Assembly: GCF_023276355.1 (NCBI RefSeq)
Contig: NZ_JALLPL010000001.1
Coordinates: forward strand, 620,001-684,000
Direction of reading: 5' to 3'
DNA: 64,000 nt
Source of the DNA: Haloplanus sp. XH21
GTDB taxonomy: Archaea > Halobacteriota > Halobacteria > Halobacteriales > Haloferacaceae
This document shows positions 1 to 64,000 of this stretch, in pieces. The notes beneath the pieces are model-generated. The model made no database searches and was not told where the DNA came from. It saw only the letters and a list, made by a program, of their open reading frames with translations. Made by a program: the position numbers and the translations under genes. Position 1 is the first letter of the stretch. Every line of letters begins with the position of its first letter.

Positions 1-717
1 GACATCGCCGTCGACCGCTGCCTGGCGACGAGTCGGAGCCGCTACGTCACCCGCTTCCTCGACGCCTACGGCGTCCCCGTCGTCAACGAGGCCGACACCG
101 CGGAGCTGTGCGCCGACAAGGTGAAAAACAGTCTCGCGCTGGAGGCGGCGGGCGTGCCGACGCCGAACACCGACGTCGCCTTCACCACCGACAGCGCCCT
201 CGAATCCATCGAGGAGTTCGGGTATCCATGTGTCCTGAAACCCGTCATCGGCTCGTGGGGTCGCCTGATGGCGAAAGTCGACAGCCGGAGCGCCGCCGAG
301 GCGATTCTGGAGCACAAGGCGACGCTCGGCCACTACGAACACAAGGTGTTCTACATCCAGGAGTTCGTCGAGAAACCGGGGCGTGACATCCGCGTCGTCG
401 CCACCGACGGCGAACCCGTCGCCGCGATGACCCGGAGTTCGGACCACTGGCTCACCAACGCCGCCAAGGGCGGCGAAGTCGACGAGTTCGACATCGACGA
501 CGAGGTGGCCGATCTGGTGCAACGCGCCTCCGACGCCGTCGGCGGCGGCCTGCTCGGCGTCGACCTGATGGAGACGGGCGACTCCTACACCGTTCACGAG
601 GTGAACCACACGGTGGAGTTCAAGGCGCTCGACTCCTGTGTCGACTTCGACGTGCCCGCGACCATCGTCGACTGGCTCGAAACGAAGGCCGATCAGGCCG
701 TGGAGGCGGGCGCGTGA
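1..717 (+). CDS. argX: ArgX/LysX-type ATP-grasp ligase (5' end outside window)
   Basis: The open frame runs in from base 1, so the N-terminus is missing and 238 codons are visible. The product is an ATP-grasp ligase that joins glutamate to the carrier protein LysW/ArgW, the first step of the carrier-bound arginine route. Family signs are the lysine-rich segment around bases 118-130, the ESIEEFGYPCVLKPVIGSWG nucleotide-binding stretch, and the C-terminal VHEVNHTVEFK metal/ATP-site block. The stop overlaps the argC start as GTGA. Haloarchaea make lysine through diaminopimelate, and the operon ends in argF, so I assign arginine rather than lysine synthesis. The carrier gene would lie upstream of the window. 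Confidence 0.9.
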   Translation, partial: DIAVDRCLATSRSRYVTRFLDAYGVPVVNEADTAELCADKVKNSLALEAAGVPTPNTDVAFTTDSALESIEEFGYPCVLKPVIGSWGRLMAKVDSRSAAEAILEHKATLGHYEHKVFYIQEFVEKPGRDIRVVATDGEPVAAMTRSSDHWLTNAAKGGEVDEFDIDDEVADLVQRASDAVGGGLLGVDLMETGDSYTVHEVNHTVEFKALDSCVDFDVPATIVDWLETKADQAVEAGA

Positions 718-1751
718 CGTACACCGCGAGCGTCGTCGGCGCCAGCGGCTTCGCCGGTGGCGAACTCCTCCGCCTGCTCGACGGCCACCCCGAGTTCGAG
801 GTGGCCCAGGCGACGAGTCGGAGTTACGAACGCAAGACCATCGGCCACCAGCACCCCAACCTGCGTGGGATGGACCTCCGCTTTTCGTCGCCGCAGGATC
901 TGGAATCGGTGGACGTGCTCTTCGCGGCGACGCCACACGGCGTCTCGATGGAGCGCATCGACGACTTCCAGGACGCCGCGGACACGGTGGTCGACCTGAG
1001 CGCGGACTTCCGCCTCGACAGCGAGGACCAGTACGACGAGTGGTACGACGGCCACGAACGGCCCGAACTGCTCGCCGACGCCGAGTACGCCCTGCCGGAA
1101 CTCAACCGCGACGGCCTCGCGGGCGCGGACCTCATCGCGTCGGGTGGCTGTAACGCGACGGCGACGATACTGGGGCTGAAACCCCTGTTCGACGCCGGCA
1201 TCCTCGCCGGCGACGAGCAGGTGGTCGTCGACGTGAAAGTCGGGTCCTCGGAGGGCGGCGCCGGCGGCGGCGCGGCCTCCTCCCATCCCGAGCGCTCGGG
1301 CATCGTCCGCCCCTACGCGCCGACGGGCCACCGCCACGAGGCCGAAATCGAGCAGTTCCTCGGCCTCTCGGTGTCGTTTACGGTCCACGCCGTCGATATG
1401 ATTCGCGGCGCGAGCGCGACCTGTCACGTCTTCCCTGACGGCCCGGTGAAGAAGAAGGACCTCTGGAGCGCCTACCGCGACTCCTACGACGACGAACCAT
1501 TCATGCGCACCGTCGCTGGCGGGGGCGGCGTCTACCGCTACCCCGAACCGAAGGCCGTCGCCGGCACCAACCACGGCGAAGTGGGCTTCGAGGTCGACCC
1601 CGGGAACAAGCGCGTGGTGGTCTTCTCCGCTATCGACAATATGATGAAAGGATCGGCGGGACAGGCGGTTCACGCCGCCAACGTCGCGCTCGGCATCGAC
1701 GAGACGGCGGGCCTGACGTTCCAGGGCCTGCATCCCGTGGGGGCGCCGTAG
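714..1751 (+). CDS. argC: LysW-gamma-glutamyl phosphate reductase (ArgC/LysY)
   Basis: The 345-residue protein reduces the carrier-bound acyl phosphate to the semialdehyde using NADPH. The N-terminal dinucleotide fold shows VVGASGFAGGELLRLL at residues 6-21. The catalytic cysteine is in SGGCNATA (Cys146), and the family block around HRHEAEIEQ follows. The GTG start overlaps the argX stop by 4 nt, which indicates translational coupling. Third step of the arginine operon. Length and all motifs are normal for the family. Confidence 0.95.
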   Translation: MTYTASVVGASGFAGGELLRLLDGHPEFEVAQATSRSYERKTIGHQHPNLRGMDLRFSSPQDLESVDVLFAATPHGVSMERIDDFQDAADTVVDLSADFRLDSEDQYDEWYDGHERPELLADAEYALPELNRDGLAGADLIASGGCNATATILGLKPLFDAGILAGDEQVVVDVKVGSSEGGAGGGAASSHPERSGIVRPYAPTGHRHEAEIEQFLGLSVSFTVHAVDMIRGASATCHVFPDGPVKKKDLWSAYRDSYDDEPFMRTVAGGGGVYRYPEPKAVAGTNHGEVGFEVDPGNKRVVVFSAIDNMMKGSAGQAVHAANVALGIDETAGLTFQGLHPVGAP

Positions 1752-1775
1752 GATGCTGGCAAAGAGGTGGCTCGC

Positions 1776-2600
1776 GTGACCGTCGTCGTCAAAATCGGCG
1801 GCGCGAAGGCCGTCGACCCCGCGGGTGCCGTTTCGGATATTGCCGATCTGGTCGACGATGGCGAACCCGTCGCCGTCGTTCACGGCGGCTCGACCGCCGT
1901 CGACGACCTGCTGGACCGCCTCGGCATCGACCCCACGTACGTCGAGACGCCCGACGGCGTCGTCGGCCGGTTCACCGACGAGACGACGATGGAGGCGTTC
2001 ACGATGGCGATGGGCAAGGTGAACACGGACCTGGTAGCGGCGTTCCGCGAGGCGGGCGTCGACGCCGTCGGCCTCTCGGGCGTCGATGGCGGCCTCATCA
2101 CGGGCGCACGGAAGTCCGCGGTCCGCGTCGTCGAGGACGGGAAAAAGAAGATCAAGCGCGGCGACCACTCCGGCCGCATCGAGGCGGTCAACGACGACCT
2201 GCTGGAGACGCTGCTGGGGCAGGGCTACACGCCCATCGCAGGCCCGCCGATGCTCGCCGACGACGGCGTGCCGGTCAACACGGACGCGGACCGGGCGGCC
2301 GCCGCCGTCGCGGGCGTCCTGGGCGCGACGCTGGTCGTCCTGACGGACGTGGAAGGCGTCTACGCCGATCCGGACGACCCGTCGACGCTCATCGAATCGG
2401 TGACCACCCCCGCGGAGTACGAGGCGCTGACCGACGCCGCGGAGGGGTTCATGACGAAGAAAGTGATGGCCGCGACGGAAGCGCTGGAGCGTGGCGCGAC
2501 CGAGGTGGTCGTCGCCGACGCCAACGCCGACGCGCCGGTCACGGCAGCACTGGGCGAAAGCGGTACACACATTCACGCGAGCGCACTGGAGGACACATGA
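1776..2600 (+). CDS. argB: LysW-glutamate kinase (ArgB/LysZ)
   Basis: Amino-acid kinase family enzyme of about 274 residues that phosphorylates the carrier-bound glutamate. It opens with TVVVKIGGAKA (the P-loop-like glycine motif), has VVHGGSTAVDD near residue 30 and ends with the EGFMTKKVMAATEAL block that contacts ATP. I prefer the GTG at 1776 because GAGGTGG lies 7 nt upstream and the resulting N-terminus matches the family. A GTG three codons earlier (1767) is also open. It sits 24 nt after argC and overlaps argD by 4 nt. Confidence 0.93.
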   Translation: MTVVVKIGGAKAVDPAGAVSDIADLVDDGEPVAVVHGGSTAVDDLLDRLGIDPTYVETPDGVVGRFTDETTMEAFTMAMGKVNTDLVAAFREAGVDAVGLSGVDGGLITGARKSAVRVVEDGKKKIKRGDHSGRIEAVNDDLLETLLGQGYTPIAGPPMLADDGVPVNTDADRAAAAVAGVLGATLVVLTDVEGVYADPDDPSTLIESVTTPAEYEALTDAAEGFMTKKVMAATEALERGATEVVVADANADAPVTAALGESGTHIHASALEDT

Positions 2601-3721
2601 GCGGGTTCGTCTTCTCTGAGAAACCGATCGGCATCGAACGCGGCGAGGGAGCCACTCTCTACGCCGACGACGGCACCGAGTATCTGGACTTCGGCGCGAG
2701 TTACGCCGTCGCCTCCGTGGGGCACAGCCACCCACGCGTCGTCGACGCCGTGACGGAACAGGCCGAGGACCTGCTGTACGTGCAGGCGTCCTACCCCGTC
2801 GAGGCTCGGACGACGCTGTACGAGAAACTCGCGACGGTGTCGCCGCCGGGCCTCGACAACGTCTGGCTCTGTAACTCGGGCACCGAGGCCAACGAGGCGG
2901 CGATGAAGTTCGCCCGCAACGCCACCGGCCGGTCGAAAATCGTCGCGACGCGGCGTGGCTTCCACGGCCGCACGCTCGGCGCCCTCGCGATGACCTGGAA
3001 GGACAAGTACAAGAAGCCGTTCGAGCCGCTGGCCGGCGGCGTCGAGTTCGTCTCCTACGGCGACGGCGAGGAACTCGCCGACGCGGTGGACGAGGAGACG
3101 GCGGCGGTGTTCTTGGAACCGATTCAGGGCGAGGGCGGCATCCACTCGGCTGACACGGCGTACCTGCAACGCGCGCGTGAAGTGACCGAAGACGCCGGCG
3201 CGGCGCTCGTCTTCGACGAGATTCAGACGGGCGTCGGCCGTACTGGCTCGCTCTGGGCCTGCGAGGGCGCAGGTGTGGAGCCCGACATCCTCACCGCCGC
3301 GAAAGGCATCGCGAGCGGCCTCCCGCTCGGCGCGACGGTGTGTGCGGACTGGATCGCCGACGCCGACCCCGAACACGGATCGACGTTCAGCGGGAGTCCC
3401 GTGGTCTGTGCCGCCGCCAACGCCACCCTCGACATCATCGTCGAGGAGGACCTCCCGACCCACGCCGCCGAGATGGGCGAGTACCTGATGGAGTCCATCG
3501 AGAGCGCCGACCTGCCCGTCCGCGACGTGCGGGGCCAGGGTCTGATGGTCGGCATCGAAGTGAAGCGGGGGGCGAACCGCCTCCTCCGCGACCTGGCGCT
3601 CGACGAGCAGGTGTTGGCGCTGCCGGCCGGCCGGACCGTCCTCCGCCTGCTGCCGCCGCTCATCATCGAAGAGAACCACGCCGACCGCTTCGTCGACGCG
3701 CTGGAGGGCGTGATGGAATGA
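2597..3721 (+). CDS. argD: LysW-semialdehyde aminotransferase (ArgD/LysJ)
   Basis: Class-III PLP aminotransferase of 374 residues that converts the carrier-bound semialdehyde to the carrier-bound ornithine precursor. Visible motifs are CNSGTEANEAAMKFAR (phosphate pocket), LVFDEIQTGVGRTG (Asp contacting the PLP ring) and LTAAKGIASGLPLGA (Schiff-base lysine). ATGA overlaps join it to both argB and argE. Length is typical. Confidence 0.95.
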   Translation: MSGFVFSEKPIGIERGEGATLYADDGTEYLDFGASYAVASVGHSHPRVVDAVTEQAEDLLYVQASYPVEARTTLYEKLATVSPPGLDNVWLCNSGTEANEAAMKFARNATGRSKIVATRRGFHGRTLGALAMTWKDKYKKPFEPLAGGVEFVSYGDGEELADAVDEETAAVFLEPIQGEGGIHSADTAYLQRAREVTEDAGAALVFDEIQTGVGRTGSLWACEGAGVEPDILTAAKGIASGLPLGATVCADWIADADPEHGSTFSGSPVVCAAANATLDIIVEEDLPTHAAEMGEYLMESIESADLPVRDVRGQGLMVGIEVKRGANRLLRDLALDEQVLALPAGRTVLRLLPPLIIEENHADRFVDALEGVME

Positions 3722-4785
3722 CCGTGAGCGAGTCCACGGACACGGAGTTGAGCGAGGCCCAGCGACTGCTGGTCGACCTCGTCTCGACCCCCTCGCTGTC
3801 CGGCGAGGAGAGCGAAGCGGCCCAGCATCTCGTCGACTTCTTCGAGGCCCACGACCGCGAGGTGTGGGTCGACGACGTGGGCAACGTCCACGCACCCGCG
3901 GACGACGCCGTGTTGCTGACCTCCCACATCGACACTGTGCCGGGCGACATCCCGGTCGAGATTCGTGAGACCGACGGCGAACCCGCGCTGTGGGGACGCG
4001 GCAGCGTCGACGCGACGGGGTCGCTGGCGGCGATGGCCGTCGCCGCCGTGGAGACGGGCGTGAGTTTCCTCGGCGTCGTCGGGGAGGAGGTCGACTCCCG
4101 GGGCGCCCGCCACGTCATCGAGACCGACCGCGCGGAACCCGGCGCGGTCATCAACGGCGAACCGAGCGGCTGGACGGGCATCACGCTCGGCTACCGCGGC
4201 CTGCTGGCGGGGACCTACGTCGCCACCAGCGAATCGGGCCACACCTCGCGTCCGGAGAACAACGCGATCCAGGACGCGATGGACTGGTGGGAGCGGGTCG
4301 AAGAGGAGTTCGACCCCGACGAGTATCTCCCCGTCTTCGAGCGCGTGACCTGCAAGCCCACGGCGTTCGAGGGTGGCACCAGCGTCGACGGCCTCTCCGT
4401 CGAGGCGACGATGGAGGTGCAGTTCCGCGTCCCGCCGGAGTACACCGTCGACGACGTGCGCGAGATGGCGGACGGCCAACTCGGCGTGGGGACGGTACAC
4501 TGGTACGACAAAGTGCCACCGGTGATGGAGAGTCCACGGACCGACGTGGCCCGGGCGTTCCGGGCCGCCATTCGCGAGGCGGGCGGCGATCCCCGCCTCC
4601 TCCGGAAGACGGGAACGGCCGACATGAACGTCTTCGCGTCGGCGTGGGACTGTCCGATGGTCACCTACGGCCCCGGTGATTCGGACCTGGACCACGCGCC
4701 CGACGAACACCTGCCGCTGCCGGAGTACGACCGCTCCATCGGCGTGCTGATCGACGTCTGCGAGCGGCTTCAGGAGGAATCATGA
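3718..4785 (+). CDS. argE: LysW-ornithine hydrolase (ArgE/LysK, M20 peptidase family)
   Basis: The 355-residue M20-family metallohydrolase releases ornithine from the carrier. The metal site is seen as LLTSHIDTVPG (His/Asp ligands), followed by the catalytic VGEEVDSRGA segment and the C-terminal RKTGTADMNVFA block. I take the ATG at 3718, which overlaps the argD stop (ATGA). An in-frame extension further upstream lies wholly inside argD and is not believable. The downstream overlap with argF is again ATGA. Confidence 0.93.
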   Translation: MTVSESTDTELSEAQRLLVDLVSTPSLSGEESEAAQHLVDFFEAHDREVWVDDVGNVHAPADDAVLLTSHIDTVPGDIPVEIRETDGEPALWGRGSVDATGSLAAMAVAAVETGVSFLGVVGEEVDSRGARHVIETDRAEPGAVINGEPSGWTGITLGYRGLLAGTYVATSESGHTSRPENNAIQDAMDWWERVEEEFDPDEYLPVFERVTCKPTAFEGGTSVDGLSVEATMEVQFRVPPEYTVDDVREMADGQLGVGTVHWYDKVPPVMESPRTDVARAFRAAIREAGGDPRLLRKTGTADMNVFASAWDCPMVTYGPGDSDLDHAPDEHLPLPEYDRSIGVLIDVCERLQEES

Positions 4786-5681
4786 GCCTCGATACGACGG
4801 ATATACTCGACGTAGACGACCTCACAGCCGACGAACTGGAGACGGTGCTCGACCGCGCGGCCGCCATCAAGGCCGGCGAGGACGGGACGGACCTGTCGCG
4901 ACAGACACTCGCGATGGTGTTCGAGAAGCCGAGCACGCGAACCCGGACCTCATTCGAGACGGCGATGACCCAGCTCGGCGGGCACGCCATCTTCCTCGGC
5001 CCGGACGACATCCACCTGGGCCGGGGCGAACCGGTGAAGGATACGGCGCGTGCGCTCGCGGGGTACACCGACGCCATCATGGCGCGCCTGTTCGACCACG
5101 CGGACGTCGAGACGCTGGCCGAGTACGCCGACGTGCCCGTCATCAACGGGCTAACGGACGACGCCCACCCCTGCCAGACGCTCGCGGACCTGCTGACGGT
5201 CCGGGAGGCGTTCGACGGGTTCGACGACGTGACCGTCGCGTGGGTGGGCGACGGCAACAACGTCGCCCAGTCGTTCGTCCTCGGGGCAGCGCTTTCCGGC
5301 CTCGACTGCACCGTCACGACGCCGCCCGGCTACGGCATCGACGAGGACGTACTGGACCGGGCCGCCGAACTCGGGCAGGCACCGACCATCGTCGACGACC
5401 CCGAGGAGGCCGTCGCCGACGCGGACGTCGTCTACACCGACGTCTGGGTGTCGATGGGCGAGGAGGACGAGCGCGAGGAGAAACTAGCGGCGTTCGAGGG
5501 CTACCAGGTGAACGCCGACCTCCTCGCGGGGAGCGACGCGCTGGTGATGCACTGTCTGCCCGCCCACCGCGGCGAGGAGATCACCGACGACATCGTCGAG
5601 AGCGACCGCGCCATCGTCTGGCAGCAGGCCGAGAATCGCCTGCACGCCCAGGCCGGCCTGCTTGTCGAACTGCTGGAGTGA
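4782..5681 (+). CDS. argF: Ornithine carbamoyltransferase
   Basis: Makes citrulline from ornithine and carbamoyl phosphate. The 299-residue sequence carries the carbamoyl-phosphate site EKPSTRTRTSFETAM, the HPCQTLADLLT block and the ornithine/active-site segment MHCLPAHRGEEI. AGGAGG lies just before the ATG, inside the end of argE. It is the last gene of the operon. The following 54 nt hold the helicase promoter. Confidence 0.96.
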   Translation: MSLDTTDILDVDDLTADELETVLDRAAAIKAGEDGTDLSRQTLAMVFEKPSTRTRTSFETAMTQLGGHAIFLGPDDIHLGRGEPVKDTARALAGYTDAIMARLFDHADVETLAEYADVPVINGLTDDAHPCQTLADLLTVREAFDGFDDVTVAWVGDGNNVAQSFVLGAALSGLDCTVTTPPGYGIDEDVLDRAAELGQAPTIVDDPEEAVADADVVYTDVWVSMGEEDEREEKLAAFEGYQVNADLLAGSDALVMHCLPAHRGEEITDDIVESDRAIVWQQAENRLHAQAGLLVELLE

Positions 5682-5699
5682 GTGGTCAGGAGCCGCTCC

Positions 5700-5735
5700 C
5701 GAGGGTTTTAATTCGGGCACGCGTAACCCCCTCTC
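5700..5735 (+). promoter_or_regulatory. Promoter of the helicase gene, leaderless
   Basis: A TATA-like GTTTTAATTC centred near 5708 lies about 27 nt before the GTG at 5736. This is the spacing expected for an archaeal leaderless transcript starting at the start codon. No Shine-Dalgarno sequence is present. Confidence 0.55.
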
Positions 5736-7901
5736 GTGGCAGACACGGCGGGACACGAGCGGTTCTTCCCCTACGAGTCGCCGTACCCGAACCAGCGCGA
5801 GGCGATGGACCGCGTCGCCAACGCGCTGGCCCGCAACCAGGACGTGCTGATGGAGGGCGCGCCGGGCACGGGCAAGACGCTGTCGGCGCTGGTGCCGGCG
5901 CTCGCCCACGCCCGCGAACACGACCGGACGGTCGTCATCACGACGAACGTCCACCAGCAGATGCGCCAGTTCGTCGAGGACGCCCGCGCCATCACGCGGA
6001 AGGAACCCATCCGCGCCGTCGTCTTCAAGGGCAAGGCGTCGATGTGCCATATCGACGTGGGGTACGAGGAGTGCCGGAGTCTCAAGGAGACGACACGCAG
6101 TCTGGTCGAAGCCGAGCAGGATCGGGAGGAACTCGCCGCCCAGAGCGACGCCCTGCTGGACGAGGTTCGTGAGGGCAGCGACGACGCGGCGGACGCCCGC
6201 TCCGCCGTGACGGACGAACTCGAAGCGCTGGACGAGGAGATTGCTGAACTGGAAGCGGCGAACGTCTGTGAGCATTATCGGGCGAACCTCACGCGGAACA
6301 CCGACGAGTTCCAGCAGTGGCTGTTCGACGACGTGCGTACGCCCGAGGAAATCTACGCCTACGCCGACGAGCGAGGGCTGTGCGGCTACGAACTGCTCAA
6401 GGAGGGGATGGAGGCGGTCGACCTCGTGGTCTGTAACTACCACCACCTGCTCGATCCGTCCATCCGCGAGCATTTCTTCCGGTGGCTCGGCCGCGACCCC
6501 AGTGAGGTGATCACGGTCTTCGACGAGGCGCACAACGTCGAAGCCGCCGCGCGGGACCACGCCACCCGGACCCTGTCGGCGCGCACGCTCGACGGAGCGC
6601 TGGCCGAACTCGACGAGGCCGACGACTCTCGGGCGGCGCGCGCCCGGAACGTCGTCGAGGCGTTCCGGACGGGGCTGGCGACGGCCGTCGATGACGCGCT
6701 CGGCTTCGGCGAGCGCGAGCAGGTCGGCGACGACTGGCACGACCTCGACATCTCGAACGACGACCGCCGGGACGACCTCACGCTCGCCTTCTTCGACGCC
6801 TACGAGGGCGGTGGGATCGGCGCCGAAATCGACCTCGCGTTGCAGGTCGGCGAGGCCCTGGACGAGGCCTACGAGGAGGCGTATCGTCGCGGAGAGACGA
6901 CGACTCGCAAGGAGTCGGCGACCCTGCAGGCGGCCTCCTTCATCGCCGACTGGATGGGCGAGGGCGACAGCCTGGGCCGACATCCCATGGCCGCGGTCCG
7001 GCGCGATCAGGGAACCGAGGAAGTGTACGGTCGGGCGGAACTCTACACGGCGATTCCGCGCCAGGTGACCGAGGGTCTGTTCGACGAGGTGGCCGCGAGC
7101 GTGCTGATGAGCGCGACGCTCCGCCCGTTCGACGTGCTCTCGGACGTGCTGGGTCTGGAGGACCCGGTGACGCTCGCCTACGAGCTGGAGTACCCCGAGG
7201 AGCGCCGCCGGACCTTCGCCGTCGAGGGGCCGGCGCTGTTCGCGAGCGACCGCGACGACCCTGAGACGCAGGCAACGGTGGCGGAGACGCTCGACGACGC
7301 CATCGAGATGACGCCGGGCAACACGCTCGTCTTCTTCCCGTCGTACGCCGAGGCCGAGCGCTACGCCGGCCTGCTCGACCGACCGAACGTTCACCTCGAC
7401 GAGGCGGGGACGCCCACGGAGGACCTCCGCCAGCGGTTCGTCGCTGCCGACGACGCGACGCTGCTCACGTCGCTGTGGGGAACGCTCGGCGAAGGCGTGA
7501 GTTTCGACGGCGACGACGCCCGGACCGTCGTCGTGGTCGGCGTCCCGTACCCCAACCTCTCGGAGCGCCTGGAGGCGGTTCAGGACGCCTACGACCGGGA
7601 GTACCGCGACCGGACGGCCGACGCGGGATGGCGCTACGCCGTCGAAATCCCGACGATCCGCAAGACGCGGCAGGCGCTCGGACGCGTGATCCGCTCGCCC
7701 GACGACTTCGGCGTGCGCGTCCTGTTCGACAAGCGCTATACGCGCGCCGGGCGCGACATGGGGAAATACGGCGTTCGCGATTCGTTCCCGCCGGAGGAGC
7801 GCGACGAACTCATCGACGTGGCGCCCGAGAAACTCAAATTCGCGATGCTGAACTTCTATGCCGACCTCGAGGCCTACGACGGCGACCCGCCGACGCCGTG
7901 A
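5736..7901 (+). CDS. XPD/Rad3/DinG-type ATP-dependent DNA helicase
   Basis: Superfamily 2 helicase of 721 residues for 5'-3' unwinding in repair. Walker A GAPGTGKT is at residues 41-48 and the DEAH box at 263-266. Cysteines 104, 113, 178 and 216 lie between them, as expected for the XPD-type [4Fe-4S] domain. An acidic, probably coiled-coil stretch of about 60 residues (120-177) separates the second and third cysteines. The C-terminal motor shows LMSATL, NTLVFFPSYAEAERY and a QALGRVIRSPDDFG motif VI. The start is the GTG placed by the upstream TATA box. Exact role (XPD versus DinG-like) is not decided by sequence alone. Confidence 0.9.
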   Translation: MADTAGHERFFPYESPYPNQREAMDRVANALARNQDVLMEGAPGTGKTLSALVPALAHAREHDRTVVITTNVHQQMRQFVEDARAITRKEPIRAVVFKGKASMCHIDVGYEECRSLKETTRSLVEAEQDREELAAQSDALLDEVREGSDDAADARSAVTDELEALDEEIAELEAANVCEHYRANLTRNTDEFQQWLFDDVRTPEEIYAYADERGLCGYELLKEGMEAVDLVVCNYHHLLDPSIREHFFRWLGRDPSEVITVFDEAHNVEAAARDHATRTLSARTLDGALAELDEADDSRAARARNVVEAFRTGLATAVDDALGFGEREQVGDDWHDLDISNDDRRDDLTLAFFDAYEGGGIGAEIDLALQVGEALDEAYEEAYRRGETTTRKESATLQAASFIADWMGEGDSLGRHPMAAVRRDQGTEEVYGRAELYTAIPRQVTEGLFDEVAASVLMSATLRPFDVLSDVLGLEDPVTLAYELEYPEERRRTFAVEGPALFASDRDDPETQATVAETLDDAIEMTPGNTLVFFPSYAEAERYAGLLDRPNVHLDEAGTPTEDLRQRFVAADDATLLTSLWGTLGEGVSFDGDDARTVVVVGVPYPNLSERLEAVQDAYDREYRDRTADAGWRYAVEIPTIRKTRQALGRVIRSPDDFGVRVLFDKRYTRAGRDMGKYGVRDSFPPEERDELIDVAPEKLKFAMLNFYADLEAYDGDPPTP

Positions 7902-8010
7902 CAGGGTCCCGAAACAGATGAGTGAGCAGCCCCGGATGGGTCAACTCTCTCAAAAATATAAGTTATTTGTTATAGAATGGTATATTATCAATTCTCTATC
8001 GATCAGTTCG

Positions 8011-8043
8011 ACCGCTGTTAGGGAATATAGGCGCTACAGCGGT
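8011..8043. repeat. 8-bp perfect inverted repeat
   Basis: ACCGCTGT (8011-8018) pairs exactly with ACAGCGGT (8036-8043) across a 17-nt spacer. The right arm overlaps a second small dyad, AGCGG/CCGCT, at 8038-8055. It may be an operator or a structured RNA end. Confidence 0.6.
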
Positions 8044-8115
8044 AGATATGCCGCTTTATCCCGGTGTAGCAGCCGAGCCTCGGGGGCGGGGCCGTAGAGC
8101 GAGAACGCGAAATAC

Positions 8116-8150
8116 ACCCCTATTGTGCGCTGTATAGGGGTATTTTCATT
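8116..8150 (+). terminator. Hairpin followed by T-rich run
   Basis: ACCCCTAT (8116-8123) and ATAGGGGT (8134-8141) form a perfect 8-bp stem with a 10-nt loop, followed by ATTTTCATT. It lies about 215 nt past the helicase stop. It could terminate helicase transcription or act as an operator for the downstream transporter. Confidence 0.4.
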
Positions 8151-8315
8151 TCTCCCGCTGGAGACCCCGAAAATAGATTTTCTCCGATATATCTGCTAAT
8201 ATGACGATATAGTTATATTTCTTCCGGAGCGGCCGGTTGGAAGGGAAACATAAAACCGGGATGTCTCCGAAGGGGGACGTGTCCGCATGGATGACAGACG
8301 AGGCTCTCGGCAGCG

Positions 8316-9506
8316 ATGATTAGGAAGACACTCAGCGGGGTGCGAAACGGTAACGAGTGGATACTGCTGACGGTGTCGTTCGCCTGGCTGCTCGGCCTCG
8401 GCGTGCGACTCATCTACCCTGCAGTCCTCCCGTTCATCAGAACCGAGTACGGAATGGGCCTCACGATGGCCGGCGCGGTGCTGACGCTGCTCTGGCTCGG
8501 CTACGGACTGATGCAGTTCCCCGGCGGACTGCTGGCCGACCGCGTCGGCGAGCGGAACGTTCTAGTCGGGAGCATCGCCATCGCCATCGCCGGCGTCTCG
8601 CTCGTCGTGCTGGCGCCGGCAGTGGAGGCGTTTTTCGCGGGGACGCTGCTCGTGGGCATCGGCGTCGGTCTCTACGGTACGACCCGGGTGACCGTCCTGG
8701 TCGACGTCTATCCGCGACACGCCGGGACGGCGATGGGAATCAACCAGGCGGCCGGCAACGTCGGGACATCCGTCCTGCCCGCGCTGGCGGGCGTCCTGGC
8801 CACCTCGCTGTCGTGGCGCTGGGGGTTCGGGCTGTTGATTCCCCTCTTTGCGGTGACCATCGTCGGCCTCTGGATCACCGTCCCCGAGGTCACGTCGACG
8901 GAGTCGGCGTCCGAACCGCTCTCGCGCGCGTCCCTGGTTCGCGCCGCGCGCGCGGTTGGCCAGCGGTCGACCGGCTACGCGACAGTCAGTATGCTCCTCA
9001 TCTCCTTCGTCTATCAGTCGTTCACCGGGTTCTATCCCACGTATCTCGTGCTCGAAAAGTCGTTCAGCGAGAGCCAGGCCGCGACGTTTCTTGGCGTGTT
9101 TTTCGCGTCAGGCATCCTCGTCCAACCCCTCGCCGGCGCGTTGAGCGATGCGATCGGCCCCCAGCGGACCCTCGGGGGGTTCCTGTCGGTGGTCGTCGTC
9201 TGTCTCGTCGGGCTTCCGTGGATAGACGGCACGGCGCCACTCCTCGTCCTCTCCGTTCTCGCGAGTTCGCTCCTGTCGTTCTGGCCCGTCGCCAACGCGT
9301 ACGTGGTCCAGACCGTCGACGACGCCCACCAAGGGACGACCGTCGGTGTCGTGCGGACGATTTATCTGACGCTCGCGACGACGGGGCCGATTTTTGCCGG
9401 CGCGCTGGCGGACCGCGACATGTTCGACAGCGTATTTCTCATCCTCGCAGGGGTGACGTTGCTGGCCGCCGTCGTCTGCCTCGCGTACCCCTCGCTCGAC
9501 GACTGA
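8316..9506 (+). CDS. MFS transporter, 12 membrane segments
   Basis: Major facilitator of 396 residues. The N-terminal half carries the loop 2-3 signature GLLADRVGERNVL and the second half the matching GALSDAIGPQRTL. About 12 hydrophobic segments alternate with short loops. The substrate cannot be read from sequence. It converges on the ArgH-like lyase, 45 bp away, and may belong to the same catabolic island, exporting or importing a related organic anion. The ATG at 8316 is preceded by a TATA-like CATAAAA about 65 nt upstream, so this transcript probably has a leader. Confidence 0.85.
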   Translation: MIRKTLSGVRNGNEWILLTVSFAWLLGLGVRLIYPAVLPFIRTEYGMGLTMAGAVLTLLWLGYGLMQFPGGLLADRVGERNVLVGSIAIAIAGVSLVVLAPAVEAFFAGTLLVGIGVGLYGTTRVTVLVDVYPRHAGTAMGINQAAGNVGTSVLPALAGVLATSLSWRWGFGLLIPLFAVTIVGLWITVPEVTSTESASEPLSRASLVRAARAVGQRSTGYATVSMLLISFVYQSFTGFYPTYLVLEKSFSESQAATFLGVFFASGILVQPLAGALSDAIGPQRTLGGFLSVVVVCLVGLPWIDGTAPLLVLSVLASSLLSFWPVANAYVVQTVDDAHQGTTVGVVRTIYLTLATTGPIFAGALADRDMFDSVFLILAGVTLLAAVVCLAYPSLDD

Positions 9507-9551
9507 CCAGGAAGCGACAGGCTTCAGCGACGCGGTCGTCCGGGCGGGGGC

Positions 9552-11066
9552 TCAGAGATACTCCTCGATGAGTTCGTCGGCGCGGTCCCGACGCATGGCT
9601 TCCGCGTCGTCTAGCGTCTCGTAGGCGCCCGACACCCAGGCCTCGTGTGCTTCGAGATGCTCGCGCCGCGCTTCGAGTTCCTCCTCGTTGCGGCTCGGGG
9701 CGGTCCCGCCGGGGATGTCGCGGCGCTCGACGTTGACCATCGGATCGATCGCCTGCTGGAACTCGTCGGCGGTGAGCGATGTCTCGGCGCCGACGACGCT
9801 CCGTGCAGCCTGATTGAGGTTCGCGAGGGTCAACTCGTCCGCAGTACGGTCGGCTTCGAGTGCCCCGCGGACCATGGTTCCGACGATTTCGTGGGCCTGG
9901 CGGAACGACAGATCCTCCGCTCGCACCAGCGTGTCGGCGACCTCGGTCATCGTGCAGAAGTTCTCGGCGGCGCTCTGGCGGAGAGCCTCCTCGTCGACTT
10001 CTAGCGTGTCGATGACACCCGCCAGCAAACGAAGCATCCGCTCGATCTCGTCCGACTCCTGTACGAGCGGGACGGGGGCATACTTCGCTACCTCGCTGAC
10101 GTCACCGTAGGGCGCCGCCTTCAGGTGGACGAGCGAGCTGTTCGCGGCGCCGATAGTGTCGCTCGCCTCGGTTCGCAGCTTCTCCAGCGTGTAGGGGTTT
10201 TTCTTCTGTGGCATCATGCTACTCACCGAGGCGAAGCCGTCGCTGATTTCGATGACATCGAACTCGGTGGTGCCCCACTCGATGAGGTCGCGGGAGACCC
10301 GACTGATGTTCGTCATCAGTATCGCAGCGGCCGACGCCGACTCGGGGACGAAGTCCATCGACGCCGTCGCGTCGTACGTGTTGAAACAGAGTCCCTCGTA
10401 GCCGCTGAGCTCGGCCAACCGATCGCGGTCGATATCGAAGCCGGTTCCGCCCATAACCGCGCTCCCGAGCGGACAGTCGTTGGTGAGGTCGTAGGCCCGC
10501 TTGAGTCGCTCGAAGTCGCGACCGAGAACGTTGTCGAACGACAACAGGTAATGCGACAGCGTGATCGGCTGTGCGGGCTGGCTGTGCGTGTACCCCGTCA
10601 TCACCGTCTCGGTGGATTCCGCCGCGAGATTCAGTACCGCCGCCCGGAGTGTCACGAGGTTGTCGATCATCGACAGCAGTCGTTCCCGGAGGACGATGCG
10701 ACCCGCAGCGTCGTACACGTCGGTGCGACTGCGGCCAGTCTGGAGGATGCCTCCTTTCTCACCGCCCAGTTCCTCGATGAGGTACTCCTCGACGTAGAAG
10801 TGGATGTCCGAGTGGTCGGCGCCGGAGATGGAGTCGTCGACGCCTTCGGCTTCGATCCGGTCGAACACGTCCATGATTTCTGCAGCCGTTTCGGAGTCGA
10901 GGAGGTCGTTCTCCTCGAGCATAATCACGTGCGCCCGATTTAGCGTGAAAAGGGGATCGAAGAAATGCTCCTTGAGGAGTTCGAACTCCGGCTTGCGGAG
11001 ATTTTCGACGTATTCGTCCGCTGGACCCTCATCTAACCGGCTGTGGAATTGGCTCTCGTTCGCCAT
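9552..11066 (-). CDS. Argininosuccinate-lyase-like enzyme of unknown substrate
   Basis: Fumarase/aspartase superfamily lyase of 504 residues, somewhat longer than usual ArgH. Conserved blocks are TGRSRTD (110-116), GYTHSQPAQP with catalytic His161, PLGSAVMGGTGFDIDRDR (199-216), and the mobile Ser loop SSMMPQKKNP (282-291). In ArgH the first block normally reads RSRNDQ. The change to RSRTDV, and the position as last gene of a TRAP-transporter operon rather than beside argG, argue for a paralogue that cleaves another N-(1,2-dicarboxyethyl) compound to fumarate plus an amine. EDDS lyase is a known example of such a paralogue. True ArgH activity remains possible, because no other argH lies in the window. 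Confidence 0.8.
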   Translation of the reverse strand: MANESQFHSRLDEGPADEYVENLRKPEFELLKEHFFDPLFTLNRAHVIMLEENDLLDSETAAEIMDVFDRIEAEGVDDSISGADHSDIHFYVEEYLIEELGGEKGGILQTGRSRTDVYDAAGRIVLRERLLSMIDNLVTLRAAVLNLAAESTETVMTGYTHSQPAQPITLSHYLLSFDNVLGRDFERLKRAYDLTNDCPLGSAVMGGTGFDIDRDRLAELSGYEGLCFNTYDATASMDFVPESASAAAILMTNISRVSRDLIEWGTTEFDVIEISDGFASVSSMMPQKKNPYTLEKLRTEASDTIGAANSSLVHLKAAPYGDVSEVAKYAPVPLVQESDEIERMLRLLAGVIDTLEVDEEALRQSAAENFCTMTEVADTLVRAEDLSFRQAHEIVGTMVRGALEADRTADELTLANLNQAARSVVGAETSLTADEFQQAIDPMVNVERRDIPGGTAPSRNEEELEARREHLEAHEAWVSGAYETLDDAEAMRRDRADELIEEYL

Positions 11067-11157
11067 CGTTCACACCGTTTTCGCGTAGCATCAAATAGGT
11101 TTTGTAATGAACGATGGCGTTCAATCGGACCGCCTCGCAGCAGGGAGAAGAGAGTGG

Positions 11158-12453
11158 TTACCCGAGCAGTTGTCTCGGGAGGAACGTGGCTATCTCGGGG
11201 AAGAAGATGATCAGCAAGATGACCACGACCATGGGAATGTAGAACGGCACGACCGCCTTCATGATCTCCTCCAGTTCGGCATCGGTTACCTTCTCGAGGA
11301 CGAACAGAATGGTCCCAAAGGGAGGCGTCAGCGTCCCGAGCAACAGCGTGAGGACCATCACGATACCGAAGTGGACGGTGTCGATGCCGACGGTTTCGAC
11401 GAGGCCGATGAGGATCGGCGTGAGGATGGTGATGGCCGCCGTCGCGCCCATGAACGTCCCGACGAGCAGGAAGAGCCCGACGAGCAGGAACATCACGATG
11501 AGCGGGTCGCTCGACACGCCGAGAATCGACTCGGTCAGCACGATGGGGATGCGCAGCTGCAGCGCGACGAGCCCGTAGAAGGTGGCCGCTGCGAGCAGGA
11601 ACGTCAGCGCGCACGTCTCGATCATGCTGTCTCTGGCCTCCCGGAGCAGACTCCGGACGGTGATCTCCTGGTAGACGAACATTCCGACCAGAACGGTGTA
11701 CACGACCGCTATCGCACCGGCCTCGGTCGCTGTGAAATACCCGAGGAGGATGCCACCGATGATGAGTAGCGGCGTGATGAGCGCCAGAAACGCACCTTTG
11801 AAGCTCTCCCACGCCTCCCGAAGTTCGAAGGGTTCGCCCGCTTCGAATCCCCGGAAGTACGACAGGATGAAGACGAACAGCATGAGACAGAGCCCCAGCA
11901 GGATGCCGGGCACGACGCCCGCCAGAAAGAGACTCCCGATAGACTCCTCGGCGAGGAGTGCGTAGATGATAATCGGGACGCTGGGCGGGATGATGGGCCC
12001 GATGAGCGAGGACATCCCGGTTACACCGATCGCCGTGGATTTGTCGTACCCGTAGTCGCGCATCGCCGTGTATTCGATGCGGCCGAGCCCCGCAACGTCC
12101 GCCGTTGCGAGCCCTGACATGCCGGCGAAGAACATGCTCGCGACGATGTTGATGTACGCAATACCACCCCGGAACTGGCCGACGAGGGCCGAGGCGAACC
12201 GGAAGATGCGTTTCGTCATCCCCATCGAGTTCATCAGTCGGCCGAGGAACACGTAGAAGGGGATGGCGAGCAGCGGAAAGCTGTCGAGGCCGAACAGCAT
12301 CTGGTTGCTGATGACCGCGTAGTTGACCGAGTCGAAGGCGATCCAGCTGAAGATGCCGGCGATGACCATCGCGAAGCCGACGGGGACACCGAGCCCGTAC
12401 AGGAGGAACAAGCCCCCGAGGAACACGGCCGTAATCAGCAGAATCTCATTCAT
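11158..12453 (-). CDS. TRAP transporter large permease (DctM type)
   Basis: The 431-residue, 12-segment DctM/SiaM-type protein is the transport subunit of a sodium-driven tripartite uptake system. Typical features are the opening PVGFAM segment, FYVFLGRLMNSMGM, the VASMFFAGMSGLATADVAG re-entrant loop region and IGPIIPPSVPIIIY in the middle. It overlaps the small permease by 4 nt. A 91-nt gap separates it from the downstream lyase. Confidence 0.93.
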   Translation of the reverse strand: MNEILLITAVFLGGLFLLYGLGVPVGFAMVIAGIFSWIAFDSVNYAVISNQMLFGLDSFPLLAIPFYVFLGRLMNSMGMTKRIFRFASALVGQFRGGIAYINIVASMFFAGMSGLATADVAGLGRIEYTAMRDYGYDKSTAIGVTGMSSLIGPIIPPSVPIIIYALLAEESIGSLFLAGVVPGILLGLCLMLFVFILSYFRGFEAGEPFELREAWESFKGAFLALITPLLIIGGILLGYFTATEAGAIAVVYTVLVGMFVYQEITVRSLLREARDSMIETCALTFLLAAATFYGLVALQLRIPIVLTESILGVSSDPLIVMFLLVGLFLLVGTFMGATAAITILTPILIGLVETVGIDTVHFGIVMVLTLLLGTLTPPFGTILFVLEKVTDAELEEIMKAVVPFYIPMVVVILLIIFFPEIATFLPRQLLG

Positions 12454-13148
12454 CGTTGATCACGTGATGATTGGTCCTCGGAGTCGGTCCCGTCCGCAGA
12501 CTCCGAGTCGCCCGAGAGTCCCATCATCTCCTTCGCCCGTGTCGACGCCTCGTTCGCGTCCATCTCCGCATCCGGCTCGTCGGCCGTCATGTCCGCGACG
12601 GTGGTACTCCCGTCTTGGCCCCTGAGCCTCGCGACGAGGGCCGGTACGGAGGTAGAGAGGTCGAACAGGGTGTAGATGCCCATCAAGATGGTGCTGACGG
12701 CGATCATCGCGTGTATCATCCCGTAGCTCAGGTGCGGGAGGTTCGTCCCCGAGGACCACGCGCCCTGGGCGCCGAGGAGCGCTCCCCGGAACAGCGCGTA
12801 GACGAAGTACAGGACGAACGCCGAGACGAGTATCCGGAGGAGATGATACAGAGTGGGGTTGACTCCCTGGAGCCATCGCTGGAGGAGATCGATCTTGACG
12901 TTCTCGTCGTTTCGAACGGCGATTGCAGTGCCCAGATACGTCATGACGATGAGCAGATAGCGAGCGAGAGGCTCGGTCCAGAACAGGAACTCGATCTGGA
13001 TGGGGAGTTGCCGAACAAGCACCTGTACCGTCGCCAGCACGATGGTCAACAGGAACATACCTGTCGTCACGTACAGCGGGACGGTGTCGAGTAGTCCGTC
13101 TTGTCGTACCGACAACGAATCGTCGATACTTGTGTTGTCCGACGACAT
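12450..13148 (-). CDS. TRAP transporter small permease (DctQ type)
   Basis: The 232-residue protein has four hydrophobic segments between about residues 20 and 165 and a long acidic, disordered C-terminal tail that is not part of the normal DctQ fold. It partners DctM in the membrane. It starts 7 bp after the binding-protein gene and ends inside the DctM start codon (ATGA), so the three genes are one operon. Confidence 0.85.
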   Translation of the reverse strand: MSSDNTSIDDSLSVRQDGLLDTVPLYVTTGMFLLTIVLATVQVLVRQLPIQIEFLFWTEPLARYLLIVMTYLGTAIAVRNDENVKIDLLQRWLQGVNPTLYHLLRILVSAFVLYFVYALFRGALLGAQGAWSSGTNLPHLSYGMIHAMIAVSTILMGIYTLFDLSTSVPALVARLRGQDGSTTVADMTADEPDAEMDANEASTRAKEMMGLSGDSESADGTDSEDQSSRDQR

Positions 13149-13155
13149 CGAGTGA

Positions 13156-14193
13156 CTAGATCGACTGGATCGTCTCGTAGTCGGACTCCCACCGCTCCGC
13201 GAACAGCTCCTCGATGGCGGACGCGGCGGCGTCGACTATCGACCCCCGATCGATCTCTTCGCGGGGCACGATTTCGATACCCTGCTCCTCGAAGAAGTCG
13301 TAGTGGGTCTGTTCCTCTTCCATCGCCATTTCGGTGCCGTATTCCGAGGCGCTGAGCGCCAGCTCGTCGACGAGGTCCTGATAGGTCTCGTCGAGGCCCT
13401 GATAGAACTCCTCTCTGACGAACATGCTCCCGACGGTCGTGAGGTTGTCCGTCTGGCTCAGGTAGTCGACGACCTCGTAGATTGACGCCGAGCGGAGCGA
13501 CTCGGGCGGCGCTTCGGCGGCGTCGGCGGTGCCCGTCTCCAGTGCGGTGTACACTTCTGGCCAGTCGATTGCGACGGGGTCGACGCCAGTCGCTCGCCAG
13601 GTGCGCTGCCACGTCTCCCACGGCGTGATCCGCGGCTGCAGCCCCTCCAGATCGTCGACGCTCCGAATCGGACCCCAGCCCTCCTTGGTGACGGTCTGGC
13701 GCGTCCCGCGGTAGATGACGTTCCCGACCTGTCGCTGGTTTCCTTCCGACCGCAGTTTCTCGTATGCGGGCTGGAAGAGGTCGTGGTCCATGATGCGAAG
13801 GATGTGGTCGTAGTCCTTCGGAACGAAGGGGTTCTGGAAGAAGAAGTAGCCGGGCGTGTACTGGTCGAACGGCGCCGTTCCCTGCACGGAGCCGTCGACG
13901 CCGCCGTCGCGTGTCAGTTCCGTGATCTCGGACGCCGACCCGTACGCGCCGCCAGGCGAAATCTCCACCGAGAACCGGCCGTCGGTCTCGCTTTCGATGT
14001 CCTCTTTGAACTTCTGTGCGGACTGGACCAGGACGTGGTCCTCCACGAAGTTGCTGGCGATCGTCATGCTGACGTCACCGCTACCGCTACTACCGCCGCT
14101 GCCGTCTCCGCCCCCGCTGAGACAACCAGTCAATCCGACAACCGATGCTGCGCCTGCTGCCTTGACGAACTGCCGCCGATTTGCACTAGTCAT
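13156..14193 (-). CDS. TRAP transporter substrate-binding lipoprotein (DctP type)
   Basis: The 345-residue periplasmic-type receptor captures the substrate. The N-terminus carries a twin-arginine signal (NRRQFVKAAG) ending in a lipobox LTGC at about residue 23, followed by a Gly/Ser linker, so it is Tat-exported and lipid-anchored. DctP motifs include the PGGAYGSASE region, GLQPRITPWETWQ and a C-terminal ATDxVD/PEVYTALETGTADAAEAP ligand segment. The conserved Arg that binds a carboxylate is plausible in LQPRI, which suggests an organic acid. A GAGGT ribosome-binding site precedes the ATG. First gene of the operon. Confidence 0.92.
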   Translation of the reverse strand: MTSANRRQFVKAAGAASVVGLTGCLSGGGDGSGGSSGSGDVSMTIASNFVEDHVLVQSAQKFKEDIESETDGRFSVEISPGGAYGSASEITELTRDGGVDGSVQGTAPFDQYTPGYFFFQNPFVPKDYDHILRIMDHDLFQPAYEKLRSEGNQRQVGNVIYRGTRQTVTKEGWGPIRSVDDLEGLQPRITPWETWQRTWRATGVDPVAIDWPEVYTALETGTADAAEAPPESLRSASIYEVVDYLSQTDNLTTVGSMFVREEFYQGLDETYQDLVDELALSASEYGTEMAMEEEQTHYDFFEEQGIEIVPREEIDRGSIVDAAASAIEELFAERWESDYETIQSI

Positions 14194-14197
14194 GTGA

Positions 14198-14245
14198 CTC
14201 TACCTCACGTATTACGATAGTTTATTATAAATGTTGAGGGTAGAG
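14198..14245 (-). promoter_or_regulatory. Promoter of the TRAP operon inside a short inverted repeat
   Basis: On the minus strand, TTTATAATAAAC (about 14222-14234) is a strong TATA box about 35 nt before the dctP-type start. CTCTACC (14198-14204) and GGTAGAG (14239-14245) flank it as a 7-bp inverted repeat, a plausible operator. Confidence 0.5.
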
Positions 14246-14524
14246 ACCGGGGCTCTCGACGGCGAGATAGGCGACGGGGCCGGGGCCGTGGACGGGAGCC
14301 TCGAAGGCGCCGATGTCGGTGATCCGTGCCTCGAACGCGGGCGTGGGCGAGAGCGCACGCCGGAGGCGCTCGCGGAGGTGGTCGTACTCGTGTTCCTCGG
14401 CCTCGAACCGCTTGCAGACGAGGGTGTGGCGGTCCCGGATCCGGTCGAACGGAACGAGTTGCGGGTGGAGCTCGGCCGCGAGGCGTTCGACGGCCGGGGG
14501 AACAGGGACGTTGAGGCTGTACAC
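14225..14524 (-). pseudogene. Truncated 2'-5' RNA ligase / 2H phosphoesterase
   Basis: The 99 codons match the N-terminal half of haloarchaeal LigT-like 2H phosphoesterases, including the first histidine motif in RHTLVCKRF and the RITDIGAFEAP-type strand. The fold normally needs two H-x-T motifs in about 170-190 residues. The second half is missing: the frame ends with YPQHL just after the LAVESPGL strand, where the TRAP-operon sequence begins. I found no C-terminal remnant on the far side of the island. The GTG start sits one base past the stop of the upstream membrane protein gene. Most likely inactive. Confidence 0.65.
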
Positions 14525-14525
14525 G

Positions 14526-14714
14526 CTAGATTCTGTCGAGCAGCCAGAGGATGATGACGATGGCGATAAGCAGGCCGATGAGTGGCTGGAGGAAGCCGAA
14601 CAGGCCGAAGACGATGTCGAACGCCTGTTCGACGACGCTGAGCGCGAGCCAAACGACGACCAGGATGAGCACGAGCTTCAGCAGGTCTTCCACGTCGATG
14701 GAGCCACGGTTCAT
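14526..14714 (-). CDS. Small hydrophobic membrane protein, 62 aa
   Basis: The sequence starts MNRGSIDVEDLLKLVLILVV and contains two closely packed hydrophobic segments (about 11-32 and 38-58). It ends in LLDRI. It resembles a short membrane protein found widely in haloarchaea (DUF7554-like, from memory). It lies 42 bp after uvrB in the same direction. Function unknown. Confidence 0.7.
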   Translation of the reverse strand: MNRGSIDVEDLLKLVLILVVVWLALSVVEQAFDIVFGLFGFLQPLIGLLIAIVIILWLLDRI

Positions 14715-14756
14715 GGGGCGAACTGGGGGCGGTTCGGGGATAAGGATAGCGGCCGC

Positions 14757-16817
14757 TCAGAACTCGGAGTCGAGTTCGGGTTCGACGCCTTCGTCGGCGG
14801 TGTCGAAGTCGAACTCCTCCCGGAGTTCGCGGATGCGGTCGCGGATGTCCGCTGCGAGTTCGAACTCCAGGTTGTCGGCGGCGGTCTGCATGCGCTCTTC
14901 GAGCGCCTCGATGCGGGCGCGGGCCTCGTCGTCGCTGTCGGGTGCGTCACCGGTGACACTGGAGGTGTCCGTCTCGCTCCCGGGAAGGTTCGTCTCGCCG
15001 ACGGCCTTCTCGATGGTCGTCGGCTCGTGGCCGTGTTCCTCGTTGAACGCCCGCTGAATCTGTCGGCGACGGCGGGTCTCGTCGATGGCCGCCTGCATCG
15101 AGTCGGTCACCTCATCGGCGTACAGCACCACCTCGCCGTTGACGTTTCGCGCCGCGCGTCCCATCGTCTGGACGAGCGTCGTCTCGGATCGAAGGAACCC
15201 TTCCTGGTCGGCGTCGAGGATGGCGACCAGCGACACCTCGGGGATGTCCAGCCCCTCGCGGAGGAGATTGATGCCGACGAGGACGTCGAACTCGCCGAGA
15301 CGCAGGCCGCGGATGAGTTCGTGACGCTCCAGGGTGTCGGTCTCGTCGTGCATATACTCCACCGCGACGCCAGCCTCCGAGAGATACTCGGTGAGGTCCT
15401 CGGCCATGCGCTTGGTGAGCGTCGTGACGAGGACGCGCTCGTCGCGTTGGATGCGTTCGTCGATGCGATCCATGAGGTCGTCGACCTGACCGGTGGCGTC
15501 GGCCACCTCGATTTCGGGGTCGACCAGGTAGGTCGGGCGAACGATCTGTTCGACCACCTGGTCGGAGTGGTCACGTTCGTAATCGCCAGGGGTGGCACTG
15601 ACGTAGAGCGAACGGCTCGTCTTCTCCTGGAACTCCTCGAAAGTGAGCGGGCGGTTGTCGTAGGCGGTGGGGAGACGGAAGCCGTTCTCGACGAGCGAGT
15701 CCTTCCGCGATTTATCGCCCTCGTACTGCCCCTTGATCTGGGGGAGCGTCTGGTGGGACTCGTCGATGACGGTGAGGAAGTCATCGGGGAAGTAGTCGAG
15801 CAGGGTGTAGGGTGCCTCGCCGGAGTCGCGGTCCGAGAGGTGGACCGAGTAGTTCTCGATGCCGGAGCAGTAGCCCGTCTCGCGCAACATCTCGATGTCG
15901 AAGGTGGTGCGCTCCTCGATGCGCTGAGCAGCGACGAGGTCGCCCTGGCGCTCGAAGTACGCCACCCGGTCTTCCATCAGCGCCTCGATTTCGTCGATGG
16001 CGTTTTCGAGGCGTTCCTCGGGGATGGAGTAGTGTTCCGCGGGGTGGATCAGCACCGCCGGCTCCTGGCTTTTCACCTCGCCTTCGAGCGGATCGAGTTT
16101 CGTCAGGCGGTCAATTTCGTCGCCCCAGAACTCCACGCGGACGGCGTAGCGGCCGTACATGGGGAACACCTCGACAGTGTCGCCGCGCACCCGGAAGGTG
16201 CCCTGGGTGAAGTCCACGTCGTTGCGGTCGTAGTTGAGGTCGACCAGCCGAGCCAGCAGGTCGTCGCGACCGATGTCCTGGCCGGGTTCGAGGCGAAGGG
16301 ACATGTCGACGTAGTTGGCGGGGTCGCCGAGGCCGTAGATGGCCGAGACGCTCGCGACGACGATGACGTCGTCCCGAGTGAGGAGCGAGCGGGTGGCGGA
16401 ATGTCGCAGGCGGTCGATTTCGTCGTTGATCGAGGCGTCCTTGTCGATGAACGTGTCCGTCTGTTCGACGTACGCCTCGGGCTGGTAGTAGTCGTAGTAG
16501 GAGACGAAGTATTCGACGGCGTTGTCGGGAAAGAGGGTGCGAAACTCCTCGTACAGCTGTGCCGCGAGGGTCTTGTTGTGGGCGATGACCAGCGTCGGCT
16601 GCTGGAGTTCCTCGATGACCCACGAGACGGTGTTCGTCTTGCCGGACCCGGTGACGCCGAGTAGCGTCTGGCGGTCCATCCCGGACTCGTAGCCGTCAAC
16701 GAGTTGCTCGATGGCGTCGGGTTGATCGCCGGCGGGATCGAAGGGGGCGTCGACCCGGAAGGGGCGGTCGGCGTCGGGACGGTCCGGCTGAAGGGGACCG
16801 GAGTTCGCGTCGCTCAC
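14757..16817 (-). CDS. uvrB: Excinuclease ABC subunit B
   Basis: UvrB, the damage-verifying helicase-like subunit of nucleotide excision repair, 686 residues. Walker A GVTGSGKT is at 54-61, the damage-probing beta-hairpin near [20 protein letters not shown], the DESH box in [11 protein letters not shown], and a C-terminal UVR domain ([20 protein letters not shown]). I place the start at the GTG at 16817, giving MSDANSG. The upstream in-frame extension lacks family similarity and overlaps the divergent gene. Together with UvrA/UvrC elsewhere it forms a bacterial-type repair system acquired by haloarchaea. Confidence 0.96.
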
Positions 16818-16955
16818 GTGGGTTGCTGAGCGCTCCGAGCACTTGACGGATTCGCTTGGGGTGGCATCCGTTGGGATCACGCACCCCCCGACGGCCGTTC
16901 CCAAACCGTGCGCGGAGGGACAGGAACTTAATCCCCGACTCTCGTAGCGCCGCGT

Positions 16956-17219
16956 ATGGCAATCGACGAACTCGAACGAGCGAGCGAGGAACTGCGCGCC
17001 GCGGCCGATCTGACCGACGGCGACGAACGCGACCGACTCGAACAGCAGGCCGAGCACCTGGCGAACTTGGCGGAGTCGGGCGCGGACCACGGTCGCCTCG
17101 CCCGTCACGCCAACACGCTCCACGAACTCAAATCCGCGACGGGTGCGGACGCGGGCGAGCATATCGACGCCGCGATGGAGGCCATCAGCGCCTACCGCGA
17201 AACCATCGAAGGCGTGTAG
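16956..17219 (+). CDS. Conserved haloarchaeal helical protein, 87 aa
   Basis: An 87-residue, acidic, all-helical protein beginning [20 protein letters not shown], rich in Glu/Ala/Leu heptad-like spacing, with no signal or membrane segment. I recognise it only as a conserved haloarchaeal family (DUF7553-like, from memory). It is divergent from uvrB and may share its promoter region. Function unknown. Confidence 0.7.
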
Positions 17220-17283
17220 CGACGACGGCCGCGGCTTCCCATGTGAACCGTTCACGAACCCCTTTCCTTCGGGTGGAGGTGCG

Positions 17284-17904
17284 TCAGCAGACGTTTTTCG
17301 GTTTGACGCCCATCGATTCGAGCGTTTCGACGTAGTCGTCGTAAGCCGCCTCGATGGCTTCGGTGGCGGCCGCCTCGGCCCGCACCCAGTCGTCGTCGGA
17401 CGCACAGATCGCGTCGAGCGTCTCGACGATGTGGTCGTGAGCGTCGTCGATGTCGTCACGGAGCGACCGGAACGTGTTGGCGGTGGAGGGGTCGGCGTCG
17501 CCGACGAAGAAGCCGACCATCTGTCCCGCCGTCCGGTCGGTGACGAGGGAGTGGCCGAGGGCGGCGCCGACGCGTTCGACGGGGTCGTCGAAGTCCGCGA
17601 GCGTCCCGTAGATGCGCCGGTCCGCGGCGTCGGCGTCGGCGTCGGCGTCGAGCGTCTCGTGGCGGTTCCGGGCGGTGGTCGCGAGGTGGTCGAAACAGGA
17701 TTCAGCGTCGGGGTCGTCGGCGTCGGCCGCCCACGACTCGAAGCGGTCGGCCGCGGCGGCGGCGTCGGCGGCCGCGGCGGTGCGGACGGCGTCGCCCGAC
17801 ATCTCGCCGTCGGTCAGGGCGTACAGCCATTTCGACGAACCGAGTCGGGACAGTTCGGTCTCCAGGTCGTCGGTTACGGTGTCGACGAGCGTGGTGGCGT
17901 CCAT
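17284..17904 (-). CDS. Conserved haloarchaeal helical-bundle protein (rubrerythrin-like annotation)
   Basis: 206 residues from the ATG at 17904. The family opening [20 protein letters not shown] followed by [11 protein letters not shown] is well conserved in haloarchaea and is often annotated as rubrerythrin-like or antitermination-like. It is mostly helical, with runs of Ala/Asp (residues about 60-75 and 105-115), and ends GVKPKNVC. No clear di-iron ExxH pairs are visible, so a ferritin-type function is doubtful. Confidence 0.6.
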
Positions 17905-18013
17905 AGGTGGGGTAGAACAGCCCATCGTTTGTAAGCATCGCCACGGGACGGTGCGGTGTCGACTGAAAAAGAAGGGGTCGGTTGGGGGGTCGCGACTCGC
18001 GACGGGAGCGGCG

Positions 18014-18880
18014 TTACTCGGCCTCGCCCTTCTCGATCGGGACGCCCACGAGGTTGCCCCACTCGGTCCAGGAGCCGTCGTAGTTGATGGTGTCCTCGTA
18101 GCCGAGGAGTTCGTGGAGCGCGAACCAGGCGACCGACGAGCGCTCGCCGATGCGGCAGTAGGCGACGGTCGTGCCCTCGCCGTCGATGCCTTCCTCGGCG
18201 TAGAGCTGCGCGATCTCGTCGCGGCTCTTGAACGTGCCGTCGTCGTTGGTGACCGCGGCCCACGAGATGTTCTTCGCGCCGGGGATGTGGCCGCCGCGCT
18301 GGGCGGTCTCCTGCAGGCCCGGCGGGGCGAGGATCTCGCCACTGAACTCCTCGGGCGAGCGAACGTCCACGAGCGGAAGCCCGCGGTCGATGGCGTTCTC
18401 GACGTCCTCGCGGTAGGCACGGATGCTCTCGCGGGGACCCGAGGCCTCGTAGTCGACGACCGAGAAGTCCGGCACGTCCTCGGTGAGCGGGTAGTCGTTC
18501 TCGAGCCAGTAGTCGCGGCCGCCGTCCATCAGACGGACGTCGTCGTGACCGTAGTACTTGAACTGCCAGTAGGTGTAGGCCGCGAACCAGTTGGAGTTGT
18601 CACCGTAGAGGACGACCGTGGAGTCCTCAGTGATGCCGTGACTGCCCAGCAGCGCTTCGAAGTCCTCCTTCGAGAGGATGTCGCGCGTGGTCTGGTCCTG
18701 CAGGTCCGTCTCCCAGTTGAAGCCGATGGCGCCGGGGGCGTGACCCTCGTCGTAGGCCTCGGTGTCGACGTCGACTTCCACCAGACGATAGTCCGGATCG
18801 TCGCTCTGGAAGTCGTCCAGGTGGTCTTCCACCCAGTCCGCCGAAACGAGGACGTCTTTTGCGTACGCTGAATCTGACAT
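18014..18880 (-). CDS. Thiosulfate sulfurtransferase (two-domain rhodanese)
   Basis: 288 residues with two rhodanese domains. The first (about 10-145) is catalytically silent: its loop position reads LYGDNSNWFAAY with no Cys. The second (about 165-288) carries the active-site loop VAYCRIGERSS. It moves sulfane sulfur from thiosulfate or mercaptopyruvate to acceptors. It is divergent from a second rhodanese at 19127, and the promoters of both carry the same upstream motif as the sulfite/nitrite reductase at 61489. Confidence 0.93.
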   Translation of the reverse strand: MSDSAYAKDVLVSADWVEDHLDDFQSDDPDYRLVEVDVDTEAYDEGHAPGAIGFNWETDLQDQTTRDILSKEDFEALLGSHGITEDSTVVLYGDNSNWFAAYTYWQFKYYGHDDVRLMDGGRDYWLENDYPLTEDVPDFSVVDYEASGPRESIRAYREDVENAIDRGLPLVDVRSPEEFSGEILAPPGLQETAQRGGHIPGAKNISWAAVTNDDGTFKSRDEIAQLYAEEGIDGEGTTVAYCRIGERSSVAWFALHELLGYEDTINYDGSWTEWGNLVGVPIEKGEAE

Positions 18881-18905
18881 AGCAGTAGCCGATACGACAC
18901 CCTCC

Positions 18906-18970
18906 CCTATAATCCCCACACCAGCGGCAGACACAGCCAACCCTCGCCCGATCAGGAAAGTATTGCCACA
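18906..18970 (-). promoter_or_regulatory. Promoter and upstream motif of the minus-strand rhodanese
   Basis: On the minus strand GGATTATAGG (18906-18915) is the TATA box about 30 nt before the start at 18880. About 44 bp further upstream, 18955-18970 reads TGTGGCAATACTTTCC. This is a one-base-deleted relative of the CGGCAAATACTGTCAC motif of the neighbouring rhodanese. Confidence 0.5.
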
Positions 18971-18979
18971 TCTGCCCAG

Positions 18980-19022
18980 GCTGAACGGTCCGGGGTGGCT
19001 GCTGACCGTAGCTGAACGGACC
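18980..19022. repeat. Direct repeat pair in the divergent rhodanese promoter
   Basis: GCTGAACGGTCC (18980-18991) and GCTGAACGGACC (19011-19022) are 31 bp apart, about three helical turns. They lie midway between the two divergent upstream motifs, so they could be tandem sites for a second DNA-binding protein. Confidence 0.45.
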
Positions 19023-19037
19023 ACGGGGGCGATCATC

Positions 19038-19126
19038 CGGCAAATACTGTCACGGAATGAGACGGACGCGCAGCGGCGACGCGTCGAAACGCCGTTCCTA
19101 AATCCGACGGGGTACGTACACCGACC
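19038..19126 (+). promoter_or_regulatory. Promoter and sulfur-gene motif of the plus-strand rhodanese
   Basis: CGGCAAATACTGTCAC lies at 19038-19053. TTCCTAAATC (about 19096-19105) is a TATA-like element 27 nt before the ATG at 19127, so the message is probably leaderless. The gap between motif and TATA is about 44 bp, matching the sulfite/nitrite reductase promoter. Confidence 0.55.
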
Positions 19127-19954
19127 ATGACCGAAGATATCGTCGTCTCGATGGAGTGGCTTGCCACCCACCGCGGCGAGGTGCAGGTGGTCGACGTCCG
19201 CGACGCCTGGGAGTTCGACGGCATCGGCCATATTCCGGGCGCGGTCAACGTGCCCTTCGACGAGTTTCGGAGCCAGAAGGGCGACGAGGGGATGCTCCCC
19301 GGTGAGGAACGATGGACCGACCTGATGGCGTCGGCGGGCATCGGGACCGACGACTGCCTGGTGGCCTACGACGACGAACACGGCGTGTTCGCCGCCCGAT
19401 TCCTCGTGACGGCGCTGCTGTACGGCCACCGTGATGTCCACCTCCTCGACGGCGACTTCAGCGCGTGGAGTCTGTCCTACGAGACGACGACGGAAACGCC
19501 AGAAGTGGAGCCCGCATCCTACGAGGTGCGGGAACCTGCGGCGTCGCCGCTGGTGGGATTCGAGACGGTTCGGGCGGCGCTCGACACCGACGCGGTGGTC
19601 GTCGACACCCGCAAACAGTGGGAGTACGAGGAGGGCCACCTGCCGGGCGCGGTGCAACTGGACTGGCGCGAGCTCGTCGACGAGGAGACGCGAGGGCTGA
19701 AACCCGACGCCGAACTGGAGTCGCTACTGACCGACCGGGGGATTACTCCCGACGAGCGGATCATCCTCTACTGCAACACCGCGCGCCGCATCAGCCACAC
19801 GTACGTCGTACTCAAACATCTCGGCTACGAGCAGGTCGACTTCTACGAGGGGAGTCTCACGGAGTGGAAAGAGCGGGGGGGACCGCTCGAACAGGGAAGC
19901 GGGCAGGGGAGCGAGGAGGGGCGTGACGAGAGCGGCGACGGCGACAGCGACTGA
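19127..19954 (+). CDS. Thiosulfate sulfurtransferase, second two-domain rhodanese
   Basis: 275 residues. The first rhodanese domain (about 5-125) lacks Cys at the active loop (VAYDDEHGVFAA). The second (about 140-260) has the catalytic LYCNTARRIS. The tail after residue 258 is Gly/Glu/Asp-rich and disordered. It is paired head-to-head with the other rhodanese, so the two are probably co-regulated sulfur-transfer paralogues. Confidence 0.92.
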   Translation: MTEDIVVSMEWLATHRGEVQVVDVRDAWEFDGIGHIPGAVNVPFDEFRSQKGDEGMLPGEERWTDLMASAGIGTDDCLVAYDDEHGVFAARFLVTALLYGHRDVHLLDGDFSAWSLSYETTTETPEVEPASYEVREPAASPLVGFETVRAALDTDAVVVDTRKQWEYEEGHLPGAVQLDWRELVDEETRGLKPDAELESLLTDRGITPDERIILYCNTARRISHTYVVLKHLGYEQVDFYEGSLTEWKERGGPLEQGSGQGSEEGRDESGDGDSD

Positions 19955-19957
19955 GCG

Positions 19958-20959
19958 TCACTCCTCCGAGATGGGGACATCGTTGAGTTCGGCCGACAGG
20001 AGACTCCCCGCCTCGACGACGAGGGCGACGGCCAGCGGGCCGACGATGACGCCGATAGGACCGATCGTCAGCAACCCGCCGACGAAGCCGACGAAGTAGA
20101 GACTCCCCGGGAGTCCCGCGGTTTCCCGCGCGAGGCGGGGGCGGATCAACACGTCCGGTAGCCACGCCACGAGGATGCTCCCGACGACGGCGACGATGGC
20201 GGCGCGGGCGGGATCCTCCGCGAGCAAGTGGACGACCACGAGCACCGCGAGCAACACCGACGGGCCGACGACGGGGATGAACTGCAGGACGGCCGCGAGC
20301 ACCGCCAGCGTGAGGTAGTAGGGGTAGCCCAGGAGGAAGAAAAACGGGAGCGCGATGAGGAAGGTGCCGACGGCCGTCGCCGCCTGCAACACGTAGATGG
20401 CAAAGAGCGTCGCCCGGCTCCGGCGCCCCAGCGCGTGAACCACGTCCCGGTAGGCCCGCGGCACGACGGCGATGATCGCCCGGTGTGTCTCCGTCGTCCG
20501 CGTGAGCAACGCGAAGACGACCATCACGAACACGGTCAGTTTGAGCGCGAGTACGGGGACTGCGACGGCGAACGACCGGGCGAGTTGGCGGCCGAACGAG
20601 ACGGCGATCGCCCGGACCTCCGCGAGGGTTACAGTCGTGGCGAACCCGTAGTATTCGACGGTGACCGTCGTCGGCAGCGCCGCGAGGAAGGTGATGACGG
20701 CGTCGAGGCGGAGCGCCACGACGACGACGAGAGGCAAGGAGAGGACGACGACGGCGAGGAGGGCGGCCGTCGTCACGGCGAGGCTGGCGCGCCAGTGTGA
20801 GAGCCCGCGACGAGTCAGTTCCTCGCGAAGCGGGACGAGCAGGTAGGCAACGGTGAGGGCGAAAAAGACCGTCCCGAGAATGTTCGCGAGGAAGGCGGCC
20901 GCACCGAGGGTCAGGACGGCGAAGAGGCCACCGAGCACGTACCGGCGCTGGAGAGTCAC
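19958..20959 (-). CDS. AI-2E family (PerM/YdiK-like) membrane transporter
   Basis: About 333 residues from the GTG at 20959. There are 7-8 membrane segments with the family's late block FIPVVGPSVLLAVLV and ending GPIGVIVGPLAVALVVEA. An in-frame extension to 21094 is possible but poor in hydrophobic and family character. The substrate is unknown; the family includes exporters and Na+/H+ antiporters. It ends 3 bp beyond the convergent rhodanese stop. Confidence 0.85.
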   Translation of the reverse strand: MTLQRRYVLGGLFAVLTLGAAAFLANILGTVFFALTVAYLLVPLREELTRRGLSHWRASLAVTTAALLAVVVLSLPLVVVVALRLDAVITFLAALPTTVTVEYYGFATTVTLAEVRAIAVSFGRQLARSFAVAVPVLALKLTVFVMVVFALLTRTTETHRAIIAVVPRAYRDVVHALGRRSRATLFAIYVLQAATAVGTFLIALPFFFLLGYPYYLTLAVLAAVLQFIPVVGPSVLLAVLVVVHLLAEDPARAAIVAVVGSILVAWLPDVLIRPRLARETAGLPGSLYFVGFVGGLLTIGPIGVIVGPLAVALVVEAGSLLSAELNDVPISEE

Positions 20960-21096
20960 GACGGTACCTGCGACGGGTGGGGCAAAAATCGTTTCCCGAT
21001 CGGCGGGGCCTCGGTCGCAAGGCGAGCGTCCAGGAACAGGAGACTCGGCAAAACCGAACACCGCGGCTTTACTGTCACGGCGACCGAGCGACACCC

Positions 21097-21552
21097 ATGG
21101 TCGGAACGAGTCGCCGGTACCGGGTGGCGGACACCGCCCAGCAGGTCGTCGGCGGATTCCTGCTCGCGGGACCGTTCGTGGTCACCGAGGAAGTGTGGAC
21201 GCTGGCCGCCGGCATGTCGTGGCTCCAGACGCTCGCGACGGTCGTCATCGTGATGGGAATCGGCTACGGCGCGCTCTACAAGGCCGACGACCGGGATCCG
21301 GAGCGGGAGAGCGAGGTCGGCGGGGTGCCCGTCCGGTTCGTCTCGCTCGTGCTCGTCTCGTATGGGTCGGTGCTCGTCCTGGCGCTGACGTTCGGCGCCC
21401 CGTCGACGTTTCTGTCCGAGCTGGGTGGGCAACCGCTGACCGTCGGCGGGCTGATAATTCCGATCGAACGCGTTGGCGTGACGCTCAGAGCCGTGAGCGT
21501 CGGCGCCGTGTTCAGCGTCGTTGGCGCCGCAACGGCCGACTCGTTGTTCTAG
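21097..21552 (+). CDS. DUF2391 / TIGR02587-type integral membrane protein
   Basis: 151 residues from ATG 21097 (MVGTSRRYRV). There are four hydrophobic segments, and the first includes the family-like QQVVGGFLLAGPFVVTEEVW. Conserved in haloarchaea and some bacteria, function unknown. It is divergent from the AI-2E protein, with 137 bp between the starts. Confidence 0.75.
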   Translation: MVGTSRRYRVADTAQQVVGGFLLAGPFVVTEEVWTLAAGMSWLQTLATVVIVMGIGYGALYKADDRDPERESEVGGVPVRFVSLVLVSYGSVLVLALTFGAPSTFLSELGGQPLTVGGLIIPIERVGVTLRAVSVGAVFSVVGAATADSLF

Positions 21553-21612
21553 CGATCCGCGCCGTTGCGCGATCACCCGCAGTCTTAAGTCCGTCCGGTC
21601 GGAGGGACGGAT

Positions 21613-22200
21613 ATGGATTACACGCTCGCCATCGACGGTGCGCCGGAAACGATACCCGGTGGGACGGGTGTTCTCCTGCTTCACCCGAGCATCGGCGAGA
21701 CCGACCGGATCGATACCGATTTCCTCAAGACGGACACCGACAACTTCCTCGTCGTCTCGACCCGCACCACCGCACGCGAGGTCGAACAGAAACTCGAACA
21801 TTACGACGTCGACGAGTCGCGGGCCGATATCCTAGATACGCTCTCGGTCGAACGCGGCTACTCCCGGCGGCCGTCGGATCGGGTTCACTACGTCGCCTCC
21901 CCCGACGATCTGGATGGCGTCGTCGCCAAGACCCGGACGTTCCTGCAGACCCACGAGGGGAAACGCCGCGTGAGCGTCGACTCGCTCACGGAGATGGCGT
22001 ACTACGCCGACGAGGAACAGGTGTACGAGGCGACGAAACGACTGCTCGACCTGCTGGAGGAATACGACGCCGTCGGGCTGTTCCATCTCTCGAAAGAGGT
22101 GCACGACGAAGCGACACTGGAGCGGTTCCGGAACCTGTTCGACGGGGTCCTCGACCTCGACGTCGACGGAAACGTCACCGCGACGTTCGAGACGGAGTAG
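21613..22200 (+). CDS. Degenerate RecA/KaiC-like conserved protein
   Basis: 195 residues. The N-terminal half (GTGVLLLHPSIGETDRIDTD, then LVVSTRTTAREVEQKLEHYD) looks like a RecA-type core without a usable Walker A. The C-terminal half (VSVDSLTEMAYYADEEQVYE, then LLDLLEEYDAVGLFHLSKE) also matches the pattern of haloarchaeal KaiC-like DUF proteins (DUF7090-like, from memory). The TATA-like AGTCTTAAG lies about 27 nt before the ATG, so it is probably leaderless. Function unknown. Confidence 0.65.
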   Translation: MDYTLAIDGAPETIPGGTGVLLLHPSIGETDRIDTDFLKTDTDNFLVVSTRTTAREVEQKLEHYDVDESRADILDTLSVERGYSRRPSDRVHYVASPDDLDGVVAKTRTFLQTHEGKRRVSVDSLTEMAYYADEEQVYEATKRLLDLLEEYDAVGLFHLSKEVHDEATLERFRNLFDGVLDLDVDGNVTATFETE

Positions 22201-22225
22201 GGGTCACGCCGACTCGGCTTCGTCC

Positions 22226-23020
22226 TCAGTCAGATTCGTCCGCATCCAGCGTTTCGAACGTCGTCGCCGCCCAGCGAACGGCGTACTCGGGGCCGTAGTC
22301 GACGTACGCGGACGTATCGAGGGCGGCGAAGGGCGCCGGGAGGTCGAGACCGTGTTTGATCGCGGCGCAGGCGAGTTCGGTCGCCGCCGCGAAGTCGGTC
22401 TCGCCGCGTGCGACGGCTTCGGGGAGTTCCTCGACGCGACCCCGAAGGCGGTCGCCGGCGTCGTCCCAGGCGTCGTAGAGAGGCGGGATGTCGTCCTCCC
22501 AGCCCGTGAAGATGGGCCTGGTTTGGCGTCCCACCCAGCCATCGTAGAGCGCGGCCGCGATCTGGAAGACTGATGCGGGGTCGAGCGGCACCGCCGCGTC
22601 GAGGTCGGTGTACTGCTCGCCGAAGAAGGGGAGGAACGACTCGGGAATATCGAGACCGACCTCGACGAGGGCCTCCGCGATGAGGAAGTCGAGAAACGGA
22701 TCGGGCGTTCCCTCCGCGCGCGCCTTGACGAAGACGGTCGGCGGGGCGGTCTGACGCGTCCACGTCACCGTCCCGTCGCCGGGGAGACCGATCGTAAAAT
22801 CCGATCCCGCGTACCGATGCAGGAGCGTCGGCGCGTCGTCGGGGACCCACTCGGGCGGATAGGTCGCGGGGTCCAGCGCGTCGACCAGCAGGCCGAGGTC
22901 CTCCGCGGTCGCGGGCGGGAGCGTCTCGAAGTCGGTCTCGACGTCGAGGACGATCGAATCCGGGGCGTGACGGGACCGAACGGTCTCCAGATCGTCCGAG
23001 AGCGATCGGCGTTCGAACAT
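22226..23020 (-). CDS. Conserved haloarchaeal protein (DUF7089-like), 264 aa
   Basis: 264 residues, soluble, rich in Asp/Glu/Trp/Pro, beginning MFERRSLSDDLETVRSRHAP. I recognise it as a haloarchaeal family usually found in this origin-proximal neighbourhood, with no assigned function. Its ATG overlaps the stop of the upstream 29-codon membrane ORF (TGATG), indicating coupled translation. Confidence 0.65.
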   Translation of the reverse strand: MFERRSLSDDLETVRSRHAPDSIVLDVETDFETLPPATAEDLGLLVDALDPATYPPEWVPDDAPTLLHRYAGSDFTIGLPGDGTVTWTRQTAPPTVFVKARAEGTPDPFLDFLIAEALVEVGLDIPESFLPFFGEQYTDLDAAVPLDPASVFQIAAALYDGWVGRQTRPIFTGWEDDIPPLYDAWDDAGDRLRGRVEELPEAVARGETDFAAATELACAAIKHGLDLPAPFAALDTSAYVDYGPEYAVRWAATTFETLDADESD

Positions 23021-23109
23021 CAGCCGAGAAGGATCCCGATGACGAGGGCGGCCGCGAGAACGGCCGAGATACCGACAGTTCCGAGAACGATCTTGGTCGC
23101 CTGGCTCAT
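23020..23109 (-). CDS. Single-span micro-protein, 29 aa
   Basis: MSQATKIVLGTVGISAVLAA followed by ALVIGILLG gives one clean membrane segment. The TGATG overlap with the downstream gene supports translation. An in-frame ATG 12 codons earlier would give 41 residues. It has no recognisable function, but such tiny haloarchaeal membrane proteins are common. Confidence 0.5.
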   Translation of the reverse strand: MSQATKIVLGTVGISAVLAAALVIGILLG

Positions 23110-23251
23110 GTCAACATCCTCGGCGCCCCGCCGCATAAACATTGCAGTCTCCGCGTTCGTCCTCTCTCGAGTCATAGAGACGGTTGATCCACCGTTTCGA
23201 ATCCGGCGATATAGGAGGTTACGTCCGTACTGTGGGCGGAATATCGGATAT

Positions 23252-23276
23252 TTGCAGTAGAAACAAAGGGGTGTGG
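23252..23276 (+). repeat. ORB-like box between oapC and the DUF7089-like gene
   Basis: TTGCAGTAGAAACAAAGGGG continuing TGTGG matches the strong ORB at 25496-25520 at 19 of 25 positions, including the GAAAC and AAGGGGTG cores. It lies in a 229-bp gap that contains no gene. Confidence 0.55.
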
Positions 23277-23338
23277 ATGTCCGAACCACCATGTCGAACG
23301 TGGTGAGGAACGAGAACGGGAACGATTGCTGCCAGCAG

Positions 23339-24001
23339 TCACCCGTCGTCGCGCCAAGCGTCGGCGACTTCGATGACGTAATGACCGTCCTCCTGGAGTG
23401 AGATGATGCACTCCTGTCGGTCGTACAGCTCCATCAAGTTGAGTTCGTACTGCCCCGGTTCGAGTATTTTGATGCTCTCGAACTGGTCGTTGAGTTCCTC
23501 TCGAAGGTCTTCGATCCCGGGCGCGTCGGCCGAGGCGGGTGATTGAGCAGGTGCCCCGTCCTCGGTCGGCACGTCGGCGGGATCGGCCACGTCGTCGAGT
23601 TCGTCACGGGTGACGACGCTCCGGCGCGCGTCGGCCTGTGCGGTATCCTCGCCGAACACGCTCGGATCCGACTCCGCCTCGATGAAATCCTCGTCGTCCG
23701 TCGAGTCGGGAGGCGGGGACGACGCGGCGCTGTCGGCTGCCGAAGACGCTGCCGACGAATCCGTCGCCGAGGGTGTCGGGGATGAACTGGTTGTCGAGGC
23801 TGAGGTCGAGGGGGATGTGTCGGCCGTCGACGACGAGGGTGTGTCGGCCGTCGACGAATCGTCCTCGCCCAGCGTCGGCGTCTCGGTCGCCGAGTCGGGC
23901 TTGAACTGGAACTTGTTCCCGCCGCAGTCGGGACAACCGGAGAGCATCTCCTTGGACCCGTCGGCGAACACCCGTTCGCAGTTCGTGCACTGGTGGGGCA
24001 T
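23339..24001 (-). CDS. oapC: Origin-associated zinc-ribbon protein OapC/ArvC
   Basis: 220 residues. The N-terminal zinc ribbon (CTNC at about residues 4-7 and CPDC at about 18-21) is followed by a 110-residue Ser/Thr/Asp-rich disordered linker and a compact C-terminal domain (EDLREELNDQFESIKILEPG onward). This order is the haloarchaeal origin-associated protein OapC. It is the last gene of the oapA-oapB-oapC operon beside orc1. Confidence 0.85.
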   Translation of the reverse strand: MPHQCTNCERVFADGSKEMLSGCPDCGGNKFQFKPDSATETPTLGEDDSSTADTPSSSTADTSPSTSASTTSSSPTPSATDSSAASSAADSAASSPPPDSTDDEDFIEAESDPSVFGEDTAQADARRSVVTRDELDDVADPADVPTEDGAPAQSPASADAPGIEDLREELNDQFESIKILEPGQYELNLMELYDRQECIISLQEDGHYVIEVADAWRDDG

Positions 24002-24005
24002 CGAT

Positions 24006-24398
24006 TTATTTGCGCGAGACGAGCGCGCTGATGAGGTTCTCGTCCTTGTGGAGCGTCTGGATCTGGTTCGCCGGCCCGATGACGGTGAGTTTCTTCGTCG
24101 ACTCCCGTCCCATCAACCGGTCGAGGAAGCTCCGATCCGCGGTCTCGGAGCGGGGGTACGTCTCGATTTCGATGCCGTTGAACTCGTCGGGGCTGATCTC
24201 GGTCATCGTCACCTCGATCAGTTTCGACTCCTCGTCGGGGGAGAGCCCATCCTCGAGGATGACGATGTTGCCGTCGCGGACCCCATCGAGGATGAGGCGG
24301 ATCTTCTCCATGCTCGCGAGCCCCTCCATCCGTGCGCCGCTGATGAGGTCGATCTGCACGCCGTCGATGTCGGGAGTGGCTTCCGGCATACCCATCAC
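24006..24398 (-). CDS. oapB: Origin-associated protein OapB (DUF2073)
   Basis: 130 residues from ATG 24398; MGMPEATPDIDGVQIDLISG opens the DUF2073 domain, which ends in LTVIGPANQIQTLHKDENLI. Its start overlaps the OapA stop (ATGA), and OapC begins 4 nt after its own stop. The family co-occurs with the Era-like GTPase and Orc1 at haloarchaeal origins. Confidence 0.88.
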   Translation of the reverse strand: MMGMPEATPDIDGVQIDLISGARMEGLASMEKIRLILDGVRDGNIVILEDGLSPDEESKLIEVTMTEISPDEFNGIEIETYPRSETADRSFLDRLMGRESTKKLTVIGPANQIQTLHKDENLISALVSRK

Positions 24399-25051
24399 CC
24401 GAAGTACTCCGCGATTTTGTCATACACTTCGTCCATGTTGTCTCCTTCAAGCGCCGACAGCGGAACCGTCTCGTGCTGGGGGAACGCGTCCCCGATGCGC
24501 TTGACGTTCGAATCGTCGAGGTCGGTCTTGTTCGCGAAGATGAGCACCGGGAGGTCCTGACTCTCGATGATCCCGATGAGCATCGTGTTCACCTGCGTGA
24601 AGGGGTCCTCCGTGCTGTCGAGGACGTAGATGACGCCGTCGACGTCCTCCCGGAGCCAGTGCATGGCCTCGGCGACTCCCTCGGTGGCTTCGCGGGACCG
24701 ACGAACTGCGTCCTCTTTCTCGATGTCGTGTTCGAGGAATTCCTTGTAGTCGACTTTCGTCGTGACCCCCGGTGTGTCGACGATGTCGATGGTGACGGTG
24801 CGCCCGTTGCGTTCGATTTCGACGTTCTCCTTGCGCCGCGCGCGTCGCGTCTCGTGTGGAACGTGGCTCTCCGGGCCGATGGCGTCGCCCGTCCAGTCCC
24901 GTGCGATCCGATTCGCGAGCGTCGTCTTGCCGGCGTTCGGCGGGCCATAGATCCCGATCCGTTTGGGATCGCTGGCCGAGAACAGTCGATCCGTAACGCG
25001 TGTGATGCTGTCTCTGAGTCCTGTGAGCAGTCCCATCCTATCCTCCCGCAC
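24395..25051 (-). CDS. oapA: Era-like GTPase, origin-associated protein OapA
   Basis: Small GTPase of 218 residues. G1 is GPPNAGKTT (about 36-44), G3 DTPGV, G4 NKTDLDD and G5 SAL. The N-terminus MREDRMGLLTGL offers a second ATG at codon 6, and the shorter form (25036) is also plausible. First gene of the oap operon, reading away from the origin. Confidence 0.9.
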   Translation of the reverse strand: MREDRMGLLTGLRDSITRVTDRLFSASDPKRIGIYGPPNAGKTTLANRIARDWTGDAIGPESHVPHETRRARRKENVEIERNGRTVTIDIVDTPGVTTKVDYKEFLEHDIEKEDAVRRSREATEGVAEAMHWLREDVDGVIYVLDSTEDPFTQVNTMLIGIIESQDLPVLIFANKTDLDDSNVKRIGDAFPQHETVPLSALEGDNMDEVYDKIAEYFG

Positions 25052-25187
25052 CTCCCGTTTGTCGTCCGTGAGAGGGCGTATGCGGGATAAAGGTCGCCCC
25101 GTTCACTTAACTGTGCGTCAGACAACCATAACCGACCTGTCAGTAGATGAACGCGGACAGCAGGGGGCAGTCGAGTCACAAACGGAT

Positions 25188-25223
25188 CGTTCGGGACAAC
25201 GAGTACGTTCGGGACAGCGGGCA
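25188..25223 (+). repeat. 18-bp tandem repeat, two copies
   Basis: CGTTCGGGACAACGAGTA (25188-25205) is followed directly by CGTTCGGGACAGCGGGCA (25206-25223), with 15 of 18 positions identical. It lies on the oapA side of the origin, outside the ORBs. Confidence 0.6.
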
Positions 25224-25293
25224 CGTGCAGCACAGTGGAGACACGGGGTGGTGAGCCAACGGTCGGAATCCACAGGAGAGACGGCGGTCGGTG

Positions 25294-25321
25294 CCCCCCA
25301 CCCCTTCGTTTCGGGTGGAAC
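25294..25321 (-). repeat. Origin recognition box 1
   Basis: On the minus strand it begins GTTCCACCCGAAACGAAGGG and ends in GTGGGGGG (28 bp). It is identical to the box at 25495-25522 and inverted to it. The GAAACGAAGGGG core and trailing G-string are the haloarchaeal ORB hallmarks. Confidence 0.9.
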
Positions 25322-25367
25322 CGGAATCCGCGACGGGTGGCCGGACGAATTCACGGGCAGCCTAGGC

Positions 25368-25450
25368 TAGTATACAGCTACCCCCCACTGTAGAAAAAAG
25401 TCGTTTAGTGGAGTACGGAAACAATTATTCTGCTATTGACTTATAGATTG
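25368..25450. other. Candidate DNA unwinding element
   Basis: An A+T-enriched stretch with runs such as GTAGAAAAAAG, ACAATTATT and TGACTTATAGATT lies between the two inverted ORBs. It is the most easily melted part of the origin by eye. Confidence 0.65.
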
Positions 25451-25471
25451 CCCTTACTACAGAGCCGCTTC

Positions 25472-25493
25472 TCCCCCACCCACCCCTTCGCAG
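25472..25493 (-). repeat. Partial third ORB
   Basis: On the minus strand GCGAAGGGGTGGGTGGGGG repeats the right half and G-string of the ORB but lacks the GTTCCAC...GAAAC half. It abuts ORB 2 back to back. Confidence 0.45.
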
Positions 25494-25494
25494 C

Positions 25495-25522
25495 GTTCCA
25501 CCCGAAACGAAGGGGTGGGGGG
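25495..25522 (+). repeat. Origin recognition box 2
   Basis: The plus-strand copy starts GTTCCACCCGAAACGAAGGG and ends GTGGGGGG, identical over 28 bp to ORB 1. Its G-string points toward orc1. Confidence 0.9.
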
Positions 25523-25767
25523 TTCCCCGGTCACATCGATGACTGATGCGACGGCGGCGTGGTTCCGGAGCGGCTGCTCCTGTCTATCACCCGGTAATAC
25601 GGCCTGTAATGGCAGATCACTGCCGAATCGGTCGCGGTTACCACGTCCCGTTCGGCGAGGGGAACATTTTTCTACCACGTGTCCCTCTGTTTCCTCTGGA
25701 TCATCTGGGCGCACCGGGGGGTTCACGGATCGTCGAACCGAGCGGATTTCCCCGTTCCGTCGGTGTC

Positions 25768-25790
25768 TTCCAGTTGAAACAGCGGGGTCA
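25768..25790 (+). repeat. ORB-like box at the orc1 start
   Basis: TTCCAGTTGAAACAGCGGGG followed by TCA keeps the TTCCA, GAAAC and GGGGT blocks. It ends 6 nt before the orc1 ATG, so Orc1 binding here could repress its own gene. Confidence 0.6.
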
Positions 25791-25796
25791 CACGCC

Positions 25797-27356
25797 ATGA
25801 ATCCGAACGACTCACCTCCTGACGACCGTTCCGACGCCGACGCCAGCGAGGAGCGAAATATCCGTGACGCACCCGCACGCGACCGCACGACTGACATCTC
25901 TCGCGATGTCGACATCGACGACGTTCTCGAGGACGAGGAGACCGACAACCAGGGACTGTTCGATGACCTCCTCTCCGGGGAGCCCATCTTCGAGAACAAG
26001 GAGGTACTTCGCCCCTCCTATACCCCCCGCGAACTCCCCCACCGGAACGAGCAGATCAACCAGATGGCGACCATCCTCGTCTCGGCGCTCCGGGGCGATA
26101 CGCCATCGAACATCCTCATCTACGGCAAGACTGGGACCGGCAAGACGGCGAGCGCGAAATACGTCAGCAAGGAGCTCGAATCCACGTCACAGAAATACGA
26201 CGTTCCCTGCGAAGTCGAATACATCAACTGTGAGGTGACTGACACGCAGTATCGTGTCCTCGCCCAGCTAGCCAACACGTTCATCGAGAAGAACCAGGCC
26301 GTTATCGAGGAGCGAGTCGACGAACTCACCGAGCTCAGAACGGCCGTCGAAGACGGCGAAACCACGCTCGACGACCCGCCGGTCGATTCGTTCGATGACA
26401 TCGACGGCTTCGAGTCGATCGACGATGTCGACGACCGGATCGAGGTACTGGAATCCGATCACGAGGAGATGGAACCGGTTCCGATGACGGGGTGGCCGAC
26501 CGACCGAGTCTACAACTCCTTTTTCGAAGCCGTCGACTACCACGAACGCGTCGCCGTCATCATGCTCGACGAAATCGACAAACTCGTCGAGAAATCGGGC
26601 GACGACACGCTCTATAACCTCTCGCGGATGAACTCCGAACTCGACAACTCCCGTATCTCGATCATAGGCATCTCGAACGATCTGAAGTTCACCGACTTCC
26701 TCGATCCACGCGTCAAGTCGAGTCTCGGCGAGGAGGAGATCGTCTTCCCGCCCTACGACGCCAACCAGTTGCGCGACATCCTCCAGCACCGCGCCGATGT
26801 CGCGTTCAAGGGCGGCGCGCTCACCGAGGATGTCATCCCCCTCTGTGCCGCGTTCGCGGCCCAGGAACACGGCGACGCCCGTCGGGCGCTCGACCTCCTC
26901 CGGACCGCCGGCGAACTCGCCGAACGCGGGCAGGCGAACACTGTCGAGGAGGACCACGTCCGCCAGGCCCAGGACAAGATCGAACTCGATCGAGTGGTCG
27001 AAGTCGTCCGCACCCTTCCCACACAGTCCAAGATCGTCCTCTTTGCGATCATCCTCCTCGAGAAAAACGGCGTCCACAACATCAACACGGGCGAGGTGTA
27101 CAACATCTACAAGCGGCTCTGTGAGGAGATCGACGCCGACGTACTCACCCAGCGTCGCGTCACCGACCTCATCTCCGAACTCGACATGCTCGGCATCGTC
27201 AACGCCGTCGTCGTGAGCAAGGGTCGGTACGGCCGCACCAAGGAGATCAGCCTCTCGGTTCCCGTCGACGAGACCGAGGCCGTCCTCCTCTCGGACTCCC
27301 GTCTGGGCGATATCGAGAACGTCCAACCGTTCGTGCAGGCCCGCTTCGACAACTAA
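25797..27356 (+). CDS. orc1: Orc1/Cdc6 origin-binding initiator ATPase
   Basis: 519 residues from ATG 25797. An acidic N-terminal tail (1-60) is followed by the AAA+ core with Walker A GKTGTGKT (110-117), Walker B VIMLDEID (254-261) and sensor-1 IIGISNDL. Sensor-2 lies in HGDARRALDLLR, and a C-terminal winged helix includes VHNINTGEVYNIYKRL. An acidic insertion of about 60 residues (168-229) separates the Walker motifs, a trait of haloarchaeal Orc1. In-frame codons upstream of the ATG lie inside origin DNA and are not credible. The stop overlaps the convergent sec11 stop by 4 nt. Confidence 0.96.
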   Translation: MNPNDSPPDDRSDADASEERNIRDAPARDRTTDISRDVDIDDVLEDEETDNQGLFDDLLSGEPIFENKEVLRPSYTPRELPHRNEQINQMATILVSALRGDTPSNILIYGKTGTGKTASAKYVSKELESTSQKYDVPCEVEYINCEVTDTQYRVLAQLANTFIEKNQAVIEERVDELTELRTAVEDGETTLDDPPVDSFDDIDGFESIDDVDDRIEVLESDHEEMEPVPMTGWPTDRVYNSFFEAVDYHERVAVIMLDEIDKLVEKSGDDTLYNLSRMNSELDNSRISIIGISNDLKFTDFLDPRVKSSLGEEEIVFPPYDANQLRDILQHRADVAFKGGALTEDVIPLCAAFAAQEHGDARRALDLLRTAGELAERGQANTVEEDHVRQAQDKIELDRVVEVVRTLPTQSKIVLFAIILLEKNGVHNINTGEVYNIYKRLCEEIDADVLTQRRVTDLISELDMLGIVNAVVVSKGRYGRTKEISLSVPVDETEAVLLSDSRLGDIENVQPFVQARFDN

Positions 27357-28126
27357 TTTCTAGCGGAGACGGAGTGACTCACGCGCACACTCTCAGCCGT
27401 CTCCACGCTCCGCTCGGTAACGATTTCGGGCGTCGTGTCCAGGACGACCCCCGAGACGCCGAGGCGCACCCATCCGAGATACGGGATGCGGACGCGCGCG
27501 ACGCCGACGATCCAGCCGGGTTTGATCGGGCCGCTTCGGCTGATGCCATTCACTTGGTCGTACTGTCCGTTGGCGTCGCCTTTCGTCACGAACCCCGCGT
27601 GTGGCGCCGGGCAGTTCGGCATCTCTCCGCAGCTGCTCGCGCTGATGTGATCCGGATCGGCGCGGTCGTACCAGTTCTCCCCCCTGTCGACCCAGAAATG
27701 AGCCCGGTGGATGACGGGCGGACCCCCATCGCCCGGTTCGTCGTAGACGATCACCGATCCGTAGCCGCCGAACTTCTGGTAGTCGGCCGCACGAGCGGCC
27801 TCTCGCGTGACGACGCCCGTCCCGTCGTGGGCGGCGTCGGGTGCGAACCGGCCGGAGTCAGTGATAACCACCAGGTCACCCTTGTGCATGTGTGGCTCCA
27901 TGCTCCCGCTCTCGACGGCCACCATCGGCGGCCAGACGCCGCTGATAGCAAAGAGCAGGAGGCCGATGGCGGCGACACAGCCGATGCTGATCGCCGCTTC
28001 GCGAACCACTAGCAACGGCCCGCCGGTCGCTTTCGTGATCCGCTGGAGTCCTGACGGCTCGTCGTCTCCGTCACTTCCTCGAGCGCCGCGATCGTCGGGC
28101 GGTCGAGGACCGTCGTCGGCACTCAT
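27353..28126 (-). CDS. sec11: Signal peptidase I, archaeal/ER Sec11 type
   Basis: 257 residues from ATG 28126. A membrane segment (about 47-67, ISIGCVAAIGLLLFAISGV) precedes the catalytic Ser in VESGSMEPHMHKGDLVV, with the base His in PPVIHRAHFWVD. The active dyad is therefore Ser/His as in ER-type peptidases. An acidic 35-residue N-terminal tail precedes the anchor. The protein cleaves Sec signal peptides on the outer face of the membrane. It is convergent with orc1 and divergent from polD1. Confidence 0.9.
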   Translation of the reverse strand: MSADDGPRPPDDRGARGSDGDDEPSGLQRITKATGGPLLVVREAAISIGCVAAIGLLLFAISGVWPPMVAVESGSMEPHMHKGDLVVITDSGRFAPDAAHDGTGVVTREAARAADYQKFGGYGSVIVYDEPGDGGPPVIHRAHFWVDRGENWYDRADPDHISASSCGEMPNCPAPHAGFVTKGDANGQYDQVNGISRSGPIKPGWIVGVARVRIPYLGWVRLGVSGVVLDTTPEIVTERSVETAESVRVSHSVSARN

Positions 28127-28243
28127 CGGTTTCCGTTGATCGTCGGCCGAGTTGAAGGTTCTGGACTCACCCCCTGGCCCCGCGTGCCGGCGTCGGTTCT
28201 GCGCTTCCGGCACCCTTTTGCCGTCACCGATCCTGGCTTCCCT

Positions 28244-30022
28244 GTGCCTCTGGAGACCCCCGCACGCATCGTTCGCGAACTCGCTCGCCGCGGGTACAAC
28301 GCGGAGCGCGAGGCTGTGACCCTCCTCGCGGGTGCTCCAGACCCGGCGGCGGCCCTCGACGCTGCTGTCGAAACCGCCCCCGACGACGCGCTCCGACTCA
28401 CCACCGCACACGTCCGTACGATGCTCGACGCCGACCAGTCGTGCGACGACCCCGCCTCGTCGGCGGATTCGGCTGCGTCGACGGACGCCACTACGACGGA
28501 CGACATCACCACAGACACCACCGCGACAGAAACAGGGTCCTCGACGGATGCCACTCTCACGCCGACCGACTCTCCTCCCTCCACGACCGACTCTCCTCCC
28601 TCCACGACCGACTCTCCTCCCTCCACGACCGACTCCCCCACCTCATCTGACGCCGAGACGACGAGTCCCGAGGACGACGAGTCGTCTCCTACTGACGCTG
28701 CCTCTCCGACGGCCCCCTCGGTTTCCACTCCGGCATCCACGACCCCGTCTGCGACGCAAGACACTGGTTCTCCAGTTGAAACAAAGGGGTCTACTCACAC
28801 CGCCGAATCGTCGTCAGATACGGAGATAACCGTCACCGGCGACATCACTGGCCGCAGCACCGGCACCGGCGAGTACGACGACTTCGTCTCGGTGTTTCGG
28901 GACCGCTACGAGAAGCTCTCGGGCCAACTCCGTGGGCGGGTCAACCACCGACCTGCGTCGGCCATCGCGGACATGCCCGGCGGCAGCGACGTGGCGATGA
29001 TCGGTCTCGTGAACGACGTGCGCTCCTCGGCCAACGGTCACTGGATCATCGAACTCGAAGACACCACGGGCACCTTCCCCTGTCTGATCACGAAGGACCG
29101 CGACATCGCCGCCGTGGTCGACGAGATCCTCCTCGACGAGTGCCTCGCCATCGAGGGAACCCTCTCGGACGACGCGGGCATCGCCTTCGTCGACTCCCTC
29201 CATTTCCCCGACGTTCCCCGCACCTACCGCCCGAACACCGCCGACCGTCACGTGCAGGCGGCGCTCATCTCCGACGTCCACGTCGGCAGCCAGGAGTTCA
29301 TGGCCGACGCCTGGCACCGCTTCACCGACTGGCTGCACACCGACGAGGCCGACCCCGTGGAGTATCTCCTTCTCGCGGGCGACATGGTCGAGGGCGTCGG
29401 CGTCTACCCCGATCAGGACGAGGAACTCGACATCGTCGACATCTACGACCAGTACGAGCAGTTCTCGGAGTATCTCAAGGAGGTCCCCGGCGACATGGAG
29501 ATCGTGATGATTCCGGGGAACCACGACGCCGTCCGACTCGCGGAGCCCCAGCCCGCCTTCGACGAGGAACTCCGCGACATCATGTCGGCCCACGACGCCC
29601 GCATCGTGGGCAACCCCTCCACGGTGACCGTCGAGGGCGTCTCCGTGCTGATGTACCACGGCGTCTCCCTCGACGAAGTGATCGCCGAACTCCCCGAGGA
29701 GAAAGCCAGTTACGAGCACCCCCACCGCGCGATGTACCATCTCCTGAAAAAGCGCCACGTCGCGCCGAAATACGGCGGCCACATGCGTCTCGCTCCCGAG
29801 GAAGCGGACCACCTCGTCATCGAGGACGTCCCCGACGTGTTCCACACCGGCCACGTCCACAAACTCGGCTACGGCAAGTACCACAACGTCCTCGCGGTCA
29901 ACAGCGGGTGCTGGCAGGCCCAGACCGCGTTCCAGAAGAGCGTCAACATCGACCCCGACGCCGGGTTCGCCCCGATTCTCGACCTCGATACGCTGGATCT
30001 AACGGTTCGAAAGTTCGCCTGA
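28244..30022 (+). CDS. polD1: DNA polymerase D small subunit (DP1, proofreading exonuclease)
   Basis: 592 residues from the GTG at 28244 (MPLETPARIVRELARRGYNA), which matches the usual haloarchaeal start better than a TTG at 28136. The N-terminal helical domain is followed by a Thr/Ser/Asp/Pro-rich linker of about 120 residues, an OB-fold region, and the calcineurin-like phosphoesterase core. That core shows SDVHVGS (Asp344, His346), LAGDMVEG, PGNHDAVR, YHGVS and HTGHVHKLG. The enzyme supplies 3'-5' exonuclease activity to the replicative PolD. Location beside oriC1 is normal. The linker contains three exact 21-bp repeats and an ORB-like sequence. Confidence 0.94.
   Translation: MPLETPARIVRELARRGYNAEREAVTLLAGAPDPAAALDAAVETAPDDALRLTTAHVRTMLDADQSCDDPASSADSAASTDATTTDDITTDTTATETGSSTDATLTPTDSPPSTTDSPPSTTDSPPSTTDSPTSSDAETTSPEDDESSPTDAASPTAPSVSTPASTTPSATQDTGSPVETKGSTHTAESSSDTEITVTGDITGRSTGTGEYDDFVSVFRDRYEKLSGQLRGRVNHRPASAIADMPGGSDVAMIGLVNDVRSSANGHWIIELEDTTGTFPCLITKDRDIAAVVDEILLDECLAIEGTLSDDAGIAFVDSLHFPDVPRTYRPNTADRHVQAALISDVHVGSQEFMADAWHRFTDWLHTDEADPVEYLLLAGDMVEGVGVYPDQDEELDIVDIYDQYEQFSEYLKEVPGDMEIVMIPGNHDAVRLAEPQPAFDEELRDIMSAHDARIVGNPSTVTVEGVSVLMYHGVSLDEVIAELPEEKASYEHPHRAMYHLLKKRHVAPKYGGHMRLAPEEADHLVIEDVPDVFHTGHVHKLGYGKYHNVLAVNSGCWQAQTAFQKSVNIDPDAGFAPILDLDTLDLTVRKFA
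28563..28625 (+). repeat. 21-bp tandem repeat, three copies, in polD1
   Basis: CGACCGACTCTCCTCCCTCC plus A occurs three times head to tail, followed by a partial fourth copy. It encodes TTDSPPS repeats in the disordered linker, so copy number changes would be in frame. Confidence 0.85.
28771..28790 (+). repeat. ORB-like box inside polD1
   Basis: TCCAGTTGAAACAAAGGGGT keeps the ORB core (TCCA, GAAAC, AAGGGGT). It encodes SPVETKG in the linker, where sequence is otherwise low-complexity and free to vary. Confidence 0.55.
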
Positions 30023-30090
30023 TCCGGGCTGCTTCGGCCTGTCCCGTCGACTTCGGCCGCCTACCCGTCCTCGACGAGTTCGGCTAGCCG

Positions 30091-30522
30091 CTAGCCCGTC
30101 GGGTCGAACCGATACCGCACCGTGGTCTCCCCGTCGAACGCCGGCCCCGATCCCTGCCGTTCGAATCCGGCGTCTTTCGCCGCCTCGACGGTCGTCTCGT
30201 CACCATTGATCGCCAGCAGTTCGACGGTCATCCCTTCGGACTTCGCGAACCGAACCGGTTCGGCGAGCAGTCGCTCGCACGCCGTCTTCGTCCCGGCCAA
30301 CTGCGTGACGTGGACCGTCGCGTCCCGGACGTCGAAACTGACGAACCCGGCCACGTTCCGCCCTTCGTCGCCCACGTCGGCGTTGGGGCCCGCAGTCGTC
30401 GGCTCCCGCTGGGCCACCCGGACCGTCCGGTCGTGGATGAGGTTGCGGATCACGTCCGCCGGGACATCCGCGATGCCCGCGAGCGCGTCCGCGTCGGCCT
30501 CGACTGCGTCGCGCACTTCCAT
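30091..30522 (-). CDS. GNAT-like conserved haloarchaeal protein
   Basis: 143 residues beginning MEVRDAVEADADALAGIADV, which fits the first strand and helix of a GNAT acetyltransferase. NVAGFVSFDVRDATVHVTQL resembles its central sheet. The acetyl-CoA loop (Q/RxxGxG/A) is not clear, so activity is uncertain. It is divergent from lysC and 68 bp from the convergent polD1 stop. Confidence 0.6.
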   Translation of the reverse strand: MEVRDAVEADADALAGIADVPADVIRNLIHDRTVRVAQREPTTAGPNADVGDEGRNVAGFVSFDVRDATVHVTQLAGTKTACERLLAEPVRFAKSEGMTVELLAINGDETTVEAAKDAGFERQGSGPAFDGETTVRYRFDPTG

Positions 30523-30680
30523 ATGCCTCCATATCGTGGGACGCGGTTAAATACTCGCGTCGCACGCGGCCTGACCACCCCTATCGACGGCCGTTCCCCC
30601 CGCCCGATCGTTCCCATCGACGGCCGTTTCCCCGGTTCACACCAGCCCGCGCGCACCCCGCGCATCGCTCGCCGGGGCAA

Positions 30681-30768
30681 GTAAACACAGTTATTAGCGT
30701 CCATCTCGCTACCACCTGGCATGCTTGACAATCCGTCGGAACCCGTGGAGGCCCCACCATGCGCGTAG
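30681..30768 (+). promoter_or_regulatory. lysC promoter with leaderless 15-codon upstream ORF
   Basis: CAGTTATTAG (about 30688-30697) is TATA-like and sits 28 nt before an ATG at 30721. That ATG opens a 15-codon frame (MLDNPSEPVEAPPCA) ending at 30768, 10 nt into the lysC coding region but in another frame. Transcription would therefore start on the small ORF. GTGGAGG lies just before the lysC ATG and could drive reinitiation. Confidence 0.45.
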
Positions 30769-31940
30769 TCGCGAAGTTCGGCGGCACGTCGCTCGGCAGC
30801 GGTGACCGCATCGAGCGAGCGGCCGACACCGTCGCCAAGGCCGTCGAGGAGGGCCACGAGATCGCCATCGTCGCGAGCGCGATGGGGTCGACGACCGACG
30901 AACTCCTCGAAGAGATCACCTTCGACGCCGAGGACGCCGACCGCGCGGAAATCGTCAGCATGGGCGAGCGGACCAGCGTCCGCATGCTCAAGGCGGCGCT
31001 CTCCGCCCGCGGCATCAACGCCACGTTCCTCGAACCCGGCAGCGAGGAGTGGCCCATCATCACCGACGAGTTCGGCGAGGTCGACGCCGAGGCGACGATG
31101 GCCCGCGCCCGGTCCCTCGCGAACGACCTCGACAACGTCGTCCCCGTCATCACGGGGTTTCTCGCCCAGACCATCGACGGCAAGGTAACCACGCTCGGGC
31201 GCGGCGGCAGCGACACCACCGCTGTCATGCTCGGGAAGTTCATGGACGCCGACGAAGTCGTCATCGTCACCGATGTCGAAGGCGTCATGACCGGCGACCC
31301 CCGCGTCGTCGAAGGCGCGCGCAACGTCGGCCACATCACCGTCGACGAACTCCGTAACCTCTCCTTCCGCGGCGCCGAGGTGGTCGCGCCGAGCGCGCTC
31401 TCCTACAAGGACGAGGATCTGGTGGTCCGGGTCGTCCACTACCAGCACGGCGACCTCCTCACCGGCGGCACGCGCATCGAGGGGCAGTTCCAGAACCTCA
31501 TCGACATGCAAGACGAACCCCTCGCGTGCATCACCGTCGCCGGGCGCGCCCTGCGAAATCGCCCGGGCATTCTCGCCGACCTCGCCCAGGCGCTCCGCGA
31601 CGAGAACATCAACATCGACGCCGTCGCCAGCGGGATGGACTCGGTCACGTTCTACGTCAACGACGACCTCTCCGAGGAAGCCGAGTTCGTCCTCCACGAA
31701 CAGGTCGTCGACGACGAGACGCTCTCCTCGGTCACCGTCGAGAACAAGTTCGCCGTGATCCGTGTCACGGGCGGCGAACTCCCGAACCGCCCCGGCATCA
31801 TCCTTGACTTCGTCCAGCCCGTCTCCGAGGCCGGCATCAACATTCACGACCTCATCACCTCCGCCACCTCCGTCGCCATCTTCGTCGACTGGTCCGACCG
31901 CGAGCGGACGCTCGAAATCGTCCAGCAACAGACGATCTAA
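30759..31940 (+). CDS. lysC: Aspartate kinase
   Basis: 393 residues. The amino-acid kinase domain opens with VAKFGGTSLGSGDRI and shows GRGGSDTTAVML and VYTDVEG-like VIVTDVEGVMTGDPR. Two ACT domains follow (about 265-330 and 340-393), opening with ITVAGRALRNRPGIL and IRVTGGELPNRPGII. It makes aspartyl phosphate for threonine, methionine and lysine. The ACT pair suggests allosteric feedback. GTGGAGG is 11 nt before the ATG. Confidence 0.95.
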   Translation: MRVVAKFGGTSLGSGDRIERAADTVAKAVEEGHEIAIVASAMGSTTDELLEEITFDAEDADRAEIVSMGERTSVRMLKAALSARGINATFLEPGSEEWPIITDEFGEVDAEATMARARSLANDLDNVVPVITGFLAQTIDGKVTTLGRGGSDTTAVMLGKFMDADEVVIVTDVEGVMTGDPRVVEGARNVGHITVDELRNLSFRGAEVVAPSALSYKDEDLVVRVVHYQHGDLLTGGTRIEGQFQNLIDMQDEPLACITVAGRALRNRPGILADLAQALRDENINIDAVASGMDSVTFYVNDDLSEEAEFVLHEQVVDDETLSSVTVENKFAVIRVTGGELPNRPGIILDFVQPVSEAGINIHDLITSATSVAIFVDWSDRERTLEIVQQQTI

Positions 31941-31980
31941 CGGCCGCGCCGACCGTTTCCGCTCTATCCTCCGCGTTTCG

Positions 31981-32658
31981 TCACTCCCCGTCGTACAGCC
32001 GCTTCCCGATCCGCTCCGGCAATCCCGCCTCCCGCACCGCCTCGACGACGCGGTCGATGTCGTACGCCACGCGGCGCTCCTCGACGCTCACCGCGTCGCC
32101 ACCCGTTCCATCGCCCAGTTCGACGACAGCGTAACCGGCCCGCGGGTCGCCGTCGCGCGGCTGGCCGACGCTTCCGGGGTTCATCACCACGCCCTCGTCG
32201 AAGATGCGGTGGCCCTGGACGTGGGTGTGGCCCGTGACGAGGATGTCCTCTCCCGCCACCATTCGCGGCGAGAACTCCTCGGGGTAGGTGTAGCGGTCCG
32301 GATCCTCGGGATGCCCGTGGACGAGTTTCAGCCGGCCGTCGGCGACGGTCCGTTCGGCCGGCAGGTCGCCCAGCCACGCGAGGGCGTCGTCGTCGAGGCG
32401 TTCTCGACCGTGATCCACGCCCGCCGCCGCCATCGCGTTGAACCGGAACCCCGTCTCGCGGGCCACCGCACGGTCGTGGTTCCCCATCACCGTCGGTATC
32501 CCCCGTTCGCGGACCGCTTCGACGCAGTCGGCCGGCCAGGGGTTGTACCCCACGACGTCGCCCGCACAGACCAGGCGGTCGACGGCCGGCATGTCCTCGA
32601 AGACGGCTTCGAGCGCGATCCGATTGCTGTGGATATCGGAGATGACGCCGATGCGCAT
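31981..32658 (-). CDS. YfcE/MJ0936-type metallophosphoesterase
   Basis: 225 residues. Metal-site motifs in order are ISDIHSN (6-12), CAGDVVGYNP, MGNHDRAV, LVHGHPE and VTGHTHVQG. This is the short calcineurin-like phosphodiesterase family. The physiological substrate is unknown. Normal length, ATG start, no Sec signal. Confidence 0.88.
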   Translation of the reverse strand: MRIGVISDIHSNRIALEAVFEDMPAVDRLVCAGDVVGYNPWPADCVEAVRERGIPTVMGNHDRAVARETGFRFNAMAAAGVDHGRERLDDDALAWLGDLPAERTVADGRLKLVHGHPEDPDRYTYPEEFSPRMVAGEDILVTGHTHVQGHRIFDEGVVMNPGSVGQPRDGDPRAGYAVVELGDGTGGDAVSVEERRVAYDIDRVVEAVREAGLPERIGKRLYDGE

Positions 32659-32682
32659 GGGGCGTCGTAGCGCCCCTGCCTT

Positions 32683-33261
32683 TTAATCGTCGTCGCCGTT
32701 CACGACGGCCGTCCGCACCGCGTCGTCGACGGCGACGCCCGCCGCACAGACGGCGTGTTCGAAGTCGAGGTCGTACGCCTCGCGAGCGGCCTCGTTCGCT
32801 CCCGTCGCCGCGAACTCGAACGCGCGCGGGTAGTCCTCCTCGTAGGTGGCGACCAGCGTCGGTTCGTCGACGCGTTCCACGACGAGCGCGTCCCGGCGAA
32901 CGATCCCGATCGTCGCCCGGTTCGGGCCGACGACGCCCGCGATGCGGGGCGTGTCGTAGTCGTCTTTCTCGTAGTCGAGGGCGAGCAGCGCCGTCGCCAG
33001 CGCGTCACGAGCGGGGTAGCCCATGTCCAACTTCTCCGTCACGGGATCGACGTGGGACCCGTTGCCGAGGACGGCCCGCCCGTCGCTCTCCCGGACGCAG
33101 TTGTAGGCGATGTAGGGGTTGTCCGTCTCCGGCGCGTCCGGCGTCGGCGCGACGGTCAGCGTGCCGTCACGGTCCACGATCTGTCGGTTCGGGAACGACC
33201 GGGACGAAACGCGATAGGCGCCGATCCCCGGGCCGACGACGATGAAGCGGCCGATGTACAT
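32683..33261 (-). CDS. purO: Archaeal IMP cyclohydrolase PurO
   Basis: 192 residues starting [20 protein letters not shown], the typical opening of Pur[29 protein letters not shown] and [13 protein letters not shown] are family blocks. It closes the last ring of IMP from FAICAR, replacing the PurH cyclohydrolase of bacteria. The ATG at 33261 is preferred over an upstream in-frame ATG because family proteins begin at this point. Confidence 0.93.
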
Positions 33262-33304
33262 GTGCCGCCGTGGACTCCTGTCACACAAGTAGATGCCGGT
33301 CGAC

Positions 33305-33355
33305 GGCGTCCGAACTCGCAACCCTTACAAGGGTGCTCGCGGTACGAGAGCATGC
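33305..33355 (+). promoter_or_regulatory. Promoter of tRNA-Gln
   Basis: TCCGAACTCGCAACCCTTACAAGG followed by GGTACGAGAGCATGC resembles haloarchaeal stable-RNA promoters, which have a CTTA-type TATA element and a GTACGA start region. ACCCTTACAAGGGT (33321-33334) is also a perfect small hairpin. Confidence 0.5.
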
Positions 33356-33428
33356 AGTCCCATGGGGTAGTGGCCAATCCTGAAGCCTTCTGGGGGCTTC
33401 GACCCAGGTTCGAATCCTGGTGGGACTA
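33356..33428 (+). tRNA. tRNA-Gln (anticodon CUG)
   Basis: The acceptor stem pairs AGTCCCA (33356-33362) with TGGGACT (33421-33427), with discriminator A. The anticodon arm AAGCC/GGCTT encloses TTCTGGG, giving anticodon CUG for codon CAG. The T arm is CCAGG-TTCGAAT-CCTGG. No intron and no encoded CCA. Confidence 0.95.
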
Positions 33429-33482
33429 CTCTCCTGCGTTTCGCTACTCCTTTCAGGCCCTCCGCCGAGTCCTAACCGATCC

Positions 33483-33764
33483 ATGCCCGAACGACCCCCC
33501 GGCCCGGACGCGGCCGACGGCTTCTTCGACCGCTTCGTCCACCCGTGGCTGGCGCGGGTGGCCGCGCTCGGTCTTGGTCTCTGGGCAATCGCGTTCCTCC
33601 TGGCGACCGGCGGCCTCGCCGCCCGCGACCTCCTCGCCGGCCGGATCGCCGTCCAGTTGTTCTTCTACTCCGGCGTGCTCGGCACGCTCGGTATCCTGAT
33701 CCTCGGCGTCTGTACGGTGATCCTCGCGGGATTTTTCGTGCGGCGCGAACTCGGCGCCGGCTAG
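33483..33764 (+). CDS. Small two-span membrane protein, 93 aa
   Basis: 93 residues from ATG 33483 (MPERPPGPDAADGFFDRFVH). Two hydrophobic segments (about 25-45 and 55-85) are separated by a short loop, with RREL near the end. It resembles small haloarchaeal proteins found near the bc1-like operon (DUF7315-like, from memory). It is convergent with that operon. Function unknown. Confidence 0.65.
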   Translation: MPERPPGPDAADGFFDRFVHPWLARVAALGLGLWAIAFLLATGGLAARDLLAGRIAVQLFFYSGVLGTLGILILGVCTVILAGFFVRRELGAG

Positions 33765-33782
33765 CCGACGAACGGTCCGCCG

Positions 33783-33959
33783 TCACTCCGCGGGGTCGAG
33801 AAAGATCGTTCCGCCGCCGACGACGAGGCCGACAATCCCCACGAGCAGCGACCAGTCGCCGAGGACGCCCTCCAGCGCGACCGCGAGCAACGTGAGCCCG
33901 ACCACCTTGCTCAGCCGGTCGAGCCACCGAAAGCGGCGCGGGGAGAGCGGAACCTGCAT
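33783..33959 (-). CDS. Small membrane protein, 58 aa, last gene of the bc1 operon
   Basis: MQVPLSPRRFRWLDRLSKVV opens the 58-residue protein, which then has two hydrophobic segments (about 20-30 and 38-53) and ends FLDPAE. It starts 5 nt after the cytochrome b stop, so it is co-transcribed and is a candidate accessory subunit of the complex. It resembles short haloarchaeal DUF proteins, with no known role. Confidence 0.7.
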   Translation of the reverse strand: MQVPLSPRRFRWLDRLSKVVGLTLLAVALEGVLGDWSLLVGIVGLVVGGGTIFLDPAE

Positions 33960-33964
33960 CTCAT

Positions 33965-35446
33965 CTACTCGGCGAGTCGTCGCTGTCGCCGCTTGAGCAC
34001 GGCGTAGACGATCAGCGTGTACAGGATCGGGACGACGAACGTCATCGCGACCAGGTACGGGTACAGCACGCTCGAGGACAGCCCGAGGACCTCCGAGACG
34101 GTCCCGCGCATCCCGTCGATGGAGAGGACGATAGTGAGCATGATCGCCCCGACGCCCAGCGCCGTCTGGGCCGGGCGGTCGAGCGGATCGACCGTGAAAT
34201 GCTTGGGCTCGTCGGTGTTGTCGATCAGCGGCCAGATGATCATGGTGCCGATGATCAGCATCGGGACGAGGATGCCGCCGATGAACTCACCCCAGCCGCC
34301 GAGGGAGACGGTCACGCCGGCCAGCGACAGCTCCCCGGGAACCATCTGTAGCGCCCCGAACACCCACATGAAGAACCAGTCGGGGCTGGGGTCGGAGGGC
34401 GCTTCGAGGCCGATGGCGGCGATGCGCTGGACGGGGAAGAACGCGGCGAGGAACGAGATGGTCGCCGCCGTCAGCAGGAGGACGACCGTCGAGAGCAGGA
34501 ACTGCTGGGGGAAGAGGGGCGATCCGACGACGAAGGAGTCGTCGGCGGCGTCGGGCGTCCGGTCGCCGCCCCGGGAACTGGGCGCGTGTTCGGTGTGTTT
34601 CTGGCGCATCAGGATCATCATGTGCAGGCCGATGATCCCCGCCAGCAGCGCCGGGAACAGGAAGACGTGCATGAAGTACATCTGGGGGATGACCTGCCCG
34701 GCCTGACTCGGGAAGTTCCCGCCGAACGCGAGCGCCTGGAGCCACTCGCCGATCACCGGCACCTCGCCGGTCATGTTGAACCCGATGGTCGTCGCGGCCT
34801 GACTGAAGCCGTCCAGCGGGAGCGCGTAGCCGAAGAAGCCCTCCGAGAGCGCGAGCAAGAGGAGGACACTCCCGACGAACCAGTTCGGCTCGTGGGGGTT
34901 GCGGTAGGCGCCGCTGAAGAAGACCCGGAACATGTGCAGGGCGATGGCGGCGATGAAGATGTACGCCGCCCAGTGGTGGGCCATCCGCATGAACATGCCA
35001 AAGGGCGTATCGTAGGTGATCGAGAGGACGCTCGCGAACGCGCCCGGCACCTCCTGGCCCGACCACTCCGCGGCGTTGCCCTCGTAGGTCACCTCGGTGG
35101 CCACCGGCTCGTACATCAAGCCGAGGAACGAACCGGTCAGCACGAGGAAGACGAACGAGAAGAGGGCGATTTCGCCGAGCAGGAACGAGCCGTACTTGTC
35201 CTCGGGGAACGCCTTCCCGAGGATCTCGTGGTTCAGTTCGAGACGGTTGTCGAGCCAGGTGAACAGGCGGTTGTTCGGGTATTTCTGGCGGGTCTCGATC
35301 TCTCTGCCGTGCACCGGTTTGGCGCCCTCTGGGCCGTCGTAGTCGTCAGTGGCGCCGGCACCGTCGGTACGCGGTGCTGGCGAGGGCTCGTTCGCGCCGT
35401 CTGTCTCGGTCGCCGTGTCGTCTGCGGTGTCGCGTGTCATGGTCAT
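33965..35446 (-). CDS. Cytochrome b of a bc1/b6f-like complex
   Basis: 493 residues, one chain covering both the haem-binding and the C-terminal parts. An acidic 50-residue N-terminal tail precedes the membrane core. Haem ligands are expected in the paired-His helices around MRMAHHWAAYIF and HMFRVF, and later in YFMHVFLFPALLAGIIGLHM. The quinol-site motif reads PDWFF instead of PEWY/PEWF. It transfers electrons from menaquinol toward halocyanin. Its ATG overlaps the Rieske stop by 4 nt. Confidence 0.92.
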   Translation of the reverse strand: MTMTRDTADDTATETDGANEPSPAPRTDGAGATDDYDGPEGAKPVHGREIETRQKYPNNRLFTWLDNRLELNHEILGKAFPEDKYGSFLLGEIALFSFVFLVLTGSFLGLMYEPVATEVTYEGNAAEWSGQEVPGAFASVLSITYDTPFGMFMRMAHHWAAYIFIAAIALHMFRVFFSGAYRNPHEPNWFVGSVLLLLALSEGFFGYALPLDGFSQAATTIGFNMTGEVPVIGEWLQALAFGGNFPSQAGQVIPQMYFMHVFLFPALLAGIIGLHMMILMRQKHTEHAPSSRGGDRTPDAADDSFVVGSPLFPQQFLLSTVVLLLTAATISFLAAFFPVQRIAAIGLEAPSDPSPDWFFMWVFGALQMVPGELSLAGVTVSLGGWGEFIGGILVPMLIIGTMIIWPLIDNTDEPKHFTVDPLDRPAQTALGVGAIMLTIVLSIDGMRGTVSEVLGLSSSVLYPYLVAMTFVVPILYTLIVYAVLKRRQRRLAE

Positions 35447-36060
35447 TGGGGGCCCACCGGCCCCTCGAACGGGCCGGTCGCCAGGAGCAGTTGTCCGTCA
35501 TCGTCGGCGACGCCGATGGGGAGCTGGGGCAGCGGACTCGTCGCCGGCCCGCTGGTCACCTCAGCGCCCTGCAGGGGATCGAACTGCGAGCCGTGACACT
35601 GGCAGTAGAGCTGGTTGCCCTCCGTTCCGTTGACGGCACACCCCAGATGGGTGCACACCTTCGAGTAGGCGGCGTAGCCGTCGACGGTCCCGTCGAGGTT
35701 CGTCGGCTCCTGATAGCTGCCCTCGGGGAACCGGACGAGCAGGACCGCGGCGCGGTCTTCCGTGATCGCCCCACCACCCTCCTGCTCGGGGTAGACGGTT
35801 ATCGGCTCCAGATTCTCGTTCGGCGGGATGGCGTCGGCAGCCCTGAGGGGGGTGCCCTCGGCGTCGACCAGGCGGACGCCCTCGACGAACAGCGGTTCGG
35901 GCTCTTCGATCTTGCCCGACTCGCTGAGCCCGGCGATCGCGGAGACGCTGAAGGCGCTGACGGCGCCGGCGCCGCTGATCGCGGCGAGTATTTTCGCGAC
36001 TTGGCGGCGCTTGATCTCGATCTCTTCGTGTGGTTCGTCGGGTGGCGTATCTGTCGTCAT
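35443..36060 (-). CDS. Rieske iron-sulfur protein of the bc1-like complex
   Basis: 205 residues from ATG 36060. An N-terminal membrane anchor (about 22-45, after KRRQVAKI) is followed by the Rieske fold with CTHLGC (136-141) and CQCHGS (153-158). This supplies two Cys and two His ligands plus the disulfide pair. The upstream in-frame stretch lies inside the preceding gene and is not credible. Overlaps on both sides (ATGA) show tight coupling with the preceding subunit and cytochrome b. Confidence 0.95.
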   Translation of the reverse strand: MTTDTPPDEPHEEIEIKRRQVAKILAAISGAGAVSAFSVSAIAGLSESGKIEEPEPLFVEGVRLVDAEGTPLRAADAIPPNENLEPITVYPEQEGGGAITEDRAAVLLVRFPEGSYQEPTNLDGTVDGYAAYSKVCTHLGCAVNGTEGNQLYCQCHGSQFDPLQGAEVTSGPATSPLPQLPIGVADDDGQLLLATGPFEGPVGPQ

Positions 36061-36674
36061 TGGTGATCCCTCCGTTCGGCGACGGTGATCGAGGGGACGA
36101 AGAAGACGGCGTACACCAGCACCGTGGCGGCCAGCGAGAGGAACAGCATGCCGGCGTAGGTGCCGATGAACTGGTTGCGTGCCTCGCCCAGCCCCTCGGA
36201 CGCCAGGAGTCCGGCGAAGACGACGGTGCACCAGGAGAGGCCGGCGAGCGCGAGCAGCCCCGTCCGGTCCGCGGGGGCCGGCCAGTAGTCGACGATCCAG
36301 CGCGTGTCCGTCTGGAGGTACGGTGGCACCTTCACGACGGGCTTGCCGCCGTCCGTCTCCGTCTCGGACTCCACGACCGACTGGCGGGCGTGGCCGATCC
36401 GGTCGACGAACCGCGTCACGCTGACGATGCCGGCGACGGCGCCGAGCAGCGCGACCCAGGTGATCACCCCGGACTGGTTCGGGCCGACTTCGACGGGCGT
36501 CGGCAGGAACTTCCCGGTCGGGTCGATGTCGGCGTCGGGGTTGACGGCGACGGGATCCTCGCCGACGCCGAGGCCGACGCTGCTGCCCGGAGTGCCGCTC
36601 GTGAGCGCGACGTACCACATCGGGAGGAGTACCGAGGCGATCAGCAGGACGATGATCACCGTCTCGCGTCTCAT
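36057..36674 (-). CDS. Haloarchaeal membrane subunit of the bc1-like operon
   Basis: 205 residues starting MRRETVIIVLLIASVLLPMW. About four to five hydrophobic segments are seen: residues 5-22, about 70-88, about 140-160 and about 175-195. No haem-binding CxxCH is present. I chose ATG 36674 because it overlaps the stop of the upstream 22-codon ORF (ATGA). It is a haloarchaea-specific family found with Rieske and cytochrome b, so it is probably a complex subunit. Confidence 0.75.
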   Translation of the reverse strand: MRRETVIIVLLIASVLLPMWYVALTSGTPGSSVGLGVGEDPVAVNPDADIDPTGKFLPTPVEVGPNQSGVITWVALLGAVAGIVSVTRFVDRIGHARQSVVESETETDGGKPVVKVPPYLQTDTRWIVDYWPAPADRTGLLALAGLSWCTVVFAGLLASEGLGEARNQFIGTYAGMLFLSLAATVLVYAVFFVPSITVAERRDHQ

Positions 36675-36739
36675 TCGCACTCACCGGCGACGCGCCGACG
36701 GACCGTCTGGAACGTGTCAGTGTGTTCTGTGTGACTCAT
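36671..36739 (-). CDS. 22-aa ORF heading the bc1-like operon
   Basis: MSHTEHTDTFQTVRRRVAGE followed by CE is a short polar peptide. Its stop overlaps the start of the next gene as ATGA, the same coupling used by the other genes of the operon. It may be a real micro-protein or a coupling leader. No family known to me. Confidence 0.4.
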   Translation of the reverse strand: MSHTEHTDTFQTVRRRVAGECE

Positions 36740-36939
36740 GGGGAGAGAGGGACTACCGTGCCATCGACCAACACAGCGCGGCGACGAGGGCCCGGACGGA
36801 GTCGTCGCCGCCCTCGGTGTGGGCCAGACCATTATCAGTTCGAAAACACCCGTGCCTGGTTTATGCCTCTTCCGTTCGCGTCCGGGCACGTGCTCGCCCA
36901 CCGACCGATTCCGACAGACATACTACTGCGACACCGAAA

Positions 36940-36953
36940 CGTTCGGCCGAACG
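36940..36953. promoter_or_regulatory. 14-bp perfect palindrome before halocyanin
   Basis: CGTTCGGCCGAACG lies 14 nt upstream of the halocyanin ATG and is followed by another GGTTCGG half. It may be an operator or a 5'-leader hairpin. Confidence 0.4.
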
Positions 36954-36967
36954 GTTCGGCCCGCATC

Positions 36968-37672
36968 ATGAATCGACGCACCTACCTCCGACGACTCGGG
37001 GCCAGTGGCCTCGCGACGACTGCCATCGCGGCTCCGGCGGCCGCCACGTCACACGAGAACGAATCCAGCGCCGGTAACGGGACCGACTCCGGCGGACAGC
37101 CGGCGACCTCCACCGATGGCGAGACCCACGAGGTCGAGATGATCACCGAGGGCGGGAGCTTCTACTTCGACCCCGTCGGCCTGCATATCCAGCCCGGCGA
37201 CACCGTCACGTTCGTCAACGCGAGCGGTTCTCACAGCGCGACCAGTTACTCGACGGACAACGACCGGGCCGAGACCCGGCGCATCCCCGAAGGCGCGTCG
37301 GGCTTCGACAGCGGCGTCTTCGACGAAGCGGGCGCGACCTACAGCCACACCTTCACCGTCGAGGGAACCTACGACTACTACTGTGCGCCCCACAAGACCC
37401 TCGGGATGGTCGGCCGCATCGTCTGTGGCGAACCGGGCGGTCCGGCGACCGAGGGATCGATCCCCAACCCGCCGGGCAGCGGCGTGATGCCGTCGAGTCA
37501 GACCATCGTCGAGGAGGGACGCATCGCCTACCCGTACATCCCCGGCGGGCTGGAGCCGCTCCCCTGGCAGTTCTGGGCCGGAACCGGCGTGTTCGGTCTC
37601 GTCGCCGCCTACCTCTTCTCGAAATACGACCGCGAGTCCGGCCGGTACAGCGCCGAGAACGCGGACAACTAG
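36968..37672 (+). CDS. Halocyanin-type blue copper protein with C-terminal anchor
   Basis: 234 residues from ATG 36968. A Tat signal (RRTYLRRLG to about residue 26) precedes an acidic linker and a plastocyanin-like domain. Type-1 copper ligands are visible as His89, Cys139, His142 and Met147 in YYCAPHKTLGM. A membrane segment (about 199-218) near the C-terminus anchors it outside the cell. It is divergent from the bc1-like operon and is the likely electron acceptor of that complex. Confidence 0.92.
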   Translation: MNRRTYLRRLGASGLATTAIAAPAAATSHENESSAGNGTDSGGQPATSTDGETHEVEMITEGGSFYFDPVGLHIQPGDTVTFVNASGSHSATSYSTDNDRAETRRIPEGASGFDSGVFDEAGATYSHTFTVEGTYDYYCAPHKTLGMVGRIVCGEPGGPATEGSIPNPPGSGVMPSSQTIVEEGRIAYPYIPGGLEPLPWQFWAGTGVFGLVAAYLFSKYDRESGRYSAENADN

Positions 37673-37746
37673 GTGTAACCGTGGGCCACGCGACGGCAAC
37701 GGCGCTGTCGAGTCGTTTCAGCTTCACGCGACCCACGCCCGCCCGA

Positions 37747-38232
37747 CTACGCCGTGGGTGAGAGCAGCTCCCGCAGCGCCTGCTGTTCCTCGCGGGTGCC
37801 GACGGCGACGAGCAGGTCTCCAGCCGCCAGTTCGAACTCCGCGGCGGGGTTCGGTACCGTCTCCTCGCCGCGCTGAATGGCGATCACCGTCGCGCCCGTC
37901 GCCTGCCGGAGATCCGTTTCACCGAGCGTCTTGCCGGCCTGGGTGGCGTCGCGCCCGACTTCCACCCACTCGATGATCGCGTCGCCGAGGGGGACGGTGA
38001 GTTCCGCGGTGCTGACGGACTCGAAATACGCGCCTTCGAGGATGGACCCGAGCTTGTTCGCCTGATCGCTGGACAGGTCGAGGATCTTCTCGCCGTCGGC
38101 GTCGGCGCTGTCGCGACGGTACAGTTCACAGCGCCCGTCGTGGTGGACGACGGCCGTCACGGTGGTGTCGCCGGACAGATCGAGTTCGAACTTCCGGCCG
38201 ACGCCGGGGATATCCGTCTCGCGGACAGTCAT
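37747..38232 (-). CDS. TrkA-C domain protein, cation/proton antiporter regulatory subunit
   Basis: 161 residues from ATG 38232. The N-terminal KhtT-like part (VRETDIPGVGRKFELDLSGD) is followed by a TrkA-C domain (LGETDLRQATGATVIAIQRG). The family gates K+/H+ antiporters in response to ligands. No antiporter membrane gene is adjacent, so the partner must be elsewhere or lost. It is divergent from the aminotransferase. Confidence 0.82.
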   Translation of the reverse strand: MTVRETDIPGVGRKFELDLSGDTTVTAVVHHDGRCELYRRDSADADGEKILDLSSDQANKLGSILEGAYFESVSTAELTVPLGDAIIEWVEVGRDATQAGKTLGETDLRQATGATVIAIQRGEETVPNPAAEFELAAGDLLVAVGTREEQQALRELLSPTA

Positions 38233-38368
38233 CGACCGAGATACAGCGAGCGGGGGGAAAAGCGTACTGACGCCGGATCTCGTCCGGGTCACGAGCGCCC
38301 CACGGACCCCGCCGGCGTCCGTCGACCGGAGCGTATTCGTGGCCCCCGCCCGTACGCCGACCCGACAG

Positions 38369-39529
38369 ATGGTCTCTCGACGTGGCACCGAGGTGTCGCC
38401 CTTCCTCGCGATGGACGTCCTCGAACGCGCGAGCGAGCGGTCGGACGTGATCCACCTGGAGGTTGGCGAACCGGATTTTGCGCCGCCCGACCGAGTCGTC
38501 GACACCGCCGTCGAGTCGTTACGGGCGGGCAACACGAACTACACCGCGGCGCGCGGGAAACCGGCGCTCCGGCGCGCCATCGCCGCGCGCTACGACCGCG
38601 AGTACGGCGTCACAGTCGACCCCGACCGAATCGTCGTCACGCCCGGGTCCTCGCCCGGCCTGTTGCTCGCGCTGGCGGCCGTCGTCGATCCCGGCGACGG
38701 GGTGGTGCTCACCGACCCGCATTACGCCTGCTACCCGAACTTCGTGCGGACGGTCAGCGGGCGCATCGAGACGGTGCCGTTGCGCGCCGCCGACGGCTAC
38801 CAACCCCGCGTCGACGCCTTCGCGGCGGCCGTCGACGCCTCGACCCGGGCGCTCCTGCTCAACTCGCCCGCGAACCCGACGGGCGCGGTGCTCGACGGCG
38901 ACACGCTCGACTCCCTGGTTGGTGTCGCCAGCGACGCCGACGCCGTCCCCATCGTCGACGAAATCTACCACGGCCTCTCGTACGACGCCGAAGAACACAC
39001 CGTCCTCGAATACACGGACGACGCGTTCGTGCTGGACGGCTTCTCGAAGCGCTACGCGATGACGGGGTGGCGGCTCGGATGGCTCGTCGCCCCGCCCGAC
39101 TACGTGGACGTGATCAACCGCCTCGCCCAGAACCTCCTCATCTGCGCTCCCAATTTCGTCCAGGACGCGGGCGTCGCCGCCCTAGAGACGCCGCCTGCGC
39201 GACTCGACGCCATCCGCGACACGTATCGCGAGCGCCGCGACCTGCTCGTCGACGCCGTTTCCGACTGGGGGCTGGACCTTGGATATACGCCTCAGGGCGC
39301 GTACTACCTCCTCGCGGACGTGAGCGACCTGCCCGGCGACGCGATGGAGATCGCCGACCTGTTCTTGGAGGAGGCAGGCGTCGCGGTCACGCCGGGCATC
39401 GACTTCGGTGACGAGGCGGCCGACTATCTCCGGCTCTCCTACGCCACCGACGCCGCCGCCATCGAAACGGCTATCGAGCGCATCGACCGCCTGCTGGAGA
39501 CGGTCGACCGTAGCGGTCCTATCCGCTGA
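38369..39529 (+). CDS. PLP-dependent class I/II aminotransferase
   Basis: 386 residues from ATG 38369. Motifs include LEVGEPDFAPPDRVVD, NSPANPTGAVLD, VDEIYHGLSYD (Asp/Tyr contacts to PLP) and the Schiff-base lysine in DGFSKRYAMTGWRLGW. It belongs to the aspartate/aromatic aminotransferase fold; the substrate is not decided. The stop overlaps the convergent protease gene by 11 bp. Confidence 0.9.
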   Translation: MVSRRGTEVSPFLAMDVLERASERSDVIHLEVGEPDFAPPDRVVDTAVESLRAGNTNYTAARGKPALRRAIAARYDREYGVTVDPDRIVVTPGSSPGLLLALAAVVDPGDGVVLTDPHYACYPNFVRTVSGRIETVPLRAADGYQPRVDAFAAAVDASTRALLLNSPANPTGAVLDGDTLDSLVGVASDADAVPIVDEIYHGLSYDAEEHTVLEYTDDAFVLDGFSKRYAMTGWRLGWLVAPPDYVDVINRLAQNLLICAPNFVQDAGVAALETPPARLDAIRDTYRERRDLLVDAVSDWGLDLGYTPQGAYYLLADVSDLPGDAMEIADLFLEEAGVAVTPGIDFGDEAADYLRLSYATDAAAIETAIERIDRLLETVDRSGPIR

Positions 39530-40658
39530 TACCGCTCTGGAAGCCACGCCGGACGGTCATGGCGTGGGCGTAGTCCGACTCCGTGAGGATGCCGGCGAAG
39601 ACGCCGTCCTCGTAGACGAGGGCGCTCGAGGCGCCCGACTGGTTCAGCGTGGCCAGCGTATCGAAGGCGTCCGCGCTCGCCTCGACGGTCGGAACGTCGC
39701 GCATGATGGCCGAAATCGCGGTCGTGTCGCGTTCCGACTCGCGGACCGTGCGGATGTCGTCGAGGGTGCCGACGCCGAGTGGTGATCCCTCGCTATCGGT
39801 GACGAGATGCACCGGCTGGCGGTCACGGAGTAGTTGCGCACCGAACGCGTCGACCGTCGCGTCGGCGCTGATCGTCGCCGGATCGCGCGTCATGATGTCC
39901 GCGACGGTGATGCCGTCGAGGAGTTCGTCGAGGAGCACGCTCCGGGATTCGGTCGTCGCCGCGGCGTAGATGAAGAGCGCGAGCAGGAGCAGCATCAACT
40001 GAAACTGGAGGACGCCGACGATGGCAAAGAGGAAGGCGAACCCGACGCCCACGCGGGCCGCGGTCCGCGTCGCGGTCCCATAGGGGCGAGAGCGAGCGAG
40101 CAGTGCCCGCAGGATGCGGCCGCCATCCATCGGAAACGCGGGCAGGAGGTTGAAGGCGGCGAGGGTCACGTTCGTCACCGCGAGCCAGCCGACGACGAAC
40201 CGCGACACCTGCAGCGAGGGCGGGGCGACGAGCACCCCCGCGTAACAGACGGCGGCGACGAGGACGCTCGTGACCGGTCCGGCGATGGCGATCCAGAACT
40301 CCCGGTTCCACTCCTTGGGGAGCGTCTTCAGCGACGCGATGCCGCCGAGAATCCACAGCGTGATCGATTCGATCTCGATGCCGTAGCGGAGCGCGACCCA
40401 CGAGTGCCCGAGTTCGTGGAGCGTCACGCTGCCAAACAGGCCGACCGCCGCCGCGATGCCGATGAGCCACGGCGTCGACCCGGCCCGGAGGCGAGCCAGG
40501 TCGAATCCGACGCCCGTCAGCCCCTCGATGAACCCGGCGTACAGTTCGATCTGCTGGCCGCTCCCGATGAGCCAGGCCAGGATGGGGAGAAAGATCAGCA
40601 GCGACGTGTTGACGCGGATGGGGATGCCCCATACGCGGGTGATGTCGTAACTTCGCAC
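39519..40658 (-). CDS. Site-2 protease-type membrane metalloprotease with CBS domains
   Basis: 379 residues. The zinc site is HELGH in LFGSVTLHELGHSW, with the third ligand in LLPAFPMDGGR. About six membrane segments are followed by two CBS modules (about 255-310 and 315-370; ITVADIMTRDPATISADA, then ISAIMRDVPTVEASADA). It cleaves within membranes, and the CBS pair suggests adenylate sensing. Substrate unknown. Confidence 0.92.
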   Translation of the reverse strand: MRSYDITRVWGIPIRVNTSLLIFLPILAWLIGSGQQIELYAGFIEGLTGVGFDLARLRAGSTPWLIGIAAAVGLFGSVTLHELGHSWVALRYGIEIESITLWILGGIASLKTLPKEWNREFWIAIAGPVTSVLVAAVCYAGVLVAPPSLQVSRFVVGWLAVTNVTLAAFNLLPAFPMDGGRILRALLARSRPYGTATRTAARVGVGFAFLFAIVGVLQFQLMLLLLALFIYAAATTESRSVLLDELLDGITVADIMTRDPATISADATVDAFGAQLLRDRQPVHLVTDSEGSPLGVGTLDDIRTVRESERDTTAISAIMRDVPTVEASADAFDTLATLNQSGASSALVYEDGVFAGILTESDYAHAMTVRRGFQSGISG

Positions 40659-40705
40659 AGCGGTCGTCCGGCGGCGACGGCCTTAAACCATCGTCCGAAC
40701 CTCGA

Positions 40706-41020
40706 TCACTCCAGTTGCGTCCCGCAGTTCGGGCAGAACTGCGCGGCCTGCAAGACGGGATGGAAGTATCTGATCTCGAACGCCTCGCCGCAGTCGGGAC
40801 AGCGGTGTGTCGGTGGCTCTCGAACCCAGATGGTGCGCTCGGGTTCGGGCGCTTTCTTTCGGATGCGATCCGCCCCAGCGAGGCGATTCAAGAGGGTTCG
40901 GATCACCTGCTTCGGCGCGTCGAGCGCCGACGCGAGTTCGCCCGCCGTGTACGGTTCCAGCGGCTCCATCCGCTCGTAGACGTCGTCGGCGGTCGGGTCG
41001 TCATCGGTGTGCTTGGACAT
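40706..41020 (-). CDS. Winged-helix plus zinc-ribbon protein, 104 aa
   Basis: 104 residues. An N-terminal helix-turn-helix (PYTAGELASALDAPKQVIRT) is followed by a zinc ribbon with CPDC and CPNC. It begins 2 nt after the NhaC stop, so it is the second gene of that operon and may regulate ion transport. It could also be a general DNA-binding protein. Confidence 0.75.
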   Translation of the reverse strand: MSKHTDDDPTADDVYERMEPLEPYTAGELASALDAPKQVIRTLLNRLAGADRIRKKAPEPERTIWVREPPTHRCPDCGEAFEIRYFHPVLQAAQFCPNCGTQLE

Positions 41021-41022
41021 GA

Positions 41023-42609
41023 TCAGTCGTCCCTCTCGGGGGGTTCGTCCGGCAACGTCGGGTCGATGCCTCGCCGTCTGGCGTCGAGCGTCGACAGCCC
41101 GTACACCAGGCCGACGAGCATGAGGACGCCGATCGGGAGCAGGAGCCACGGACTGACGCGGGTGTAGCCCCACGCGACCAACAGCGTCGCGGCGACGAGG
41201 ACGACGGTGACGGCGTAGTAGAGTTGGGTACGGACGTGGTCGACGAGGTCCGCGCCGGTGAACGTCGCCGAGAGGACGGTCGTATCGGAGATGGGGGAGG
41301 CGTGGTCGCCGAAGATGGCGCCGGAGAAGACGGCCCCGACCAGGGCGGCGACCATCGTATGCGTCCCGGTCAGATCCCACGCCACGGGGACGGCGATGGG
41401 CGTCACGATGGCCATCGTGCCCCACGAACTCCCGGTCGAGAAGGCGATGAAGGCGGCGGTAAAGAGCACCACGACGGGCAACAGTGCGGGCGAGAGCACC
41501 TGCTGGGCGACGCCGCCGACGTACTCGCCCGTTCCGAGCGCCTCGACGACGTTGCCGATGGCCCACGCGAGGACGAGAATCGTCACCGCGATCAGCATGA
41601 CCCCGAACCCGTCGATGGTCGTATCGACGCTCTCGCCGAGGCCCATGACACCGGTGGCGGCGCCGATGATGTACGTCGAGACGACCATCGCGAACGATCC
41701 GAAGATGAGCGCCACCGCGTAGTCGGCGCCCGTGATGGTGTCGTACAGCGACGCGCCCGGGGTGTAGCCCGTCCAGAGCGCCGTGCCGACCGTGACGGCG
41801 ATGAGGACGCCGATGGGGAGGAAAAAGGAGAACAGGCGCGGGCGTTCGACGTTGGGTTCGCCGAGTTCGGCCGCGACGTTCTGCATCGGCCGGCCGCCGG
41901 GACGCGTCACCTCGCCCGTCTCGGCGGCGCGGCGTTCGGCAGTCAGCATCTCGCCGTAGTCGCGCTCGCTCACCACGACGATGCCGACCATCGCGATGGC
42001 GAGGATGGCGTAGACGTTGTACGGGATGGACTGCAGGAACACGCCGAAGGCGTTCGGCACCTCGCTCGCGGCCAGATCCGTCGCTTCGTAGCCCGACTCG
42101 ATCATGGACAACTGGAACGCGACCCACGACGAGATGGCGAGCGTGGAGACGGGCGCCGCCGTCGAGTCGACGAGATAGGAGAGTTTCTCCCGCGAGATGC
42201 CCAGATGATCCGAAACGTCACGCATCGTGCTCCCCACGACGGCGGTGTTGGCGTAGTCGTCGAAAAACAGGAGGAGGCCGAGCAGCCACGTCACGGCCGC
42301 CACCTTGCGCCGCGTATCGAGACGGGCAATGGCCCAGTCGCGCACCGCGTGTGATCCGCCAAGCCGCCAGATCATCGCGACGGCGGAGCCGAGCAGGAGC
42401 GTGAAGATGAGGATCTGGGCGTGGAACGTGCTCTCGCCGATGGCGGCGGCGATCCAGTCGAAGGTCTGGCGCAAGCCCAGACTCCCCGTGTACACCACGC
42501 CGCCGGCCCACACGCCGAGAAAGAGCGACAGCACGGCCTTCCGGGTCACGATAGCCAGCCCGATTGCGAGCAGCGGCGGGACGAGCGACAGCGCGCCGAA
42601 CTCTGCCAT
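41023..42609 (-). CDS. NhaC-family Na+/H+ antiporter
   Basis: 528 residues, about 12 membrane segments. Family features are VGSTMRDVSDHLGISREKLS, STAAPVSTLAISSWVAFQ, FSTGSSWGTMAIVTPIAVPVA and FGDHASPISDTTVLS. It exchanges Na+ (or an organic substrate in some relatives) for protons. Operon with the small HTH/zinc-ribbon gene. It is divergent from the peroxiredoxin. Confidence 0.92.
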   Translation of the reverse strand: MAEFGALSLVPPLLAIGLAIVTRKAVLSLFLGVWAGGVVYTGSLGLRQTFDWIAAAIGESTFHAQILIFTLLLGSAVAMIWRLGGSHAVRDWAIARLDTRRKVAAVTWLLGLLLFFDDYANTAVVGSTMRDVSDHLGISREKLSYLVDSTAAPVSTLAISSWVAFQLSMIESGYEATDLAASEVPNAFGVFLQSIPYNVYAILAIAMVGIVVVSERDYGEMLTAERRAAETGEVTRPGGRPMQNVAAELGEPNVERPRLFSFFLPIGVLIAVTVGTALWTGYTPGASLYDTITGADYAVALIFGSFAMVVSTYIIGAATGVMGLGESVDTTIDGFGVMLIAVTILVLAWAIGNVVEALGTGEYVGGVAQQVLSPALLPVVVLFTAAFIAFSTGSSWGTMAIVTPIAVPVAWDLTGTHTMVAALVGAVFSGAIFGDHASPISDTTVLSATFTGADLVDHVRTQLYYAVTVVLVAATLLVAWGYTRVSPWLLLPIGVLMLVGLVYGLSTLDARRRGIDPTLPDEPPERDD

Positions 42610-42692
42610 GGGCGTGGTACCGCGCCCCGACAGTTAGGCGTTTCCGGACGTTCGTGGCTGGTTTTATGCCGCCGTGGTGCCTTTCGTCAGGT

Positions 42693-43166
42693 ATGGTATC
42701 CGACGGCGACACCGCCCCGACGTTCACCGCGACACTCGGGACCGCGGAGCACGAATCGTTCGACTTCGATGACCACCTCGGGGGCGGCCCGGTCGTCCTC
42801 GCCTTCTTCCCCGGCGCCTTCACGCCCCCCTGCCGGAACGAGATGCTCGCCCTGCAGGACCGCCTCGACGACTTCCACGACGCCGGTGCGACGGTGTTCG
42901 GCCTGAGCGCCGACTCGCCGTTCGCCCAGGGCGCGTTCAGCGACGAACACGGCCTGGAGTTCGACCTCGTGAGCGACATGGCCGGCGAGGTCATCCGGGC
43001 GTACGACCTGGAGATGGACATTCCGGACCTCGGGCTCTACGGTATCGCGAACCGCGCCGTGTTCGTCGTCGACGACGCGGGCGTCGTCACCTACAGTTGG
43101 GTGGCCGACGACCCGACCAACGAACCCGACTACGACGCGATCCTCGACGCCGTCGCGGCGGCCTGA
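42693..43166 (+). CDS. Peroxiredoxin
   Basis: 157 residues from ATG 42693, thioredoxin fold. The peroxidatic site is FFPGAFTPPCRNEM, with Cys near residue 49. Typical bacterial members read TPVCT, so the residue after Cys differs here. GLSADSPFAQGAFSDEHGLE follows. It reduces peroxides in the cytoplasm. A second Cys is absent, so it is a 1-Cys type. Confidence 0.9.
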   Translation: MVSDGDTAPTFTATLGTAEHESFDFDDHLGGGPVVLAFFPGAFTPPCRNEMLALQDRLDDFHDAGATVFGLSADSPFAQGAFSDEHGLEFDLVSDMAGEVIRAYDLEMDIPDLGLYGIANRAVFVVDDAGVVTYSWVADDPTNEPDYDAILDAVAAA

Positions 43167-43173
43167 CCGGTCG

Positions 43174-43209
43174 CTCACGTCCGAACGGCCACTCACGTCC
43201 GAACGGCCA
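43174..43209 (+). repeat. 18-bp tandem duplication
   Basis: CTCACGTCCGAACGGCCA occurs twice in direct succession just after the peroxiredoxin stop, immediately before the gene fragment at 43213. Confidence 0.85.
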
Positions 43210-43212
43210 CTG

Positions 43213-43375
43213 TTGGACCACGGCGATACCGCTGCCGACCTCCTCCTCACGCGCTGGCGCGACGGTGGCTTCGAACCGCCGACCGTTGCATGCGAACTCG
43301 CCGGTGCGCTTCTCGCCGTCGAGCGCGGTCCGGTGGTGGGTCTCGACTATCCCCTCGAGATTAGGTTGTCACGTG
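43213..43375 (+). pseudogene. Possible 5' gene fragment, unidentified
   Basis: From 43213 a frame with normal haloarchaeal codon use encodes about 49 residues (DHGDTAADLLLTRWRDGGFE, then PPTVACELAG, to LDYPLE). After about 43362 codon use changes abruptly (ATT AGG TTG TCA CGT GTT GTA) and the frame runs antisense into the neighbouring permease gene. This looks like the beginning of a gene whose remainder is lost. I do not recognise the family. Confidence 0.4.
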
Positions 43376-43389
43376 TTGTACCGGCGGGT

Positions 43390-44226
43390 TCACCGCAGGG
43401 CTGCCCGGAGCGCCCCGCGCAGCGTCTGCTCGGTCGGCTCGAACCGGCGGAGCTGGTCGGCGTCCGTGAACGCCGCCCGCGCCAGCAACAGACTGGCCGT
43501 CATGCTCGTGAGGCCGCCGGCCGCGAAGATCATGCCCATGATGACGAACTGGTATTCGGCGGCGTAGATGGGATTCGCGCCGCCGAGGATCATCCCCGAC
43601 ATCATCCCCGGAATGTACACCAGTCCCAGCGTCCGCATCGCGTCGACGACGGGGATGAGCGACGCCCGGACCGACTCGGAGACGTACGCCGAGATGGCGC
43701 GTTCGGGCGGGACGCCGAGAGCCAGAACCGCTTCGATCTCGTCCCGGTTCGACTCGACTTCCCCTTGGAACCGATCCAGCGTCAGCGAGTTCGTCTTCAT
43801 CGCGTTCGCGATGATCATGCCGCCGACGGGGACGAGGTTCCGCACCGTCCGCTCGATGGCACCGGCGGCGACCATCGTCACGATGACGACGGTGGCGCCG
43901 ACCCCCAGCGAGACGAGCGAGATACGGAAGGCGTGGGGGACGCCCGCCCCGCGTTTCCGCGACTCCCACGCCGCGTAGCCCACCATCGCCGCGAGCAGGA
44001 GTCCCGAGTACGCCAGCGGGATGGCAAAGAGCGTGCCGATGAGCGCTCCCATCGCGAGCACCTGCACGAACCCGCGGGCGAACGAGCCGCCGAGGTCCCG
44101 CTCCAGATCCAGGTTCCGGAGCGACGAGAGACCGATGACGACGGCCGCGAGCGCCGTCGCGGCGGCGACCTGAAACAGCCCCTCGATCACGACGGGGTCG
44201 ACGAGGCGGTCGGGAACGACCGTCAC
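43390..44226 (-). CDS. FetB/UPF0014-type ABC permease
   Basis: 278 residues from the GTG at 44226, about seven membrane segments. The family block VPVGGMIIANAMKTNSLTLD is followed by LALGVPPERAISAYVSESVR and LGLVYIPGMMSGMILGGANP. Relatives with FetA export iron or metals. The start overlaps the ATPase stop (GTGA), giving a two-gene operon. Confidence 0.9.
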   Translation of the reverse strand: MTVVPDRLVDPVVIEGLFQVAAATALAAVVIGLSSLRNLDLERDLGGSFARGFVQVLAMGALIGTLFAIPLAYSGLLLAAMVGYAAWESRKRGAGVPHAFRISLVSLGVGATVVIVTMVAAGAIERTVRNLVPVGGMIIANAMKTNSLTLDRFQGEVESNRDEIEAVLALGVPPERAISAYVSESVRASLIPVVDAMRTLGLVYIPGMMSGMILGGANPIYAAEYQFVIMGMIFAAGGLTSMTASLLLARAAFTDADQLRRFEPTEQTLRGALRAALR

Positions 44227-44891
44227 CGAATCACCTCCTGCGGTGGCCCCACTTCGACGAGCCGACCGTCGTGAAAGCGACCCACCCGGTCGGCCAGGCG
44301 CGTGGCCTGTCGCTCGTCGTGTGTCACCAGGATGGCCGTCCGCTCGCCCGTGGCGAGGAGGTCGGTCAGCAGGGTTTCGATCGTCGCCTCCGCCTCGCTG
44401 TCGAGGCTCGCCGTCGGCTCGTCGAGCAAGAGCACGTCCGGATCGTTGACGACGGTGCGCGCGATGGCGACGCGCTGGGCCTCGCCGCCCGACAGGTCGC
44501 TCGCCTCCCGGTCGGCGTACCCCTTGAGGGCCACGTCGTCGAGCACCGCTCGCAGGCGCGGTTCGGCGACGGACTCCCCGCGGAGGCGCGGACCGATAGT
44601 GACGTTCTCCCGGACGGTCCCATCGCGGAGTGACGGGTCCTGTGGCACCAGTCCCACGCGTTTGCGGAGCGTCTCCGGCGGAATCGTCCGATAGTCCGTG
44701 CCGTCGAGGTAGACGGTGCCGCCGGTCGGTTCGTCGAGTCGGTTGAGCAAGCGCAGGAACGACGACTTCCCGGCGCCCGATGGACCGACGATGGCCACCG
44801 TCTCGCCGCTTCCGACGGCGAGCGAGACGCCGTCGACGATCCGTTCCCCATCGATCGCGTAACACAGTTCTTCGGCGCGTAACGTCGTCAT
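44223..44891 (-). CDS. FetA-type ABC transporter ATPase
   Basis: 222 residues. Walker A GPSGAGKSS, Q-loop LVPQDPS, ABC signature DLSGGEAQRVA, Walker B VLLLDEPTASLD and switch His in LVTHDERQ are all intact. It energises the downstream UPF0014 permease, probably for metal or stress-related export. Confidence 0.93.
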   Translation of the reverse strand: MTTLRAEELCYAIDGERIVDGVSLAVGSGETVAIVGPSGAGKSSFLRLLNRLDEPTGGTVYLDGTDYRTIPPETLRKRVGLVPQDPSLRDGTVRENVTIGPRLRGESVAEPRLRAVLDDVALKGYADREASDLSGGEAQRVAIARTVVNDPDVLLLDEPTASLDSEAEATIETLLTDLLATGERTAILVTHDERQATRLADRVGRFHDGRLVEVGPPQEVIR

Positions 44892-44993
44892 AGGGGCATC
44901 GACCGCTCGTCCGGCCGTTCGCCCCCTCCGGTCATGAACGTTCGGCCGTCGTCACCGAAAGACCGAAGGCCCGACACTGTGAACAGTTGCCAC

Positions 44994-45383
44994 ATGTCAC
45001 TCGACAGCGATGTCGATACGGAGGACGCGCCGATCGACGACGCGGTCGTCGTGCGGGTGGCCGAACGGGCCGAGATGGATCCGGCGACCATCGCGACGGC
45101 TCTCGTCACGGTCAACGCGGAGTTACTGGGGCGCCACGCCGAGTTCGAGCGGTCGGCCGACTACGTCACCGTCGACAACACGCGCGCCTACCGGATCTCG
45201 TACGACCGGTGGGACGATGTCCTCGCAGCGTTCGAGTTCGACAGCGAGACGGGGACAGCAGTCCGGACCGCCCACACCGAACAGGCCCGCCTGCTCTTTG
45301 CCACCGCGGTCGGCGTCGACGATCAGTTCGGTGCCGACGAAGCGGGCGCCGTCGTCGGGATCGACACCGCCGAGCAGTTCTGA
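44994..45383 (+). CDS. Conserved haloarchaeal protein, 129 aa
   Basis: 129 residues from ATG 44994 (MSLDSDVDTEDAPIDDAVVV). Acidic, with a helical N-terminal part and a mixed C-terminal part including AEFERSADYVTVDNTRAYRI. No motif known to me. It lies 53 bp before the MFS gene in the same direction and is divergent from the ABC operon. Confidence 0.6.
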   Translation: MSLDSDVDTEDAPIDDAVVVRVAERAEMDPATIATALVTVNAELLGRHAEFERSADYVTVDNTRAYRISYDRWDDVLAAFEFDSETGTAVRTAHTEQARLLFATAVGVDDQFGADEAGAVVGIDTAEQF

Positions 45384-45436
45384 TCGCGCTTTTCCGAGAA
45401 CCAAACGATAACAACCCCGACGCGCGAGGTGCCTCC

Positions 45437-46642
45437 GTGCTCGGAATCGACGCCGACCGCGGGCTGGGCCTCGTCCCCTGGCGGTCGAGCACGCTCTATG
45501 TCGTGCTCGCGTGCTCGCTGATGGGGGTCATGGGCGTCTCGCTCGTCAGTCCCGTCCTCCCCGACCTCCGCCCCGTGTTCGGCATCAGCGACGCGCAGGT
45601 CGGCCTCGTCATCACCGCCTACACGCTCCCCGGCGTCTTCGTCACCCCGTTCGTGGGTCTGGTCGCCGATCGGATCGGGCGCCGACGGGTGATCGTTCCG
45701 CTGCTCTTCGTGTTCGCCGCCGCCGGTGCGGGTGTCGCCTTCGCCCGCACCTTCTCCGAGGTGCTGGCGCTTCGCTTCCTGCAGGGCGTGGGCGCGAGCG
45801 CGCTCATCACGCTCGCGGTGACGCTCATCGGCGATGTCTACGAGGGCCGGCGCCGTGACGCGGTGATGGGGGTCAACGGGAGCACTGTCGGCACCGGCGC
45901 GGCGTTCTACCCCCTGCTCGGCGGAGCGCTCGCCGGGATCCGCTGGAACGCGCCCTTCCTCTTTTTCGGCGTCGGTGCGCTGGTCGGCCTGTTTGCCCTG
46001 CTCGCGCTGGCCGAACCCGAAGCCGAGCGCTCGACCGACGTGCGCGCGTACCTCTCCCGTCTCTGGAAAGTCGCCCTGCTCCCCGAGGCGCTGGCCATCT
46101 TTCTGGCGCTGTTCGTGGCTTTCTTTCTCTTCTACGGCGCCATCCTCACGGCGCTCCCACTGCTCCTGAGCGACGTGTTCGGTCTCGGCGCCGGCCGCAT
46201 CGGCGCCACGCTGTCGATGGTCGCCGTCGCGAGCGCCGCCGTCTCCTCGCAGTACGGCCGCCTCTCGTCGCTCCGGTCGGCGGCGGAACTCGTCGCGCTC
46301 GGCTTCGTCGCCTACGGCGTGGGACTGTTGGCGGTGCGCCTCGCGCCGTCGCCGGCGACGGTGGCCGTCGCGTTGCTCGTGTTCGGCGTCGGCTTCGGCG
46401 TCGTGATGCCCTCTATCGACTCCGCCGTCGTGACGCTCGTCGCCGACGACCTGCGCGCCGGCGCGATGGGGATGCGAACGAGTATGCTCCGCCTCGGACA
46501 GACGCTCGGTCCCGTGGGCTTCACCGTCACCGCCGACGCCGCCTTCGCGTCGACTGTCGTCGGCTACCGGAGTCTGCTCGTCGTCTCCGGAGCTGTCGCC
46601 GTCGTCGCCGGCGTCGGGAGCTACCTGTGGCTGCGGCGCTAG
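45437..46642 (+). CDS. MFS transporter (multidrug-efflux type)
   Basis: 401 residues from the GTG at 45437, 12 hydrophobic segments. The opening SLMGVMGVSLVSPVLPDLRP carries the early Pro-rich drug-transporter signature, followed by VGLVADRIGRRRVIVPLL. An upstream in-frame extension overlaps the preceding gene and is not believable. It ends within the convergent Usp gene by 4 nt. Probably an efflux pump; substrate unknown. Confidence 0.85.
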   Translation: MLGIDADRGLGLVPWRSSTLYVVLACSLMGVMGVSLVSPVLPDLRPVFGISDAQVGLVITAYTLPGVFVTPFVGLVADRIGRRRVIVPLLFVFAAAGAGVAFARTFSEVLALRFLQGVGASALITLAVTLIGDVYEGRRRDAVMGVNGSTVGTGAAFYPLLGGALAGIRWNAPFLFFGVGALVGLFALLALAEPEAERSTDVRAYLSRLWKVALLPEALAIFLALFVAFFLFYGAILTALPLLLSDVFGLGAGRIGATLSMVAVASAAVSSQYGRLSSLRSAAELVALGFVAYGVGLLAVRLAPSPATVAVALLVFGVGFGVVMPSIDSAVVTLVADDLRAGAMGMRTSMLRLGQTLGPVGFTVTADAAFASTVVGYRSLLVVSGAVAVVAGVGSYLWLRR

Positions 46643-47058
46643 TCCTCGTTTTCCCGCGTCTGTTCGACCGTCACCACGGGCACGTCCGCGTTGGCCAAGA
46701 TGAGCTTCGAGACGCTGCCGAGCAGGATCTTCCCCAGGCCCGTCCGCTTGCGCGAGCCGATGACGATGTAGTCCGGTTCGATCTCTTCGGCCACTTGCAG
46801 GATGTGGTTCGCGGTCCGTCCCGTGGGCAGGTCGCGCCGCGACTGCTCGGGCATGATCCGCAGGTCCACGCCCTCCAGGTCGCCGATGACCGACGTGACG
46901 ATCTCCTCGATCTCCTCGCGGGCAGCCTCCTCGTCGCCGTCTTCGGGCACGACGTGGAGTATGACGAGCTGCATGTCCATGCTGGTCGAAAGGTCGTATG
47001 CGGTTTCGACGACCCCTTTACAACCGGGGTCTCTGTCGATGGCGGTCAGTATCACCAT
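46639..47058 (-). CDS. Universal stress protein (UspA domain)
   Basis: 139 residues. The fold begins MVILTAIDRDPGCKGVVETA. The ATP-binding glycine motif appears as IVIGSRKRTGLGKILLGSVS followed by KLILANADVPVVTV. Single-domain Usp, probably ATP-binding. The AT-rich TCACAATAATTAAAG segment just upstream (about 47073-47087) is its likely promoter. Confidence 0.9.
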   Translation of the reverse strand: MVILTAIDRDPGCKGVVETAYDLSTSMDMQLVILHVVPEDGDEEAAREEIEEIVTSVIGDLEGVDLRIMPEQSRRDLPTGRTANHILQVAEEIEPDYIVIGSRKRTGLGKILLGSVSKLILANADVPVVTVEQTRENED

Positions 47059-47446
47059 GCTATCATTAATTCCTCACAATAATTAAAGCGCTTTCGACCG
47101 CGTCATTCATTACTACCGTCATCTCGCCGCATTGCCGCCGCTGTGCCGGTGTTCCGGATCGGATCGGACTGCAGTCCCCCGGTTTTTGCGGCTCGCTGTC
47201 GGTCGCGTTACGTGTTATATGTCCTTAAGGAATATGGTCTTCATGATAAATAATGCAAAAAGTGCACCTTTCGGCGTTTATACCACCGTCACTATCTTTC
47301 ACCTGGTTGAACATGCGGCAGAGACCAGCACGACTCATTACCGCGTCGACTCATCTCGACGGGACCGCACGTATCGATCATCGGCACTCCGGAACACGCC
47401 GTTCCGGCTTCCCCGGTAGCGGGGCGCGCTCCGGAGGTGTGTCGTC
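47059..47446. other. Intergenic region between Usp and the Nramp-like gene
   Basis: These 388 bp hold the divergent promoters. One is an AT-rich block next to the Usp start (47060-47090). The other is around 47210-47300, with TGTTATATGTCC, TGATAAATAATGC and CGTTTATACC as TATA candidates for the transporter. CGGAACACGCCGTTCCGG (47390-47407) is a hairpin near the start. No gene seen. Confidence 0.5.
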
Positions 47447-48844
47447 GTGAGCACCGGCGAAATCGAGGCCGGCGAGGCCCGTATCTCGGAGCCGCCGTCG
47501 ACGCTGAAGGAGTTCCTCAGCTACATGGGACCCGCCTGGGTCTTCACCGCCTCGCAGATCGGCGGCGGTGAAGTCCTGAGCGTCCCGCTCGGTGGTGCGT
47601 ACCTCGGTATGGAGGGTATCTGGCTCATCCCACTCATCACGTTCACGAAGATCTTCGGCCAGTACTACCTCGTTCGGTACGGCGTCATGACCGGCGACAC
47701 GTTCCTCGACGCCCTCTACGAGAAGGGCTGGTGGCTGAAGTGGATCTTCTACTACGTGTTCCTGGGCGGAATCATCTACGCCATCGGTCTCTCCGGCCAT
47801 CTCGGTGAGACCGCGGGCGCGTTCAATCACCTGGTCCCGGCCATCCCGACGAACGTCTGGATGATCGGAACGGTGCTCGCCGGCCTGGGTATCGTCGGCC
47901 TGCGCTCGTACGGCCTCATCGAGAAGATCGCCACGTCGCTGCTGTGGATCTTCTTGGTGCTCATCGCCTTCGTCTCGCTCAGCACGGTCGATGTCTGGGG
48001 TCCCAACCTCGCGAGTGGCCTCGTCCCTTCGATACCCGGCCGCGTCGAAGGTCTCGGCGTCGGGGGCATGGCGTTCATCCTCACGATGTTCGGCTGGATC
48101 GGCGCGGGCTTCGGTCCGACCGTCTCCTACGTCTGGTTCGCCAAGGACAAGGTGATGGGGATGTTCGAACCCCTCGATAAGGGCTACGACATCGACAAGT
48201 ACGACCTCTCCGACGAGGAGATTCACCGCCTCAAGGGCTGGGGCGACATCGTCCTCTGGCAAAACCTGCTCTCGTCGGCCATCCTGGCGACCTTCTCCTT
48301 CTTCATGTGGACGGCCGCGGCCGCGACGCTCCACGTCGAAGGCATCCAGCCCAGCGGCTTCACCGTCATCCCGGAGATGGCCAACATCTTCACGACCCAG
48401 TTCGGCGAGTGGTCCGCCACGCTGTTCCTGCTGACCACCGTTGCCGCGCTGTTCTCGACGCTCATCGGCCCGCTCTACGGCATGTCGCGGCTCTGGGAGG
48501 ACGCCTTCGCGCTCCACGGCGTGTTCGACAACTACAACATCACCCGTGACACCACCTTCCGGCTGACGATCGTCCTCTTCTCGGCGATCCCGCTCGCGCT
48601 CAACCTCTTCATCGAGGCGCCGCTGATCCTCTTTGCCCTCTCCGGTGCCCTCTTCGCGCCGGTCATCGGGCTCATGTACCTCGCCGTGATGTACATGTCC
48701 TTCGAGATCGACATCGACTCGCTCTCGCCGGTGCGAACCTGGGCGGTCGCGCTCGCCATCTTCGCCGGCGTCGTCATGATCGTCTCCGGGGTCTGGGAAG
48801 CCCGCAGTTCGCTCCAGACCATCCAGACGCTGCTCGGCCTGTAG
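47447..48844 (+). CDS. Nramp-superfamily transporter with non-canonical metal site
   Basis: 465 residues, about 11-12 membrane segments. Overall pattern fits Nramp/SLC11. Segment 1, where canonical members have DPGN, reads TASQIGGGE (34-42). The segment-6 region reads LTMFGWIGAGFGPT without the metal-binding Met-Pro-His. A cytoplasmic loop with DIDKYDLSDEEIHRLKGWGD is inserted near residue 245-265. It probably carries something other than Mn2+/Fe2+. The GTG start follows GGAGGTGTG by a few nt. Confidence 0.8.
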   Translation: MSTGEIEAGEARISEPPSTLKEFLSYMGPAWVFTASQIGGGEVLSVPLGGAYLGMEGIWLIPLITFTKIFGQYYLVRYGVMTGDTFLDALYEKGWWLKWIFYYVFLGGIIYAIGLSGHLGETAGAFNHLVPAIPTNVWMIGTVLAGLGIVGLRSYGLIEKIATSLLWIFLVLIAFVSLSTVDVWGPNLASGLVPSIPGRVEGLGVGGMAFILTMFGWIGAGFGPTVSYVWFAKDKVMGMFEPLDKGYDIDKYDLSDEEIHRLKGWGDIVLWQNLLSSAILATFSFFMWTAAAATLHVEGIQPSGFTVIPEMANIFTTQFGEWSATLFLLTTVAALFSTLIGPLYGMSRLWEDAFALHGVFDNYNITRDTTFRLTIVLFSAIPLALNLFIEAPLILFALSGALFAPVIGLMYLAVMYMSFEIDIDSLSPVRTWAVALAIFAGVVMIVSGVWEARSSLQTIQTLLGL

Positions 48845-49308
48845 TCGGCGACTCGCGACCCTGCGGTGCGGCCTCGGTTCCGCTTTCTCGCCCGAGACAC
48901 CGGAGACGGATCTGTGTCCCTCGGTGACTGGCACTCGTCACTCGTCGGAGGTCGACGCGCCCGGAGAGAGTCGTAGCCGTAGCCGTACCTCGGACGGCCG
49001 ACCTGCCGCCGGCATCGGCGCTTTTCCGACCACACGCCGTGACGCCCCATCCGAGACTGCTATAGTAGCGTTAGGAACTGTTTGCCCATGCTCGCCAGAC
49101 GGCACGCGATCAGGTGTGCGATGACTTTCAAAGGCTACTATACCACCTTCTCTCGGTGTCCACCCCACACTCCTCGGCACCGCGCCCGCCCTCGACACGC
49201 TTCGATTGGCACGCGTGGTCTCACACGATAGCCGCCGCCCGGTCGACCGGACACCGCCGTGTGCCGCCGCTGGTCGCCGCTGAAAACAACGAAGAAAGCG
49301 TTGCGCCG
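48845..49308. other. Intergenic region holding the first palindromic repeat copy
   Basis: 464 bp with no credible gene. It contains the small mobile-type repeat at 49061-49142. The remainder is ordinary GC-rich spacer between two convergent genes. Confidence 0.6.
49061..49142 (+). mobile_element. MITE-like element, copy 1
   Basis: An 82-bp unit bounded by TATAGTAGC and GCTACTATA. It shares TAGTAGCGTT-GGAACTGT at one end and GCGATCAGGTGTGCGATGAC at the other with copy 2 (52056-52139), which is in reverse orientation. It is too short to encode a transposase. No clear target duplication by eye. Confidence 0.65.
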
Positions 49309-50685
49309 TCAGTCGATCTGCGGTTCGGCGTCGTCGAGGTTCTCGCGCGCCGAGTCGAGCAGGAGTTTCCGCTCGGCGCGGGCGACGACGCGGCGCACCT
49401 CGGCCACGGCGTCGATGTTCGACGACAGCGAACTGATACCCTTCTCGACGAGGAACTTCGCCATGTCCGGGTGCGATCCGGACTGACCGGTGATGGTGGT
49501 GTCCACGTCGTGTTCGTTACACGCCTCGATGACCTCCGCCATCGCCTCCAGGATCGTGGGGTGGAAGTCGTCGAAGCGGTCCGCGACCATCGCGTTGTTG
49601 CGGTCGACGGCGAGCATGAACTGGACGATGTCGTTGGTGCCCAGCGCGACGAAGTCGATACCCTCGTCGATGATCTCGTCGATGGATCGGATGCTGGCGG
49701 GCGTCTCGATCATGGCGCCCCACTCGCGCTTCTCGGGGTCGATGCCGACCTCTTCCATCAGTTCCCGTGCCCGGCGCACGTCCGACGCGTCGTTGGGGAG
49801 CGGGAACATGACTTCGACGTTGTCGTAGCCCATGTCGTGCAGGCGCTTGAACGCGCGCAGTTCGAGCTTGACCATCTCGGGCTCCTTCAGACTGCGGCGG
49901 ATGCCGCGGTAGCCGAGCATCGGGTTGTGCTCGTGGGGTTCGTTCTCCCCCCCCGTGAGCTCCGCGAGTTCGTCCGTCGGCGCGTCGAGGGTGCGGGCCC
50001 GGACCGGTCGCGGGTAGAACGCGTCCGCGACCTTCCGGATCTCCTCGGAAATCTCCTCGACGAACGCCTCCTCGCCGTGATCGGCGACGTAGCGCTCGGG
50101 CGTCTTGCCCGTCGAGAGCAGGATGTGTTCGAGACGGAGCAGGCCGACGCCGTCCGCGCCGGTGTCGGCCGCCCGTTCTGCGGCGTCCGGAATCGAGACG
50201 TTGACCTTCACTTCCGTCGCCGTCGTGGGGGCGCCGCCGGTCACTTCCACGTCGCCCTCGGGGTCGGCGTCCGCCACGTCGGTCGTGTCGGACTCCGACT
50301 CCGGTTCCGGGGCGACGACGGTGCCTTTCTGGCCGTCCAGCGTGATGCGCTGGCCGTCGGAGAGTACGTCCGTCGCGTCGCCCGCGCCGACGATGGCCGG
50401 CACGCCGAGTTCGCGCGAGACGATGGCCGCGTGGGAGGTCATCCCGCCCTCGTCGGTGAGGATGCCGGCCGACCGCTTCATCGCCGGGACCATGTCCGGG
50501 GCCGTCATCTCGGTGACGATGACGTCGCCCTCCTCGATGCGGTCCGCTTCGTCGATGTCCTCGATGATCTTCACCGGACCGGTCGCGACGCCGGGACTCG
50601 ACCCGTAGCCGTTGACCAGTTCCTCGCCCGCCTCGGGCGTCTCTTCGTCTTCCTCCGCCTCCGCCATGTTCTCGTTGACCGTCAT
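49309..50685 (-). CDS. N-terminally truncated PEP synthase paralogue
   Basis: 458 residues. The swivelling phosphohistidine domain (about 25-128; GGMTSHAAIVSRELG with His85) is followed by a variable acidic linker and the PEP/pyruvate-binding barrel (RARTLDAPTDEL, HNPMLGYRGIRRS, WGAMIETPAS, ALGTNDIVQFMLAVDRNN). The ATP-grasp N-terminal domain of full-length enzymes (about 750-800 residues) is absent. The preceding gene ends immediately before the ATG (TAAATG), so no N-terminal part lies upstream. The catalytic Cys (normally CGQ) is Thr399 in TTITGQSGSHP. It is co-transcribed with GAPDH. It may be inactive, regulatory, or need a separate ATP-binding partner. Confidence 0.85.
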   Translation of the reverse strand: MTVNENMAEAEEDEETPEAGEELVNGYGSSPGVATGPVKIIEDIDEADRIEEGDVIVTEMTAPDMVPAMKRSAGILTDEGGMTSHAAIVSRELGVPAIVGAGDATDVLSDGQRITLDGQKGTVVAPEPESESDTTDVADADPEGDVEVTGGAPTTATEVKVNVSIPDAAERAADTGADGVGLLRLEHILLSTGKTPERYVADHGEEAFVEEISEEIRKVADAFYPRPVRARTLDAPTDELAELTGGENEPHEHNPMLGYRGIRRSLKEPEMVKLELRAFKRLHDMGYDNVEVMFPLPNDASDVRRARELMEEVGIDPEKREWGAMIETPASIRSIDEIIDEGIDFVALGTNDIVQFMLAVDRNNAMVADRFDDFHPTILEAMAEVIEACNEHDVDTTITGQSGSHPDMAKFLVEKGISSLSSNIDAVAEVRRVVARAERKLLLDSARENLDDAEPQID

Positions 50686-51678
50686 TTAAATGTCGCCGAT
50701 CCCCATCACGTCGTTCGTCAGTTCGATGCTCTCCTCCGCGTCGGCCGACTCCGTCATCGCTCGGATGGCGTCGACGTTCTCCGGCACCACGTCGCTCTCG
50801 CGGTGGATGGACTGGAACAGGTGGAGCTGGTTGCTCTCGACCGTGATGGAGTCCTCGAAGATCTGGTTCTCGTAGAGGTTCATCCGGTCGCGCCCGCGGT
50901 CGAGCGCGAACTCCTGGAGATCCCACCCCGACGACATGTCGAGGTCGCCGTCGATGACGTGGATGCGGGACTGGGAGGCGAGCAGATCGGCGACCTCCTC
51001 GGCGCTCGGCTCCGCGTCCAGTTCCACGTTGATGCCGTGGAAGTGGTGGCGCACCGTCGGCACCTTCATGCCCATCGTCGTGATCTGCCCGATTTCGGGG
51101 ATCACTTCGAGCGCGTCGGGGCCGTGGTGCGAGGGCAGTGTCACCGGGTCGGCCGAGGTGACGGCGTGTTCGCCGCGGCAGCGAACCAGCGTGATGCTGG
51201 AGCGTTCGACGCCGTACTCCTCGACGAGCGGGGCGAACATCCGGTTCAGGCCGGTCGTGTTACAGGAGACGATACGGACGTAGTCCTTGCCCATCGCCTC
51301 GGAGTAGTTGGCGCGGGCGGTGAAGCTCTCGTCGGCCACGTCGGCGCCCTCGCCACCCTGGAACAGAGCGGGGGTGTCGTGTTCCTCGTAGATGGGGCGG
51401 TACTCCGCGCCCATCCCGGCCGGCGTCGCGTCGGCGACGATGTCGCTCGCGTCGATGAGGTCGATGATGTCGCCCGCGACGTCCAGGTCGACGCCCTCCC
51501 AGCGGTCGTGACGCCCCTCGGGGACGTAGATGTCGTAGCCTCGCTCGGCGGCGGCGTCCGCCGTGTGGTTCGGACTCGCCTTCCCGATGCCGACCAGTTC
51601 CATGTCGGGCATCGAGTTCACTGCATCGGCGACGCGCTTGCCGATGGTGCCGTACCCATTAACGCCTACGCGGATCAT
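50686..51678 (-). CDS. gapB: Archaeal (type II) glyceraldehyde-3-phosphate dehydrogenase
   Basis: 330 residues from the ATG at 51678 (MIRVGVNGYGTIGKRVADAV). The nucleotide-binding opening and catalytic Cys139 in VSCNTTGLNR identify the archaeal class, used mainly in gluconeogenesis. An ATG eight codons earlier is also open. It is first in an operon with the PEP-synthase-like gene, so both point to sugar synthesis from C3 units. Confidence 0.94.
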   Translation of the reverse strand: MIRVGVNGYGTIGKRVADAVNSMPDMELVGIGKASPNHTADAAAERGYDIYVPEGRHDRWEGVDLDVAGDIIDLIDASDIVADATPAGMGAEYRPIYEEHDTPALFQGGEGADVADESFTARANYSEAMGKDYVRIVSCNTTGLNRMFAPLVEEYGVERSSITLVRCRGEHAVTSADPVTLPSHHGPDALEVIPEIGQITTMGMKVPTVRHHFHGINVELDAEPSAEEVADLLASQSRIHVIDGDLDMSSGWDLQEFALDRGRDRMNLYENQIFEDSITVESNQLHLFQSIHRESDVVPENVDAIRAMTESADAEESIELTNDVMGIGDI

Positions 51679-51799
51679 ACCGGGAGTTGGCTTCACCCTC
51701 ATATAGTGCCGACGCCTTTCGCAGATTTTGCATGAACTTTCGTTCTTAAATCGTGGGGGGACTAGGTACTGGTATCACCGCCCGGTGTCTCCGCTCAGT

Positions 51800-52015
51800 A
51801 TGAACGATCCGAAACAACAGGTCTCCAGTTCCGGTATTCGCGTGCTCGGCGTCTTCGTCGCCGTGTACTTGGTCATCGGGTCGTACATGTACTTCTATCT
51901 CGACCTCCCCGCCCTCGCGTACGTCGCCTACGGCATCATCAGCTGGATCGGCGGGATGGTGCTCTTCTACTATCTCCACACGTCGTACATGGCTAGCTTC
52001 GACCCCTCGGAGTAG
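51800..52015 (+). CDS. Small two-span membrane protein, 71 aa
   Basis: 71 residues from ATG 51800 (MNDPKQQVSSSGIRVLGVFV). Two membrane segments (about 14-34 and 38-58) and an acidic end. It is divergent from gapB, 121 bp away. Function unknown. Confidence 0.6.
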   Translation: MNDPKQQVSSSGIRVLGVFVAVYLVIGSYMYFYLDLPALAYVAYGIISWIGGMVLFYYLHTSYMASFDPSE

Positions 52016-52055
52016 CGCTATCCCGTGATTTCGGCGTTTCCATTCACCCCTCTCC

Positions 52056-52139
52056 TACAGTAGCCTTTGTAAGTCATCGCACACCTGATCGCCAGACAGC
52101 GTGCGATCAGGTGTGTACACAGTTCCAAACGCTACTATC
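52056..52139 (-). mobile_element. MITE-like element, copy 2
   Basis: An 84-bp unit from TACAGTAGC to GCTACTATC, inverted relative to copy 1. Inside, ACACCTGATCGC (52081-52092) and GCGATCAGGTGT (52103-52114) form a perfect 12-bp stem with a 10-nt loop. The equivalent left arm in copy 1 is degraded. Confidence 0.65.
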
Positions 52140-52286
52140 GCCCTCGGATCTCACTCCTCTCCCACGAATCCTTAATTATTGTTCATGTACTCCCCCGGCA
52201 GTATTCTTCACCATCGATCATTTTATCATGGTCATTTGGACAGTCCGGTAAATATATTGGGTTGGCGCAGTATTTGCTAGATAGCT

Positions 52287-52529
52287 ATGAGCGCAATCTC
52301 TGACTCCTTCGGGAGTGACGTAGGCGTATCGGACGACGACCACACCAACGCACAGGCCGTCCTCGGCGCCGTGATGGTGTCGACGGTGTTCGTCGTCGCC
52401 GCCGCGGGGACCGTCTTCGGTCCCAGCGCCGCCGCGATGTCCGCCGTCGTGATGCTGCCCTTCCTCATCATCGCCTCGCTCCGCACCGACCTCGACAACC
52501 ACTCGGCGTACCCCAGCCTCGCGCGATAG
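52287..52529 (+). CDS. Small membrane protein, 80 aa
   Basis: 80 residues starting MSAISDSFGSDVGVSDDDHT. Two hydrophobic segments (about 25-45 and 50-66) follow an acidic N-terminus, ending in YPSLAR. An AT-rich stretch AAATATATTGGG about 27-35 nt upstream suggests its promoter. No function known. Confidence 0.55.
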   Translation: MSAISDSFGSDVGVSDDDHTNAQAVLGAVMVSTVFVVAAAGTVFGPSAAAMSAVVMLPFLIIASLRTDLDNHSAYPSLAR

Positions 52530-52550
52530 AACCGATCCGCTCCGCCCCGA

Positions 52551-53273
52551 TCACTCGATCCGGGCGGCCGCCTCACATTTTCCGCGAAGCCGCCGCCTGA
52601 GAGCGTTGCGACCCCGCTGAATCGGCTGTGTGAGTCCCGCTGCCCTCGCTCGCCGGTAGAGCCGCCGGGTCACCGTCACGTCCATCACCTCGGCGTACCG
52701 TTCGGGATACTCCTCTTTCAACCGCCGTTCGAGCGACGAATCGAACGCGGTCCGGGGCACCTCGGGATGGCACATCCGGAACGGCTCTTTGAACCGACAG
52801 TGGCCCGCGGCCTCGGCTTCCATCCGCCACCCGAACTCGACGTCCTCGCGCCACTCCGAAAATGCCGACCGAAAGCCACCGACTTCGCGGGCGGCTGATC
52901 GACGCACGGCCAGGTTACAGCCGACGTAGTGGCGCGGGCCGAAACTCCGACAGCCGCCGTACACCGGCCCCTCGAGACAGACAAGGTCCGGATCCGCCTC
53001 GAACGCCGCGTGTGCGGTCGCCACCCAGTCGGCCGGCGGCCTGGTGTCGTCGTCGGTGAGCGCAACCACCGGCGCCGCCGCGGCGTCGAGCCCCCGGTTC
53101 CGCGCTTCCGAGCGGTCGACCGTCCCGTCGTCGACGAGGATGATTTCGTACGGTCGATCGAACTCCTGGGCCCGTAGACAGGCGATGGTCGGTTCGTGGT
53201 CGTACGCCGGCACCGACGGGACGACGACCGAAACCGCCGGCGACGACGCCCGCTGTACGTACTCGATACCCAT
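52551..53273 (-). CDS. Family 2 glycosyltransferase
   Basis: 240 residues from ATG 53273. The GT-A fold shows VSVVVPSVPAYDHEPTIACL, then LVDDGTVDRSEARNRGLD and ALTDDDTRPPADW, where the DDD supplies the metal-binding DxD. Later, WREDVEFGWRMEAEA contains the usual catalytic ED. No membrane segments. It transfers an unknown sugar. A longer in-frame N-terminus is open but overlaps the divergent gene and is not typical. Confidence 0.85.
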   Translation of the reverse strand: MGIEYVQRASSPAVSVVVPSVPAYDHEPTIACLRAQEFDRPYEIILVDDGTVDRSEARNRGLDAAAAPVVALTDDDTRPPADWVATAHAAFEADPDLVCLEGPVYGGCRSFGPRHYVGCNLAVRRSAAREVGGFRSAFSEWREDVEFGWRMEAEAAGHCRFKEPFRMCHPEVPRTAFDSSLERRLKEEYPERYAEVMDVTVTRRLYRRARAAGLTQPIQRGRNALRRRLRGKCEAAARIE

Positions 53274-53349
53274 GCCCAGTCCCACGGCCCGCTGGCCGAT
53301 AAGCGTGCGTCCCGGTACTTTACTATCGTGCCACGCTATCGTTGCACAC

Positions 53350-53730
53350 ATGTCTTCCACGACCCGCTTCGAGACGGCGTCGCTGACCACGCTCCACTGG
53401 ATCGGTGTCGGCCTCGCGCTCGTCACCGGCGTGATCCACCTCGCTATCGGCGTCCAGTATATCGACACGCTCCAGGGCGTCAGTTTCGTCCTCGCGGGCA
53501 TCGCCTTCGGCGTCGCCGTCCTGCTCTTCTTGCTCGACTACCGCCGACGACTGCTCTACCTCGTCGGGATTCCGTTCACGGCCGTCCAGGTCGTCCTCTA
53601 TTTCTCCCTGAACTGGCCGAACGTCGTCAGCCCGGCTGGCCTCGGCGACAAGGTGGTGCAGGTCACCCTGATCGCCGTTCTCGTGACGCTGTATCGGCGG
53701 GAGTCGTCGGCGACTCACGCCACCCGGTAG
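53350..53730 (+). CDS. Four-span haloarchaeal membrane protein (DUF7475-like)
   Basis: 126 residues from ATG 53350 (MSSTTRFETASLTTLHWIGV). Four hydrophobic segments, with LLDYRRRLLYLVGIPFTAVQ between the second and third. I recognise the pattern as a haloarchaeal DUF family from memory only. It ends inside the convergent methyltransferase by 16 bp. Confidence 0.65.
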   Translation: MSSTTRFETASLTTLHWIGVGLALVTGVIHLAIGVQYIDTLQGVSFVLAGIAFGVAVLLFLLDYRRRLLYLVGIPFTAVQVVLYFSLNWPNVVSPAGLGDKVVQVTLIAVLVTLYRRESSATHATR

Positions 53731-54536
53731 AGCACGTCGTAGCCGTGGGCGACGTAGGTCAGCGTTCCCTCGTCGAGCTGTCGACGACGGGTCCGAAGCC
53801 AGTCGTCACTGCCCGGAACGTCGCTCACGGCGTCGGCGACGAACGACAGGATGGTGGCGAGAAACTGCTGCTCGTCCGCGGGATACGCCCCATCCATCGG
53901 CCTGACGATCCAGTCCGACGCACCGGCTGCCAGCAGGTCGCCCGCCCGCTCCCGACAGCGATCGAGGAGGCGGCGCCCGGCGTGGACGTCCCGTCCCGGC
54001 GTCCCGTCGATGTGGTCGTGGTAGGCCGCAATGACGGCGTCGTCGGCCGGATGCGACGGCTGAAACACCGTCTCGCCGTCGAACGTGATCGGGGCGTACA
54101 CCAGTCCGCCCGAACCGAGGGCGGCCGCGAACGCGTCGAGCGCCGCCTCGACGGGCACCAGATCGAAAAACGCCTGCGCGACGACGAGGTCGGCCTGTTC
54201 GCCGTCGAAGGCCTCCAGGGCGTCTCCCTGTTCGAACCGGACGGCCAGGTCGTCGACGCGGAAGCCGCCGTCGACGGGATCGCCGTCGAGTTCCGTGCGT
54301 CGCAACGCCCGGGCGCGGTCGACGATGGCCGCGTTCCGGTCGACGCCGCGGTACGTCCCCGACCGCACTCCCCAGTCGAGCAGTCGCGGAACCGTCGCTC
54401 CCGTGCCCGCGCCGGCTTCCACTATCTGCGTGTCGGACGGGAGGGTGTCGAGCAGTCGGTCGCGAACGCGGCGGTCGAGCGCGCGGTCGTCGACCGTCCG
54501 CTTCGCTTCGAGATACCGCTCGTCGGCGTGGGTCAT
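53715..54536 (-). CDS. Class I SAM-dependent methyltransferase
   Basis: 273 residues. Motif I reads IVEAGAGTGATVPRLLDWG, motif II GVDRNAAIVDRAR and the post-I acidic strand FEQGDALEAF. The acceptor is unknown. Its ATG overlaps the PTPS-like stop (4 nt), so it acts with that protein and the dehydrogenase upstream. Confidence 0.85.
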   Translation of the reverse strand: MTHADERYLEAKRTVDDRALDRRVRDRLLDTLPSDTQIVEAGAGTGATVPRLLDWGVRSGTYRGVDRNAAIVDRARALRRTELDGDPVDGGFRVDDLAVRFEQGDALEAFDGEQADLVVAQAFFDLVPVEAALDAFAAALGSGGLVYAPITFDGETVFQPSHPADDAVIAAYHDHIDGTPGRDVHAGRRLLDRCRERAGDLLAAGASDWIVRPMDGAYPADEQQFLATILSFVADAVSDVPGSDDWLRTRRRQLDEGTLTYVAHGYDVLYRVA

Positions 54537-54910
54537 AGTGTGCGTTCGTGGCTCGCCCAGGCGTCCTCGTCCTCCCAGACGCGGACGGTGAGTCGCGTCG
54601 CGGTGCCCGTCGCCCCCGCCGCGACGAACCGGTCGCCGAACCGTTTCGCGAAGCGCTCGACGCTCGGATTCAGCCCCTCGAACTCCGGCAGGTCGTTCAA
54701 CAGCGCGTCGCGATACCGGGCTTCGAGGTCGTCGAGCGCCGCGTCGACGGCGTCGATGTCGACGAGGTAGCCGTACTCGTTCAGTTCGGGACCGGCGAGC
54801 CGAACCGCCACCTCGAACTGGTGGCTGTGGACGTCACCTTCCGGGCCGGGATCCGGGACCGTGAGGTAATGCTGGGCGACGAAATCCCGCGCGACCGAGA
54901 GGCGGTACAT
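54533..54910 (-). CDS. 6-pyruvoyl-tetrahydropterin-synthase-like protein lacking the catalytic Cys
   Basis: 125 residues of the T-fold PTPS/QueD family. Candidate zinc ligands are His14 (VAQHYL) and the pair in DVHSHQFEV. Between them, where QueD/PTPS have the catalytic Cys, there is only PDPGPEG. The C-terminal VRVWEDEDAWASHE keeps the Glu that anchors the pterin. The Cys loss means it is neither QueD nor a classic PTPS. Operon with methyltransferase and dehydrogenase. Confidence 0.8.
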   Translation of the reverse strand: MYRLSVARDFVAQHYLTVPDPGPEGDVHSHQFEVAVRLAGPELNEYGYLVDIDAVDAALDDLEARYRDALLNDLPEFEGLNPSVERFAKRFGDRFVAAGATGTATRLTVRVWEDEDAWASHERTL

Positions 54911-54934
54911 ACCCGCTCGTGGCCGTGGACCGAC

Positions 54935-55957
54935 TTATACGCACGGGGGCTCCTCGTAGGTGAGCAACACCTGGAGCGCGTTCTCCGGGCCGCCGTCGAG
55001 GACGCGGTACGCCTCGGCGGCATCCCGGATCGGAATCCGGTGGGTGACGAGGCGGTCGGTGTCGAGCCCGTGCAACCGCTCCCACGCCACGTCGAGGCGA
55101 CGTTCGTTCGTCCACCGCCCCCGGAGTTCGGGCGCCAGCGTGCTTACCTGACTCGACGAGATGTCGATGCGGTTCCGGTGGAAGACGCCGCCGAGGTCGG
55201 TCTCCGCGCGCTTGCGGCCGTACCACGACCCGACGATGATCCGCCCGTCGTACCCCACGGCGTCGATGGCGTCGTCGAGCGTCGCGGGCTGCCCCGAGAG
55301 TTCGTAGGCCAGGTCGGCGCCCGCCGGCTCACCCCGCCCCCCGATGGATGCGGCCCGCTCGGGGGTGAGCGTCTCGTCGGCGCCGAGGCGCCCGGCCATC
55401 TCACGTCGCCGCGTCGCGGGTTCGACGACGGTGAGACGGTCGAGCGGGAACTGCGACAGCAGTCGCGTCGTCACGAGGCCGATCATCCCCGCGCCGAAGA
55501 CGACGACCCGTTCGCCAACGCGCGGGCGGCCGTCCATGACGAGCCCCGTCGCCGTCTCCGCGGTCGGCAACAGTGCGGCCGTTTCCGCCGAGATCCGCTC
55601 CGGAAGCGGCACGAGGTCGGCCGGCGACGCCGTGAAGTGGCTCTCGTGGGGGGTGAACGCGAACACCGTCCGGTCCCGCCACGCCTCGTCGACCCCGGCG
55701 CCCGCGGAAACGATGTCGCCGACCGCCGCGTAGCCGTATTTGAGCGGATACGAGAGGTCGCCCTCGAGGGCGTCGATGGTCTCGTCGGCGGCCAGCGTCC
55801 GCGGCATCTCCCCGCGGTAGAGCAGCGTCTCGGTCCCCGAACTCACGGCGGAGACGCGCGTCTCGACGAGCACCTCGTCCGGTCCGGGGTCCGGCAGCGG
55901 CTCCTGTCTCACCTCGACGGTCCGCGGTCCGGTGAAGTACAGCGACCGCCGGTTCAT
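54935..55957 (-). CDS. Zinc-type alcohol dehydrogenase family protein
   Basis: 340 residues, MDR fold. The catalytic domain lacks the usual CGTD/HE zinc ligands (SAVSSGTETLLYRGEMP instead). The Rossmann motif VVVFGAGMIGLVTTRLL is intact. It resembles threonine-dehydrogenase-like or BchC-like reductases that work without zinc. First gene of the three-gene operon with PTPS-like and methyltransferase genes, which begin 24 nt downstream. Confidence 0.85.
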   Translation of the reverse strand: MNRRSLYFTGPRTVEVRQEPLPDPGPDEVLVETRVSAVSSGTETLLYRGEMPRTLAADETIDALEGDLSYPLKYGYAAVGDIVSAGAGVDEAWRDRTVFAFTPHESHFTASPADLVPLPERISAETAALLPTAETATGLVMDGRPRVGERVVVFGAGMIGLVTTRLLSQFPLDRLTVVEPATRRREMAGRLGADETLTPERAASIGGRGEPAGADLAYELSGQPATLDDAIDAVGYDGRIIVGSWYGRKRAETDLGGVFHRNRIDISSSQVSTLAPELRGRWTNERRLDVAWERLHGLDTDRLVTHRIPIRDAAEAYRVLDGGPENALQVLLTYEEPPCV

Positions 55958-56127
55958 CCGTGGCCCGTCCCCGTCGGGCGGTCGTCCCTGATATCCCCCG
56001 TCACGCTCCCCGTAGCGACGCGTGATACTTCATCCTGCCGCCGGACTCATAGGGGGTATCGGAAGTCGTCGGAGACTCTCGCCGGACCGTCTCGGTGAGA
56101 AGCTCTGGACAGTTACGATACTCCCTA

Positions 56128-56871
56128 TCAGCCCCATCGCCCCGTGACGGCCAGATAATCCCGGCCGAACACCACGAGCGACGGCGCGACGACGACGAGA
56201 CTCACCGGATGGACGACCGACACCGGGAGCACGGGCGCGAGCGCGACGGTGATAAAGCCCATCTGGAGCGCGGCCAGCGGGCGACGGAGTCGGCTTTCGG
56301 GCAGGTCACCGATCGGGCGCCCCCGCCGGCGACGCCAGCCGATCCCCGCCCGATACGCGTATTTCGCGGCCGAAATCGACAGATACGCCACGGGAAGTCG
56401 CCCCCAGACGACGCCCACGAGCGGGGCGACCAGAAAGCCCAGCGTGTCGAAGGCGAGATCCAAACGTGCGCCGAGGGCGGTCGTCCGACCGAGGCGTCGC
56501 GCGAGGTGGCCGTCGACCAGATCCAGGGCGACGCCCGTCCCGTAGCAGGCGGCGGGCGCCCACGCCACCGCCGGCGTCGACGGCGGGACGGCCAGAAAGC
56601 CCGCCGTCGCCGCGTACAGGCCCCCACGGCTCGCCGTGACGAGATTCGGCGGGGCGAGCGCGTCGTCCGGGTCGTCGAGGTGGTACGCGGCGAAGCCGAC
56701 GACGGCGGCGAACACCGCGCCAGCGACCACGAGCCACCGGTCGGCGTCGGCGCGCGTCCCCGCCTCGGCGACGAACAGCCAGCCGCCGATTCCCGCGCCG
56801 GCGGCCACCGTCCCTGCGACGGTCGCCGCCGCGACGTGCCGTCGGTGCCTCGTGAATCGCCCCCCGCTCAT
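56128..56871 (-). CDS. CDP-alcohol phosphatidyltransferase
   Basis: 247 residues from ATG 56871, about six membrane segments. The complete catalytic motif D-x2-DG-x2-AR-x8-G-x3-D-x3-D is visible from DLVDGHLAR through GARLDLAFD. It exchanges CMP for a polyol or other alcohol on a CDP-lipid, making a phospholipid head group. The start overlaps the stop of the oxidoreductase fusion (ATGA), so the two act in one pathway. Confidence 0.88.
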   Translation of the reverse strand: MSGGRFTRHRRHVAAATVAGTVAAGAGIGGWLFVAEAGTRADADRWLVVAGAVFAAVVGFAAYHLDDPDDALAPPNLVTASRGGLYAATAGFLAVPPSTPAVAWAPAACYGTGVALDLVDGHLARRLGRTTALGARLDLAFDTLGFLVAPLVGVVWGRLPVAYLSISAAKYAYRAGIGWRRRRGRPIGDLPESRLRRPLAALQMGFITVALAPVLPVSVVHPVSLVVVAPSLVVFGRDYLAVTGRWG

Positions 56872-58847
56872 CGCTCGAACTCGGGGTCTTCGAGCGCGTC
56901 GATGCGCTCGCGCTGGGCGGACGTGAGCCGGTCCCCCGCCGCGGCGAGGTTCTCGACGATGTGATCGGGGTCGTTGCTCGACGGAATCGGCACGACGCCC
57001 CGGCCGACCGCCCACGCGAGGACGGTTGCGGCCGGCGAGACGCCCATCTCGGCCGCGACGGCCGTCACGACGGGGTCATCGAGCAGGCCGGGCACCGAGA
57101 GCGGCGAGTGGGCCATCACCCGGATGCCCCGCTCGTGACACCAGGACACCAGGTCGGTACGCGGGCGATAGGGGTGGCAGGCCACCTGCACCACCGACGG
57201 CGGGACGCGCGCGAACTCGACGAGGTCCGCCAGCGTCTCGCGGTCGACGTTACAGACGCCGAGCGTCGCCGCCAGCCCCCGGTCGTGGACCGCCTCCATC
57301 CCCCGCCACGTCGACTCCAGGCTCACGTCCGCGGTGGCCCGGTCGCCCTCGGGGGTTTCGGGGAAGGTGAGCGCCTCCTGTTTGTCGACGGGAAGTTCCG
57401 CGAGGCGCCGGAGAGGGCCGGTGTACGCCCACGCGTCGGGCCAGTGGACCAGATAGCAGTCGAGCGCGTCGACGCCCAGGTCGGCGAGCGTCGTCTCGCA
57501 GGCTTCGACGACGTGGCCGTGGTTGGTGTTCCACACCTTGCTCGCGAGGACGAGCGCTTCCCGGTCAGGGCTTCCCGGTGCGGCGAGCAGCTCCCCGATG
57601 CGCGCCTCGTTGCCGTAGAGTTCCGCGGCGTCGAGCAAGCGGTAGCCGGCGTCGAGCGCCGTCGCGATGGAGTCTTCCCGGTCGACGTAGTCGCCGTCGC
57701 GGTAGCGCGAACAGCCGAACCCGACCGGCGGTAGCCGGAGCGCGGCCCGGGGCGGTTCCGGTGGCTGCTCCGCTCCCTTGCCGGCCCCGCCCAGGGAGGG
57801 TCGCCGCCGCGTCGTCGTGGGAACGCCGTTCGAGTGGTCGATGGCAACACCGCTGCTGCGCTCGGCTGCCCGTTCGATGGCGTTGCAGATGGCGACCACG
57901 TGGGCCGCGCGCCGCGCCGACGCCCGTTCGGGCCGTCCGCGGCGGACACTCGCCGCGAGGCGCTCCGGACCGGCCAGATACGGAGTCCGCGCCGACGGCT
58001 GCTGGAGCGGCATCGGCGTGTACCGACGGCCGATCCGCCCGAACGAGACGCGGTGCCCGTCGCCGCCGCCGAGGTCGCCGGCGTCGTCGAGGTAGAGCGA
58101 GCCGTCGTCGCCGTGGCATTCGAGGCTCACGAACTCCCGGCTCCGGTGGGGGGCGTAGAAACTCGCTGTCAGGCGGACCTGCGGGCCGTCGGCGAATCCG
58201 ACGGTCGCCTCGACGTGCGTGGGTCGGTCCGAAGTGGGGTCGCGGTCCGGCCACGGGGTCGTCGCGTCGGCGGTCCGCACCCGCGTCGCGGGGCCGAACC
58301 ACGCCACGAGCAGGGAGAGGGGGTAGACCGCGCCGTCGTACAGGGGGCCGACCCGGAGGAAGGACTCGGGGTCGTCGTGCCAGTCGGTCACGCGACCGAC
58401 GTGCGCGTGGGCGTACGCGAGTCGGACGGTCCCGAGGCGGCCGTCGGCGAGCGCCGTCGCCGCGAGTCGCTGGGCCTCGCAGCGCTCGGTGATGGGCGCA
58501 CAGCCGAGTGCGAGGCCGCGGCGCTCGGCCTGATCGACGAGCGCCGTCGCCCGCGCCGCGTCGAGGGCGAGCGGCTTCTCGCTCCAGACGTGGCGCCCGG
58601 CGCGGAGCGCGCGCTCGGTCACGTCGGCGTGGGCGTCGTGGCCCGTGAGGGTCACCACCAGCGGCGCGGCTTCCGCCTCGAGGAGTGCGTCGAGGTCGGT
58701 GTACGCCGTCGCGCCGATGTCGGACGCGAACGACGCGGCGCGCTCGGCGTCGAGGTCACACGCGGCGACCGGCGTGAGCGACGACCGGGCGAGCGTCTCG
58801 GCGTACTTGTGGGCAACGGCACCACACCCCACGAACGCACAGTCCAT
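56868..58847 (-). CDS. Gfo/Idh/MocA oxidoreductase fused to aldo/keto reductase
   Basis: 659 residues from ATG 58847. Residues about 1-330 are a Gfo/Idh/MocA NAD(P) oxidoreductase (FVGCGAVAHKYAETLA; EKPLALD with the conserved Lys). A 40-residue linker follows. Residues about 375-659 form an aldo/keto reductase (GYRLLDAAELYGNEARIGEL with catalytic Asp/Tyr, LVLASKVWNTNHG with Lys, LVHWPDAW with His, and a C-terminal IPSSNDPDHIVEN NADPH site). No stop or frameshift interrupts the join, so I read it as a genuine bifunctional protein. It is coupled to a CDP-alcohol phosphatidyltransferase, hinting at two redox steps on a sugar or polyol precursor. Confidence 0.85.
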   Translation of the reverse strand: MDCAFVGCGAVAHKYAETLARSSLTPVAACDLDAERAASFASDIGATAYTDLDALLEAEAAPLVVTLTGHDAHADVTERALRAGRHVWSEKPLALDAARATALVDQAERRGLALGCAPITERCEAQRLAATALADGRLGTVRLAYAHAHVGRVTDWHDDPESFLRVGPLYDGAVYPLSLLVAWFGPATRVRTADATTPWPDRDPTSDRPTHVEATVGFADGPQVRLTASFYAPHRSREFVSLECHGDDGSLYLDDAGDLGGGDGHRVSFGRIGRRYTPMPLQQPSARTPYLAGPERLAASVRRGRPERASARRAAHVVAICNAIERAAERSSGVAIDHSNGVPTTTRRRPSLGGAGKGAEQPPEPPRAALRLPPVGFGCSRYRDGDYVDREDSIATALDAGYRLLDAAELYGNEARIGELLAAPGSPDREALVLASKVWNTNHGHVVEACETTLADLGVDALDCYLVHWPDAWAYTGPLRRLAELPVDKQEALTFPETPEGDRATADVSLESTWRGMEAVHDRGLAATLGVCNVDRETLADLVEFARVPPSVVQVACHPYRPRTDLVSWCHERGIRVMAHSPLSVPGLLDDPVVTAVAAEMGVSPAATVLAWAVGRGVVPIPSSNDPDHIVENLAAAGDRLTSAQRERIDALEDPEFER

Positions 58848-58892
58848 ACCCTCCGGCGGGCAGCGGTCGTGAAAAGTCCCTCGGCGACGATT

Positions 58893-59298
<406 letters not shown>

Positions 59299-59452
59299 CT
59301 CTTATATGTGAGCCTGGTGTTTCTTGAATACTGGGGGAGTCTGACTGCCGCCGTAGCGCGGTTTGGTTCCCAGTTGTCCGCTTCATCCCACGGCTAAAGC
59401 CGTGGTTTTCGCCTCGCATGTTCTATAAGTCGCTGTGTCCCGGACAGGCCGT

Positions 59453-60562
59453 ATGGCGCGGGTGGCGGTCCTCCACAACACGCTCGATTTCCGCGGCGGC
59501 GCCGACGCGGTCTGTCTGCACGTCTGCGAGGCGCTCCAGGCCGCCCACGACGTGACGCTCGTCACCTTCTCCCGCTCGTCGATCGCCGACCTCGACCGGC
59601 TGTTCGACACCGAGGTCTACGTGGCGGTCCACCGACCGCGCGAGGCCGTCGTCTCGCGGGCGCTCGACGCCCTCCCCGAGCAGTTCGGGCCGCAGTTACC
59701 GCCGCGGAGCGTCCTGCTCCGGCGCGCGTTCGCCCGCCGCGCCGACGACTTCGACATCGCCGTCAGCACCGCCAACGAGTTCGCGCTCCCGCTTCCGTCG
59801 GTCCAGTACGTTCACTTCCCGCAGTTCAACCGGCGGCACGCCGCGGGCGAGACGGCGGGGCGACTCGATCCGGTCTGGAGTCGCCTGAGCGGCCTCGGCG
59901 ACCGCACGCTGCCCGCCGACGCCCGTCTCCTCGCCAACTCCGCGTGGACGGCCGACGCCGTCGAAACGATATACGGCCGGCGCCCGACCGTGTGTCATCC
60001 GCCGGTCGATCCGCCGCCGGACCCGCGTCCCTGGGCCGAGCGCGAGGCCGGCGTCGTGTTCGTGGGGCGTCTCGCCCCCGACAAGCGGCCGCTTCGTGCC
60101 GTTCGGATCGTCGACGGCGTCCGTGCCCGGGGTCACGACCTGCATCTCCACCTGGTCGGGTCGTCGTCGGCACGATACGCCGACTACGCCCGGCGCGTCG
60201 CGTCGGCGGCGGCCGACCGCGACTACGTCCACCTCCATCGGGACGCGCCGCGGTCGCGGATCGACCGACTGCTCGCGACCCACCGCTACGGGCTGAACTG
60301 CAAGCCGGCGGAGCATTTCGGGATGGCCGTCGCGGAGTACGTCGCCGCCGGCATGGTGGCGTTCGCCCCGGATTCGGGCGGCCAGCGAGAGATCCTCGGC
60401 GGCCGCGCGGACCGGCTGTTCGACACCACGACCGACGCCGTGGCGACCATCGCCGCCGCCGTCGACACCGATGCTCGGCCGACGCGTCCGCGGGACCGCT
60501 ACGCGAGCGACCGGTTTCACGCGGTGATCCGTCGCCACGTCGCCGCGGTGCTCGACGAATAG
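59453..60562 (+). CDS. Family 4 glycosyltransferase
   Basis: 369 residues from ATG 59453. GT-B fold with N-terminal VAVLHNTLDFRGGADAVCLH, the central GVVFVGRLAPDKRPLRAVRI linker strand and the donor-site E-x7-E motif in KPAEHFGMAVAEYVAAG. It uses a nucleotide-sugar to extend a glycan or glycolipid. It is separated from the oxidoreductase fusion by the deleted insertion element, so the two may once have shared a promoter region. Confidence 0.9.
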   Translation: MARVAVLHNTLDFRGGADAVCLHVCEALQAAHDVTLVTFSRSSIADLDRLFDTEVYVAVHRPREAVVSRALDALPEQFGPQLPPRSVLLRRAFARRADDFDIAVSTANEFALPLPSVQYVHFPQFNRRHAAGETAGRLDPVWSRLSGLGDRTLPADARLLANSAWTADAVETIYGRRPTVCHPPVDPPPDPRPWAEREAGVVFVGRLAPDKRPLRAVRIVDGVRARGHDLHLHLVGSSSARYADYARRVASAAADRDYVHLHRDAPRSRIDRLLATHRYGLNCKPAEHFGMAVAEYVAAGMVAFAPDSGGQREILGGRADRLFDTTTDAVATIAAAVDTDARPTRPRDRYASDRFHAVIRRHVAAVLDE

Positions 60563-60667
60563 GTCGATGAGGGAACTGCATCGCCGTCGCTATCGGACTC
60601 CTCGAAACGGTCTCCACACCGGCCTTTCCGGTGGTTTCGGTGCGAGTAGCGTCGCTCGGAGAGAAGG

Positions 60668-60826
60668 TCAGTCCTGGTTTGCGCCGTCTCGCCGCTCGCT
60701 CAGGTGTTCCCAGATTTCCGTGCAGCCGGCCCCGGCCTCGACGTCGGAGAGATGGTTTCGCTCTTCGGCGTTGTCTTCGGCGTCGGCGTCCGACGACCGC
60801 GTCACGGTCTCACTTTTCTCGGTCAT
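60668..60826 (-). CDS. Small acidic conserved haloarchaeal protein, 52 aa
   Basis: MTEKSETVTRSSDADAEDNA opens an acidic tail followed by a conserved-looking end LSDVEAGAGCTEIWEHLSER. That end occurs in short haloarchaeal proteins I recall only as hypothetical. ATG 60826, TGA at 60668. No signal peptide or membrane segment. Function unknown. Confidence 0.6.
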   Translation of the reverse strand: MTEKSETVTRSSDADAEDNAEERNHLSDVEAGAGCTEIWEHLSERRDGANQD

Positions 60827-61054
60827 CGATATCTCGTAGACGCTAGGCCCGTATAAGGCCGTCTTCGCACGTAATCACTACCCGTTCTCCCGCATTGAGG
60901 CGGTCCTTTCCGGTATCCCTGACGGCGGTGTGTCGGGGGCAGGGCGGCGCAGTCTGGCGATCACCCCGGATTTCACCCCCGAATCCGCGTGTGACGACCG
61001 GCAATCGTCGCGGGCGCCGACGACCTTACCGCCGTTGCCCCCGTATCGGGATGC

Positions 61055-61387
61055 ATGACCACCGACGTTCACCAGCTCGACGCCGGAGCCTGGATCAGTG
61101 TCAACGATTCTCGGGAGGTGAACGTGAGCAACCTCTGGCGGCTCGCGAAGCACGATTTCTGTTCCTGTCGGTGCGCCGACTTCCTGGCGGAGGGGTTCGT
61201 CGAGGTCGGTGCCGACGGCGCGAACGTCGACGGCCGCATCGCCGGCCGGTGCATTCAGTGCGGGACGAGCGGCGTCACCGACTGGCTCACCGTCGGCCGC
61301 GTCGATCCGGAGACGGGCGAATTTCGGCCAGTCGTCCCCGAGAGCGTCCATCTCCCCGGCTGTGGCCGAACGCCGGCCACGGCGTGA
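61055..61387 (+). CDS. Cysteine-rich conserved haloarchaeal protein, 110 aa
   Basis: 110 residues beginning MTTDVHQLDAGAWISVNDSR. Cysteines at FCSCRCADF and RCIQCGTSG form a likely zinc or Fe-S site. A further Cys lies in LPGCGR near the end. The ATG is the probable transcript start. It precedes the sulfite/nitrite reductase by 101 bp. Function unknown. Confidence 0.6.
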   Translation: MTTDVHQLDAGAWISVNDSREVNVSNLWRLAKHDFCSCRCADFLAEGFVEVGADGANVDGRIAGRCIQCGTSGVTDWLTVGRVDPETGEFRPVVPESVHLPGCGRTPATA

Positions 61388-61403
61388 GACGGCTCACATA
61401 TAG

Positions 61404-64000: not shown

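Follow-up and report, generated by a model that had tools for sequence, protein, structure and literature searches.

Archaeal PEP synthases (PpsA, EC 2.7.9.2; 8a8e, 9dae) join an ATP-grasp domain to a phosphohistidine domain and a PEP barrel. The enzyme of Haloferax volcanii acts only in gluconeogenesis, and its deletion blocks growth on acetate and pyruvate, not on glucose, as stated in excerpts of the source (PMC7746861). The same barrel is found in PTS Enzyme I (EC 2.7.3.9; 2hwg, 2hro), which transfers phosphate from PEP to its His without an ATP-grasp domain. In HpeHI, CreHI and the phenylphosphate synthase PpsAB, as far as extracts of the report go (PMC12167813), the swivel domain stands apart from the ATP-grasp domain and has been recruited to a catabolic pathway. 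Pyruvate kinase offers a possible analogy through a Thr in a related barrel, while its sequence and chemistry otherwise differ.

The locus described here, in a window of 64,000 nucleotides from a Haloplanus genome, encodes a PpsA relative (short-Pps) that departs from each of these arrangements. The phosphohistidine domain and PEP barrel of archaeal PpsA are retained, whereas the ATP-grasp domain is missing and the partner gene is an altered type II GAPDH paralogue (gap2); ATP- and pyruvate-dependent formation of PEP, AMP and Pi by short-Pps alone is hence implausible. Enzyme I possesses an HPr-binding domain and a Cys, neither of which is present in short-Pps. HpeHI, CreHI and PpsAB, on the part of the source available to us, have a dedicated ATP-grasp subunit and no PEP barrel, whereas short-Pps is the reverse.

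A PEP synthase paralogue with Thr in place of Cys

Short-Pps is a 458-aa open reading frame with an ATG start (49309..50685, minus strand). Its Pfam matches are PF00391 (the mobile His domain, residues 49-120) and PF02896 (the PEP barrel, residues 153-437); the Pfam search of the protein returned no PF01326 (ATP-grasp) match, and only profile positions 336-796 of 798 are covered in the PPS model NF005057. The GGxTSH motif of the phosphohistidine domain is present, and His85 lies in the sequence GGMTSHAAIVSREL, its codon computed to be at 50431..50433 on the minus strand. The first-pass annotation had thus correctly described both retained domains. Near the C-terminus the protein reads T399-G400-Q401, with the Thr codon ACC at 49489..49491 (minus strand), and in the alignment the residue opposite T399 is Cys, both in the CGQ motif of three solved PPS sequences (8a8e, 9dae, 2ols) and in the CGE motif of two Enzyme I sequences (2hro, 2wqd). 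The AlphaFold2 model of short-Pps, built on 29 sequences, has a mean pLDDT of 78.7 and is usable outside residues 1-14, 130-153, 236-261 and 360-370. Its best fold match is 8a8e, the C-terminal octahedral part of PEP synthase (E 6e-31), followed by PPDK, PPS and Enzyme I; the match to pyruvate kinase is weak (E about 1e-9).

Both the missing ATP-grasp domain and the Cys-to-Thr change, which had been read from this single sequence, proved to be conserved. All 15 distinct short orthologues (11 Haloplanus, two Haloquadratum and two other haloarchaea) carry Thr as TGQ, compared with Cys in 107 of 107 full-length PpsA rows. H85, R184, R229, R231, E327, N351, D352 and R362 are identical in every row of both sets, so that all PEP-site residues but one are shared with archaeal PpsA. 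Short and full-length proteins are separated by 27 fixed or nearly fixed differences, among them T399, L348, A347, I353, V354, P297, I332 and R333. Around the PEP site, the changes are confined to the Cys acid/base position and some of its neighbours. We place these conserved and changed positions in the active site on the assumption that PPDK and Enzyme I chemistry applies. Two loci were left out of the counts. L088, a 518-aa frame with Cys in Halomarina oriensis, is a frameshifted full-length ppsA, since the region upstream encodes the ATP-grasp domain in a different frame (the apparent frameshift, at about L088 7740-7800, is probably a sequencing error), and L098 starts at a contig end. An apparent Thr in L141 was also dropped, as the regular-expression match sat in the linker and the true motif is CGQ.

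In the pyruvate half-reaction the acid/base role is expected to fall to Cys, and with this residue replaced the barrel might not act on pyruvate. However, Thr399 need not make short-Pps a dead enzyme: by analogy, the Thr of pyruvate kinase was reportedly studied as proton donor to enolpyruvate by Susan-Resiga and Nowak in 2004. Thr399 might act in the same manner or might indicate that the substrate has changed to one for which Cys is not required. The open-access literature gave no match for PPDK with Cys831.

The window genome also contains a full-length PpsA (C1:2273060-2275282) that keeps CGQ and is 63% identical to short-Pps across the common part; apart from it, only one weak partial match (31%) resembles short-Pps. 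This PpsA carries the only PF01326 match of the genome. A wider PF01326 survey covered 17 genome handles, namely the 15 distinct genomes with the short gene, the Haloplanus genome G198 without it, and G208, which gave the same match as G133 and was taken as the same MAG. In 16 of the 17, there was one PF01326 match each, always in full-length PpsA, and no orphan ATP-grasp (PPDK_N) partner was found; every carrier genome tested contains full-length PpsA. Since these 16 handles are without a second PPDK_N match, a classical split enzyme is unlikely, and the first-pass idea of half of such an enzyme, for which an orphan ATP-grasp protein had been proposed as the thing to seek, is weakened. The remaining handle, G010, shows a second, partial PF01326 match (G010:C1:581280-581885), which falls within an open frame of 1048 aa.

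PpsA content varies across the haloarchaea. Four near-complete genomes (G003, G075, G119 and G143; groups g16 and g47) gave no PpsA-like match at E 1e-20, and further g47 and g55 genomes gave none at a stricter profile threshold among the matches listed. Several genomes of groups f7, f17 and f11 encode a second full-length PpsA-like paralogue (L062-L064 and similar) that is about 37-42% identical to short-Pps and has another C-terminal motif. In G173, full-length PpsA is present in three copies, alongside three more frames that resemble Enzyme I.

The partner gene and the inherited cassette

The gap2 gene (50686..51678, minus strand; identified as an ORF, by family model and by alignment) abuts short-Pps, its TAA stop running straight into the ATG of the short gene (TAAATG), a junction already pointed out in the first-pass annotation, and it lies immediately upstream of the short gene in all lineages. 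It scores 346 bits against a cut-off of 233 in TIGR01546, belongs to the same fold family as the archaeal type II GAPDHs (1b7g, 2czc, 1cf2) and retains the catalytic Cys motif SCNTTG. It differs from them in that, in all 15 gap2 rows, RR has become RC and the RGPI/KGPIN stretch that follows is lost; these features are kept (R-R, RGPI) in 16 of 16 canonical GAPDH rows and in the three solved enzymes. The RR...KGPIN stretch beside the GAPDH active site presumably has a role in phosphate binding. The partner is therefore not the gluconeogenic GAPDH it had been taken for, but a diverged second type II copy, the canonical gene of the window genome being at G000:C1:34433-35440. Among 40 relatives, each of 12 gap2 carriers (11 Haloplanus and G010) has a second type II GAPDH that is 50-58% identical to gap2, and G198 has only the non-gap2 type. 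The 15 gap2 rows form one clade against 16 canonical rows (SH-aLRT 100). A gap2 structure model was set aside (mean pLDDT 44.8, from a 6-row alignment).

The short ORF and adjoining GAPDH gene are also present in 10 other Haloplanus, two Haloquadratum, one MAG and one further family, and because the pair recurs across those genomes short-Pps is not an assembly artefact. Named carriers include Haloplanus ruber, a Haloplanus MAG, Haloquadratum walsbyi J07HQW1 and J07HQW2, and MAG QS_8_65_32, which shares an identical short protein with G133; identity between the window locus and the named or same-genus Haloplanus loci is 87-92%. The short gene is found in 11 of 12 Haloplanus genomes, G198 being the one without it. 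Among the 195 genomes of the order, of which 24 with several or no matches were re-examined, it occurs in G000 (the window genome), G133 and G010 among the matches listed, and these are exactly the three genomes with gap2 at E 1e-125 or better. The short form is rare. A profile built from eight short proteins was run on the 391 genomes of the class, with no more than the four best candidates of each genome being scored; among the matches listed, 11 genomes reached 837 bits or above and none of the others exceeded 700. Median pN/pS over 55 Haloplanus pairs is 0.18 for the short gene and 0.15 for gap2; both coding regions are under purifying selection.

In a quick tree of 66 rows, in which the long G010 branch was flagged, the short proteins form one clade (SH-aLRT 100) with Haloquadratum nested in Haloplanus. 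Haloquadratum is likewise nested in the gap2 tree. Single clades and a nested Haloquadratum in both trees are as would be expected for a cassette transferred as a unit, and horizontal movement is part of the reading favoured below. Two inverted MITE-like copies of roughly 80 bp (window 49059-49142 and 52056-52141), each ending with AGTAGC/GCTACT-like termini, flank gap2, short-Pps and a small membrane gene in the window. Inverted repeats were rejected as general cassette ends, none of 30 nt or longer being found around six other cassette loci.

A linked transporter and a common promoter element

A transporter assigned to the Nramp fold by family score lies at 47447..48844 on the plus strand. 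Its score is above the Nramp family cut-off, and DPGN is absent from its sequence, with GPAWVFTASQIGGGE in its place as judged by eye; DPGN on helix 1 marks classical Nramp members, according to excerpts of the source (PMC10115441). Among solved structures it had no match at E of 1 or better, and the open-access literature on Nramp motifs yielded general papers only. An orthologue of it turned up in two of the 195 genomes, those of the carriers G000 and G133; the cassette of G010 has no close transporter orthologue beside it, just a distantly related Nramp-like gene. Divergent from the transporter is a universal stress protein (Usp) gene (46639..47058, minus strand), and divergent from gap2 is a gene for a 71-aa protein with two probable TM segments and no Pfam match (51801..52015, plus strand). 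In Haloplanus, Haloquadratum and QS_8, the gene for this 71-aa protein lies close to the cassette. G010 (L154 11213-15536) has neighbours of another kind: a DHDPS-family aldolase gene 26 bp downstream of the gap2-short pair in the same direction, then a mechanosensitive channel gene and an aldehyde ferredoxin oxidoreductase gene. These hint at aldehyde and pyruvate chemistry, in G010 alone.

Both gap2 and the transporter are preceded by an element ATGCAAAANNTG (also written TGCAAAANNTG) and then a TATA box. Before gap2 it reads TTCATGCAAAATCTGCG with the TATA box CTATATG, about 27 nt from the start codon (51702..51736, minus strand), and before the transporter ATAATGCAAAAAGTGCA with TATA (47250..47282, plus strand). 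The element precedes gap2 in all 19 aligned loci, some of which are from the same genome, except that of G010, and precedes the transporter in seven aligned loci, most weakly in QS_8. Scanning 16 genomes with the pattern TGCAAAANNTGN{12,19}TATA gave 30 rows, which reduce to 28 distinct places: 13 of these lie ahead of gap2, another 13 ahead of the transporter, and the last two elsewhere in the Haloquadratum genome G378. A backwards control pattern gave three matches. The strict pattern was absent from G198, which is without the cassette, and from G010, and it matched only the gap2 site in G133 and only the transporter site in G203. In G199, the transporter and Usp genes lie about 50 kb from gap2 and the element is still kept. 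The gap2-short pair and the transporter therefore look like one regulon of two transcription units. Neither the co-inherited transporter nor the shared promoter element had been noticed at first pass. In Haloarcula hispanica, TrmB binds the ppsA and gapII promoters, as reported in extracts of the source (PMC10817205). The element before gap2 differs from the TrmB-type motif, and a simple scan of 19 upstream regions found no such motif before gap2, so that TrmB control of gap2 was rejected. We take TACT-N6-9-(G)AGTA to be the TrmB motif. The short gene and gap2 share their inheritance and probably their control; in three of the four lineages this extends to the transporter.

Candidate functions of the module

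The reading we favour, tentatively and at somewhat less than an even chance, is that short-Pps is a neofunctionalised, phosphorylatable member of the PPS/PPDK/Enzyme I group, a His85 phosphotransferase paired with gap2 in a co-regulated uptake module made up of the Nramp-fold transporter, gap2 and short-Pps, together with the small membrane protein and Usp. His85 would shuttle a phosphoryl group between the 2-oxo-acid/PEP site of the barrel and a second partner in place of an ATP-grasp domain of its own. Adjacency and co-inheritance point to an acyl-phosphate handled by the translationally coupled gap2 as the most economical such partner. Short-Pps and gap2 would then interconvert PEP (or a similar enol-phosphate), a carboxylate and an aldehyde during assimilation of an imported organic solute; the transporter substrate would be organic, and an activator would bind the promoter element. 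The phosphorelay protein proposed at first pass is close to this reading in that His85 and its motif are kept.

Alternatively, short-Pps could be a regulatory or dominant-negative subunit that assembles with PpsA by way of its barrel to dampen or adjust PEP synthesis, or one that responds to PEP or pyruvate, a PEP-sensor role having also been put forward at first pass. We consider this rather unlikely. The barrel of the resident PpsA is similar enough (63% identity) to make co-assembly conceivable, the solved C-terminal part of PPS is octahedral by itself (8a8e), archaeal PPS forms large oligomers, with 24 subunits in octahedral order in Staphylothermus as described in excerpts of the source (PMC8100219), and the key Cys is lost. 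However, a pure decoy would have no need of the His85 motif and all the other PEP-site residues, and the cassette crosses families whose own PpsA differ and is tied to gap2 and the transporter, not to ppsA.

It is unlikely that the ATP-grasp domain of full-length PpsA works in trans, phosphorylating His85 of short-Pps, which would then phosphorylate another acceptor as in two-component dikinases. Two-component swivel/ATP-grasp kinases do exist (PMC12167813, in the portion available), a full PpsA accompanies the cassette in every carrier tested and the His motif is unchanged, but no dedicated ATP-grasp gene lies in or near the module, to which the PpsA genes are unlinked.

More doubtful as a proposal, and at most a minor candidate, is an ATP-free system of carboxylate activation and reduction powered by PEP. 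Here, His85 would take the phosphoryl group from PEP and transfer it onto a carboxylate, so that an acyl-phosphate and pyruvate result; gap2, which lacks the stretch that presumably binds the substrate phosphate, would reduce the acyl-phosphate to an aldehyde, which in G010 the adjoining DHDPS-type aldolase could join to the released pyruvate. Such a route would be a PEP-powered analogue of the order of kinase, semialdehyde dehydrogenase and aldolase that opens lysine biosynthesis, and its reversal would produce PEP independently of ATP. Judged by the hydrolysis energies of PEP and 1,3-bisphosphoglycerate, the forward direction is the favoured one.

An Enzyme I-like phosphorelay, with PEP phosphorylating His85 and the phosphate passing to an HPr-like protein, is very unlikely. 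Enzyme I is the second-best family of short-Pps by both sequence and fold; yet the HPr-binding domain is absent, the Enzyme I alignments begin at chain residue 152-153, and no PTS Enzyme I was seen in the window genome, given that only PpsA and the weak 31% partial match resemble short-Pps there. Finally, a decayed or misassembled ppsA copy, which the missing domain and altered catalytic residue might suggest if taken alone, has a negligible chance of being correct and is refuted by the purifying selection, the conserved promoter, the intact PpsA elsewhere and the orthologues, among which full-length forms with Cys were looked for and 15 of 15 were found to be short with Thr.

The names given by family score, PEP synthase, GAPDH and Nramp metal transporter, are probably all misleading at this locus. 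PEP synthase and type II GAPDH, two central gluconeogenic enzymes, have each given rise to an altered paralogue, and the two are always neighbours and form an inherited unit. If short-Pps is an active phosphotransferase without an ATP-grasp or HPr domain, it would represent a new use of the phosphohistidine swivel domain. No paper on this set of short-Pps, gap2 and transporter genes was found in the open-access literature, and good growth of H. walsbyi has been reported with pyruvate and dihydroxyacetone alone among carbon sources, according to excerpts of the source (PMC3102087). A few haloarchaea thus hold a conserved, apparently jointly controlled gene set that looks like an undescribed nutrient uptake pathway, and in Haloplanus and Haloquadratum the module is a concrete, testable candidate for an unassigned pathway of this kind.
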